The position numbers and the translations under genes were made by a program. From Magnetococcales bacterium (GTDB lineage: Bacteria; Pseudomonadota; Magnetococcia; Magnetococcales; JADGAP01): a DNA stretch of 44,540 nucleotides. The first letter of the stretch is position 1, and the number at the start of each line of letters is the position of its first letter. The DNA lies in contig JADGAP010000008.1 in the NCBI GenBank assembly GCA_015231965.1, positions 1 to 44,540 on the forward strand, given 5' to 3'. This document shows, piece by piece, positions 1-44,540 of the stretch. The notes beneath the pieces are model-generated. The model was not told where the DNA came from, made no database searches, and was given only the letters and a program-made list of their open reading frames with translations.

Positions 1-127
1 TGCTGACCCGCTTCAGCATCCCGATCCCCCCGAATATTGATCAAACCCCGCCCCCCATCCCGGCATAACTGCCGAATTTAGGTTCAAGGATCTGGAGAAG
101 CTGAAGGGTGGGGGCGGCGAGGACGAA

Positions 128-334
128 TTGGACCTGATCGGATTTGGGATCATGGAGGACGCCGCCCTGGAGGATATCACCCGCATGAGCGACCTGAAGC
201 CGGAGGAGATCGGCGACCTGACCCCCTCGACGCTGGAGGGGGTGCTGGCCGTCTGCAAGGAGATCAACCCCCATTTTTTCCGCCTGCGGGGGCGGCTGAC
301 CGCGCTGGCAAGGCTCCCTCCTCCGGAAGCCTGA
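128..334 (+). CDS. phage tail assembly chaperone (P2 gpE / Mu gp41-like), 0-frame product
   Basis: Small acidic helical protein placed just before the tape measure, where tailed phages keep the chaperone that coats the tape measure during tail assembly. The segment EDELDLIGFGIMEDAALEDI followed by a DLKPEEIGDL motif resembles the C-terminal half of gpE/gp41-type chaperones. The start is uncertain. TTG at 128 is the only usual start codon before the internal ATG at 152, but the frame stays open back to 41 and reads chaperone-like (ITAEFRFKDLEKLK) with no ATG or GTG. A peptide in another frame at 3-68 may be the true N-terminus (see findings). The gene carries a slippery heptamer at 274-280. 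Confidence 0.6.
   Translation: MDLIGFGIMEDAALEDITRMSDLKPEEIGDLTPSTLEGVLAVCKEINPHFFRLRGRLTALARLPPPEA
274..303 (+). promoter_or_regulatory. predicted programmed -1 ribosomal frameshift site
   Basis: The heptamer T TTT TTC at 274-280 is in the correct register (His-Phe-Phe codons CAT TTT TTC) for tandem -1 slippage. Two alternative stems follow: CCGCC (280-284) with GGCGG (291-295), and GCGG (292-295) with CCGC (300-303) around a CTGA loop. Phage P2 uses a closely similar T-TTT-TTG site at the same place in its tail operon. Confidence 0.6.
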
Positions 335-468
335 GAAAACGAGTCGCATCCCTGGAGCGGACCGCCTGCGCCCTGGCGCGGGTCGGTCACGCCCAGGTGT
401 GGGGCTACCCGTGGGGGGTGTTCCTGTCGGCGTTGGAGGAACTGAACGACGCCTTCAAGAAGCAATGA
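275..468 (+). CDS. -1 frameshift extension of the tail chaperone (E' part of E+E')
   Basis: This frame is open from upstream of the chaperone stop to the TGA at 466-468 and has no ATG or GTG start; its only initiation-like codons are CTG and one late TTG. It therefore looks expressible only by a shift out of the chaperone frame. After slippage at 274-280 the product continues PPAGAADRAGK and ends WGYPWGVFLSALEELNDAFK, a short Trp/Leu-rich tail like those of other phage E' or T extensions. The predicted fusion is about 113 residues from TTG 128, against 68 for the unshifted product. Such fusions are made in small amounts and bridge chaperone and tape measure. The assignment is inference from frame, site and position. 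Confidence 0.6.
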
Positions 469-484
469 TTGATTCTGCGGTTTG

Positions 485-766
485 CTATCCGCGTTGATCG
501 GACAGGAAGCGCAACAAGCCGTTCAGGGGGACGGCGAACGCCGAGAGGATGGGCAGGACGATGAAAGAGAAAACCAGGGTGACGCCGAGCCAGATCCCGA
601 AGGGATAGGACAGCCACTCCCCGAAGTTGTTGAATGGGGTGTGAAGCCCCATTCCCACGAAGACGAGCGCCGTCAACCCCATGCCGAGCATCCCCCAGAT
701 TTCCATGGCATTGAACAGGAATGACGGGGAGGGTTTCCATCGCCAACGTTTGCTGAAGGCGTCCAT
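485..766 (-). CDS. small membrane protein inserted in the tail operon
   Basis: Ninety-three residues on the strand opposite the flanking tail genes. Two hydrophobic segments are visible: about residues 22-45 (EIWGMLGMGLTALVFVGMGL) and about 57-80 (GIWLGVTLVFSFIVLPILSA), joined by a short polar loop. It would be an inner-membrane protein with two spans. Its reverse orientation inside a late operon suggests a moron, a gene expressed from the lysogen for a host-altering or superinfection role, but no family is recognised and no clear Shine-Dalgarno precedes the ATG. The protein could also be a chance reading frame, though the regular hydrophobic pattern argues against that. Confidence 0.5.
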   Translation of the reverse strand: MDAFSKRWRWKPSPSFLFNAMEIWGMLGMGLTALVFVGMGLHTPFNNFGEWLSYPFGIWLGVTLVFSFIVLPILSAFAVPLNGLLRFLSDQRG

Positions 767-837
767 GGGTCTGTTCTCGCGAAGGGGAAGTGAATGATCA
801 ACGGGAGTAATTCTACCATGATTGACGGGGATTTGCG

Positions 838-3800
838 GTGAATCTTTCGTCCGGACTCCAGTTTCCCCTGTCGGTGGACGTGGCCGGGCTGGCCGCCAGT
901 CTGGGCCAGGCCAAGGCGGCCATGGTCGGCGAAATGCGGAATATGAGCGAGGCCGCCCGGCGGGAGATGGGCCGCGTCGCCCAAGCGATGACTGGGGTCA
1001 AGGGTCTGGAGACGCTGACCTCCCAGGGGGAGGAGGCGCGGCAAAATCTCGCCCGTCTGCGGGGCGAGTCGGAGCGGCTGGGCAACGCCTGGCGCCAGTC
1101 GCAAGACGAACTGGCGCGCCTCGTCGGATCCCTGGATCGGATGAAGAGTCGCCTCGCCGAACTGAAAAAAATTCCCCAGTCCCAGATCACCCCGGAGCAA
1201 ACGGCGGAACTCGCCCGCCTGCAAGCGGAATACGCCCGTCTCGCGCCGCAACTGGCCGCGCTGCGCGACCAGACCCGCACCCTGGCCGGGGATCACCAGC
1301 GGGCCGGGGCCGCCGCTCGGGGGGCGTCGCGGGCGGTGACGGAAAACGCCGCCGCCATCGAGGCCCTGCGCACCCAGCTTCGACTGGCTGGCGTCGATAC
1401 CACCCGCATGAAGGCCACGGGGGAGCAACTGAAACTGGCCCGGAACGCCGCTTCCGAACTGGCGGTCAATCTGGGGAATCCGCTTCTGCCGGTGATCGCG
1501 GGCGCGGCCAAGCTGTTCGCTGGGTTCACCCGGGGGGTGGCCGGGCTGGTCGAACAGTTTCCGACCCTTGCCACGGTCGCCTCCGTGAGCCTGACCACGC
1601 TCCTGGCCTTCCGACCGGCGGTGTTCATCTTCAGCGCGCTCAAATTGGGCGTCGTGGGATTACTTTCAAATCTGGCGATGGTGGGACGTTTCACGGCCTT
1701 CGGTGCCCTGCTGGCGGCGCTGAACCCGCTGGCGGCGCTGCTGACCGTCGCCGGGGGAGCCGCCATGGGGTTCGCCCTGTCCGCGAAGACCACGTCCAAG
1801 GATTTACGGGAAAACGCCGACGCCCTGGGCCAAAACCGGGAGGAGACCGCCAAGAAGATCAAGGCGCTGGAGGAGTTGAAGGTGACTCTGGAGTCCACCA
1901 CGCCGGGAACCCGGGAACACCTGGCGGCGGAAGAAAAGCTGGCGGCTATCCTCCCGGAAGCCAATCTGGAGTTGGACAAACAAGGCCGGGTGCTGGCGCG
2001 GGTGGGAGGGGCTTGGTCGGACAACGCCGCCAAGGTGAAAGCCTACCTCGACCTTTTGAAACGACAGGACCGAACCGACCTGGTCGTTCAGATGGAGAGT
2101 CAGGCTCGGGCGGCGATCCAGGCGGAAAAGGAACTGGCCGATTATCGGGAGGAGCTCAAAAGGCTCTATGGCCTCGGGGCGGAAGGGGAGTATTTCGCCA
2201 ACCCCGTCGCCAACGCCCTCGCGAAATGGACGGGGAGTTACGACCGAATGATCGGTCGCGGCCCGGAGATGCGCCGAAACAACGCGGAGCTTCAAGAAGG
2301 ACTGGAGCGGCTGGCCCAATCCGCCCTGGACTCCGGGATGTCGGTGAAGCAACTGGCGGGGGAGTTGGACAAAATCACTCCGGACCCGGAGGCCAAGAAA
2401 AAAATCCTCGATCTGTTCACCCAAACGGTGGAGGCGGCGGTCAAGGCCTCGGCGGCGGCGCGGGGTTTAAGCAAGGAACAGGCCCAGGTTTTTGCGGCGA
2501 TCAAGGGTCCGGCGGACGCCGCCCGCAAGGTGGTGGTGGACGCCATCGGGGTGGTTGACAAGCAGCTGGCCAAGACCAACGAGGCCCTGGGGCAGCACCG
2601 CGAAAAGCTCAAGCAGGCGGTGGACGACGAGTCCAAGTCGTGGAAGGCGATGGGCGAGGCCGCCGCCGAGGCGTCCAAGACCAAAATCGCGGCCCTTGAA
2701 GAGAGTTCATCCCGGGCTTTGAACGACTTCGAGCGGGCGGCGGACGGCGGGGTGATCGCCGAACGGCGGCGGGTCGCTTTCACCACGAATTTGTTGATCC
2801 AGGAAACCGCCGCCCGGCTGGCGGAATCCCGGCGGTATCAGGGGGAGGCCCTGGCCCTGGCGGGGCGGGAATATCAAACCCGGATGGCCCACGCCCGGCG
2901 GCTGGGGATCGACGCCACCCGGGTGGACGAGGAGCGGGTGCAGGCGCAGCGCCGCATTCTGGAGCAGACCGAGACCGCCTATCGCTCCAGCATCGACAAG
3001 CTGATCGGCGAGGAGCGCCGCCACCTGGACGCCGCCAATCAACTGGCGCAACAGCGGGCCAACTTCATGCTGTCGGTGGAGGACCGCCTGGCCCGGATCG
3101 CGGAGAAGGGAAAAAGCCCGGCGCAGGTTGAAAAAATGCGTCAGGAACGCCTCGCCGTCGCGCAATCCCGCGCCGAGGCGGCCCTGCGGGCGGGGGATTA
3201 CGAATCGGTCCAGACTCATACCAACAAGATGATGGAGCTGGCCGAACAGAGTGACAACGCGGCGCGGGCCTATGCCCAGGTCGAGGAGGCGGCGCGAATC
3301 GCTTCCCAGGCGTTCCAGGCGCAAGAGGGGGATCACCGGCAGGCCGCCGAGGGAATTCGCGGCCAATACGAGCAATTATCCGCCGAACTGGCCAAGGTGC
3401 GGGGGGAGATGGAGACCCTCTCCCAAAGCCTGGCCGCCGATCACCAGGTGATCCTTTCCGCCGACATCTCGAAGGTGGAGGAGGCCGCCCGGCAGATCGA
3501 CGCCTTGCTGGAGAAGAAGGAGCGGGTGGTCCGGATCAAGGCCGAACTTCAGACCGACGCCAAGCTGCTGGAAAAAATTCCGGAGCAGTTGGCCAAGGGA
3601 ATGACCGAGGCGGTGGAGTCGGGGCTGACTCGGGCGCGGCAGGGGTTCGAGTCGTTCAAGCAGGCGTTCAAGGGCTTCGATCCAGAGATCAAGGCCACCT
3701 TCGACCCCATCGCTGCCACCGCAACCCTGGATGGTCTGACGGCCAAATTCAGCGAGTTCCGCGCCACCCTCGCCACCCCCGCGCCGGTCAAGGTGGAGGC

Positions 3801-4338
3801 TGGGGAGGCGCTGAATCAACTGGCTCAGGTGCAGGCCGCCCTTGCGGCGATCCCACCCGAAAAGAGCGTCACCGTCAGGGTTCGGCAGGTGACGGAGGAG
3901 GCGCACCGCTCCGGAGGGCTGGTGGGGCTGTCCAGCCTTTTCCCCCTCGCCCGGGTGGCGGCCTTCGCCCGGGGCGGACGCCTGCCCGGCTTCGGCGGCG
4001 GGGATCGCATCCGCGCCCTGCTGGAGGCGGGGGAGTTCGTCATTCGCAAGGAGGCGGTGCGGAAATACGGGGCCAATCTGTTTGCCGCGCTCAACGCCAT
4101 GCGGCTGAACCTGGGGGAGACGCCCCGCTTTCAACACGGGGGACTGGTCCACAACCTGGTGATTCCCCCGGTTCCGGCCTTCGCCGCCGGCGGGGCGGTG
4201 GGGGGATGGGGCGTGGATCGGGTGGTGCAGGTCAACCTCAACTTCGGCGAGGGTCAAGCCCCCATCCCGGTCTTCACCCGGGACGGCGACGACGAACGAC
4301 TCCTGAAACGGCTGCGTTTTCTCGACCGGGGGCGATGA
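838..4338 (+). CDS. phage tail tape measure protein
   Basis: Very long (1166 residues), Ala/Glu/Arg-rich, mostly coiled coil, and located after the chaperone pair, all typical of the protein that sets tail length and passes through the membrane at DNA ejection. Residues about 210-310 form a hydrophobic block (for example VAGLVEQF, TLLAFRPAVFIFSALKLGVV, LLAALNPLAALLTVAGGAA). The C-terminus carries the conserved tape-measure motif RGGRLPGFGGGDRIRALLEA then GEFVIRKEAVRKYG. Translation starts at GTG 838 after a GGGG tract. That GTG overlaps the stop of a 15-codon reading frame (ATG 794) that has its own AAGGGGAAG ribosome site, suggesting translational coupling. Confidence 0.93.
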   Translation: MNLSSGLQFPLSVDVAGLAASLGQAKAAMVGEMRNMSEAARREMGRVAQAMTGVKGLETLTSQGEEARQNLARLRGESERLGNAWRQSQDELARLVGSLDRMKSRLAELKKIPQSQITPEQTAELARLQAEYARLAPQLAALRDQTRTLAGDHQRAGAAARGASRAVTENAAAIEALRTQLRLAGVDTTRMKATGEQLKLARNAASELAVNLGNPLLPVIAGAAKLFAGFTRGVAGLVEQFPTLATVASVSLTTLLAFRPAVFIFSALKLGVVGLLSNLAMVGRFTAFGALLAALNPLAALLTVAGGAAMGFALSAKTTSKDLRENADALGQNREETAKKIKALEELKVTLESTTPGTREHLAAEEKLAAILPEANLELDKQGRVLARVGGAWSDNAAKVKAYLDLLKRQDRTDLVVQMESQARAAIQAEKELADYREELKRLYGLGAEGEYFANPVANALAKWTGSYDRMIGRGPEMRRNNAELQEGLERLAQSALDSGMSVKQLAGELDKITPDPEAKKKILDLFTQTVEAAVKASAAARGLSKEQAQVFAAIKGPADAARKVVVDAIGVVDKQLAKTNEALGQHREKLKQAVDDESKSWKAMGEAAAEASKTKIAALEESSSRALNDFERAADGGVIAERRRVAFTTNLLIQETAARLAESRRYQGEALALAGREYQTRMAHARRLGIDATRVDEERVQAQRRILEQTETAYRSSIDKLIGEERRHLDAANQLAQQRANFMLSVEDRLARIAEKGKSPAQVEKMRQERLAVAQSRAEAALRAGDYESVQTHTNKMMELAEQSDNAARAYAQVEEAARIASQAFQAQEGDHRQAAEGIRGQYEQLSAELAKVRGEMETLSQSLAADHQVILSADISKVEEAARQIDALLEKKERVVRIKAELQTDAKLLEKIPEQLAKGMTEAVESGLTRARQGFESFKQAFKGFDPEIKATFDPIAATATLDGLTAKFSEFRATLATPAPVKVEAGEALNQLAQVQAALAAIPPEKSVTVRVRQVTEEAHRSGGLVGLSSLFPLARVAAFARGGRLPGFGGGDRIRALLEAGEFVIRKEAVRKYGANLFAALNAMRLNLGETPRFQHGGLVHNLVIPPVPAFAAGGAVGGWGVDRVVQVNLNFGEGQAPIPVFTRDGDDERLLKRLRFLDRGR

Positions 4339-4351
4339 TGGACGACACAAC

Positions 4352-4627
4352 TCACGCGGAGGCGGGGGAGTGGGTCTTGAGCCAGTCCACCAGGGCGTCG
4401 TTCATCCGCGTCTGCCACCCCTTGCCCGTGGCCCGGAAGGCCTCGATCACCGGCGCGTCGAACCGCACCGTGGTGGAAACCTTCGTGCCGCTGCCAGCCC
4501 GGCGTCCCCGGCGAATCAACTTTTCGCCGTGGTATAGGTCCGCCTGCTCGAACCACTCGTCGGTCAACTCCGGCGCATCATCTGGATCAACCCAGGTGGG
4601 CTTGGTATCGGATTCGTTCACGTTCAT
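4352..4627 (-). CDS. brnA: BrnA antitoxin
   Basis: Ninety-one-residue ribbon-helix-helix antitoxin of the type II BrnT/BrnA pair. The N-terminal part holds ELTDEWFEQADLYHG, an acidic toxin-wrapping segment. The C-terminal part holds the DNA-binding region, KVSTTVRFDAPVIEAFRATG, followed by WQTRMNDALVDWLK, as in BrnA proteins. It overlaps the 3' end of the toxin gene by about 40 bases, as expected for a co-transcribed pair. The family neutralises BrnT and represses its own operon. It lies antisense to the phage tail module, directly after the tape measure gene, and so probably has its own promoter upstream of brnT. Confidence 0.85.
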   Translation of the reverse strand: MNVNESDTKPTWVDPDDAPELTDEWFEQADLYHGEKLIRRGRRAGSGTKVSTTVRFDAPVIEAFRATGKGWQTRMNDALVDWLKTHSPASA

Positions 4628-4859
4628 TGGCTTTCCTCAGCGAGATGATGTGTCGGGCTTGACCTCGTGGCGTCCAGACCAAAGCCACCATTCTCCCATC
4701 CAGGGTTCCCATCGTGATGAAGCGGGGTTCACCGTAGTCCCTGCGATCATCCTGGCGGGTGTATTGCTCACCCGCGAATACCTCTGGCGCACGGAGGAAA
4801 TCGAGTCCTCGTTCGGCCAGGGTTTTGTCACGTTTGGCGGGGTCGTAGGTGATCTTCAT
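4587..4859 (-). CDS. brnT: BrnT ribonuclease toxin
   Basis: Ninety residues from the ATG at 4859, giving MKITYDPAKRDKTLAERGLD, the usual BrnT beginning; a GGA tract sits 4-5 bases upstream. An in-frame ATG nine bases earlier lacks a ribosome site. The later FITMGTLDGRMVALVWTPRG and ISLRKANERERIRYQ segments match the BrnT RelE-like fold with its basic and catalytic residues. The toxin cleaves RNA and stops growth when BrnA is lost. Toxin-first order and overlap with brnA fit the family. Inside a prophage it could stabilise the element or act against other phages; that role is inferred. Confidence 0.85.
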   Translation of the reverse strand: MKITYDPAKRDKTLAERGLDFLRAPEVFAGEQYTRQDDRRDYGEPRFITMGTLDGRMVALVWTPRGQARHIISLRKANERERIRYQAHLG

Positions 4860-4897
4860 GGTTTCCATTGTAGTAACGTTCTTGGGGCGATGCAATC

Positions 4898-5269
4898 GTG
4901 AAATCCTTGGGCGGCGTTCTTCTTCCGGAGGGGCTGGAGTGGAAAGACCGCCGCGCCTGGTCCCCCGTGGTTCAGGAGGTGACGCGCACCCTGTCGGGGA
5001 AACAGGTGATTTTCTGCGGTGCCCTGGTCGGCGGGCGTCCCATCACCCTGGAGGCCGAGGACGGCGTGGCGTGGATTTCCGCCCTGACGGTGGAGGCCCT
5101 GGAGGCCCTGGCCGCCGTTCCGGGTGCGGTGTACGTCCTGGGGTGGGAGGGGGAGTCGTTCAACGTCATGTTCCGCCACCACGAACCGCCCGCCGTCGAT
5201 TTCTCGCCCATCTGGCCGCACCACGACCTGCATGTCGGAACCCTCAAGCTGATGACGGTGGGAGCCTGA
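4898..5269 (+). CDS. phage tail protein, unknown function
   Basis: First gene of the rightward tail-tip run after the toxin-antitoxin insertion; 123 residues. The sequence has WSPVVQEVTRTLSGKQVIF, an acidic middle, VMFRHHEPPAVDFSPI, and ends LKLMTVGA. Its compact beta-rich look and position after the tape measure suggest a distal tail or tail-tip component. No named family is recognised with confidence. The next gene starts three bases after its stop, so the two are translationally linked. Confidence 0.6.
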   Translation: MKSLGGVLLPEGLEWKDRRAWSPVVQEVTRTLSGKQVIFCGALVGGRPITLEAEDGVAWISALTVEALEALAAVPGAVYVLGWEGESFNVMFRHHEPPAVDFSPIWPHHDLHVGTLKLMTVGA

Positions 5270-5272
5270 CCC

Positions 5273-6097
5273 ATGAACGCCCCCCGCGCCTCTCTCTCCA
5301 TCAAGTTCGGGTTCCCCAACGGCGGGTTGACCCTGCGTTGGGGAGAGATCCACGGCACCGCCGCCGGGGATTCGGTGAACCCCTTCCAGTGGCATATTTG
5401 GTGGGAGGTGATCGTTGGCAACATGGCGGCGGTGGGGCGGGAGGTTCAGGTGGCGTGGACCGTCCAGGGACGGCAGCGGACTACCACGGTGTTCGTCCCG
5501 CCGAAGGGGACGATGCTCGGAACCAATGTCACCCTGCCCAGCGGCCTTGGCCAGTCCGTGAGGCTTTGCTCGAAACCGGACCCCGCCCTGGGCGAGGTGG
5601 GGGTTTGGTTGCCGATGGGAACCTTTACCTTCGGGGAGTTCGGCCCGTGCGTGGTGGAACTTCCCGTCAACAAACAAAATTTGTCGCGTGACCTCGCGGT
5701 TTCACTCCAAGGGCAGCCCGTCACCGGCGGCCAGGACCAGATCGGGGGGGAGTGGGTCGAATCCAGCGCCGCCAGCCGCGCCTATTCCACGGTCCAGCAC
5801 GGCGAGGCCAGCGTCGAGTTTGTGTCCTCGCTGACGCTGAACCTCCCCCCCACCAGCGCCGGGGGAAAGCCGCGCCCTCTGGCGGTCAAACTCGACGCCC
5901 CCCTCTTCCCCGAAGTGAAAGACCCCCTGGGTGCCGCCTTCGCCCAGACGGCGGTATTTTCCGAGTCCGAACGGCTGGAGGAGGAGATCGAACTGGAGGA
6001 CGGAACCAGGCTGGCCAGGATCAAGGAGGTCGCCTTCAACTCGCCCGACGAATCACGACAGATTCGCCTCGTTTTCGATCACCCGGAAACGGCATGA
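5273..6097 (+). CDS. phage structural protein, unknown function
   Basis: A 274-residue protein rich in beta-prone segments, without a signal peptide or membrane span. It begins MNAPRASLSIKFGFPNGG and has Trp-rich stretches (FQWHIWWEVIVGN), and ends in an acidic segment (SERLEEEIELEDGTRL). It lies between two tail genes and its stop codon overlaps the next start (ATGA at 6094-6097). A tail or baseplate-like structural role is inferred from context only. Confidence 0.55.
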   Translation: MNAPRASLSIKFGFPNGGLTLRWGEIHGTAAGDSVNPFQWHIWWEVIVGNMAAVGREVQVAWTVQGRQRTTTVFVPPKGTMLGTNVTLPSGLGQSVRLCSKPDPALGEVGVWLPMGTFTFGEFGPCVVELPVNKQNLSRDLAVSLQGQPVTGGQDQIGGEWVESSAASRAYSTVQHGEASVEFVSSLTLNLPPTSAGGKPRPLAVKLDAPLFPEVKDPLGAAFAQTAVFSESERLEEEIELEDGTRLARIKEVAFNSPDESRQIRLVFDHPETA

Positions 6098-6771
6098 GCC
6101 TTATTCGACTTGATCCGTTTCAGCGGGTTGTCGGCATACGTGGCGACATAACAATCTATCCGATTACTGGCGGTGAAATCATCCATGAGATTACCTCTGT
6201 CGAATACGAAAGAGTCACTTTGAGGGGATGGGGAACTCCTTTCGTTGACTACGATGAACATATTGGTTTGGAATTTTCAGGACATCTTGTGCCCTATACG
6301 ATTGAGGTTGATTATCCTGCGCGGCTTGCTTGGAAACGATTTGATTTGCATGGCGCATCCATTGATTGCGTGAATCTTGATATCGTCACTGGGAGGAAAA
6401 CAGGGGCGTATTTAACGCAATCGTCGTTTCGTGATTTGATGAAATCGAGTTCAAGAAAATATCTTGCGACAGGCGTTGAGGAACGGCTTGAGGTGAGCGC
6501 GGAAATATACGCCAGCCTGTTGTTCAGGATCGGCTCCACGGATTTTCTTGGAATCCAGATCAGGCATACGCATGGCTCAGTTTTTTCACCTCCAATGTCT
6601 AGCGTGAGTGGTCACGTCTACGAAGAGATACCAATCGCCGGACCTTTAGTTTTTCAGGAATTCTTGTTCAACGGTCGAGATTTCACCGTGAACAACGGGA
6701 AGAAGCTGGTTGGTTTTGCCAGATTCACGGACCAGAACGGACAAACAGGCGTCGGCTTCGCCGTTCGCTGA
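6094..6771 (+). CDS. low-GC insertion-like gene in the tail module
   Basis: A 225-residue protein starting at ATG 6094, which overlaps the preceding TGA. The sequence alternates beta-prone segments such as GGEIIHEITSVEYERVTL and GLEFSGHLVPYTIEVDY; the C-terminal half includes FARFTDQNGQTGVGFAV. The base composition is plainly more AT-rich, with many A/T third positions, than the genes on either side. Yet it is joined to its neighbour by a four-base overlap. No family is recognised. A surface or receptor-interacting virion protein exchanged between phages is one possibility; this is inference. Confidence 0.55.
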   Translation: MSLIRLDPFQRVVGIRGDITIYPITGGEIIHEITSVEYERVTLRGWGTPFVDYDEHIGLEFSGHLVPYTIEVDYPARLAWKRFDLHGASIDCVNLDIVTGRKTGAYLTQSSFRDLMKSSSRKYLATGVEERLEVSAEIYASLLFRIGSTDFLGIQIRHTHGSVFSPPMSSVSGHVYEEIPIAGPLVFQEFLFNGRDFTVNNGKKLVGFARFTDQNGQTGVGFAVR

Positions 6772-6809
6772 ATCGAACCATCGGAAACATCGGAAATATC
6801 GGAGGAACC

Positions 6810-7841
6810 ATGCCCATCCAAGGGTCTGATTTTCACGTCTTCAAGTCGGCGCTCATCAGCAACACCCCCGCGCAGAACGGCGGGCGGATGTCGGCGGTGG
6901 AGAGCCTGACCAACACCAAGGGGAACCTCTTCCCCGACATCACCCAGAGCCAGCGGGTTTCCGGCGTCACCCTGGTGCGGAAGCGGTTCGAGAAGATCCA
7001 CACCGACCCGGCGATTGAACTGGTGAACGCCCGGGCGTTCATCAGCACCCCTTCGACAGGGGACGACTATTCGCTGTTGCTTCACACCGGCTCCCACACC
7101 GACACCGAGGATCAAATCCCCGGCAATCAACGCCACTTCGGGCTGGGGACGCTGAAAACCGGCGTCTCCCTGGGCGCGACGCAGTTGGTGATCACCCTGG
7201 AACACGCCGGAATGGCGGCGTCCGGTCTGCAACCGTTCAAGCCCGGCGACACCCTCTGGATTTCCAACCAGGGGTCCAGCATCCACAACGCGGGCAACTC
7301 GGAATTCCTGACCGTGGGGCCGAACGCCGGGGATGTTTCGTACAGCGGCGGCGACGTGACCCTGAATCTCACCGTTGGAACCACCTTCGCCTGGACGGCG
7401 GGGGCCTACGTTTCGTCGGTGATCACCGTGGCGTCGGTCAAGCCGACGTGGACGAACCTCGTCGTCACCTCGTCCGCCGGGGCCTTCACCGAATCCAACA
7501 ACATTGTGTTGAACGGTTTCGGGGCCATCCAGCAAAACTGGACGATCACCCTCACCAACAGCGTCACCGGGGCCTTCCGTTTGGACGGCGACGCCCTGGG
7601 AACCGGGGTGGCCACCGGGACCATGGGATCCGACTTTTCGCCCAACCATCCGGATTTTTCCAAACCCTATTTCAAGATCAAGTCCACCGCCTGGAGCGGG
7701 ACGTGGGCCAACAACGACACCCTCACCTTTACCACCGGACCCGCCGCCATCCCGCTGTGGCATAAACTCATCGTTCCGGCGGGGGCCGCCAGCATCTCCA
7801 ACACCGGGTGCAACGTCGCCGTCATCGGGGAGAGCGCGTAA
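6810..7841 (+). CDS. phage virion protein of the tail-tip module
   Basis: A 343-residue protein. Its N-terminus (FKSALISNTPAQNGGRMSAV, LFPDITQSQRVSG, then VRKRFEKIHTD) resembles a widespread but functionally unassigned tail-region protein of Mu-like and other phages. The C-terminal two thirds are Thr/Ser/Gly-rich beta structure (TLNLTVGTTFAWTAGAYVSS), typical of tail-tip or fibre parts. A ribosome site (GGAGGAACC) lies just before the ATG. The stop codon overlaps the next start (TAATG), and the next gene is the partner usually seen beside this one. Confidence 0.65.
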   Translation: MPIQGSDFHVFKSALISNTPAQNGGRMSAVESLTNTKGNLFPDITQSQRVSGVTLVRKRFEKIHTDPAIELVNARAFISTPSTGDDYSLLLHTGSHTDTEDQIPGNQRHFGLGTLKTGVSLGATQLVITLEHAGMAASGLQPFKPGDTLWISNQGSSIHNAGNSEFLTVGPNAGDVSYSGGDVTLNLTVGTTFAWTAGAYVSSVITVASVKPTWTNLVVTSSAGAFTESNNIVLNGFGAIQQNWTITLTNSVTGAFRLDGDALGTGVATGTMGSDFSPNHPDFSKPYFKIKSTAWSGTWANNDTLTFTTGPAAIPLWHKLIVPAGAASISNTGCNVAVIGESA

Positions 7842-8776
7842 TGGCCGTCACCCTCTACCAATCCGGCGAATCCGGGGCGCCCACCCTCACCGGCGAAAAC
7901 GGCAGCCTCGTCGCCCTGCTGTTGGCCTGCCTGGTCAACGGCTACGGCGGCAAAGCTGGGGCGGGCTGGACCAGGCCCTACACTGGCACGGGCAAGGCGG
8001 TGTTCAAGGCTGGGGCGGGGACGCAAGCCTGCCTGTGGATCGACGACAACGCCCCCGGCGGGGGAGCGGCGCGGGAGGCGCGGGCGAGGGGGTATGAGGC
8101 CATGACCGGCCTCGATGCAGGGAGCGGGCCGTTCCCCACGACCTCGCAAATGGCGGTGCCGGTCATCCTCCGGAAATCGGCCTCGACGGACGCCACGATC
8201 CGCCCCTGGATCGTCCTCGCCGACGACAAGCGGTTCTATCTCTTCCTCGACAACGGGGATTCCGCCGGGAACCTCAGCGGCTTCTTTTTTGGCGACCTCA
8301 ACAGCGTCAAAACCGGCGGCGACGCCTACTCCGGAGCCATCATCGGGCGCACGACCGAGAACAGCGCGACGGCGTCCCACGACGTGTTGCCGTCGCTGGG
8401 AACCACCGGCCCCAACTCCAGCGCCCTGGGGGCGCACTACGTGGCCCGCTCCCACGACCCCACCAACCCGGTGGCGGTGAACTTCGGCAAGTTCGCCGAA
8501 CTGGCCTATCACTCCGGCTCGACGATGGGGGCGGCCAGCAACTTCACCACCACGCCCAACCCGCCGGACGGGGGAATCTACTTCACCCCGATCATGACCT
8601 GCCACGGCGGGGCCGCCCGGGGGCGGATGCCCGGCCTGTGGGCCCCCTGCCACAACCGCTATTTTTCCCACGGAGTGACCATCACTGGTTCGGGGGAGAC
8701 GGCGGGGCGGTCGCTGCTGCTCATCAACACCCTGAACTCCGGCCAGTTGGCCCTCGACCTCACCGGCCCGTGGTGA
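7841..8776 (+). CDS. phage virion protein, partner of the preceding gene
   Basis: A 311-residue protein from ATG 7841. The N-terminal LYQSGESGAPTLTGENGSLV, ACLVNGYGGKAGAGWTRPY and RGYEAMTGLDAGSGPFPT segments match a recurrent unassigned phage tail protein found next to the 6810-7841 type. The Gly/Ala/Thr-rich composition suits a beta-structured tail-tip or fibre-attachment protein. A function beyond the virion is not supported. It is followed four bases later by the next start. Confidence 0.65.
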   Translation: MAVTLYQSGESGAPTLTGENGSLVALLLACLVNGYGGKAGAGWTRPYTGTGKAVFKAGAGTQACLWIDDNAPGGGAAREARARGYEAMTGLDAGSGPFPTTSQMAVPVILRKSASTDATIRPWIVLADDKRFYLFLDNGDSAGNLSGFFFGDLNSVKTGGDAYSGAIIGRTTENSATASHDVLPSLGTTGPNSSALGAHYVARSHDPTNPVAVNFGKFAELAYHSGSTMGAASNFTTTPNPPDGGIYFTPIMTCHGGAARGRMPGLWAPCHNRYFSHGVTITGSGETAGRSLLLINTLNSGQLALDLTGPW

Positions 8777-8780
8777 CGCC

Positions 8781-9197
8781 ATGCCCACCAACGTGTTCCC
8801 CCAGGGGTTCTCCCTCTCCACCTTGCCCTCGGGATATTGGGAGGGGGAGCGGAAGCATTTTTCCGTCCCCGGGTTCCGCTTGGCATGGTTGCCGGACGGC
8901 TATTGGCAAGGGCGGATCGTTCTCCCCCTGATGCGCTCCGGCCCTTTCCGCGAGAACGGTTCCGGAAAAGCCATCTCCGGAATCGTCGATTTTTCCGGCG
9001 GCGCGGCGGCGGAGGGTCGGACGGTGCGCATCCACCATCGGGAGACGGGGCTCCCCTGCGCCACCCTGACCAGCGGGGCGGATGGGGCCTATTCCGCCGG
9101 GGGGTTCTCCGATTCGGAGGCGTATTACGTCGTGGTCCTGCCCTTCGTCAGCGACGGGGCCAACGCGGGGATCAAGGATCGGGTGCGGGGGGCCTGA
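8781..9197 (+). CDS. tail protein with a carboxypeptidase-regulatory-like beta domain
   Basis: A 138-residue protein with two parts. The first 55 residues repeat an aromatic motif (LPSGYWEGE, LPDGYWQGR). Residues about 60-138 (KAISGIVDFSGGAAAEGRTV, TGLPCATLTSGADGAYSAGG, YYVVVLPF) have the pattern of the carboxypeptidase-regulatory/CNA-B-like beta sandwich often found as an adhesive or decoration module on phage tails. It begins four bases after the previous stop, and the following start lies one base beyond its own stop. Confidence 0.6.
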   Translation: MPTNVFPQGFSLSTLPSGYWEGERKHFSVPGFRLAWLPDGYWQGRIVLPLMRSGPFRENGSGKAISGIVDFSGGAAAEGRTVRIHHRETGLPCATLTSGADGAYSAGGFSDSEAYYVVVLPFVSDGANAGIKDRVRGA

Positions 9198-9198
9198 T

Positions 9199-11175
9199 AT
9201 GCCGTGGATCCCTCCCGCTGGAACTTCGGTCCACGTCACCCTGACCGGAGGGGGCTACGATCCGCCACCCGGGGGGGCCGTACCTCTTACCCTGGTCCGG
9301 GTGAACGAGTCGGTCCATCGCACCCGGCTGGCGGTGCTGGTGGGGGCCGAACATCGCGTCCGGCTGGACCTGCTGGCCCTGGAGGCCGTGGCGACCGCCG
9401 AACACCGCACCCGGCTGGATTTGCTGGTCCTGGAAGCAGTGGCCGCCGCCGAACACCGCGCTTGCCTGGACCTCCGCGAACGGGTGGCCGCCGTGCATCA
9501 CACCCGGCTGAAGTTGCTCCTCGCGGGCTACGAGGTCGAGGCCGAACACCGCGTCAGGCTGGCGGTGCTGGTGGGGGTCGAACATCGCGCCCGAGTGGAA
9601 CTCCTGGCCTTGGAGTCCCTGGCCGCCGCCGAACACCGCGCCCGGCTGGCGCTGCTGGTGGGGGGGGAGCATGGGATCGCGGTGCGGGACGCGGTGGAAC
9701 ACGAACACCGCGCCCGGCTGGACCTGCTGAACCTGGAAGCCGTGGCCGCCGCCGATCATCGCGCCCGGCTGGACCTGCTGAACCTGGAGGCCCTGGCCAC
9801 CGCCGAGCATCGCGCAAAGCTGGCGGTGCTGGTGGGGGGGGAGCATCGCGCTCGGCTGGCCGTGCTTTTCCTCGTCGCCAGGGAGCATGGCCTGCTCCTC
9901 GACATCAAAGCCCCCGCCGCCGCCGAACACCGCGCCCGGCTGGACTTGCTGGCTGGCGATCCGGCGACCGCCGAGCATCGCGCAAAGCTGGCGGTGCTGG
10001 TGGGGGCCGAACACCGCGCCCGGCTTTCCGCCCTGGAGCCGACGGTCGCCGAGCATCGCACCCGGCTGGACCTGCTTCCCTACGACCCAGTTTTTCACGA
10101 ACACGGCCTCCGGCTTGCCCTCCACGACGCCCTGGTCGAGATCATCACCGATCAACCCGCCCTGACCCATCAGGGGCGGACGGTGGCGCTGCTGGCCGCC
10201 GAAATTCGCGCCGACGACGGCTCCTTCACCTGGCTGGCGGACCTGAAGCTGGCGGACCTCGACGACTGGCGGCGGGTCCGGGTGGGGGATGCCGTGACGG
10301 TGGATTTGTACGGCGAGGTTTTCGCCCTGGTGGTGGACCAGAAAGCGAAGAGTCGGGAAAAAGCGGGCGTCGCCTTGTCCCTGGGGCTGCTGGCCGTCTC
10401 CCCCCTGGCGATGCGGCGGGAGCGGGTGACGCTGGCCTGGTCCGGGGCGGTGGACGCCCGTCAGGCGGTGGAGGAAATTTTGGGCGAGCCCGTCACCTGG
10501 ACCTTGCCAGACTGGACGATCCCCGCCGGACGGCTGGCCGCCGAACGGGCCGATCCGGTGGACCTGGCCCGGCAGATCGCGGGGGCCGCCGGGGGTGTGT
10601 TGGAGTCCAATCCCGACGGCTCCGTCGTCTGCCGACCCCGCTTCCCCCTGGCCGTCCCCCAGTGGGCCGCAGCGGACCCCGCCCACGTCCTGACCGATGA
10701 CGAGGTGATGTCCGAATTCACCTCCTATTCCCCCGTGGAGTTCACCGACCGCCTCGCCGTCGCCGACGCGGACCCGTCCGCCGGGGGGGACGAGGTGGAG
10801 GCCCTCGACCTCGACGGGGAGCCCCATCGCAAGCTTCTGCACGTCTATCCCTCGCCCTGGCGACCGTTGCAGGTGGTCCACACCGGCGACGCCGCCGTGA
10901 TCCTGGAATCCCTGGGGGTGCGGGAGCGGGAGGAGTCGGAGCTGATCCAGATCCTCGGGGGGACGGGCCGCACCCGCTATCCAGTGGCCGGAATCGTCGC
11001 CACCTCGTGGCAGTATCTCAACCTGGGGCCGGTCTCCTTCGATCCCGACTCGCGGGAGATCGTCGCCGACGTGGCCGGGGCGTCGCTGCTCCGGATCACC
11101 TACCGTACCCGCTGTCAGGCCTGGGCCGCCAGCGACGTGCGGGACGAGTCGATCCTCTTTCTGGTGATGGAGTAG
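9199..11175 (+). CDS. tail hub-like protein with 19 EHR-type repeats
   Basis: A 658-residue protein from ATG 9199; the frame extends further upstream but only over the previous gene. Residues about 39-314 consist of some nineteen units starting EHR/DHR/EHG and continuing RLDLLALEAVAAA or KLAVLVGG, in lengths of mainly 12 or 17 residues. The remainder (about 320-658; ALTHQGRTVALLAAEIRADD, WLADLKLADLDDWRRVRVGD) resembles the hub domain of siphophage baseplate/tail-tip proteins. The same repeat-plus-hub pairing occurs in other phages of GC-rich Gram-negatives. It would sit at the tail tip; what the repeats bind is unknown. Confidence 0.7.
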   Translation: MPWIPPAGTSVHVTLTGGGYDPPPGGAVPLTLVRVNESVHRTRLAVLVGAEHRVRLDLLALEAVATAEHRTRLDLLVLEAVAAAEHRACLDLRERVAAVHHTRLKLLLAGYEVEAEHRVRLAVLVGVEHRARVELLALESLAAAEHRARLALLVGGEHGIAVRDAVEHEHRARLDLLNLEAVAAADHRARLDLLNLEALATAEHRAKLAVLVGGEHRARLAVLFLVAREHGLLLDIKAPAAAEHRARLDLLAGDPATAEHRAKLAVLVGAEHRARLSALEPTVAEHRTRLDLLPYDPVFHEHGLRLALHDALVEIITDQPALTHQGRTVALLAAEIRADDGSFTWLADLKLADLDDWRRVRVGDAVTVDLYGEVFALVVDQKAKSREKAGVALSLGLLAVSPLAMRRERVTLAWSGAVDARQAVEEILGEPVTWTLPDWTIPAGRLAAERADPVDLARQIAGAAGGVLESNPDGSVVCRPRFPLAVPQWAAADPAHVLTDDEVMSEFTSYSPVEFTDRLAVADADPSAGGDEVEALDLDGEPHRKLLHVYPSPWRPLQVVHTGDAAVILESLGVREREESELIQILGGTGRTRYPVAGIVATSWQYLNLGPVSFDPDSREIVADVAGASLLRITYRTRCQAWAASDVRDESILFLVME

Positions 11176-11178
11176 GTC

Positions 11179-11685
11179 ATGTCCGATCCCGTCGCATCGA
11201 TCCAGGTGGAGTTCGGGGGCGCCGCCGCCGGAGCGGACCATCTTTCCGCCGAACTGGACGCCCGCCCCGACGGACTGAACAACGGCAAGACCTCCTTCCT
11301 CCCCGGCGAGACGGTCTATTTTTTGATTTACAAGTCGCCATCGCTGAAGGTGGACGCGGTGATCCCTAGCGCCGGACGGGTGACTCCTGGGCCTGCGGTG
11401 GGGGGGGTGGAGAAAGAAGCGGACCTGGTTTTCGACGACGCCGACAGCGCCGCCCTGCCGGTTCCGGCGGTGGGGCTGGTGGATGTGATCTGGCTGGGGA
11501 CCCATCTGGGGGGACTGACCCTCCAGTCCGACGGACTGACGGTCAAGGCGGCGTCCTCCGGCGTGGCCGTGGCCCGGGTGCGGTTCCACGCCACCCCGGA
11601 GGCTTGGGGCCTCGATTCCCCGACGAATATTGGAGAAGTGGTGGAGTTCGACATTCACCTGGTGATCAAGGCCAGCCCACGATGA
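11179..11685 (+). CDS. phage tail-tip protein, unknown function
   Basis: A 168-residue beta-rich acidic protein beginning MSDPVASIQVEFGGAAAG, starting three bases after the hub-like gene. The segment FLPGETVYFLIYKSP and the C-terminal VEFDIHLVIKASPR suggest a compact structural domain. Its last codons overlap the next start (ATGA at 11682-11685). Only its place in the tail operon indicates function. Confidence 0.55.
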   Translation: MSDPVASIQVEFGGAAAGADHLSAELDARPDGLNNGKTSFLPGETVYFLIYKSPSLKVDAVIPSAGRVTPGPAVGGVEKEADLVFDDADSAALPVPAVGLVDVIWLGTHLGGLTLQSDGLTVKAASSGVAVARVRFHATPEAWGLDSPTNIGEVVEFDIHLVIKASPR

Positions 11686-11987
11686 GCGGGATTTCCATCG
11701 ATTTTTATCGGGGGGAAGGGGCGCGGCGGGGCGACGATATCGTGGATCCCCTCATCGGCTCCGTCCCTTGCGCCCTCTCCCGAGGCCGGAACGAACTGGA
11801 TGCCCGGGCCCATCCTCGGGATTCGGTGCGGGTGGTGATCCCCCATCGCCCCAATCTTCGCTTGGGGCAACTGGCGGCGCTCACCGGCGACGGCCGACGG
11901 CGGGTGGGGCTGATCGTCGGCATCGCCCACAATCTTTCGGACGGCAAGCTCCTCACCACCTTGACCCTGGACTGTCCGGAGATTTGA
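11682..11987 (+). CDS. small phage tail-module protein
   Basis: A 101-residue protein from ATG 11682, overlapping the previous stop. It begins MSGISIDFYRGEGARRGDDI and contains NLRLGQLAALTGDGRRRVGL followed by IVGIAHNLSDGKLLTTLTLD. Its length and beta pattern are reminiscent of small proteins paired with phage hub proteins, but no family can be named. The next gene begins two bases after its stop. Confidence 0.5.
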   Translation: MSGISIDFYRGEGARRGDDIVDPLIGSVPCALSRGRNELDARAHPRDSVRVVIPHRPNLRLGQLAALTGDGRRRVGLIVGIAHNLSDGKLLTTLTLDCPEI

Positions 11988-11989
11988 CG

Positions 11990-12214
11990 ATGGGCTCCCC
12001 CCTGGCCGATCTGGCCGCCCTGCTGCGGGATGAGAAGCCAGCCACCGGCGTGGTGGCGTCGATCCGGGGCGGGGTGGCCTCGGTGGCCACCTCCAGGGGC
12101 ATGATCACCGCATCGGCGGGTCCGGGGGTGGCGGTGGGGGCGCGGGTGCGGATCGTGGATGGGGTGGCCCGCCGGGCCGTCTCGGTCAAGCCGGAGAACG
12201 TTTATCCCGTCTGA
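11990..12214 (+). CDS. small phage tail-module protein, last gene of the rightward operon
   Basis: A 74-residue protein starting at ATG 11990. Residues 18-57 (TGVVASIRGGVASVATSRGM, then GVAVGARVRIVDGVA) read like a small beta barrel. It is the last rightward gene before the convergent leftward operon. No strong Rho-independent terminator is visible after it; only a short GGCGA/TCGCC palindrome lies in the 52-base gap. Confidence 0.5.
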   Translation: MGSPLADLAALLRDEKPATGVVASIRGGVASVATSRGMITASAGPGVAVGARVRIVDGVARRAVSVKPENVYPV

Positions 12215-12266
12215 TGAAAGGGCGACATCGCCATATCGGATGCGATGTAGCTTGCCCCATGAATCG

Positions 12267-12719
12267 TCACAGCCCGCTCTTGTAGACGTCGAAAGTCTTC
12301 GTCCAATCAATTGGACCGTTCCACGGGTTATCCTCGACCGAGTTCGCCCAGAAGCATAAGGCTGGGGCATCTGTTGTATCCATAAGCAATTGAAGGGCCT
12401 CGAAGTGCTTGGCTTTGGGAAACATTTGATGATACTTGGCAATATCATCCTGCGCCACTTTAAAATCAGCAGCACGGATGTACGCCCCGTAAAATGTCAT
12501 CGATAGAACTGCACGGGCGAATTTTGGTACGCTTTGATTGGTTGTCAATTTCCACAATTTACTTAGGTCTTCATCGCCCCAGAATCCCCCTACAGGGTTA
12601 ATGTAATGCTTGATCAAGCTGTTCCAAACTGGGGGCGCCCAAAGCCATGAGTTTTGCCAATACGTTAAATATTCCACACGATCACCAAAGGTCAGAGCAA
12701 ATACGGTTGTGACGCTCAT
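12267..12719 (-). CDS. AT-rich unknown gene at the end of the leftward phage operon
   Basis: A protein of 150 residues, Trp-, Phe- and Tyr-rich (YLTYWQNSWLWAPPVWNSLI; then INPVGGFWGDEDLSKLWKL). The ribosome site AGGAGG lies two bases from the ATG at 12722 and five from the ATG at 12719, so 12719 is the likelier start. Base composition is clearly lower in GC than the neighbouring genes, indicating separate acquisition. There is no signal peptide, membrane span or known motif. As the distal gene of the operon at the junction with the late module it is a good candidate for accessory cargo. Confidence 0.6.
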   Translation of the reverse strand: MSVTTVFALTFGDRVEYLTYWQNSWLWAPPVWNSLIKHYINPVGGFWGDEDLSKLWKLTTNQSVPKFARAVLSMTFYGAYIRAADFKVAQDDIAKYHQMFPKAKHFEALQLLMDTTDAPALCFWANSVEDNPWNGPIDWTKTFDVYKSGL

Positions 12720-12731
12720 CATTACCTCCTG

Positions 12732-13145
12732 CTATTCCTGCTTGAGCCGCGCCAAGGTCTCCTTGAAAACACGACGCGTTTCGGGCGTCGGTTTATCGAA
12801 GGGGGAGGGGTCGGCCAAATCGGGGTGATGGAACCGCCACAACTGGCCGTATTCGTCTTCTTGCGCCGTTGCCGCCGCGTCGCGTTGTCGGCGCAGTTCC
12901 GCATCGCTGGGAGGGCGCCGGGGCTCCGGTGGGTTCGGAGCGGGAGTCGTCGCCCGCCTCGACTGGGGCGGCGGAACGAGGGTGAGGAGCGGTCGCCCCA
13001 AATCTCCCGGCGTCAGACCGTGGGAGCGCATCAGCGAGGCGGCTTTTTCCGCCGCGACCCGCCGCTCGTGGTCGTTGCCCCGCGGATCGGCGGCGAGGGC
13101 GCGCAGCTTGCGCACCCGGTTGACGATTCGGGAGGAGGCGGCCAC
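12732..13145 (-). CDS. DUF2786-like phage protein
   Basis: A 137-residue protein. Residues about 8-47 (IVNRVRKLRALAADPRGNDH, ERRVAAEKAASLMRSHGL) match the short helical DUF2786 domain found in many phage and plasmid proteins. The rest is a Pro/Arg-rich linker and a charged C-terminus (FDKPTPETRRVFKETLARLK). The function of DUF2786 is not established. It sits between unknown genes in the leftward operon, with only small gaps. Confidence 0.6.
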   Translation of the reverse strand: MAASSRIVNRVRKLRALAADPRGNDHERRVAAEKAASLMRSHGLTPGDLGRPLLTLVPPPQSRRATTPAPNPPEPRRPPSDAELRRQRDAAATAQEDEYGQLWRFHHPDLADPSPFDKPTPETRRVFKETLARLKQE

Positions 13146-13149
13146 CTCC

Positions 13150-13455
13150 TCACCCCGCCGTTTCGTCGGGCGTGGGGATGCGGACGGGGTGGAGTTCCAT
13201 GTCTTGATTTTCCTGGCTGGCCCAAATTTTTTCCCACAACCCGCTTTCCGCAGGCCCCATCAGGATCCATGCTCCGAACCGATTGGTGTAGAACTGCACG
13301 GGAAACCACGGTCCGGGGCCGCCGTGCGGGAAATGCCGCCGCACCCAGTACCACCCCGGCTCCGGGGGATCGATCCGGACTGGGGGCCCCATTCCCTCTC
13401 CCGGAGTCGTCGAGGAGGAGGGGGAGGGAAAGGGGATGACATTTTCGCCGTTCAT
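13150..13455 (-). CDS. small Trp-rich phage protein
   Basis: A 101-residue protein from the ATG at 13455, whose ATGA overlaps the stop of the preceding gene. The motif PPEPGWYWVRRHFPHGGPGP followed by WFPVQFY and FGAWILMG is typical of small soluble phage proteins in early operons, with a Pro/Ser-rich start. No function is known. The coupling to 13452-13736 indicates co-translation. Confidence 0.5.
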   Translation of the reverse strand: MNGENVIPFPSPSSSTTPGEGMGPPVRIDPPEPGWYWVRRHFPHGGPGPWFPVQFYTNRFGAWILMGPAESGLWEKIWASQENQDMELHPVRIPTPDETAG

Positions 13456-13736
13456 TCGGGGCTCCCTCCGGCGCTGATCATTCGGGCCGAACGGGGATAG
13501 ACCGTCTCGTCGCGGAGCGGCGGCAACGGGGCCGGGTTTTTTTCCACCGTGGGCCGCAATCCCAATTCCCAAAGCCGGGTGATCAAGGCGACGGCCTGCT
13601 CCCGGTCCATGGTCAACTCCCACTCGTCCAGGGGGAGTTCCTCGTCCTCCCCGCGCCACACCGTGAGTTCGATCCCCCCTTGATCAGCCGGGAGGACCAA
13701 CAAGCACACGCCTTCCCCGTCGTTTCCCGCTTCCAT
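13452..13736 (-). CDS. small acidic phage protein
   Basis: A 94-residue protein starting ten bases after the sliding-clamp stop. It contains IELTVWRGEDEELPLDEWEL and MDREQAVALITRLWELGL, the latter an amphipathic helix, and a Pro-rich tail. The acidic character could suit a protein that mimics DNA or binds a partner, but nothing specific is seen. It is translationally coupled to the next gene by a four-base overlap. Confidence 0.5.
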   Translation of the reverse strand: MEAGNDGEGVCLLVLPADQGGIELTVWRGEDEELPLDEWELTMDREQAVALITRLWELGLRPTVEKNPAPLPPLRDETVYPRSARMISAGGSPE

Positions 13737-13748
13737 CGCCCGTCTCCT

Positions 13749-14897
13749 TCAGATTCGTATGGGCATCAAACAGTAGGTGTAATATTGATCATCTGGATCG
13801 CCGATCAAGACTTGAGTTTCGTTGTCCTTCATCTTCAAACGAACGTTATCGCCACTCATCACTTTCAACACCTGCTTCAAATAGCGGGCGTTTAACCCAA
13901 TGGAGACAGGCTCGCCATTGTATATTGCTTCCAACGAATCCCTGGCGTTCCCATGTTCGGATTTTTTGGCGTCAAGGAAGATGGCGTTTTTCTCCACCTG
14001 CAACCGAATCCCACGGCTCAGCTTAGGCGAAAGCACCAGCATGCGCCGCACCGCCGCCAACAGGGCCGTCCGCTTGACGGTCACCGTCTTGTCGTTGCCG
14101 GTGGGAATCACTTTTTGGTAGTTCGGATACGCCCCTCCGATCAATTTGGCCATCAAGGTCAACTTGGGCTTCCGGAGGTTTCTCCAATCGTACATGGCGA
14201 ACATGATCCAGCTATCACCCAGCGATGTTCTCACAATGCCGATGGACTCCTCATCGAGCAGCCTCTTCACCTCCATAATCGCCTTGCGGGGGATGATCGC
14301 CTCGCGGATTTCGTCAATGGGGTTGGAGGAGAAATTCTTCGACACTGCGATGCGGTGAGCGTCGGTCGCCACAAAGCGCCGCTCCGTCTTGGAGGGAGCG
14401 AATTGCATCAACACCCCGCTGAGTATCTCGCGGGTTTGGTCTTTCGACGCGGCGAAGACGGTTTGGTTGATCATGCGAACCAGCGTCTCCTTTTTGTCAT
14501 AGGCGAAGGCTGGGCCGAGGACCGATGGAAAGTCGGGAAAATCGTCCGCCGACGCCGTCTCCAAATCAAATCGCGACCGACCGCAGGCGATGATCAACCG
14601 CCCCCCATCATCCAGTCGCAACTTGATCGTCTCCTGCTTTGGAAGCTTCTGCACAATATCGTGGAGGGTGCGCGCCGAAACGGTGGTGCGCCCTGGATCG
14701 GTCACCTTGGTATCGTCGTAATCATCTGAGGTTTTGACGTGCGAGACCAGATCGGTGGCAGAAATCGATAAGGCGCCGCTCTCGGAGGCATCCAGGAGAC
14801 AGTGGCCCAAAATCGGAGAGGGGGTGTGATTTTTCGCCACCCGCTTGATCCGATTGATCATCAAAAGCAATTGTTCCTGATTGATATCGACTTCCAT
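13749..14897 (-). CDS. dnaN: phage-encoded DNA polymerase III beta sliding clamp
   Basis: At 382 residues the length is that of a bacterial beta clamp, a ring that tethers the replicative polymerase to DNA. Recognisable segments in order are FDLETASADDFPDFPSV (end of domain 1), RFVATDAHRIAV (domain 2), LIGGAYPNYQKVIP, LNARYLKQVLKVMSGDNVRL and the C-terminal YCLMPIRI, equivalent to the YxxMPMRL end of host clamps. It lies within the phage early operon beside a GapR-like gene, far from any dnaA/recF context, so it is a phage copy. A clamp of its own would let the phage organise replication or recruit clamp-binding proteins. A start at ATG 14897 follows a GGAGACGAG tract. Confidence 0.9.
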   Translation of the reverse strand: MEVDINQEQLLLMINRIKRVAKNHTPSPILGHCLLDASESGALSISATDLVSHVKTSDDYDDTKVTDPGRTTVSARTLHDIVQKLPKQETIKLRLDDGGRLIIACGRSRFDLETASADDFPDFPSVLGPAFAYDKKETLVRMINQTVFAASKDQTREILSGVLMQFAPSKTERRFVATDAHRIAVSKNFSSNPIDEIREAIIPRKAIMEVKRLLDEESIGIVRTSLGDSWIMFAMYDWRNLRKPKLTLMAKLIGGAYPNYQKVIPTGNDKTVTVKRTALLAAVRRMLVLSPKLSRGIRLQVEKNAIFLDAKKSEHGNARDSLEAIYNGEPVSIGLNARYLKQVLKVMSGDNVRLKMKDNETQVLIGDPDDQYYTYCLMPIRI

Positions 14898-14910
14898 CTC
14901 TCGTCTCCGA

Positions 14911-15213
14911 TCAAACCAGCATGCCCAGGGCGCGTTTGTAGAGATGGACCAGGGTCTCCTCCTCGTCCACCTCCCGTTGGTCCATCTTTCGCTGGCGGAT
15001 CACGATCCGCATCACCTTGGGGTCGAACCCCGCCGCCTTGGCCTCGGCGAACACATCCCGAATCAAGGTGGCGATTTCCAACTTCTCCTCCTCCAGTCGC
15101 TCAACCTTCTCGATGAACTGGCGCAACTGCTCCGCTTCGACGTTGAGTTCGGCTTCCGTTTTCTCCGTGCCGGGGAGCGGCTCCTGACGCATTTTTGGGG
15201 GATTGCGACTCAT
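14911..15213 (-). CDS. GapR-family DNA-binding protein (DUF2312)
   Basis: One hundred residues. The region LNVEAEQLRQFIEKVERLEE, then IATLIRDVFAEAKAAGFDP and KVMRIVIRQRKMD, matches the GapR/DUF2312 coiled-coil family; the end EEETLVHLYKRALGM is also conserved. Caulobacter GapR clamps overtwisted AT-rich DNA ahead of replication forks and transcription and assists topoisomerases. The start is set at 15213 because AAGGAG lies seven bases upstream; an in-frame ATG at 15234 is less well placed. Its position just before the phage dnaN suggests a role in phage DNA replication or chromatin. That link is inferred. Confidence 0.82.
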   Translation of the reverse strand: MSRNPPKMRQEPLPGTEKTEAELNVEAEQLRQFIEKVERLEEEKLEIATLIRDVFAEAKAAGFDPKVMRIVIRQRKMDQREVDEEETLVHLYKRALGMLV

Positions 15214-15584
15214 GGTTTGATCTCCTTCACCCATTCAATGGCGGGGTCCGGGGGGACCGATGGGGGGAGTCCGCCGTCGGCGGCCCACAGGATGCGCAGC
15301 ACCATCGCAAAGGCCCTGCTGCGCCATTTCCAGACGGTCGTTCCCACCTTCCCCAGGTTGGCCTCCTCCAGTTCCGCCAGCAGCATCGGAGCCTTGGCGA
15401 TAATCACGCGGCCAACCGGGTCGCAAAACAGGGTGACAAGACCGGAGCGATTTCCCAGCGTCACCACCCATCCGTAGGCGGAAAAGACCAGGTCATCCGG
15501 GAGACGGTTGGATTCCCCCGGATTGCGCCAGGGGATGAAATCCAGGACATTACAACCCCCGTAGGGTTCCAATGGTTCGCTCAT
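15210..15584 (-). CDS. phage protein of unknown function
   Basis: A 124-residue protein with a GAGG ribosome site seven bases before ATG 15584 and a four-base overlap with the GapR-like gene. It contains VFSAYGWVVTLGNRSGLVTL, a beta-rich segment, and a Trp-rich C-terminal helix (VWKWRSRAFAMVLRILWAAD). No membrane span or known motif is clear. Overlap with the downstream gene argues for co-expression. Confidence 0.5.
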   Translation of the reverse strand: MSEPLEPYGGCNVLDFIPWRNPGESNRLPDDLVFSAYGWVVTLGNRSGLVTLFCDPVGRVIIAKAPMLLAELEEANLGKVGTTVWKWRSRAFAMVLRILWAADGGLPPSVPPDPAIEWVKEIKP

Positions 15585-15636
15585 GGTTGCGCCTCATCAT
15601 TTCTCATCACCGTGACGGGTTCCATGGCATCCCCCC

Positions 15637-16110
15637 TCAAGTTGACGGATCGAAGCATTGACCGAAATAACCCGGTTTCTGGGCGGCTTCCATTTCCCCC
15701 ATCCCCTGTTCCCATCGCTCCTTCTCGCGGCCCATTTCCGTCAACTGCTCCTCCCTCGTCTCCGCGTCCAGACCCACCCGCAACAGACGAAGTATTGCTG
15801 CATCCAGGAGTTCCCCCTTGTTCTTCTGGGCCGATTTTCCGATTTCACGAAGGAGTGCAGCGTTTTCAGGGGTGAATAAGTTTATTTGAGACGGTCCGCG
15901 GCCAACCTCATGTTGAACGATCCTCTCCTCCTCCTTCTTATCCACCCCAGCCAAAAGCAGCTGGGACGCCACGTCCTCAATGCGCTCCCCCCGCGATTTG
16001 GCCCACTGATCCACCCTTGGGGGGATAGAGATCCGGATCACCCTATTTTCTTGACGAACCTCGCCCCGATTACGCCGCCCCTTGGCGGACTTTCTATTGG
16101 CCTTGCCCAT
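15637..16110 (-). CDS. phage coiled-coil protein of unknown function
   Basis: A 157-residue protein from ATG 16110, preceded by AGGAGG eight bases away; the open frame further upstream lacks such a site. The N-terminus is strongly basic (GKANRKSAKGRRNRGEVRQE). It is followed by VIRISIPPRVDQWAKSRGER, which resembles a ribbon-helix-helix or replicon-associated segment. A long charged helix then runs through LDAAILRLLRVGLDAETREE. DNA binding is plausible but not shown. It starts a sub-run of leftward genes downstream of the integrase. Confidence 0.5.
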   Translation of the reverse strand: MGKANRKSAKGRRNRGEVRQENRVIRISIPPRVDQWAKSRGERIEDVASQLLLAGVDKKEEERIVQHEVGRGPSQINLFTPENAALLREIGKSAQKNKGELLDAAILRLLRVGLDAETREEQLTEMGREKERWEQGMGEMEAAQKPGYFGQCFDPST

Positions 16111-16194
16111 GGTTTGTTCCTCCTCTTGGTTCAATTTTTCCTCGAAAATTGAAAGACGATGACCAGCCTTCACAGTTTTGAAAGACAATCGGTA

Positions 16195-17115
16195 TCACCG
16201 CAGCAGGGATCTTCGTTGGTTCATGGCGTTTTCCCAGAGACGGACGGCGCGCTTGCCCGCGTCGGGGTCGGAGTCCTGGAGCCAGCGGCCGTAGCGCATC
16301 CGGATCATCCCCCAGTCCCGATGCCCCATTTGCTGGGCGACCCACATGGGGTTTTCTCCGGCGGACAGGAGCATCGAGGCGAAGGTATGGCGCGTGTGGT
16401 AGGGACTGCGGTAGCTGACCGAGGCGTTTTTCAAAAGTTGCCGCCACACCCGGCGGATCGGCGCGTCGGAAGTCCACGGGGCGCTGGTCTTGGGATCGTG
16501 GAACACCTCGCCGCGCATCAGCCGGGTGAAGGGCTCGATGAGCTTGAGGGCCTCCCGCGCCGGGGGGAGGAGGAGCAGACGGCGCTGTCCGGCGGCGGTT
16601 TTGGGATCGGAAATTTCTCCACGGGTCTTGGATCGACGGATGAAGATATATCCGGCCACCAGATCCACGTCCTCCCAGCGCAGGGCGATTTGCTCCCCCG
16701 TCCGGAGTCCGGTCCAGGCGGCGAACTGGAAGAATGCCTTGAGTCGCGGCTCCCAGGCGGCGGCTCCCAGCACCCGCTTCAATTCGTTTGCGGAGAGGGG
16801 TTCCGGCTCCTCCTTGATCACCTTCAGATTTCGGATTCTCCCGGCCAAGTCCCGGTCGATTTCCTCGTCGAGAAACGCCTCCTTCAAGACGGCTCGAAGG
16901 GGGATCAAAAGATTGTTGACGCGCTTGTTCCCGCACGTCAGACCGGCCACCCATTCGCGCACCATTCGGGGCGTGACCTGATCCAATGGCAGGCGCCCCA
17001 GCCCCGGCTTGATGCGACTTCGGATGGCGTTCTCGTAGTCCAACCAAGTGGACAACTTGACCTCGCGTTTTTTGCTGGCCAGCCAGATGTCCAGCCGTTC
17101 TCCCAACGTGTTCAT
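16195..17115 (-). CDS. int: tyrosine-recombinase integrase
   Basis: A 306-residue phage integrase that would cut and rejoin attP/attB. The N-terminal ~105 residues form a core-binding SAM-like domain (STWLDYENAIRSRIKPGLGR). The catalytic domain shows Arg138 (FAAWTGLRTGEQIALRW), Lys172 (DPKTAAGQRR), His240 and Arg242 (SPYHTRHTFASMLLSAG), His265 (QQMGHRDW) and Tyr275 (MRYGRWLQ), so every catalytic position is filled. An AGAGG tract lies a few bases before the ATG. The gene sits about 2.1 kb inside the inferred right end, separated from it by the replication gene, unlike phages whose int adjoins the attachment site. Confidence 0.9.
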   Translation of the reverse strand: MNTLGERLDIWLASKKREVKLSTWLDYENAIRSRIKPGLGRLPLDQVTPRMVREWVAGLTCGNKRVNNLLIPLRAVLKEAFLDEEIDRDLAGRIRNLKVIKEEPEPLSANELKRVLGAAAWEPRLKAFFQFAAWTGLRTGEQIALRWEDVDLVAGYIFIRRSKTRGEISDPKTAAGQRRLLLLPPAREALKLIEPFTRLMRGEVFHDPKTSAPWTSDAPIRRVWRQLLKNASVSYRSPYHTRHTFASMLLSAGENPMWVAQQMGHRDWGMIRMRYGRWLQDSDPDAGKRAVRLWENAMNQRRSLLR

Positions 17116-17157
17116 GAAAACCTCTCATTGCCGAAGGCCCCCCTTGGGAATCAAGAG

Positions 17158-17385
17158 TCATACCCTTTTGGAAGTGACAACTTGTCTCCCACCGTTCCGG
17201 CGCGGCGGACGGTCGTCGAGGGGGTCGGCGTTGAGATGGAGCGGGGGCGGGTGGCCGCCGCCGAACAGGCAGAAGCGGCAGGCCAGCATCCAGCAGACCG
17301 GATAGGGGCCCAGGAAAAGGGGGAAGTCACAGCGGACGCCGCACGTCGACCAATCGACGTGGGGCCAATCGTCATCGGGGAGCAT
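17158..17385 (-). CDS. small Cys-rich phage protein
   Basis: Seventy-five residues with five cysteines (Cys15, Cys19, Cys31, Cys36, Cys39) in the stretch WSTCGVRCDFPLFLGPYPVC then WMLACRFCLFGGG. The spacing suggests a metal-binding knuckle, although no standard zinc-finger pattern fits. A good ribosome site (GGAGG, six bases before ATG 17385) supports translation. It lies between the replication gene and the integrase. Confidence 0.5.
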   Translation of the reverse strand: MLPDDDWPHVDWSTCGVRCDFPLFLGPYPVCWMLACRFCLFGGGHPPPLHLNADPLDDRPPRRNGGRQVVTSKRV

Positions 17386-17409
17386 GGTCGCCTCCGGAGC
17401 GGTCAGGGG

Positions 17410-18687
17410 TCAGGAAAGGGGCGGGCTGGGGGGCGCGCTCGATGCCTGGGCTGCTCCTGGAGGTTTGTATTTCGAACGCAATAAGGCTCGTTGTCGCTCG
17501 ATGGTTTCCGGGTTCTTCCGAATGGGCGCCTCCTCTGCCTCCCTTGCCTTTCTGGCCCGTTCGGCGGTGGCGGCTTTAGCGGCATCTTCCCGGCGCTGTT
17601 TGACGCCGGGGGCCAGTTCCAGGATGAGGGTTCCCGCCTCCTGTTCGGCGCACAGCCGCCGCAGATAGCCGGGGGGATTGTCGATGGGCGGCTTGCCCTG
17701 CTCAAGTCGTCCCTGGAGTTCGTCCAGGATGTCTTGGGCAAAGTCGTGGGGAAATTTTCCGAGTCGCTTGGAGGCTTCCTTGCGGTCTCCTGGGTTGAAA
17801 GCATCGGGGAAAATCAGCGGCGGGGAGGTACTGGATGGAACGGGCGACGGGGAAGCGGCGGGGGAGGAGTGGGCCGTTGAGGCGTTGACGGCGGATGGGG
17901 ATTCCGTCGATTGGCTGACGGTGGGATGGGCCGTTGAGGAAACGACCGGGGTGAGGTTTTCCTGCTTTTCCAGATTTTCAAAATCACCACCACCACCACA
18001 ATTTGCGTCGAATTTCGGGTGAATTTCGGCGCGAAATTCGGGCGAAATTTGTTGTGGTTGTTGTTTTTTATTTATAGGGGGGTGTGGGGGGGGAATTTCG
18101 GGCGCATTTTGAAACGCATTTTGGGCCGAATTTTCCCCCAGAAATTGCAATTCAAATTCCTCCCAAATGGCCAATTCACGGTCGAAAGGGAGAATTTGAA
18201 GGTGATTTGGAGAGAGCCAAATCGTGATTTTCTGGCCCTTGGAATGGGAGCCGTCGGCCTGGAGTCCGTCCACCCCGAGGAGTTCCAGGGCATCCCAGGA
18301 CGTGAGCAGCTTGGCGAGGCATTTTGAGGAGGTTCCAAGCTCCGAGGCAAGCTCGTTGAGGCTGGTCTTCAAAACCGCCGAGCCCTCGACGAAACGATTC
18401 GCCTCATGGATGGCTTCGATGAGGCAGTGGCGAAGCCACCCCGCTTTGAGGCCGTACAGCTTGGTGAGACGCTTGATCCGGAGTTGCTTGCGGGCGCTTG
18501 TGGGGGATTGGAAGTAATGACACGCCGGGGCCTCTGGGGCCGGGCAGAAGACCGACAGCATCTCCCGGGCTTCCGGTGAACCATCGGGGGGTGTATCCAC
18601 TTTAGTTTTACGATTGTAGGCGCGTTTGGCTTGCGGCGGTGGATCTTGAATGGTCGCATGGGGGGGCTGTGGCGTAGCAGTAGTCAT
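17410..18687 (-). CDS. putative phage replication initiator with internal iteron-like repeats
   Basis: A 425-residue protein; ATG 18687 is preceded by AGGAG. After a disordered basic start comes a predicted winged-helix region (about 70-170), including LKTSLNELASELGTSSKCLA and KLLTSWDALELLGV. The middle (about 184-235) is low-complexity, rich in Pro, Gln and Asn, and is encoded by the AT-rich repeats at 18010-18135. The C-terminus has IDNPPGYLRRLCAEQEAGTL followed by a charged helix, a pattern common in phage and plasmid replication initiators. Being the first gene of the leftward operon and carrying origin-like repeats within its own sequence, it is organised like lambda O. Function is inferred; a transcriptional regulator is the main alternative. 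Confidence 0.6.
   Translation of the reverse strand: MTTATPQPPHATIQDPPPQAKRAYNRKTKVDTPPDGSPEAREMLSVFCPAPEAPACHYFQSPTSARKQLRIKRLTKLYGLKAGWLRHCLIEAIHEANRFVEGSAVLKTSLNELASELGTSSKCLAKLLTSWDALELLGVDGLQADGSHSKGQKITIWLSPNHLQILPFDRELAIWEEFELQFLGENSAQNAFQNAPEIPPPHPPINKKQQPQQISPEFRAEIHPKFDANCGGGGDFENLEKQENLTPVVSSTAHPTVSQSTESPSAVNASTAHSSPAASPSPVPSSTSPPLIFPDAFNPGDRKEASKRLGKFPHDFAQDILDELQGRLEQGKPPIDNPPGYLRRLCAEQEAGTLILELAPGVKQRREDAAKAATAERARKAREAEEAPIRKNPETIERQRALLRSKYKPPGAAQASSAPPSPPLS
18010..18135. repeat. iteron-like repeats within the replication gene (candidate phage origin)
   Basis: Copies of GAATTTCGGGTG-type words occur at 18010, 18021, 18033 (GAAATTCGGGCG), 18044 (GAAATTTG) and 18093 (GAATTTCGGGCG). 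Related CGCATTTTG words occur at 18103 and 18115, and GAATTTTC at 18128. Spacing within clusters is 11-13 bases, close to one helical turn. Between the clusters lies a T-rich tract (TTGTTTTTTATTTATA, 18061-18076) that could be the unwinding element. Iterons inside the initiator gene define the lambda origin; here the same role is inferred. Confidence 0.5.
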
Positions 18688-18767
18688 GTGGGCGCTCCTG
18701 GATGCTTCCCGCTTGGAGGGGTCTGAATCCTCGTAGGCGGTAATGTGGTACTACTGGAACCGGGAGA

Positions 18768-18926
18768 GGGTTCAGACCCACTCCAGGAAGTGACGGTCTC
18801 TTCGACCGATCCCCCCCCCGGTTCCATTGTCATCCATGGTTCCGAGAGGTCGCACCCGAGTTTGGACCCCGGAAACGACCGTCAGACTTTCATGGGTGAC
18901 GGTAAAAAGTCAATGCTGAAAATTCA
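18768..18926. repeat. long imperfect direct repeat, copy A
   Basis: Pairs with copy B at 18986-19144, offset about 218 bases. Shared landmarks in order: CGGTCTCTTCGACCG (a 5-bp stem with a TCTTC loop; A at 18793), a run of nine C, a GGTTCCAT/GGCTCCAT word, TTTGGACCCCGGAAACGACC (A at 18860), and AGTCAA followed by TGAAAATT near the right end. Read leftwards the AGTCAA word is TTGACT, a possible -35 element, but no good -10 follows. Confidence 0.75.
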
Positions 18927-18936
18927 CAAAAGAATC

Positions 18937-18956
18937 AGGGGCGGATTTTCCCGCCC
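18937..18956 (-). terminator. possible Rho-independent terminator between the direct repeats
   Basis: GGGGCGG (18937-18943) and CCGCCCC (18950-18956) form a seven-base-pair stem with an ATTTTC loop. Read on the minus strand it is followed by TGATTCTTTTG, a weak U-tract. It could end a short transcript starting in copy B. The imperfect U-run keeps confidence low. Confidence 0.35.
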
Positions 18957-18985
18957 CAACTTAGCTGGTGAAAAGGAGCCCGGGG

Positions 18986-19144
18986 GGGCTCAACCCCACC
19001 TCGGACAGTGGCCGGTCTCTTCGACCGATCCCCCCCCGGCTCCATGGTCACCCAGGAGTTCGGAAGGTCATCCCCGGGTTTGGACCCCGGAAACGACCAT
19101 CGGGCTTTTGGATGACGTCAAACAGTCAAGGTTGAAAATTGAAC
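18986..19144. repeat. long imperfect direct repeat, copy B
   Basis: Second copy of the repeat at 18768-18926 with the same order of landmarks: CGGTCTCTTCGACCG at 19012, a run of eight C, TTTGGACCCCGGAAACGACC at 19078, and AGTCAA at 19122. Differences are scattered substitutions and a one-base C-run change, while the hairpin and the 20-base block are unchanged. This suggests the structure or the binding sites are conserved, not a peptide. Confidence 0.75.
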
Positions 19145-19242
19145 CAAGCCGCTTGGAGAGGGCGCAAACCGCCTGTTTTCTCGCCCCCGGATGGTTTGTA
19201 ACAAGCGGTGGAACGCTTCTCGTAACCCATTGATTTTGGGTA

Positions 19243-19334
19243 GTGGCGGAGAGAGAGGGATTCGAACCCTCGGAACCCTTTAGGAGTTCACACGCTTTCC
19301 AGGCGTGCACCTTCGACCGCTCGGTCATCTCTCC
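19243..19334 (-). tRNA. tRNA-Ser (GGA)
   Basis: A complete class II tRNA on the minus strand: acceptor stem GGAGAGA/TCTCTCC, discriminator G and an encoded CCA. The anticodon loop is CTGGAAA (anticodon GGA), there is an extended variable arm, and the T loop is GTTCGAATC. Its 3' end points towards the prophage, the usual orientation when a tyrosine integrase inserts at a tRNA 3' end. Confidence 0.95.
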
Positions 19335-19359
19335 GTGGACTGCAACAAGGGGAGGGATT

Positions 19360-19887
19360 TTAGCAGTGTTGGCGCAGGGATTCAAAGAAAATCGTGAGCA
19401 GGGCGCCTGCCGCCGGAGAAAGGGGGGGGGAATCCGGGGAATCCGAGGTTTCCGAACAGCCCATCCGGCGGGTCGGCGTGGGACGCCGGGCTTCCAGCGC
19501 CTCGGGGGGGCGGGAGGCCAGATAGAGGGCGTGCTCCACCCGGAAGCTCTCCATGGCCGCCTGGCAGAGAGGGCAGGGTTCCAGGCTGACGTACAGGGTG
19601 CATCCGGGCAGGCGTTGACGCTGGATTCGCCGGGCGGCCTGGCGCAACGCTTGGAGTTCGGCGTGGGCGGTGGGATCTCCTACGGCAAGGCAGGCGTTGC
19701 CGGCGCTGGCCAGGGTCCAGCCCAGCGCATCGCGAATCACGGCTCCCACGGGGGTCTCTCCCGCTGCTCCGGCGTCGGCAGCGGCGACCAGGGTTAGCAA
19801 CATGCGGCTTGAGTCGTCAGAGAGAAAATCGCAAGGAAGAGGGGAGGGGAGGGTGTTCGGATTGGCGGGGGCGTCGGCGGGGGGCAT
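19360..19887 (-). CDS. tadA: tRNA-specific adenosine deaminase TadA
   Basis: Zinc-dependent cytidine-deaminase-fold enzyme that converts adenosine-34 of tRNA-Arg(ACG) to inosine. The catalytic HAE motif is in GDPTAHAELQALRQAARR, and the second zinc site PCxxC in LYVSLEPCPLCQAAM; ETPVGAVI is the preceding strand. At 175 residues it is slightly longer than typical because of a Pro-rich N-terminus. A later start at Met29 (MLLTLVAAADAG) would give the more usual length, but ATG 19887 lies five bases after the upstream stop and favours coupling. The C-terminal SETSDSPDSPPLSP stretch is atypical. Confidence 0.88.
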   Translation of the reverse strand: MPPADAPANPNTLPSPLPCDFLSDDSSRMLLTLVAAADAGAAGETPVGAVIRDALGWTLASAGNACLAVGDPTAHAELQALRQAARRIQRQRLPGCTLYVSLEPCPLCQAAMESFRVEHALYLASRPPEALEARRPTPTRRMGCSETSDSPDSPPLSPAAGALLTIFFESLRQHC

Positions 19888-19891
19888 GCGG

Positions 19892-20419
19892 TCAGCCCTT
19901 GGGGTTGGCGGGGCCTTGGAAGGTCAGGTCGAATCGGGGATGATCCCAGGCGGTTTGGGCGGAATCCCGGGAAAAGAGCCAGCCTTCGTAGAGGGGGCGA
20001 CCCGTCTCGTCGGTCAAGGCCACCCAGGCGGCTGGGTTGACGTGTCCCTCGGGACCGTGCAGGGCCGAGCCTTCCCGAATCAGCAGATCCCCGGCGAAGG
20101 CCTTGAGTTGGATCGATCCGCCCCAGGGGGCCTTGGCTTGTTCTCCCACGGCGATGTCGAAGGGATGCACCAGCAGGGTGCGTTTATCCAGCAAAATAAA
20201 GCGCAAGACCACGCCCTGGCTTTGTCGCGCCATCTCCGGGGCGGGATGGGCGCGCAACGTCATCACATGGGGGGCCAGGGGCAGTTTCTCTTTTTTAGGG
20301 AGATCTGGAGTTTCCGAGGGCAGAGATTGATAAACGGTTTTAGTGTCGCTCTCGGGGGAGCAAGCCCAGAGCAGGCTTGATGCCACGCAGGCCGCGAGCA
20401 GTGGGGAATGTGGCCTCAT
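19892..20419 (-). CDS. DUF2155 lipoprotein
   Basis: A 175-residue protein with a lipoprotein signal: MRPHSPLLAACVASSLLWAC with the lipobox cysteine at position 20. The mature part has LDKRTLLVHPFDIAVGEQAK, then VALTDETGRPLYEGWLFS and AWDHPRFDLTF, matching the alphaproteobacterial DUF2155 family, of unknown function. It lies immediately upstream of tadA in the same direction, five bases apart. Confidence 0.78.
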   Translation of the reverse strand: MRPHSPLLAACVASSLLWACSPESDTKTVYQSLPSETPDLPKKEKLPLAPHVMTLRAHPAPEMARQSQGVVLRFILLDKRTLLVHPFDIAVGEQAKAPWGGSIQLKAFAGDLLIREGSALHGPEGHVNPAAWVALTDETGRPLYEGWLFSRDSAQTAWDHPRFDLTFQGPANPKG

Positions 20420-20536
20420 GGGCGGCCCCGAGCCGAAACTGGAACGATGGGGACAAACAGGGGGGTGGGGTCTGAAAGAACGCGGACGGAGCCGAAACCG
20501 TTGGCCATCGAGCCCCCCCCCACGATGCGGGAAAAA

Positions 20537-20629
20537 TGGCGGAGAGAGAGGGATTCGAACCCTCGATACCCCTTGACGGAGTATAACACATTAGCAGTGT
20601 GCCGCCTTCGGCCACTCGGCCATCTCTCC
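20537..20629 (-). tRNA. tRNA-Ser (GCU)
   Basis: Class II tRNA on the minus strand with the same acceptor stem and T arm as the tRNA-Ser at 19243. The anticodon loop is CTGCTAA (anticodon GCT), there is a long variable arm, and CCA is encoded at 20537-20539. It reads serine AGC/AGU codons. Confidence 0.95.
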
Positions 20630-20886
20630 GGCTCCCGGAACCCAAAAGCCTAACACACGCCTTTTTCTCCAATCAATGACTTTTTTGCGCTCTGCGACGG
20701 TTTTTTGAGGGGGCGCGGTTCGACGAGAAAAAAAGGGGCGGTGGGGGCAAGTCTTGCCTTGACGGAGGCTAACGATTATGCGAAAGTCGAGGTTTACCTG
20801 GGAACGACGGTGAGTTCCCCACCCTCCAGGACGGCATCATGGATGGAAGCCCCACCCCGTCACTATCGTTCCAAGAAGCCCAGGAA

Positions 20887-20963
<77 letters not shown>

Positions 20964-21015
20964 TTCCCCCCCCCACCCCCGCCTCCGTGATCCCTGCCTT
21001 GCCCCTCTCTTTCTC

Positions 21016-21091
21016 GGGGGTGTAGCTCAGTTGGTAGAGCGCCTGCTTTGCAAGCAGGTTGTCGTCGGTTCGATTCCGGCCACCTCCACCA
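21016..21091 (+). tRNA. tRNA-Ala (UGC)
   Basis: Class I tRNA starting GGGGGTGTAGCTCAGTTGGT. The anticodon stem-loop is CTGCTTTGCAAGCAG (anticodon TGC), the T loop is GTTCGATTC, and the encoded CCA ends at 21091. The acceptor GGGGGTG pairs with CACCTCC with one G-U. Confidence 0.95.
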
Positions 21092-21120
21092 TTTTGATTT
21101 TACAGGTTTTCTCTACAACG

Positions 21121-21152
21121 CGACCGCCTCCCAGGGCGGTCGTGGCGTTTTT
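21121..21152 (+). terminator. Rho-independent terminator of the Ile/Ala tRNA unit
   Basis: CGACCGCC (21121-21128) and GGCGGTCG (21135-21142) form an eight-base-pair stem with a TCCCAG loop. It is followed after five bases by a TTTTT run. It lies 29 bases after tRNA-Ala on the plus strand. Confidence 0.8.
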
Positions 21153-21351
21153 GAAAACCCCGGCGCGCCCGCACTTGCAGCGTCTCCAGGTCCAGGTCGA
21201 AATGACCCCGCACGACCCCGTCGGCATCCCCTTTCCCAGGGGGGGAGCCATCAGGTCAACCCCACGCATGCTCCGCCGCCGCAATCAGGTTGTCGCCGCT
21301 GTTGTCGGAGGTGTCGGCAAACATCGATTCTGACAGGTTGTCCTGGAGGAT

Positions 21352-23619
21352 TCAGTTCATCGAATATTGGCGAACCATTCGCAAGAAATCCTTTTTATGG
21401 ATCGGCTTGGGCATGATGCCGTCACAACCGGACGCCATGGCGGAGGCCTCCATGGTTTGCAGCGCCGAAGCGGAAAAGGTCAACACCGGAGTACGCCGAA
21501 GTTGATGTTCCCGCTCCCATTGACGAATCTTCTGAGTGGCCTCCAATCCACCCATCAGGGGCATTTCCAAGTCCATCAAGACGAGATCAAACCGATTCAA
21601 CTTGAATTTATTCAGAGCGTCTCGGCCATTTTCAGCAAACTCCACGTGGTGGATGCTCCGCTTGAGGAACGATTGGATCATCTGCCGAATATCTGCAACA
21701 TCATCGGCCACCAAAATCCGCAGCGCCCGCCCCTGTTCCAACAAGGCGGTCATGGACCCCAACAATTCGTCCTTGGAGGTTCGTTTGACAACCCCCGGAT
21801 TTGGGAGAAGAAAACGATCCTCGTCCAGCTGTCGCCACGTTTCGCCCATCAACACCACTGGTTGACCGATATACGCCGGATCAACCCGCAACCCGCGCAA
21901 CCCGACTCCCGGTTCCACGCCGCTGCGGGTATTGCCCAGGAGCGCCAAGTGGAAGGGTGCGCCCCGCTGATTCGCCTGCCGCAGGAGCAACAACGCCTCG
22001 TCCCAATCCGGCGCCTCCTCCACCGCCAACCCGACAGCGATCAGGGATTTGCCCACCACCAACCGATCCACCGGATTGGACTCCAACAACAACACCCGCC
22101 GCCCCGCCAAGGGAGCGTCGGCGTTGCGCTCCTCAGGCAGGATTTCGCGAGGCGGCGTCGAGGTCGCGTCGGAAGGGGGCAAGAGCCGGACGTCGAGGTG
22201 AAAGGCGCTGCCCACGCCTTCCCGGGATTCGACGCTGATGCGTCCCCCCATCAACGCCGCCAATCGCCGACTGATGCCCAATCCCAGGCCGGTGCCGCCG
22301 TAGCGCCGGGCGATGGTGGAATCCGCCTGAATATAGTCGTCGAAAATGGCGGTCAGTTGCGACGGGGAGATGCCGATGCCGGTGTCGAGGATGGAAAAAC
22401 GAAAACTCGTCCCATCGATCTCCCCCGCATAGGGCCCCAAACGTAAGGTCACGCTCCCCTGCTGCGTAAACTTGACGGCGTTGCTCAACAGATTGAGCAA
22501 GATTTGCCGCAGCCGTCCCGCATCGCCGACAAGGGACGGGGAGGCACCGGGGGCGACCTCCACCTCAAAGCGCAATCCCTTTTGCGCGATCCGGTGGCGC
22601 ACGACGTTGGAGACGCTTTGAATCAGGTCGTGGAGCCCGAACTCGGCGTACTCCAACTCCATCTCCCCCGCCTCGACCTTGGAGATATCCAGGATGTCAT
22701 TGATCAACATCAGCAGCGTCTCGCTGGACTCCTTGAGCCAAACGACGTATTCCTTTTGTTCTTCGTCGAGGGAGGTGTCTCCCAACATGTCGGAGATGCC
22801 GACGATGGCCCCGATGGGGGTGCGGATTTCGTGGCTCATCACCGCCAGGAACGCCCCCTTGGCTTGATTGGCCATTTCCGCCTCTTTCTTGGCGCGCCAC
22901 AGCTCCTCCTCCATGCGCTTGCGGGTGGTGATATCCCGCAACGAGGCGAGAAACGCCTGTTCGCCTTGCCATTCCGTGCGGGAGACCCGCATCTCCGCCA
23001 CCCGCCGTTGCGGGCCGAACGGGACGATGTCCAGTTCCGTGGCTTCATCCGCCGCCACGGGAAAACCGAAAATCTCCCCCGTCGCCACCGCACGACCGGG
23101 AAACAACACGCCCACTGCCGGATTGGCGAAGCGGACCACGCCATGCAAATCCACCACCAGGATGGCATCCGTGTTGTTTTCGACGATGCTGCGAAAACTG
23201 GAGCGACTCTCTTCCAGGGCCAGATGCACCCGCTGGCGCTCGATGGCGAAACGCAACACCCGCGAAATCAAATCCCCCGGCTCCACGCTGCCCTTGATCA
23301 AATAATCCTGCGCGCCGCGACGCACCGCCTCGATGGCGACGTGTTGGTCCGCGTGTCCGGTCAAAATGACGATGGGCAGTTCGGTGACTTGGGCGCGGCA
23401 GCGATCCAAGGTTTCCAAACCGACGCTGTCGGGCAAATTGAGATCCAGCAAAATGGCGTGATACTCGCGGCGTCGCAGCTGCTCAAGGGCCGACTCCAGC
23501 CGGTCCACATGATCCATGGCGAACATTCCGCCCACCTGTTGGGACAATTGCTCTTGAATCAAAGACGCCGAGGCTGGTTCGTCCTCCACCAACAGCACCG
23601 GAATCGAATCGGGAAGCAT
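21352..23619 (-). CDS. hybrid sensor kinase, REC-PAS-HisKA-HATPase-pseudoREC-REC
   Basis: A soluble 755-residue protein. An N-terminal receiver has Asp59 ([11 protein letters not shown]). A PAS domain spans about 141-232 ([20 protein letters not shown]) and the histidine box has His263 ([18 protein letters not shown]). The ATPase has [28 protein letters not shown] and [11 protein letters not shown] degenerate receiver (~505-615) has no phosphoryl-accepting aspartate (LALLGNTRS). A final receiver has Asp683 ([13 protein letters not shown]). It is the last gene of the Kai operon, 24 bases after the GGDEF gene. Its N-terminal receiver resembles that of the KaiA-like protein (shared [12 protein letters not shown]) and its PAS resembles those of the two genes before it. 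No membrane span means it senses a cytoplasmic cue or partner. Confidence 0.9.
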
Positions 23620-23643
23620 GGCTCATCTCTCCACACGCGCGAA

Positions 23644-24930
23644 CTATCGAAGCGTCGCCTCGGATTTTTTCTTTCTCTTGACCTCGTACATCGCCTGATC
23701 CGCGGCGGCGATGAGCTTTTCCAGGTCCAACGGTTCCAGGGGAGAGGCGGAAACCGCCCCAAGGCTCACCGACAACTGAAAAGGGCGATGGGGGGCGTTG
23801 TTATGGCGGTCGATCTCCTGCAACAGGCGGCGGCGCAAGATCCCCCCGTCGCTGCCGTGCTCGCAGGAGAGCACCAGGAATTCGTCGCCGCCGATGCGGG
23901 CCAGGATGTCCGACTTGCGGAAGACCGACTTTAAAATGGCGGACAACTCCAACAACGCCTGATCGCCGTATTGGTGCCCCAAGCCGTCGTTGATCGCCTT
24001 CATGCCGTCCATGTCGATGAACATCAAGGTCATGGGGAGGTTGCTCCGCTCCATCACCTGTCGCGCCTGTTGGGCCAGCAGCAAAAACCCCCGCCGGTTG
24101 TGCAATCCGGTCAATTCGTCCACCAGGGTCAACAGGCGCAACTCCTCCCGCAGGCGAACGGTTTCGGTCACATCGCGCAGTGAGACCAGAAGGGCCGGTC
24201 GCTCCTCCCATTCGGTCCAAACGGAACGCATTTCGGCCACGCCGAACTCACCGTTGCGGCGCACCACGTCCACCTCGGTGATGTTGCCGTTGACGACGGG
24301 AAAACCGAAGGGAATCCCCAGCAATTCGTCGCGGCGGCGGTTGAGCAGGAGTTCCGCCGCCGGATTGACAAAGCGCGACACGCCGTCTTGATCGACGATG
24401 AAAATGCCATCGGCGCTTTTGTCGACGATGGCCTGAAAACTCTCCTGACTGGAACGCAAGGCGTGGCGCAACCGCAAATGTTCCCGGATGTCCTGGGCGG
24501 CGCAGACCACGCCCTCGCCCACCCCCTCGCGGTCGCAAATCAGCGAGGCGGAAAAGAGTACGGCAATCGCCTCCCCCTCACGGCCGCGCCAGTTGATTTC
24601 CAGGTTGCGCACCGATCCTTGACGCCGCACCTCCTCCCAGCAGCTTTTTCCCCACAACGTCTCTTCGTCGGCGATCAGGGAAAAAGGGTGGCCCATCAAC
24701 TCCGAACGTTCCCTCCCCAGCAGGTCGCAGGCGGACTGATTGACGCTCTGGATCATCGATTGGCCATCGATGACCACGATGGCGTTGAGCATGGTCTCCA
24801 GGATCCGCTCCAGGGCGTCCCGGGAGACCATGGTTTGAGCCAGTTGGTGAACAATGGCGTCGATCAACTCTGCGGATGGAACCGCTCCCTGGGGGGAAGG
24901 TTCTATTGTCATCTCCTTCAGGGCGCGCAT
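23644..24930 (-). CDS. PAS-PAS-GGDEF diguanylate cyclase of the Kai operon
   Basis: A soluble 428-residue protein predicted to make cyclic-di-GMP from two GTP. PAS 1 is about 40-155 (AIVVIDGQSMIQSVNQSACD) and PAS 2 about 160-258 (GIFIVDQDGVSRFVNPAAEL). The GGDEF domain (~265-425) has an intact GGDEF at 347-351 and the metal/substrate segment FIDMDGMKAINDGLGHQYGD. An I-site RxxD (RKSD, 338-341), five residues before GGDEF, predicts product inhibition. PAS 2 is the paralogous type found in both neighbouring kinases. The start at ATG 24930 has GGAG nine bases upstream; ATG 24912 directly abuts its AAGGAG and is less likely. Confidence 0.9.
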   Translation of the reverse strand: MRALKEMTIEPSPQGAVPSAELIDAIVHQLAQTMVSRDALERILETMLNAIVVIDGQSMIQSVNQSACDLLGRERSELMGHPFSLIADEETLWGKSCWEEVRRQGSVRNLEINWRGREGEAIAVLFSASLICDREGVGEGVVCAAQDIREHLRLRHALRSSQESFQAIVDKSADGIFIVDQDGVSRFVNPAAELLLNRRRDELLGIPFGFPVVNGNITEVDVVRRNGEFGVAEMRSVWTEWEERPALLVSLRDVTETVRLREELRLLTLVDELTGLHNRRGFLLLAQQARQVMERSNLPMTLMFIDMDGMKAINDGLGHQYGDQALLELSAILKSVFRKSDILARIGGDEFLVLSCEHGSDGGILRRRLLQEIDRHNNAPHRPFQLSVSLGAVSASPLEPLDLEKLIAAADQAMYEVKRKKKSEATLR

Positions 24931-25057
24931 GGGCGACCACTCCCTAGATTCACTTGCACCGCCTCACAATCGCCAACCACTCCGCCAGACGGAAGATTGG
25001 AGCGTGGCGACAGGAGACCCAAGATTGGAGTGCGGAGGTTGGAGCGTGGAACCGCAT

Positions 25058-26149
25058 TCAAGCCGGTTCCTCCGGCAACGGAAGCGAAGCGTCCTTGGCG
25101 ATCCAAGGCAGTTCAAGCAATAAAACGCATCCCTGACGGGGGCCGGGGCTTTCCGCCCACAGACGCCCGCCCAGAAGTTCCGCCGATTTGCGGGCCAGGG
25201 TCAACCCCACGCCGATCCCTTGGTTGGCGCGGGAAGAGGAGCCGTCCACCTGCTCGAAAGGTTGAAAGATCCGTTGCGCATCGTCGGGAACCAAACCATC
25301 CCCGGTATCACTCAGGGTCAGGCGCAGGCGACGATCCGACGGCTCGTCGATTCCTTCCACTCTTAACTGGATCTCCCCTCCCGGGGGGGTGTGGCGAATG
25401 GCGTTGCGCGCCAATTGGAGCAGGATCCGGCTCAACAACCGTCCATCGCTGACGAAATGGGAGGGGGCGTCCTGGAGGTCCACCGAGAACCGAACGCCCT
25501 TTTCTCGCGCCTCGTCTCGCAAGGGGGAGAGGGTGTTGTCGAAAAACGGTTGCAGCTGAAGCAAGGCTTGATCACAACTCCGACGCCCCGACTCCAGATC
25601 GGCCAACGAAAGAATATCGTTTATTTTACACAGCAATTGTCGCCCGCTGAGCAGCACGTCGCGCAAAAACTCCTCTTGGGTCACATTGAGCGGCCCCATG
25701 GTTCCGCTTAACAGTAGATCGGAAAAACCGATCACCGCGTTGAGCGGGGTGCGCAATTCGTGGCTCATGTTGGAGAGAAAACGATTTTTGGCGGAAAGGG
25801 CGGTTTCGGCGACGGCCAGGGCGTCGTTCAAGCGATCCATCAGCTCCTGCCGAACCGTCACGTCGCGCAAGGCGACCAGGAAGGCCATTTTACCGTCTTC
25901 CCACTCGATTTCCGTCGCCCGAAGCTCCACCACCCGATGCGCGCGACTCGGCAACACGAGGTCCAATTCGGTGGTTTCCCCCGCTACCAGGGGGCAGCCC
26001 AGGTTTTGGTCCAGCAACCCCGCCTCGCCCCGACCGAAAAGGGTCTGCGCCGCCGGGTTGGCGAAGCGCACCACCCCCTTGCGGTCCACCACCAGAATGC
26101 CGTCGGCGTTTTTTTCCACCACCGCCCGGCAGGCGTTTTTGTTGAGCAT
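25058..26149 (-). CDS. PAS histidine kinase downstream of kaiC
   Basis: A soluble 363-residue kinase from ATG 26149 (a TTG six bases upstream is a weaker choice). It has one PAS domain (~1-100; [20 protein letters not shown]), the histidine box with His130 (FLSNMSHELRTPLNAVIGFS), and a catalytic domain with LARNAIRHTPPGG, LSDTGDGLVPDD and IGVGLTLARK. It begins 46 bases after kaiC, the place where other Kai clusters carry their output kinase. It lacks the KaiB-like sensor domain of cyanobacterial SasA, so a SasA role is possible but not shown. No receiver is fused; the nearby Rcp1-type or KaiA-like receivers could be its partners. Confidence 0.88.
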   Translation of the reverse strand: MLNKNACRAVVEKNADGILVVDRKGVVRFANPAAQTLFGRGEAGLLDQNLGCPLVAGETTELDLVLPSRAHRVVELRATEIEWEDGKMAFLVALRDVTVRQELMDRLNDALAVAETALSAKNRFLSNMSHELRTPLNAVIGFSDLLLSGTMGPLNVTQEEFLRDVLLSGRQLLCKINDILSLADLESGRRSCDQALLQLQPFFDNTLSPLRDEAREKGVRFSVDLQDAPSHFVSDGRLLSRILLQLARNAIRHTPPGGEIQLRVEGIDEPSDRRLRLTLSDTGDGLVPDDAQRIFQPFEQVDGSSSRANQGIGVGLTLARKSAELLGGRLWAESPGPRQGCVLLLELPWIAKDASLPLPEEPA

Positions 26150-26195
26150 GGCCAACCCCCAGGGGCTGCTTCAAGGAGTGAACCCGACAACCGCC

Positions 26196-27713
26196 TCAAT
26201 CCTTGAACAACCGCCCCACCCGTTCCATTTCGCCGGTGGAGATAAACTCCGGTCGTCCCGTGAGAATGCCGATGATGTTGCGGAAGGGTTTGCCGATGTG
26301 CATGCCCTTGTCGTCGATGGTGAACTCGCGAATGTCCTTTTCGTGCATCGAGCCGCGCATTTTCAACACCGTGACGCCCCGTCGCATCTCGCCCAACATT
26401 TCGACGTAACGCAACAGGATGATGGTATCGGTGATGGAGGAGAAGTGGGACTCGGTGATGGAAGGCCCGCCCATCAGGTTGGCGGTGGTGGCGGTGAAAA
26501 GACCGGGAATTTCCTGCTGTTTGACAAAGGAGGCCAGGGAGATGATGAACTCCCGGAATCCCCGACTGGTCGAGACCCGTTCCAGGGCCGAGACGCTGTC
26601 CACGGCCATGCGACGGGGCTTGAAGGCGTCGATTTCGCTTTTGATGCGAATCAGGTGATCTTCCAGCCCGGCCGTTTCGGGATAGGCGCAGACCACCCGC
26701 AGCAGCCCCTCCTGTTCAAACTTCCTGAAATCGTACCCCCATCCCCGGGCGTTGCGGAACAACTGCTCCCGGCTCTCCTCGTAGGCGAAGAGCAGGCAGC
26801 GCTCGCCCTGGGAGATGCTGGCGGCGATAAATTCGGCGGTCATCAGGGTTTTGCCGCATCCGGTGGCCCCGGAGACGAGAATCAGGGAGTCCTGGAAAAA
26901 GCCGCCGCCGCACAGCCGGTCCAACTCGCTGTTGCCCGAGGAGACCCGCCGGTCGGAGGAGCGTTGTTTGAGTTCGATGGCCGAAAGGGGGATCACCACG
27001 ATGCCGCTGTCGGGCAGCACGGTGAAAGGATACTCCCCTTTTTGATGCGTGGTGCCGCGGAACTTGAGAATCTCGACGGTGCGGCGGCGTTTTTCGTCCT
27101 CCAGCACGTTGCGCAAAATCACCACGTTGTCGGCGACGAACTCTTCCACCCCGAATCGGGCGATTTCGCCATATTCCTGGGTCCGTTCGGCGGTCATGAC
27201 CACCGTCACCCCCATGCCGCGCAACGCCGCGCCCAAGCGCCGCAACTCCTCGCGCACCATGGAACTGTTGGTGAATTGGGAGAAAACCGCCCCCAGGGAG
27301 TCGATGGAGACCCGTTTGGCCGCCACTTTGTGGATGGCGTGTTCAATGCGGGCCAACAGCGCCCCCAGATCGAAATCCCCCGCCTCGATCTGTTCCAGTC
27401 CGGGCATGGGCGAGGCGTCGACAAAGGCCCACCGCCCCTCTTTCTCCCATTGCGCGATGTTCCACGCCATGGAGAGCATGTTGCGGCGGATGTCGGCGGG
27501 GGGCTCCTCGAAGGTGACGAAAACCCCGGGTTCCTTCTGTCGAACAATGCCCTCGGCAAGAAACTGGGCGGCGAAAACGGTCTTGGCGCTGCCAGCGGTG
27601 CCGGCCACCAACGTGGTGCGACCCTCGGGCAGTCCGCCCTGGGCGATCAGGTCGAATCCTTCAATCCCGGTCGCCAGTTTGGCCACGGGAGTTTGCGTGG
27701 GTTGTGCTTCCAT
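26196..27713 (-). CDS. kaiC: KaiC circadian clock-type autokinase/ATPase
   Basis: A 505-residue double-RecA-domain KaiC. CI has Walker A GTAGSAKT (38-45) and the catalytic FEE pair (Glu69, Glu70). CII has Walker A GATGCGKT (282-289) and YEES (Glu312, Glu313). The CII phosphorylation region SITESHFSSITDT aligns with cyanobacterial T426/S431/T432, giving Thr420, Ser425 and Ser426; both main sites are phosphorylatable, with Ser for Thr432. KMRGSMHEKDIREF is also conserved. The C-terminus ends VGRLFKD, about eight residues short of cyanobacterial KaiC. ATG 27713 follows GAAGGAAGAAG; the open frame upstream is not used. It follows kaiB by 32 bases. It is predicted to be a hexameric timer or state switch; rhythmic behaviour is not evident from sequence. 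Confidence 0.95.
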   Translation of the reverse strand: MEAQPTQTPVAKLATGIEGFDLIAQGGLPEGRTTLVAGTAGSAKTVFAAQFLAEGIVRQKEPGVFVTFEEPPADIRRNMLSMAWNIAQWEKEGRWAFVDASPMPGLEQIEAGDFDLGALLARIEHAIHKVAAKRVSIDSLGAVFSQFTNSSMVREELRRLGAALRGMGVTVVMTAERTQEYGEIARFGVEEFVADNVVILRNVLEDEKRRRTVEILKFRGTTHQKGEYPFTVLPDSGIVVIPLSAIELKQRSSDRRVSSGNSELDRLCGGGFFQDSLILVSGATGCGKTLMTAEFIAASISQGERCLLFAYEESREQLFRNARGWGYDFRKFEQEGLLRVVCAYPETAGLEDHLIRIKSEIDAFKPRRMAVDSVSALERVSTSRGFREFIISLASFVKQQEIPGLFTATTANLMGGPSITESHFSSITDTIILLRYVEMLGEMRRGVTVLKMRGSMHEKDIREFTIDDKGMHIGKPFRNIIGILTGRPEFISTGEMERVGRLFKD

Positions 27714-27745
27714 GAGTCTTCTTCCTTCGTCGAAAATTACCCCAT

Positions 27746-28036
27746 TCAACGGCGAACCGGTTGCAGATCAAGCCCCAACAGCACCTTATCGGTATTCGAT
27801 AAATCTCCGATGATTCGACGCAGGGGAGGGGGCAGGGCTTTGATCAGCGTCGGGGTGGCCAATATTTTTTCATCCTCGGCCAAACCGGGGTGTTCCAACA
27901 CGTCGATGACCGTCATTTCGTAGTGTCCGGACAGATCTTCTTCGCAGATGCGGCGCAGATTCAGAATCGCCTGCTCGGATCGCGGGGTATGCCCGGTGAT
28001 GTAAAGTTTAAGGAGATATTTATTTTGCTCGGACAT
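27746..28036 (-). CDS. kaiB: KaiB clock protein
   Basis: Ninety-six residues of the thioredoxin-like, fold-switching KaiB family, which binds phosphorylated KaiC and releases or sequesters other partners. Conserved segments are LLKLYITGHTPRSEQAILNL, MTVIDVLEHPGLAEDEKILA and TPTLIKALPPPLRRIIGDLS, with the usual KILATPTL strand and PPP turn. The acidic C-terminal tail of cyanobacterial KaiB is replaced by the short LQPVRR. It lies 63 bases after the KaiA-like gene and 32 before kaiC. Confidence 0.95.
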   Translation of the reverse strand: MSEQNKYLLKLYITGHTPRSEQAILNLRRICEEDLSGHYEMTVIDVLEHPGLAEDEKILATPTLIKALPPPLRRIIGDLSNTDKVLLGLDLQPVRR

Positions 28037-28099
28037 GATTCCGGCTCCCGTGGTTAAGAATGATTCTTGCGAATGCCCTTATTCTCGTTGACGCGCCCA

Positions 28100-28954
28100 T
28101 CAAACATGGTCCTTGGTTCGGGAATGACGTCCCGCCCCCAGCGCGTAAGGGCGATACTGGGAGACCAGTTGACCCATCAGTTCCAGGGCCAACAGTCGTC
28201 CTTCCTCGCTATAGGCCTGATCCTTGAGGGGATTGAACACGCCATCCACCCGGCTCAAGGCTTCGAGATAAAGCTCCACCACATCCCGCGGGCCGCACTT
28301 GAGAAAGCTCAGATCCCGGGCGAGGGTGGCCAACACCCCGGAGACGTCCCGTTGCACCTTGTGGGTGCGTTGCTCCATGGCCCATTCCAGGGCCTCGGCG
28401 AAACGGGTGACGAAATTTTGGAACATATCCGGCAGCCCCAGCTTGAGGGAGGGAACGCCGAGCATTTCCGAGGAGACGCTGCTGCGGTTGACGATGCGGT
28501 CGAGAAAGCGCCGCTCCTGCTCCCGCCGCTCTTGTTCGTGAACCCGCATCAGCTCTTGTCGCAACGCCAGGCGTTCCATGGCGTAGCGCACGGCTCGGCT
28601 CAACAGGGCACCGGTGACGTGGGCCTTGATCAGGTAGTCCTGGGCCCCCCGCCGCACCGCCTGCAAGGCCAGGGATTCGTCGTTGAGTCCCGACAACACC
28701 ACCACCGGCAAGTCGGAGGCGACCTCCTGCAACCGGTCGAAGGTCTCCATGCCCTGACTGTCGGGAAGGTTGAGGTCCACCACCACCGCGGCAAAGCTTT
28801 CCGTCTGGAGACGGTTCAGGGCGCCTTGCAAGGTCTCCTCGTGGGTCAGCCGAACGGCGACGTTGGCGTGGATCTCCGTCAGCCATTCCTGCAACAAGGT
28901 GACGAAGGGCCGGTCGTCCTCGACCAGCAATACCGGAATGATGGAAAGGTTCAT
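28100..28954 (-). CDS. KaiA-like protein: receiver domain plus KaiA-type C-terminal helical domain
   Basis: A 284-residue protein, the same length as Synechococcus KaiA. Residues 1-130 are a true receiver (LLVEDD, Asp60 in VVVDLNLPDS, and YLIK), unlike the Asp-less pseudoreceiver of classical KaiA. A charged linker helix leads to an all-helical domain (~165-272). Its GPRDVVELYLEAL and EEGRLLALELMGQLVSQYR segments line up with the KaiA segments TKVVEIHMELM and LLDYRLTLIDVIAHLCEMYR from memory. It sits directly before kaiB-kaiC, giving the order kaiA-kaiB-kaiC. This layout matches KaiA3-type proteins. It would couple phosphorelay input to KaiC phosphorylation. The main alternative is an RsbU-N-like four-helix dimerisation domain. 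Confidence 0.65.
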   Translation of the reverse strand: MNLSIIPVLLVEDDRPFVTLLQEWLTEIHANVAVRLTHEETLQGALNRLQTESFAAVVVDLNLPDSQGMETFDRLQEVASDLPVVVLSGLNDESLALQAVRRGAQDYLIKAHVTGALLSRAVRYAMERLALRQELMRVHEQERREQERRFLDRIVNRSSVSSEMLGVPSLKLGLPDMFQNFVTRFAEALEWAMEQRTHKVQRDVSGVLATLARDLSFLKCGPRDVVELYLEALSRVDGVFNPLKDQAYSEEGRLLALELMGQLVSQYRPYALGAGRHSRTKDHV

Positions 28955-28984
28955 CGCCGCCTCGCCCTTGTTCCCTCATCCGCG

Positions 28985-29452
28985 TCAGGATGGAACGATC
29001 TCTTTGCGAATGGGGGGCAGTTTGACCACGGTGAACCAAAATTGCTCGATGGATCGGATGACCTGGAAAAATTTGTCCAAATCAACCGGTTTTGTAACAT
29101 AGCAATTGGCGTGCAGCTTGTACGAACGCAACACGTCCTCCTCGGCGCGAGACGTGGTGAGCACCACCACGGGAATGGCTTTCAGTTGATCATCTCCCTT
29201 GATCTCTTGCAAAACTTCCCGGCCGTTGCGACGGGGCAGATTGAGATCCAGCAAGATTAAATCGGGACGAGGTTTGTCCGAATATTCATGACGCCCATGC
29301 AGAAAATCCAGGGCCTGTTCTCCGTCATGCACCACATGCAAGCGATTATGGACCTTGCTTTCCAACAGCGCCTCGCGGGTCAGTTCCACATCCCCCGGGT
29401 TGTCTTCCACCAAAAGTATTTCAATGGGTTGAATTTCTTCCGGAAACTTCAT
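28985..29452 (-). CDS. Rcp1-type single-domain response regulator
   Basis: A 155-residue stand-alone receiver of the cyanobacterial phytochrome-regulator (Rcp1) type. It has [17 protein letters not shown], phosphoacceptor Asp69 ([17 protein letters not shown]), PVVVLTTS and the conserved lysine in [11 protein letters not shown]. The extra C-terminal helix ([10 protein letters not shown]) is typical of this class. It follows the membrane PAS kinase gene by 114 bases, and kinases with the SHDLQEPLR histidine box commonly have an Rcp1 partner beside them. It probably carries phosphate from that kinase; its target may be the KaiA-like receiver branch, which is inference. Confidence 0.9.
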
Positions 29453-29566
29453 GAAGGCGCGCCCCTTGGAGGGAGAAATTTTCGCATCATGGCATAAAAC
29501 GGATCGTTATGAAAGACCCATTTCAAACATGGTTTCTGGATGAATCGCCGGAATCTTTAAGTTTCA

Positions 29567-32149
29567 TCAACTTCCAGGATAGACTGGAAGGCCGAAGGTG
29601 AAAACGCTGCCCTTTCCGGGTTCCGATTTCACTTGAATCCAACCATTTCGTCTCTCCACGATGCGCTTGCAGATGGCCAATCCGATGCCCGCCCCCGGAT
29701 AGCTGGCGCGACTGTGGAGGCGTTGGAAAATGTCGAAAATCCGTCCCAGATGTTGGGGGGCGACGCCGATCCCCTCATCCCGCACCGAAACGGTCCAAAA
29801 ATCCTCCCGGCGCAGGGCGGAAACATGGATGCGGGGGGGGGCGTCGGGGCGATGGAATTTGATGGCGTTGCCGATCAAATTTTGCAGCAACTGCACCAAC
29901 TGCTCGCCATCGCCCCACAGCACGGGCAGGGGGTCGTGGGTGACGACGGCACCGGACTCCCGCAGGGCGGTTTGCAGGTTGTTCAACGCCCGTTGCAGCA
30001 CCGCCTCGCCCTCCACCGGCTGGGGAGAGAGAACCTCGGTTCCCACCCGGGAGTAGCTGAGCAGACTGTTGATCAAGTCCTGCATCCGCTGGCAGCCCTC
30101 GACGGTGAAGTCGATGAACTGATCGGCCTTTTGGTCCAATTGGCCTTGGTAGCGCCGCTTGAGCAGTTGCGCGAAGCCGCTCACCTGGCGCAAGGGTTCC
30201 TGGAGATCATGGGAGGCGACGTAGGCGAACTGCTGGAGATCCTGATTGGAGCGTTCCAGCTCCTGGGTGCGAACCTCCACCTGTTTCTCCAGAATTTGGT
30301 TGAGGTTTTTCAGGGTCATCTCCGCCCGTTTGCGTTCGGTGATGTCGGTGGCGATGCTGGCCACCGCGTAGGGCGTTCCGGAGGCGTCGCTCAAGGGAAA
30401 TTTGACCGACAGATAGGTGTGGAGGCCATCCTCCTGGGGCGCGACCTCCTCGACCTCCACCCCCCCCTTCTCCAAGGCGGCGCGGTCGTTCTTCACAAAC
30501 TGCTCGGCCAAGTCGGCGGGAAACAAGTCGGCGTCGAAGCGCCCCAGGATCTCCCCATGGGCATGCCCGAGGAGACGCCCGAAGCTGCGGTTGACCAACT
30601 GGTAGCGGCCTTCCAGACTCTTGAGAGAGATCAACGCGGAGGAGCGATCGAGAATGGATTGGAGCAGGGATTGGCTGTCCAGCGCCTCGTCGAGGGCTTG
30701 TTGCAGCGCCTGTTCCATTTGACGCCGCGAGGTGACATCGCGGAAAATTCCCTGGATCAGGCGATAGCTTCCCAGGTCGGTGATTCCGGCGCGAATCTCC
30801 ACCGCCACCCGCTCTCCGTTGGGGCGGATCACCTCCGCCACCACGGCCTTCGTTCCCCCGGAGCGAACGTGTTCCTGAAAAATCTGGCGATAGCGATCCG
30901 CCTCTTCCGGGGGATGGAGGACGGTCATGGGAAGACCGATCAGCTCCTCGACCGGGCGTTGCAGCAATGCCTCGGCCTTGGGATTGGCATCCACCAGCAG
31001 GCCGGTGTCGGCGTCGGCGAGGAGGATGGCGTCGTTGGCCGCCTCGATCAGGCTGCGATATTTGTTTTCCGAACGCATCAGTTCGGACTCGGACCGTTTT
31101 TTTTCGGTCACATCCCGTGAGAGCATCAAATACCCCACCCGCCCGCCGTTGGCGTCGAACATGGCGGAAGCGTGGGATTCGACGATGCGGCGTTCGCCCC
31201 CCCCGTCCTCCAGGTTCATTTCGAATCGGTATTCCCGGGCGGCGTTCATCTCTTGCAGTCCCTGGCGGAACCGTTCCGGATCCACCCGCCGCCAGGCATG
31301 AATCTCCTCCACCGTTTGCCCCACCACCTGTTCGGCGGCGTATCCGAAAAGCCGTTCCGCCGCCGGATTGAAATAGCGCACCATCCGGTCGGCGTCGGTG
31401 GCGACGATGGAAAAATCCGCGGGAGTTTCCAAAATATTTTTCAGGAAGAGCGCATTTTCGCGGAAATCGCGTTGCGCCTGACGTTCTCCGTCCAAGGCGT
31501 CGGCGGCCCGGCGGAACAGCAGCCAGGAGACCAGACCGCCCAGCAGGACCGCGAAGAGGACGAAGCCTCCGCTCGCCATCAGGGTGCGGCGTCGGGCGAC
31601 CTCGGCCTGAAAGCGAAACTCCTCGGCTTTGTCCCGGCCGAACGCCACGATGGCCGCCGTCAATTGTTCCAGGCGCTGGATGAGGGGAATCTCGCGCTCC
31701 TGAAAGAAAACGCCCGCCTCCGTGCGGCGGCCTTGCCCAATCAGCTCAAGAAGCTCCCCCCGCTGAGGCCGCCAGGCCACGAAGAGATGCAGGATCTCCT
31801 CCATCTGCCGGGGATCCCCCAGATAGCGGGACTGGATGACGCGCAGGTTTTCCAGCGCCTCTTCCTCCCAGCGAGCGAGCTCTTCCAGGCCCGACGCTTC
31901 CGGGAGGGCGGCCCCATAAGTCCATTCACTCAGGCGATGATGGATGCGCAGGAAGGTGATTTGCAGGGTCAGGGCGGAGGTGCTGACGGTGAAGGGATGG
32001 TGATAAAGTTTGCTGGCGTGACTGGCGAGGCGGTCCATCTGCACCAGGGCAAAGCCCCCCATCAGCGCCAGAAGCGCCACCAGGAGAAAAAATCCGCCGC
32101 CCATCCGCCCCCGCCCCCGGGGCGTTCCCAACCATCCTGATTTGATCAT
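29567..32149 (-). CDS. membrane sensor histidine kinase with three PAS domains
   Basis: An 860-residue protein from ATG 32149. Two membrane spans (about 17-36, FLLVALLALMGGFALV; about 190-212, MASGGFVLFAVLLGGLVSWL) flank a ~150-residue helical periplasmic sensor. PAS domains lie near 236-350, 365-475 and 495-605. A coiled coil leads to His647 in FAYVASHDLQEPLRQVSGFA, a phytochrome-like HisKA, and to the ATPase with LVQLLQNLIGNAIKFH, VRDEGIGVAP and GAGIGLAICKRIVER. It heads the Kai operon and precedes its probable receiver partner. The open frame runs on to 32704, but that part overlaps fliX out of frame and is not coding. GGGGAG sits just two bases before the ATG, so ATG 32213 cannot be excluded. 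Confidence 0.88.
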   Translation of the reverse strand: MIKSGWLGTPRGRGRMGGGFFLLVALLALMGGFALVQMDRLASHASKLYHHPFTVSTSALTLQITFLRIHHRLSEWTYGAALPEASGLEELARWEEEALENLRVIQSRYLGDPRQMEEILHLFVAWRPQRGELLELIGQGRRTEAGVFFQEREIPLIQRLEQLTAAIVAFGRDKAEEFRFQAEVARRRTLMASGGFVLFAVLLGGLVSWLLFRRAADALDGERQAQRDFRENALFLKNILETPADFSIVATDADRMVRYFNPAAERLFGYAAEQVVGQTVEEIHAWRRVDPERFRQGLQEMNAAREYRFEMNLEDGGGERRIVESHASAMFDANGGRVGYLMLSRDVTEKKRSESELMRSENKYRSLIEAANDAILLADADTGLLVDANPKAEALLQRPVEELIGLPMTVLHPPEEADRYRQIFQEHVRSGGTKAVVAEVIRPNGERVAVEIRAGITDLGSYRLIQGIFRDVTSRRQMEQALQQALDEALDSQSLLQSILDRSSALISLKSLEGRYQLVNRSFGRLLGHAHGEILGRFDADLFPADLAEQFVKNDRAALEKGGVEVEEVAPQEDGLHTYLSVKFPLSDASGTPYAVASIATDITERKRAEMTLKNLNQILEKQVEVRTQELERSNQDLQQFAYVASHDLQEPLRQVSGFAQLLKRRYQGQLDQKADQFIDFTVEGCQRMQDLINSLLSYSRVGTEVLSPQPVEGEAVLQRALNNLQTALRESGAVVTHDPLPVLWGDGEQLVQLLQNLIGNAIKFHRPDAPPRIHVSALRREDFWTVSVRDEGIGVAPQHLGRIFDIFQRLHSRASYPGAGIGLAICKRIVERRNGWIQVKSEPGKGSVFTFGLPVYPGS

Positions 32150-32312
32150 GGCTCCCCAGATCGTCGGGAAATCGGACGCATTTTTCAGGATGATACGATA
32201 ACCTCTTGCCATTGACCACGCCAATAGCCCGCGACTTTGCGAAACATCGAAGGGGGCATGAATAAGACGGGCTAAAACGATGAGTCCGCCGGTAGGGGCG
32301 ACGAACGACGAA

Positions 32313-32741
32313 TCAGCGATAATCCCCCCGGTCGCTTTTGGCCAACTCGACGGTGGCCAGGACGGCGGTGCGGCGCAGCAGTTCCCGCTCCTCGCCGGAG
32401 TCGGTGCTGGCGGAGAGGGATTGCAGCACGTGATCCCGGGTTTCCCGGAGGCGGGCCATGGCCTCTTCGGAGCCCTGGCCGTGGCGCAAATCCTCTTCCA
32501 GGGCTTCCAGGGTGTCGAGGAGTTCCCCGGCCTGCTCCAGTTGTTCGCGGCGCTGCTGGCGGGAGGGTTCGTCGCCGATGGGGCGGACCCCCTCGACGCC
32601 GGAGGCGGCATCGGTTTCCTGGAGGGAGGCAAGAGTTTCCAGCATGGAGGAAAATTGCGCTCCCCCAACGGCTCCGGCGGAGCGGCTCTTGGCGGCTCCC
32701 ACACGGGCGATTCCAGGCCGGTCCACGCGGCGGATGGTCAT
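32313..32741 (-). CDS. fliX: FliX flagellar assembly regulator
   Basis: A 142-residue protein with the FliX pattern: a disordered Arg/Gly-rich start, then SMLETLASLQETDAASG, and a helical core GELLDTLEALEEDLRHGQ. The C-terminus is TAVLATVELAKSDRG, like the LDEIELRAEVELAK end of the family. FliX works with the activator FlbD to link flagellar assembly to class II flagellar gene expression in alphaproteobacteria. AGGGAG lies seven bases before ATG 32741. No other flagellar gene is in the window, so it is not in a flagellar operon here. It implies a flagellated host. Confidence 0.8.
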   Translation of the reverse strand: MTIRRVDRPGIARVGAAKSRSAGAVGGAQFSSMLETLASLQETDAASGVEGVRPIGDEPSRQQRREQLEQAGELLDTLEALEEDLRHGQGSEEAMARLRETRDHVLQSLSASTDSGEERELLRRTAVLATVELAKSDRGDYR

Positions 32742-32859
32742 GGGCGTCTCCCTGCGGGGGTGGTGATTGCCGGAACCGATTCAAGCCCCGTGCCAGATCT
32801 CGTTGCCAAAGGTTGCTGCATGACAGAATAGGCCATCTTTCCCCTGGGAGGGAAGCCCT

Positions 32860-33171
32860 TCATGGGGGGGTGATCCGATCGATGACCGGCAGCACCCCTT
32901 CCACCCGGAGTCCCCGCATCACCACCATCCCCTTGCGCCGGAGCAGACCATCCAGGGTGTGTTCAAAAACGTAGATGCGGGACAGGGTGAGGCGGCCTTC
33001 GCGATCCCGGGCGGGACGAAGGGAGGTGAGGGCCACGGTGTCATCCAGCAACCGCACCCCGGTCTCCTCGCAATGGCGGCGCACCGCTTCCATGGCCCGC
33101 TCCCGGGCGCGCATGGCGCTCCACCAGAACAACACGACGATGAACAATCCCCCCACCCAGAGTTCGGTCAT
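32860..33171 (-). CDS. DUF3301 membrane-anchored protein
   Basis: A 103-residue protein with an N-terminal membrane anchor (ELWVGGLFIVVLFWWSAMRA). It continues RERAMEAVRRHCEETGVRLL, LLDDTVALTSLRPARDREGR and RIYVFEHTLDG, the conserved core of the DUF3301 family, whose function is unknown. It starts three bases after the stop of the DnaJ-related gene, indicating co-translation. Confidence 0.8.
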   Translation of the reverse strand: MTELWVGGLFIVVLFWWSAMRARERAMEAVRRHCEETGVRLLDDTVALTSLRPARDREGRLTLSRIYVFEHTLDGLLRRKGMVVMRGLRVEGVLPVIDRITPP

Positions 33172-33174
33172 GGT

Positions 33175-33792
33175 CTAGGCGCTCACCGCTGGGGAGCCCA
33201 GCAGTTGGGAGGCCGCCTCGGCGACGCGACGAAAGGCCTCCGGGTCGCCGCCATGGTCGGGGTGATGGCTCTTGGCCAACTCCCGCCAGCGACGGCGGAT
33301 GGTCTCCCGGGGGGCGTCCAGGGGGAGCCCCAGGGCGGCGAGGGAGTCCACCCGCCGGTCCCAACGGTCGTAGGAGGTCCAAAAATCGGCCAGCATCCCT
33401 TCCACCTCGCGGCGGGTGGTCCCCTCCAGGCGGGAGACGTCCAGATAGTACGCCCGCAACGGATCCGGGGGGCCGGGGAGATTGTTTTCCGCCGGACGCC
33501 AGGGGTGAAGGCGGATGTCGAGACAGTGAATCGCCAACTCCCCGCGCTGTTCCGCCCGCAGTTGATCCCGCAGCCGGTAGAGCAGATGAAAGAGCAGAAA
33601 ATGGGTCTGGAACATCTCCAGGGAGTCCAGCAGCGCCCCGGAAGGGAAGAGTTCGGGCAGTTCCCGCCGCAAATGTTGCAACAGGTCGAACTCCTTCAAC
33701 CCTGCCGGATGGGCCTCCAGAATGGCCAGGAGGCACCGCGACAGGGACTCCCCCTGGGCGGCGGGGAAGGGCGGGGAGGGGCGATCAGCCAC
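33175..33792 (-). CDS. DnaJ-related co-chaperone-like protein
   Basis: A 205-residue protein with an N-terminal DNAJ-related domain (GLKEFDLLQHLRRELPELF; then LFHLLYRLRDQL). A C-terminal J domain (~145-205) bears the HPD signature (WRELAKSHHPDHGGDPEAF, HPD at 177-179) that stimulates Hsp70 ATPase. It lacks the zinc-finger and substrate-binding domains of true DnaJ, so it is a specialised co-chaperone. Its start overlaps the end of the GGDEF gene by eight bases, and it is coupled to the DUF3301 gene downstream. Confidence 0.85.
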   Translation of the reverse strand: MADRPSPPFPAAQGESLSRCLLAILEAHPAGLKEFDLLQHLRRELPELFPSGALLDSLEMFQTHFLLFHLLYRLRDQLRAEQRGELAIHCLDIRLHPWRPAENNLPGPPDPLRAYYLDVSRLEGTTRREVEGMLADFWTSYDRWDRRVDSLAALGLPLDAPRETIRRRWRELAKSHHPDHGGDPEAFRRVAEAASQLLGSPAVSA

Positions 33793-34885
33793 CGGAGGCG
33801 GTCCGGGAGGCGCGGCGGATGTAAAATCCGGGCTCCTTGCGGGCGTGGTGGCGGGCGGAAGTCAGGGCGGTCTCGGCACCGACCAGCAGCGACTCGGGGG
33901 AGGGGTAATCCTTGGGTCCGGCCTGGGCCACCCCGAGGGAGAAGCTCATGCCGTCCACCGGCCGCTTCTTGAAATTTTTGATCAGGCGGCGGCAGACCTC
34001 CATGGCCTGCTCGGCGGTGGCGCGGGGCATCAGCACGGCGAATTCGTCGTCGCCATGACGGCAGCCGATGTCGCTTTCGCGAAAAGTCTGCCGCACCACG
34101 TCGCCGACAATGGCCAGGATGCGCGCTCCGTCCTCCGGCTGGCGCGACTGGAGCCACTGCCCGAAGTTGTTCAGGTCGAACAACACCACCGTCACCGGAT
34201 CGTGGATGCGGCTGGAGCGGGCCAACTCCTGGCGCAAATGATCCTGGAACAGGGCGGGAATGCACAGCCCGGTTTCCGGATCCAGGCTGGTGAGTCGGAG
34301 CAACTCCCGGGTTCGCTCCTCCAGCCGGTGTTCCAGGGCGGCGGCCTTGGCTTCCGCGTCCCGCCGGGCCTGTTGCTGGGGCGCGACGGCCCCTTGCAAC
34401 ATCCCTTCCGCCACCAGATGCAACTCCCATTGCAGCAGCCGCCGCCAGTCGGGAACGGGGGCGGCCTGGCCAGTGGTCAATTTGGGCGAGGGGAGGGATT
34501 GGCATGTGTCGTGGAGCAGGGCGACCAATCGGGCGGCGGCGGCCATGGGCAGGGCCAGGGGAACATGCCGGGCGGCGAGAAACCGCCCCAGCCCTAGTCG
34601 GTTGTCGGCGTAGGGGGTGTCGAACACCCCCTGGATCAGCTCGTTGAGAAACTCCTCGACCCCTTTCAGCAACGGTGCGCCGCCGCGAATCCGCCACTCC
34701 CGGGTCAGGGGGGTGGCGTCAAGTTCCTGGCTCAGTCGTTGCGCCAAGTCGGTCAGGTGGGGGGTCAGGGTCGGGCGCCACGCCGCCAGCAGCCCCTCCT
34801 GCGTCGTCGAAACGCCGAAGAGGGCCTTCAACTCCTCCACCGAGGCGGAGATGGAGGAGGGGGCGGGGGAAGCGGGGGAAGTCAT
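33785..34885 (-). CDS. globin-coupled-sensor-like GGDEF protein with a degenerate active site
   Basis: A 366-residue protein. The N-terminal ~165 residues are helical and resemble a globin-coupled sensor: NRLGLGRFLAARHVPLALP aligns with the RIGxVHxxIGLP region holding the proximal haem histidine (His107 here). A coiled coil (175-197) leads to a GGDEF domain. The signature is GDDEF (278-282) instead of GGDEF, the usual DxLTGLxNRR is DPETGLCIPALF, and the FK residue pair is replaced (FDLNNFGQW). The I-site RxxD (RESD, 269-272) is intact at the right spacing. It may bind cyclic-di-GMP more than make it. A gas- or redox-sensing role is inferred. Confidence 0.75.
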   Translation of the reverse strand: MTSPASPAPSSISASVEELKALFGVSTTQEGLLAAWRPTLTPHLTDLAQRLSQELDATPLTREWRIRGGAPLLKGVEEFLNELIQGVFDTPYADNRLGLGRFLAARHVPLALPMAAAARLVALLHDTCQSLPSPKLTTGQAAPVPDWRRLLQWELHLVAEGMLQGAVAPQQQARRDAEAKAAALEHRLEERTRELLRLTSLDPETGLCIPALFQDHLRQELARSSRIHDPVTVVLFDLNNFGQWLQSRQPEDGARILAIVGDVVRQTFRESDIGCRHGDDEFAVLMPRATAEQAMEVCRRLIKNFKKRPVDGMSFSLGVAQAGPKDYPSPESLLVGAETALTSARHHARKEPGFYIRRASRTASGG

Positions 34886-34963
34886 GGTCTCATCCTGCGC
34901 ATCAGGGAGGGTTTTATAGTAATTTCAAACCAGTTTTACACATTGTCAGCCAGATTTTACGCT

Positions 34964-34992
34964 CGTCATTCCCGCGAAAGCGGGAATCCAGA
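34964..34992 (+). repeat. dRS3/REP-like palindromic repeat, copy 1
   Basis: Contains the palindrome ATTCCCGCGAAAGCGGGAAT within a 29-base unit. The same unit occurs in inverted orientation at 35079-35107. The ATTCCC-N8-GGGAAT form matches the dispersed dRS3-type repeats known from Neisseria and many other proteobacteria. Confidence 0.8.
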
Positions 34993-35078
34993 ATAGCCGA
35001 TAGGCGAATGGCTTCCTTCAAACAAACGGAAAAGGGGCTTGGTTCCTTGTAACGATGTCTGCATGTTCCTCCCCCGCC

Positions 35079-35107
35079 TCTGGATTCCCGCTTTCGCGGG
35101 AATGACG
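35079..35107 (-). repeat. dRS3/REP-like palindromic repeat, copy 2 (inverted)
   Basis: Exact reverse complement of the unit at 34964-34992 over its whole 29 bases. Together with the 86 bases between them, the two copies could form a long stem-loop or mark the ends of a small non-autonomous element. Confidence 0.8.
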
Positions 35108-35232
35108 TTTTCGTGGGTGAAGAGTTGGTAGCGCACCCCTGGCGCCGCTTGACGCTAGGCGCAATTTTCAATGGGAAACATGATGTGAGGGGGAGAGCCC
35201 CCCACGGGTCGGGAGCTATTCTAGCAAATTCA

Positions 35233-35259
35233 GGGAAAAACGGTGCCGGAGTTTTTCCC
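35233..35259. terminator. inverted repeat, possible terminator after the BarA-like kinase
   Basis: GGGAAAAAC (35233-35241) pairs with GTTTTTCCC (35251-35259) around a nine-base loop. It lies 55 bases past the stop of the leftward kinase gene. The A/T tracts are within the stem and no separate T-run follows, so terminator function is only possible. Confidence 0.4.
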
Positions 35260-35313
35260 TCTCCCCGATATTTCCCGAAGTGAGGGGGGGGGAAGACCCC
35301 GGTTCCGCGGGAT

Positions 35314-38088
35314 TCATCCGCCCTTGTGGGAGCGCACGAAGCGGTTCAAGGCCTCGCGGATCGGCTCGAAGCTCTGCTTGAGGGCGTTCAAAAGCCGTTG
35401 AATCTCCGCCCAGTCCCCATCCCGGCGCAGGATGCGGGCGTGAAGGGCGGCGGAGGGCTCCTTGATTTGGGCGAAAATGCTGTTGGCCATACTCCCCTTG
35501 AGGACGTGGGATTTGGCGGCGGCGGATTCGACCTCCCGTTGCATCACATCCCGTTCCAGGCTCTCCAGCAACTCGGTCAGTTGGCTGAGGATCACCTCCG
35601 CCACCTCCAGGAAGGTCTCCTCGGGCAAGCCGGTGATCTGCATGGCGGCGACCACGTCCACCTCGGGGAGCGACGGGGTCGCGGGGGTAACGGGGGTCGG
35701 TTCCGGGGCGGGGGCGGCGAGAGGGGCGAAGCGATCCAATTGCGCCTTGAGGGACTGCATCATCACCGGTTTGTCGAGAAAACCGTTCATGCCGGCGATT
35801 TCGCAGGCCTCGCGGCCCGCCGGGGTGATGTCGGCGGTGAAGGCGATCACCGGGGTTGGGGGACGATTTTGTTCCTGCTCCCAGGCGCGGATTTGCCGGG
35901 TGGTTTCGTAACCGTCCATGCCCGGCATTTGGCAATCCATCAGCACCAGGTCGAAGGAGTGCGCCTGGAACAGGGCGAGGGCCTCCAGACCGCCCCGGGC
36001 GGCATGCACCCGCTGCCGGTCGCACCCCAGGCGCAACAGCATGGCGTTGGCCACCTTGAGATTGGCCTCTTGATCGTCCACCAGCAGCACCGATCCGGCG
36101 TATCCGGCGGTGGAGTCGGCGGAGCGGGGCGACGACGGGGGGGGGGTGGCGCAATGTCTCGCGAGGGAGGCGCTGAGCAGTTGCCGCACGGCGGTGCGCA
36201 ACCGGTCGGCGCTGAAGGGTTTTTGCAGGCAGAGGGCGGCCCCCGGCAGGGCGGAGGCGATGTCGCACCCCTGATCCATCAAGTCGGTGAGCAAAATGTA
36301 GCGCAAATTTTTGAACACCGGTTTGTTCAACAGCGACAGATCTTGTCGGCTCCCCTGACCGGGCTGCTGGTTGACGATCACCAGCCGGTAGGGGCGTTGA
36401 CCGGCGGGGGGTTTGCGCAGCAGCGCCGCCGCGGTTTCAATTTCGTGGACCTGGTCGATGCGGGCCCCCCAGCCGGTGAAAAAGTTATCCAGCAACGCGG
36501 CCTGAAGTCCACTGCTGCCCACCCCCAGCACCCGTTCGCCGTGGAACTCCAGGGGGGCGGCGGCGGAGGGGGCGCGGCTTTGGGTTTTGAGCCGCACGGT
36601 GAAGAAAAAGACGCTGCCGTTGGGGGCGTCGGGTCGCTCCTCCACCCCGATCTCTCCCTCCATCAACTCCACCAAGCGCTTGCTGATGGCCAACCCCAGC
36701 CCGGTGCCGCCGTACTCCCGGGTGTTGCCGGTATGGGCCTGGGTGAAGTGCTGAAAGATCATCTCCCGCTTTTCCGGCGGAATGCCAACCCCCGAATCCC
36801 GCACTTCGAAGAGAAATTCCACCGACTGATCGTCCCGATCGATGGGACCGCCGTACAACTCCACCGCCCCGCCCCGAGGGGTGAACTTGATGGCGTTGCT
36901 CAACAGATTGGTGAAAATTTGCCGCAGCCGGTTGGGGTCGCCGCGCATGTTGGTTTGCAGTTCGCTGGGCAGGAAGGCGGTCAGCTCCAGCCCCTTGGCG
37001 TGGGCCAGGGGGGCCATGGTCAGGGCGATTTCGTCCAGCAGATCCCGCAGGTCGAAATCCACCATGTCCAGGTTGAAGCGCCCCGCCTCGATTTTGGAAA
37101 AATCAAGAATGTCGTTGATCAGGTGGAGCAGCCCCCGGCCCGAGCTGCCGGCGATACGGGCGTAGTCCCGTTTTTGCGCCTCCAGTTGATCGTCGTCCAG
37201 CAGCTCCAACATGCCCAGCACCACGTTGAGGGGGGTGCGGATTTCGTGGCTCATGGCGGCCAGGAATTCGCTCTTGGCGCGATTGGCTTGCAGGGCTTGA
37301 TCCCGGGTCGCCTCCAGTTCGGCGGTGCGCTGCCGCACCAGGGCCTCCAGCCGCTCCTCGGTCTGAATTTGATCGGTGATATTGGTGCGGATGGCGATGA
37401 ACTGATACGGTTTGCCCCCCTCGTCGAGAAAGGGGACGATGGTGGCGTTCTGCCAATAGAGCGAGCCGTCTCGACTGCGGTTGCAGACCACGCCGTTCCA
37501 CACCCGCCCCGCCAGGATGTCGTCCCACAACCGCTGGAAAAATTCCGGGGGATGACGGCCCGAATTGAGGAGCCGATGGTTTTTTCCCAGCAGCTCTTCC
37601 CGGGGGTATTGGCTCATGCGGACGAATTGATCGTTGACGTAGGTGATGCGGCCCTGGGGATCGGTGGCGCTGACGATGGCGTGCTGGTCCAAGGCCTGCA
37701 GCAGCCGCTCCCGGTCATCCAGCGAGGCGCGCAGCCCTTGCAGGCTGTCGGAAACCTTGACTTCCAACTCCGCCTTGGCCTGACGCAAGGCCTCGCCGCT
37801 GGCGTAGTGCTGGGCGATGAGGGGCATCCAACGCCACATGCCGAGGCCGCCGAAGAGGACGGCGGCCATCTCCAGGCTCTCTTCCAGCGAGTCGAGAAAG
37901 GAGATCTCCGGCCGCCAGGCGTGAATCAGATTGACCGCTCGGGAGGCGATGATCAGCAGACCGACGGGAAAGATCCAGCGCCACTCGCGGGAGCGGTTGA
38001 GCCCATGTTGGATCCCCACCACCAGCAAAAAGAGCAGCATGGCGATGACGGCGGCGGTGGAGAGCAGGTGCAGGGAAAGATTCAACAT
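35314..38088 (-). CDS. BarA-like hybrid sensor kinase with HPt domain
   Basis: A 924-residue protein from ATG 38088. Hydrophobic segments at about 9-27 and 39-55 (plus a weaker one near 74-90) make a membrane anchor. A PAS/PAC domain (~125-245; AIVSATDPQGRITYVNDQFV) is followed by His281 ([20 protein letters not shown]) and an ATPase (GDPNRLRQIFTNLLSNAIKF, DSGVGIPP, GGTGLGLAISK). A first receiver (~515-640) lacks its aspartate (LVIVNQQPG). The second has Asp718 (LVLMDCQMPGMDGYE), and a C-terminal HPt domain has His861 (KSHVLKGSMANSIF). The layout suits a His-Asp-His phosphorelay like BarA or EvgS, to an external regulator not in the window. The frame upstream of ATG 38088 shows no good start. 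Confidence 0.9.
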   Translation of the reverse strand: MLNLSLHLLSTAAVIAMLLFLLVVGIQHGLNRSREWRWIFPVGLLIIASRAVNLIHAWRPEISFLDSLEESLEMAAVLFGGLGMWRWMPLIAQHYASGEALRQAKAELEVKVSDSLQGLRASLDDRERLLQALDQHAIVSATDPQGRITYVNDQFVRMSQYPREELLGKNHRLLNSGRHPPEFFQRLWDDILAGRVWNGVVCNRSRDGSLYWQNATIVPFLDEGGKPYQFIAIRTNITDQIQTEERLEALVRQRTAELEATRDQALQANRAKSEFLAAMSHEIRTPLNVVLGMLELLDDDQLEAQKRDYARIAGSSGRGLLHLINDILDFSKIEAGRFNLDMVDFDLRDLLDEIALTMAPLAHAKGLELTAFLPSELQTNMRGDPNRLRQIFTNLLSNAIKFTPRGGAVELYGGPIDRDDQSVEFLFEVRDSGVGIPPEKREMIFQHFTQAHTGNTREYGGTGLGLAISKRLVELMEGEIGVEERPDAPNGSVFFFTVRLKTQSRAPSAAAPLEFHGERVLGVGSSGLQAALLDNFFTGWGARIDQVHEIETAAALLRKPPAGQRPYRLVIVNQQPGQGSRQDLSLLNKPVFKNLRYILLTDLMDQGCDIASALPGAALCLQKPFSADRLRTAVRQLLSASLARHCATPPPSSPRSADSTAGYAGSVLLVDDQEANLKVANAMLLRLGCDRQRVHAARGGLEALALFQAHSFDLVLMDCQMPGMDGYETTRQIRAWEQEQNRPPTPVIAFTADITPAGREACEIAGMNGFLDKPVMMQSLKAQLDRFAPLAAPAPEPTPVTPATPSLPEVDVVAAMQITGLPEETFLEVAEVILSQLTELLESLERDVMQREVESAAAKSHVLKGSMANSIFAQIKEPSAALHARILRRDGDWAEIQRLLNALKQSFEPIREALNRFVRSHKGG

Positions 38089-38241
38089 GATCCGGTTCCG
38101 TCCGAAAGGCCTGACGGTGGAATGGGGGAGGCGAACCCATCGCCCGCGGGGCGCGCCCCTTCCATAGCGCCTCAAGCTTATGGATTGTAACGGGATCGGT
38201 TCACTATAGGGGAAACCGCTCCCTGATGCCATGTTTTGGCG

Positions 38242-38269
38242 TTGCCTGGAAAAAAGGGCGTGTTATGAT
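38242..38269 (+). promoter_or_regulatory. sigma-70-type promoter for the secreted-protein gene
   Basis: TTGCCT (38242-38247) and TATGAT (38264-38269) are separated by 16 bases. It reads rightward towards the gene at 38402. The predicted transcription start, near 38276, lies at the edge of two 29-base direct repeats. Confidence 0.6.
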
Positions 38270-38279
38270 TTTCCGATAA

Positions 38280-38340
38280 CGGTTCGGCCCCATGAACGGT
38301 CATTCTGGCAACGGTTTCGCCTCATGAACGGTCACTCTGG
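38280..38340 (+). repeat. tandem 29-base direct repeats in a leader region
   Basis: Two copies (38280-38308 and 38312-38340) share CATGAACGGTCA and end in CTCTGG or TTCTGG, 32 bases apart, about three helical turns. They lie between the promoter at 38242 and the start codon at 38402. They may be regulator operators or a structured leader. Confidence 0.7.
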
Positions 38341-38401
38341 GCGGGAACAAGGGACTTGACGAAAGGACATTCCAGTCGTGGATCGAGCGGGAGGGCATGA
38401 A

Positions 38402-38800
38402 ATGAGGGTTGGAGCGAAAAAAACGGCGCGGGTCGCCGCTGTTTTGGTGTGCGGCATGATCTCCGGGGCGTGGGCGGCGGAGGCTCCCAAGGAGGCCAAG
38501 GAGGATCCCGCCCGTTTTCTGAAGAAAAAGGAGGCCTACGTCCTGGGGCTGCAAAAGGAGTTGGTCTGCACCCAGAAGGCGGAGAACCCAAAGGCGCTGC
38601 ACGACTGCAAGGAGGTCCGGCAGCAAGAGATCAAGGCCTACAAGGATCGGGAAAAAGAGGCCCGCCTGGTCGAGAAAAAGCAGAAGGTGGAGCAGCAATT
38701 GCAGCAGTTGGGCGGGACGACGAAGCCGACCGCCGCTCCCGCCGCTCCCGCTCCCGCTCCCGCTCCCGCCAAACCCGGAGCCGCTCCCGCCAGACCCTGA
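38402..38800 (+). CDS. small secreted charged protein
   Basis: A 132-residue protein from ATG 38402, chosen because GGGAGG lies seven bases upstream; a GTG at 38378 would only prefix the signal peptide. Residues 1-26 are a Sec signal (ARVAAVLVCGMISGAWAAEA). The mature part is a Lys/Glu-rich helix (VRQQEIKAYKDREKEARLVE) with two cysteines (ELVCTQ, LHDCKE) that could form a disulphide, followed by an Ala-Pro repeat tail. The tail could span the periplasm or contact peptidoglycan. No family is recognised. Confidence 0.7.
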   Translation: MRVGAKKTARVAAVLVCGMISGAWAAEAPKEAKEDPARFLKKKEAYVLGLQKELVCTQKAENPKALHDCKEVRQQEIKAYKDREKEARLVEKKQKVEQQLQQLGGTTKPTAAPAAPAPAPAPAKPGAAPARP

Positions 38801-38845
38801 CCCTCGCCCCATGTCTGGCGAGGATTTCGTTGCGGTGGAATATGG

Positions 38846-38877
38846 AAAAAGCCGGGAAGGGTCTCCTTCCCGGCTTT
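38846..38877. terminator. bidirectional Rho-independent terminator
   Basis: AAAGCCGGGAAGG (38848-38860) pairs perfectly with CCTTCCCGGCTTT (38865-38877) around a GTCT loop. A-rich and T-rich flanks on the two sides allow termination in both directions, serving the convergent secreted-protein and GAPDH genes. Confidence 0.9.
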
Positions 38878-38905
38878 GCCGATTTCATGGGAAGGCGAGG
38901 GGGGA

Positions 38906-40150
38906 TTACACCATCTGTTCGGCCACCCGGACCGTCAGATCGCCCAGCATGTTGGCGTAGCTGCCCAACTCGTTGTCGTACCAGCCGTAGACCACCGCCT
39001 GGGTGACGGGCACCCGCAGTTTGCCGTGGGCCGCCCCCGCCATCTCCGGGGGGATTTGCGGCAGGTGGGAGAGATCGACCCGGGCGTAGGCGGTGCGGGT
39101 GTGTGTCTCCTGGGCCTCGATCACCGCCCCCGCCTTGGGGAAGCCGATGATGTCGGCGGAGACGTTTTGCGCCTCGCTGTAGCCCAGATAGCCCTGGTAC
39201 GGTCCTTCGGAGGCTTCGCGGTAAATGCCGTTGATCACCGCCCGGTTGATGCCTCCGTCGGCGTCGTGGTCCGGGTGATCGGACTGGAAGTTGAGGGTGA
39301 GGATGACCAGCGAGCCGGCGAGGGTGGGAATCCGCACCGATTCGGCCATGAAGGCGATCTCGCCCATCTCCGGGATCACCAGCTTGAGGGCCTTGGCGGC
39401 ACCGGTGGTGGTGAGGATGATATTGTTGAGGGCGCTTCGGGTTTTGCGCAGATCCAAGGCCCCGGCGGCGGGCAGGGCGTCCAGCACCACTTGGCTGGGG
39501 GTGGCGGCGTGAATCGTGACCATGGAGGCGGAGAGAATTTTGTCCGCCCCCAGCCGATCCAGCAGCGGCTTCATCATGAACGCCAAACACGTGGTGGTGC
39601 AGGAGGCCGCCGAGAGGACGGCGTGGCGCTGGGGATCGAAGGTGGCGTCGTTGATGGCGGCGATGAGGGTCGTCGCGTCCTCGGGCATGGGGAGCCCCTT
39701 GGTTTTGATCTTGAACGGGGCGGAGAGGATGACTTTTTCTGCTCCCGCCGCCAGATGACCGCGCAGCGAACCGCTGGCGGCGTCGGCGGGCTGGGTGGGG
39801 TCGGCGAAGACGCCGGTGCAGTCCACCACCAGCCGCGCCCCGTGATCCCGCCAGCCGATCTCCCGGGGGTTGCGGGCGGTGCGCAAAAATTGCACGGGCA
39901 GGCCGTTGATGGTCATGGTTCCGGCCTGCTCGTCGAGATTTTCGATCACCCGCCCGCCGTGAAATCCGTGGAGGTAGGTTTCCAGGCGGCCATAGGTGCT
40001 GTCCTTCTCCACCGATTGGGCCAGATCCTGGAGGCTGGTTCCGACGTTGCGCCCCAGGTTGACCACCACGCCTTCAAAGTGCGGACGCGCCACGTGGCGC
40101 CACAGGGTCAGCTTGCCGATGCGTCCCAAGCCGTTAATGCCCAGTTTCAT
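38906..40150 (-). CDS. gap: divergent glyceraldehyde-3-phosphate dehydrogenase
   Basis: A 414-residue protein against ~335 for ordinary GAPDH; it would oxidise or form glyceraldehyde-3-phosphate/1,3-bisphosphoglycerate in glycolysis or gluconeogenesis. It has the Rossmann start LGINGLGRIGKLTLW, catalytic Cys184 (SAASCTTTCLAFMMKP), His214 (VTIHAATPSQVVLD), SALNNIILTTTGAAKALKL and WYDNELGSYANMLGDL. Oddities are Thr for Asn after the catalytic CTT and Asn31 where NAD-specific enzymes have the ribose-binding Asp, which may relax cofactor choice. It also has extra residues, including DLAQSVEKDSTYGRLETYL. It follows the dikinase-like gene by about 116 bases in the same direction. Confidence 0.85.
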   Translation of the reverse strand: MKLGINGLGRIGKLTLWRHVARPHFEGVVVNLGRNVGTSLQDLAQSVEKDSTYGRLETYLHGFHGGRVIENLDEQAGTMTINGLPVQFLRTARNPREIGWRDHGARLVVDCTGVFADPTQPADAASGSLRGHLAAGAEKVILSAPFKIKTKGLPMPEDATTLIAAINDATFDPQRHAVLSAASCTTTCLAFMMKPLLDRLGADKILSASMVTIHAATPSQVVLDALPAAGALDLRKTRSALNNIILTTTGAAKALKLVIPEMGEIAFMAESVRIPTLAGSLVILTLNFQSDHPDHDADGGINRAVINGIYREASEGPYQGYLGYSEAQNVSADIIGFPKAGAVIEAQETHTRTAYARVDLSHLPQIPPEMAGAAHGKLRVPVTQAVVYGWYDNELGSYANMLGDLTVRVAEQMV

Positions 40151-40266
40151 GATCCGGATCTCCTCGTTCCTCGCGAACCTTTTATCGCCGCCGTGAACCG
40201 GTCTTGACGCCTATCCCGCGCCAATCCCGCCAATCTCGCCAAACCGGCGACGCCACGCGAAACATT

Positions 40267-43200
40267 CTACACCTCTCCGATCCGGCGGTCGATGCGGGGC
40301 GGCTCGAAACAGGACTCCACCGGGTGCCAGTCCAGGAGAAACAGGCCGCTGGAGCCGTCGATGCTGATGCGGTCCCCCACCCGGATGGTCCGCCCGTTGA
40401 TCCGGCAGGCGGAGAAGGCGTCCATCACCACCAAATTTTCCACCCCCACCACGCAGGTCTTGGCCAGTCGGGCGGCGACGATGGCGGCGTGGGAGGTCTG
40501 CCCCCCCCGGGCGGTGAGCAGCCCGTCGGCCCGGGAGACTTCCTGGATGTCGTCGGGCACGGTGTCGTAGCGAATGAGAATCAGGGGGGATTCGGGATCC
40601 TTCTCGCGCAGGGTTTGGATCTGCTCCAGGTTGAACACCGCCCGACCGCACATCGGTCCGCCACTGACGCCGATCCCCTGGCCCAGACGGCTTTTTTCCA
40701 ACTCCGGGGTGGGGCGGAAGGCCCGGCCCGATCCCTTCTCCTTCCAGGCCGAGACCATGTCCCGGGTTTGCAGGAGAAACAGATGGTCCGCCGTCGGTCC
40801 GTCGAAGGTGAATTCGATCTCCTGGGGGTTCCATTGCAGGTTGTAGACCAGATGCCGGGCGGCGGCCAAAAGTTTCTGGTAGACGTCGGGAAAGCGTCGT
40901 TCCAGGCAACTTTCCGGATCCCGACCGTCATACTGGCACTGCTCCAGGGAGATGGGCAGGGTGGCCACCAGGCCGCCCACGATATCCTCCCCCTGGCTGC
41001 CCGGGGTGTAGTCGCCCCACAGCACCACCCGGTTGAGCTTGCGGTGGGGGTGGGCGGTGAAGGTCACGCCCGCCCCGGAACGTTCGTTGATGTTGCCGAA
41101 AATCATGGCTTGCAGCACCACCGCCGTGCCCCACTCCTCGGCGATGCCCATCAGTTGGCGATAGGCCAGGGCCTTGGGGGCGCTCCATGACGCCATCACC
41201 AGTCGGATGGCCTCTTCCAACTGCTCCCAAGGGTCGGCGGGGATGGGGGCGTGGCGGGCGGCGTGGATGGTGGCGTGGTAGGAGAGGGCCAATTGCCGCA
41301 TCTGCTCGGGGGAGAAATCTTTTTTCTTGCGCACCCCGGTTTTGCGCTTGGCGTTGCGCATCAGCGCCCCGAAGCTCTCCCGGGTCATGTTGGCGGACAT
41401 GCCCCAGGATTGGATGAACCGGCGATAGGCGTCCCAGGCGAACCAGGGGTTGCCGGTGCGGCGGGCCAGGCTTTCGACGATGGTTTCGTTCATCCCCACG
41501 TTGAGGATGGTCTGCATCATCCCCGGCATGGAGATCAACGCCCCGCTGCGCACCGAAAGCAGCATCGGATGATCCGGATCGCCGTAGCGCCCCCGGTTGA
41601 ACAGCCCCTCGATGCGATGGACCTCCCGCCGCAGTTGCCGGAAAAAATCCTCCCGGGCCAGGGGATATTCGCGGATCAAGCGGCGGTAGCGGAAGCCCTC
41701 GGTGGTGAGGATGGCCCCCGGGGGGACCGGAGCCCCGGTGGCGGCCAGATCCACCAACCCGCGCCCCTTGGCGCCCAATTGAATGGGATTGTTCACCCGC
41801 TCGTTGGGAACGTGGATGCCGCTGAACAGGCGGATGGGGTCGAAGGCGATGAGTTCATCCAGCCATTGGGTGGGCAGGCGGTTTTGTTGCACCAACAGCA
41901 GCCGTTGCAACCGGGTGATGAAGTTGTCGAAGGATTGCAGCCCGAAGGTCTCCGCCAGCAGATCCCGCAGGATCGATTCGTTCACCCGCTCCAGGGTGGC
42001 CACCGGATCGTCATCCCGCAGCAGGCGATATTTGGTCAGCAGGTCCGCATCGTCGGTCAGGGGCAGGACGATGGCCAGATTGTCCCGATGATGGCTGACG
42101 TAATAGGTGTAGACCACCGCCTTGACCCCTTCCGAAAAGCCCCGGATGACATCCAGGTACTGATGGAAGGAGAAGCGGTCCATGGCCAGCAGCCGCTCCA
42201 GGATATCCAACTGGCGGGTGAGCTTGCGGGGGGCGATGCCGTCCAGATTGAGGGCGCGCAAAAAAAGCCGGAGATACTTGGCCACCCGGAAGGAGGCGGC
42301 GCGGGTCATGAACCCCTCGGGAATGCGGTCCGACAGCCGCTCCAGATGGATCCGGGCGGCGTTTTCCAGGCGGAAGCTCAGGGAGAGGGCGTCGAACTTG
42401 CGCTCCCGGTAGCAGCCGTAGACCGAGGGGATATCCACCGCGACGTGACGCTTTTGAAAAATTTCGCTGCGCGCCTCGAACTGTTCCGGGCTGAGGATCA
42501 CCTCCTTGAGGGATTCCAGGGCGGAGAGCAGGACGGCGAGTTTTTCCGGATCCTCCAGGTCGGGGTCGTCGAGAACGTCCAGCACCGCCCGCATGCTGGG
42601 CAGCCCATCCTCCTCGGCCTGGACCAGCCGGGCGCGCAACGCCTGACCGCCGGGGGTGTATTTCTGGTGCAGCAGTTGATAGAGCTGGACCATGAGAAAG
42701 ACCCGGCGGCGCTCCTCCGCCGCCTCCTCGGGCAGGGCGTCGAGACGGGTTTGGAGTTCGCTCAAGGGGACGGCCAGCAGCGACTCCTCTTCCTCCCGCC
42801 AGTGGGCCTCGGCGAAGAGCCGCTGGAGGATGCGTCGGCGCCCCGCCAGGGGGGCGGGATCCAGGGCCGAGGGGTCCAACCACTCCTCGGGAAGGACGAC
42901 GGAGAGGACGCCCTGCCGCCCGGTGCGCCAAAAATGGAGGATCTCCCGGGCCTGTCGCACGGTGTGGTTGGCGCTCTCCACATGGCACTGCTTGCGCAAA
43001 AAATGGATCAGCCGGTCGCCCCGCCGGGTGAGTTCGTCCAACTCGGTGGAGACGTCGCGAAGCTCCCCCTCGGCCCCGATTTCGTTGTAATAGACCGGCA
43101 ACAGTCGGGCGAACTGCTTGACCAGATTGTAAACCGGGCTGATGTCCGCATTGAGCAGTTGGGTCACTTCCCTTTGGAAGAGATCGGTATCGCGGATGCA

Positions 43201-44540
43201 GGTTCCCCCCAGCTTGAGGTTGAGGATCAACCCCGAAAGCAGGGTGGAACACCACCAGGGGTGCCGGGCGATGAGCCCCAGCCAGACCCGGATGTTATAC
43301 AAATGAAAGGGGTTGCACAGGAGTTGCCAGTCGTTGCCGACGCCCCGCACGGCGCTGTGTTGGAATCCGAAACGGACGGCGTGGCCCAGCAGCAACTCCA
43401 TCAACGGCCCCTGGTTGCGCTTGAGCAACTCCCCCCCAAGCACCTCGACGCATTGCAGGGCGGTTTTGGGGTAGTCCACGGCGTTGGCCTTGAGAAAGAG
43501 AAAGGCCTTGTCGAGAAAACCCCGGATCTCCTGATACCCCCGCTGCAACTGCACCAGATGGACCAGGCTGCGGTTGATCTCCCGCAGGGTCTCCTCGTGG
43601 AGCTGCCACAGTCCGGGGATCTCCATGATATGAAACATGAAGCGCAACTTGCGGCTTTCGCTCATGCTTTCGGCGACGACGGAGAGTTCGTCGTGGGAGG
43701 CGGCGAAGCCCAGTTGCTCCATGGCCCGGCGATAGCCCCGCACGATGTCCAGGAAGCCGGGCATGGCCAGCATGGTCCGCGCCGCCTCCAGGCTGGGGGG
43801 GGTGGCGGAGAGGTCCGTCAGGCGCATGGAGAGCTGTTCCAGGCGATGGGCGGCGATGTCGGAAAAGGCCCCCGCCCCCGGGGCGGCGAAATGGGCCGGA
43901 TCGGGGCGCTGCCGCCAGTAGCGATAGGTGGCGGTGAGCAGCCGCAACAACAGGGCGTGAATCGGTTCCGCCGCCACCCCCGGCAGGGGGGCCGGACCGG
44001 ATTTTTCCCCCATCTTGTCCAGCAGCAGTTGGAGGGCGCGGGGGAGGGGGGCGTGGCTCTGTCCCAGCAGCAGCAGCCGCTCCTCCGGCAGCTCGGCCAG
44101 GCGGGTGAAGAGCCCTTCCAGGGCGGGGACGAAGAGGGGGAGGCGCTGGGGCGGCAGATGGCGAACGGTTTTGTCCAGCCAGGCGGTCAACCCTTCCAGG
44201 GCGGCGAAGGCCTCGGGTTCCTTCTTGGCCTCCTGCTGGGCCTGGAGGAAAAAGCCGCAGATCAGTTCGAAGCACTCCGGCCCCTGGGCCGGGTTGAGGA
44301 AATAGGGGGCGTGTTGCAGGGCGAACCCCTTGAGTTCGGGGAGGATCAACCGCCAGTTGCGAAAGGGGTGGTTGAGTTCCAGCAACAGCTTGTCCACCGT
44401 CTTGGCCACCCCGGCGTAGGGGGCGGACACGGCGCGCAACACCAAGTGCCGGGGATCGATGGCGATGGCCTCGACGGCGGTGGCCCGCAAATTGGCCCGC
44501 AAGGCCCCGGAGACCAGGGGGCGGACGACGGGGGGGGGCG
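40267..44540 (-). CDS. large pyruvate-phosphate-dikinase-like protein without PEP barrel (5' partial)
   Basis: The frame is open to the window edge, so the N-terminus is missing; at least 1411 residues are present. The first ~870 visible residues are helical and unassigned. Then follows a PPDK ATP-grasp domain (LGAKGRGLVDLAATGAPVPP; SVRSGALISMPGMMQTILNV; NERSGAGVTFTAHP; SQGEDIVGG; EIEFTFDG; LFLLQTRDMV). The swivelling phosphohistidine domain comes next (ILIRYDTVPDDIQEVSRADG, then GGQTSHAAIVAARLA, His near 1338 counted from TTG 44502). The protein stops 73 residues after that histidine, with no PEP/pyruvate-binding TIM barrel. ATP-dependent phosphorylation of the histidine is expected; the final acceptor is unknown. 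It is upstream of gap in the same direction. Confidence 0.85.
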   Translation of the reverse strand, partial: PPPVVRPLVSGALRANLRATAVEAIAIDPRHLVLRAVSAPYAGVAKTVDKLLLELNHPFRNWRLILPELKGFALQHAPYFLNPAQGPECFELICGFFLQAQQEAKKEPEAFAALEGLTAWLDKTVRHLPPQRLPLFVPALEGLFTRLAELPEERLLLLGQSHAPLPRALQLLLDKMGEKSGPAPLPGVAAEPIHALLLRLLTATYRYWRQRPDPAHFAAPGAGAFSDIAAHRLEQLSMRLTDLSATPPSLEAARTMLAMPGFLDIVRGYRRAMEQLGFAASHDELSVVAESMSESRKLRFMFHIMEIPGLWQLHEETLREINRSLVHLVQLQRGYQEIRGFLDKAFLFLKANAVDYPKTALQCVEVLGGELLKRNQGPLMELLLGHAVRFGFQHSAVRGVGNDWQLLCNPFHLYNIRVWLGLIARHPWWCSTLLSGLILNLKLGGTCIRDTDLFQREVTQLLNADISPVYNLVKQFARLLPVYYNEIGAEGELRDVSTELDELTRRGDRLIHFLRKQCHVESANHTVRQAREILHFWRTGRQGVLSVVLPEEWLDPSALDPAPLAGRRRILQRLFAEAHWREEEESLLAVPLSELQTRLDALPEEAAEERRRVFLMVQLYQLLHQKYTPGGQALRARLVQAEEDGLPSMRAVLDVLDDPDLEDPEKLAVLLSALESLKEVILSPEQFEARSEIFQKRHVAVDIPSVYGCYRERKFDALSLSFRLENAARIHLERLSDRIPEGFMTRAASFRVAKYLRLFLRALNLDGIAPRKLTRQLDILERLLAMDRFSFHQYLDVIRGFSEGVKAVVYTYYVSHHRDNLAIVLPLTDDADLLTKYRLLRDDDPVATLERVNESILRDLLAETFGLQSFDNFITRLQRLLLVQQNRLPTQWLDELIAFDPIRLFSGIHVPNERVNNPIQLGAKGRGLVDLAATGAPVPPGAILTTEGFRYRRLIREYPLAREDFFRQLRREVHRIEGLFNRGRYGDPDHPMLLSVRSGALISMPGMMQTILNVGMNETIVESLARRTGNPWFAWDAYRRFIQSWGMSANMTRESFGALMRNAKRKTGVRKKKDFSPEQMRQLALSYHATIHAARHAPIPADPWEQLEEAIRLVMASWSAPKALAYRQLMGIAEEWGTAVVLQAMIFGNINERSGAGVTFTAHPHRKLNRVVLWGDYTPGSQGEDIVGGLVATLPISLEQCQYDGRDPESCLERRFPDVYQKLLAAARHLVYNLQWNPQEIEFTFDGPTADHLFLLQTRDMVSAWKEKGSGRAFRPTPELEKSRLGQGIGVSGGPMCGRAVFNLEQIQTLREKDPESPLILIRYDTVPDDIQEVSRADGLLTARGGQTSHAAIVAARLAKTCVVGVENLVVMDAFSACRINGRTIRVGDRISIDGSSGLFLLDWHPVESCFEPPRIDRRIGEV

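Follow-up and report, generated by a model that had tools for sequence, protein, structure and literature searches.

Two structured direct repeats lie between an initiator-like gene and a tRNA-Ser gene on a contig of a Magnetococcales bacterium, raising the question of what they specify. According to an initial annotation, they could be an integrase arm-site array in the attachment region, tandem leaders regulating the initiator operon, or paired small RNAs such as incompatibility or immunity RNAs. To distinguish these possibilities, the repeats were analysed within the whole stretch of 44,540 nt, referred to as the window, and compared with related genomes. The features discussed below are collected in Table 1.

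Two co-oriented repeats between an initiator-like gene and tRNA-Ser

A repeat search of the window revealed a 79-nt family with 80% identity and a spacing of 218, and an identical block of 25 nt, CGGTCTCTTCGACCGATCCCCCCCC, is found at 18794 and 19013 in the two copies. Both copies, c1 (about 18756-18913) and c2 (about 18975-19129), are approximately 160 nt long as originally proposed, although their limits are slightly wider. Global alignment of 18752-18920 with 18972-19139 gave 131 identical columns out of 174. The local alignment score was 142, compared to 25 for the best of 500 letter shuffles, and the agreement between c1 and c2 is therefore far beyond chance. The common hairpin, the C-run, the 20-base block and the TTGACT words attributed to the repeats were all recovered, and the GC hairpin separating them corresponds to a terminator-like hairpin of the minus strand. 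The copies are read on this strand, as are the tRNA, initiator and integrase genes. Minimum free energy (MFE) z-scores of the minus-strand copies were -4.6 and -3.6, whereas c2 read on the plus strand gave -2.5. The minus-strand reading, a third partial copy, and complementarity between the 3' part of c1 and the beginning of the gene that follows were absent from the initial annotation.

In the whole genome (3.8 Mb), only three copies are present. The third, c3, is truncated to the 5' domain termed P1 and is located 3' of tRNA-Pro on another contig, where it adjoins an IS630-type transposase gene and no phage genes are seen nearby. Blast searches with the repeat against 61 genomes matched its own genome alone, and model R1, applied to 48 genomes of the order, detected only the genome's own copies and none in the 47 relatives. 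Weak R1 matches (L034-L037) were dismissed, being away from tRNAs and in sequence that looks coding. A search of 96 integrase or initiator loci with the same model yielded nothing apart from one match with an E value of 2.8. Exact repeat patterns gave no match in the genome_contigs and viral_contigs collections.

A prophage occupies the left part of the window. Besides an integrase and tape-measure and tail proteins, it encodes a DNA polymerase III beta clamp, whose gene adjoins that of a GapR-like DNA-binding protein (13749-14897 and 14911-15234, minus strand). The phage initiator label given to the gene next to c1 appears plausible. Its product showed no Pfam or PHROG match, and no match was obtained in viral_contigs, phages and genome_contigs, but about 100 amino acids at its C-terminus match proteins in 8 other genomes among 60, and some of these proteins match O-like replication initiators or HTH_36. 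Repeated GAATTTCGGGCG-type words within the gene resemble an origin inside an O-type gene.

The sequence TCAATGGGTTA, searched as TCAATGGGTTANG, is found at only two places in the genome, immediately 3' of tRNA-Ser and of tmRNA, and related integrases likewise adjoin tRNA-Ser or tmRNA. Therefore, c1 and c2 probably belong to prophage DNA. In several relatives (L016-L022), tRNA-Ser is followed by what we take to be SRP RNA and dnaX. This order is broken in the genome analysed here, in which SRP RNA and dnaX are found on another contig (L024, C260). A second insertion in the same genome (L051, C177, 850-3414) consists of tmRNA, a leader, a relative of the initiator gene and an integrase with 79% identity. 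It is apparently small, and unusual 'GCGTCCTGCC' repeats follow its integrase.

Table 1. Features of the repeat region and neighbouring genes, in window coordinates
Feature	Position	Strand	Remarks
Tyrosine integrase gene	16195..17115	-	306 aa, without N-terminal arm-binding domain
Initiator-like gene	17410..18687	-	425 aa; presumed target of c1
Repeated GAATTTCGGGCG-type words	17999..18133	+	within initiator gene; possible origin iterons
Target site b	18696..18702	-	TCCAGGA; overlaps Shine-Dalgarno AGGAG
Target site a	18719..18727	-	TTCAGACCC
c1 C4-like domain	18756..18825	-	70 nt; outer stem, hairpins A and B, unpaired linker (MFE and centroid); full-length RF01695 match of 17.4 bits, below cut-off
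c1 a'	18771..18779	-	GGGTCTGAA; linker and edge of hairpin B; complementary to leader upstream of Shine-Dalgarno
c1 b'	18782..18788	-	TCCTGGA; loop of hairpin B; complementary to initiator Shine-Dalgarno
c1 hairpin A	18794..18808	-	CGGTC-GAAGA-GACCG; identical in c2
c1 P1 domain	18829..18900	-	long stem ending in CCGGG-GTCCAAA-CTCGG
c1 TTGACT word	18908..18913	-	in conserved unpaired lead-in
Terminator-like GC hairpin	18938..18957	-	between c2 and c1
c2 C4-like domain	18975..19043	-	followed by TTTT; hairpin B and linker differ from c1
c2 P1 domain	19048..19116	-	
c2 TTGACT word	19124..19129	-	
Probable attachment-site flank	19221..19233	-	TCAATGGGTTA
tRNA-Ser (GGA)	19244..19334	-	probable integration site

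A common fold and two complementary sites at two loci

A full copy consists of a TTGACT lead-in, the P1 domain, and a domain of 69-70 nt in which an outer stem encloses hairpins A and B together with a free linker. P1 is a long stem capped by CCGGG-GTCCAAA-CCCGG, its loop being the same in all three copies, while an A-U pair replaces a G-C pair in c3. The three-stem domain of c1 alone is predicted to fold very stably (-41.1). Domains of the same length and topology are present in c2 and in the leader of the tmRNA insertion; they start with GGA in c1 and c2 and with GGT at the tmRNA locus. Among the three, pairs 3, 4, 5 and 7 of the outer stem vary on both sides, pair 7 being broken in c2. A pair-shuffle test on three copies was not significant (112/500). 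The GAAGA loop of hairpin A and the AGTCA words of the region were presumed to be similar to lambda boxB and to lambda arm sites, respectively; both ideas were dropped. TTGACT was considered as part of a promoter and rejected, no good -10 hexamer being found at the right distance. A promoter search between tRNA-Ser and c1 gave no convincing candidate, the highest-ranking sigma-70 match falling on the tRNA itself.

Comparison of c1 and c2 by part revealed that 32 of 34 residues are identical in the outer strand and hairpin A and 29 of 33 in the core of P1. The part of c1 that could act as antisense is the least alike, with 20 of 33. The copies also end differently: c2 in TTTT followed by the terminator-like hairpin, whereas c1 continues into the leader of the initiator gene.

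It is this variable part of c1 that matches the start of the initiator gene in reverse. The hairpin B loop can pair over 7 nt with the initiator Shine-Dalgarno (site b), and the linker sequence GGGTCTGAA over 9 nt with TTCAGACCC further upstream. At the tmRNA locus, hairpin B (TCTCCGGT) pairs over 8 nt with ACCGGAGA at the Shine-Dalgarno of the initiator relative, and the linker TTCTCAA over 7 nt with TTGAGAA upstream of it. The sites thus follow each other in the same order at both loci, in the order needed for antiparallel pairing, but with other letters. Four non-cognate pairs were also tested, and no complementary stretch of at least 6 nt was found in them.

In shuffled leaders, two ordered sites of 7 nt were obtained 49 times out of 20,000 for c1 and 34 times out of 20,000 for the tmRNA locus. 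Among 168,444 stretches of real sequence with that geometry, 348 contained such a pair of sites, that of c1 included. These rates are optimistic because the sites had been noticed before they were tested. The duplex energy of c1 (-36.6) was reached by none of 1000 target shuffles and none of 1000 antisense shuffles. That of the tmRNA locus is not unusual, being reached by 138 and 215 of 1000 shuffles, respectively.

For c2, no complementary site is present in the 100 nt downstream. A genome-wide pattern search for c2 targets gave five matches, compared to nine for a reversed control, and none was convincing. The best of them was rejected, since it is located at the end of a gene, presumably rplQ beside rpoA, and not at a start. 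c2 may have a second specificity or may be a decoy or a relic.

Comparison with C4 RNAs and other antisense systems

The phage immunity RNA C4 is about 77 nt long, has the icd/ant antirepressor gene as target, and is preceded by copies of its target sites (a1/b1). Its layout, in which an outer stem encloses a pair of hairpins and an unpaired linker, was recognized in c1, in c2 and at the tmRNA locus. Sequences matching the ribosome-binding site (b') and a site upstream of it (a') were found at c1 and the tmRNA locus, not at c2. As in phages P1 and P7, the C4-like domain of c1 is located just upstream of its presumed target on the same strand and begins with GGW. Unlike in P1 and P7, the next gene is O-like and not an antirepressor, a1/b1 copies are absent upstream of c1 and of the tmRNA-locus domain, the loop of hairpin A is not a tetraloop, and there is a tandem copy with another antisense part as well as a conserved 5' P1 hairpin. 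In the literature, C4 is described as occluding the ribosome-binding site by b' and gaining specificity by a', after processing by RNase P starting at GGW (PMC5320573). C4 RNAs and a 'c4-a1b1' motif have been catalogued in Proteobacteria and phages (PMC2864571).

By score, c1 is no member of the C4 family. The Rfam model RF01695 aligned to the c1 domain over its full length with an E value of 0.38-0.47, its 17.4 bits remaining below the cut-off of 45, and c2 and the tmRNA locus were not listed. Moreover, miRNA models of Rfam scored as well as, or above, the C4 model on the c1 stem.

C4 RNAs above the Rfam cut-off were detected at 10 loci in 7 of the 48 genomes of the order. In all ten, the linker pairs over 7 nt downstream. 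In nine, hairpin B pairs over 8-9 nt with the Shine-Dalgarno region, the exception being G037a, and a further copy of the a' site is present upstream at nine of the ten loci. One of these RNAs precedes an antirepressor gene (G032). Another is located upstream of a relative of the window's initiator on the same strand (G033), and a third is placed likewise upstream of a gene matching the G033 protein (G019). A model derived from the ten RNAs assigned c1 14.6 bits (E 0.4), which ranks it top within the window but only fifth of 55 matches in 62 kb. In one genome, three C4 RNAs are arranged in a row, about 700 nt apart (L150, L156 and L158; G028:C237, 13851-15365), and a viral contig (L075, 6194-6280) contains a C4 RNA above the cut-off, with 61.7 bits, near a related integrase. 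These comparisons, together with the two reverse matches to the start signal of the initiator gene, give good support to the view that c1 probably works like the C4 immunity RNAs of phages.

The CI RNA of satellite phage P4 can be likened to c1 by its description. CI works by terminating transcription, with seqA and seqC lying on either side of the RNA; the sites complementary to c1 were found only downstream. Like the RNA proposed for c1, CI is described as antisense, produced from the leader of replication genes and shutting these genes off (PMC4825925).

Among Rfam families, the best match below threshold was sRNA-Xcc1 (RF02221), with 27.9 bits (E 0.003) for c2 and 22.6 bits for the tmRNA locus, both below the cut-off of 53. 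It has the same three-stem topology as C4 and the elements described here. sRNA-Xcc1 is linked to integrons and is not known to have a phage target. Clusters of it have been reported, as has its occurrence close to a C4 RNA in Xylella (PMC12189769). sRNA-Xcc1 could itself be a C4-type RNA. A further similarity concerns P1. The C4-like sRNAs of Group 1 in Acinetobacter baumannii are described with a conserved 5' stem-loop (Region 1) before the C4 core, and as several copies that differ in a' and have unknown targets (PMC5320573). P1 resembles this extra stem-loop, although the loop sequences differ and, unlike in Group 1, one copy, c1, matches the adjacent initiator.

A possible mode of action and its alternatives

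From these data, we consider c1 a diverged C4-type immunity RNA that would repress the initiator directly, accompanied by a tandem duplicate with a changed antisense part. The probability of this reading is estimated at roughly two in three. The leader that precedes the initiator gene on the minus strand would be transcribed, and its transcript would contain the antisense RNA as the 3' half of c1; after release from the leader by processing, this RNA could act in trans. In its folded form, with hairpins A and B and the free linker enclosed by the outer stem, b' would cover the Shine-Dalgarno of the initiator gene, and a' would bind just upstream and confer specificity. Translation of the initiator, perhaps also transcription, would be blocked, so that the prophage would stay silent and be immune to phages of its kind. 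c2 would then be an orphan or an immunity RNA of different specificity, if not a relic. Two suggestions of the initial annotation, tandem operon leaders and immunity RNAs, thereby both gain support and apparently coincide in a C4-like antisense RNA located within the initiator leader.

The complementary stretches could also serve within a single transcript, as a switch hiding the Shine-Dalgarno of the initiator gene, with c2 and c1 being tandem cis-regulators and no free RNA being made. In the MFE structure of c1 plus leader, the linker is indeed paired with the downstream site (-67.6 versus -58.7 for the C4 fold and the target apart), and a search for a separate promoter or terminator of c1 found none. 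However, the stability and C4 topology of the isolated 70-nt domain, and the use of the same geometry by the true C4 RNAs of relatives, make a purely cis-acting leader rather unlikely, the more so as published work portrays C4 as an RNA that is processed and acts in trans (PMC5320573). It is improbable that c1 and c2 are independent small RNAs, each with its own promoter, terminator and unknown targets, the match to the initiator being incidental. Each copy does have a terminator-like or GC-rich hairpin before it, TTTT closes c2, and the best Rfam match of c2 is sRNA-Xcc1, if below cut-off. Yet the two-site rule holds at two loci, the TTGACT words are not part of any well-fitting pair of promoter hexamers, and at c3 there is too little room for a promoter between terminator and P1.

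Copies at unrelated chromosomal sites had been named as evidence for a dispersed element without a phage role. In part this was found, c3 being placed beside tRNA-Pro and an IS630-type gene. A MITE-like or REP-like repeat lying next to tRNAs by chance nevertheless seems very improbable considering the low copy number, the absence from 47 relatives, and the lack of terminal repeats or an own mobility gene in what was seen. Least credible is an array of arm-type or attachment sites acting at the DNA level. The repeats are located between the 3' end of the tRNA and the integrase gene, and AGTCA words are repeated here and beside the tmRNA insertion, but changes on both strands of stems and complementarity to a start codon region are signals of an RNA type, and the repeats form a folded, RNA-like unit upstream of a gene start. 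In addition, the integrase lacks an N-terminal arm-binding domain, because its core-binding domain starts at residue 3; the open reading frames of its three best full-length relatives comprise 389-405 amino acids.

If c1 is a C4-type RNA as preferred here, the tandem copies might even constitute a store of phage immunities, in which a constant scaffold (P1, outer stem, hairpin A) carries exchangeable antisense parts, c1 with the prophage's own specificity and c2 directed against the initiator of another phage, and C4, sRNA-Xcc1 and these elements might form one superfamily. We regard this extension as speculative and doubtful. In a limited literature search, no report of a C4-type RNA acting on an initiator was found, and for prophages of the order no work on phage immunity was evident in titles or abstracts.

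The profile used to catalogue C4-type RNAs would miss c1. The rule applied here, pairing of hairpin B with the Shine-Dalgarno and of the linker with a site just upstream, detects function that sequence similarity does not reveal and at the same time assigns a target. If the interpretation is true, C4-type control would extend from antirepressors directly to a replication initiator, and c1 would form a bridge between the C4 systems of P1 and P7 and the CI system of P4.
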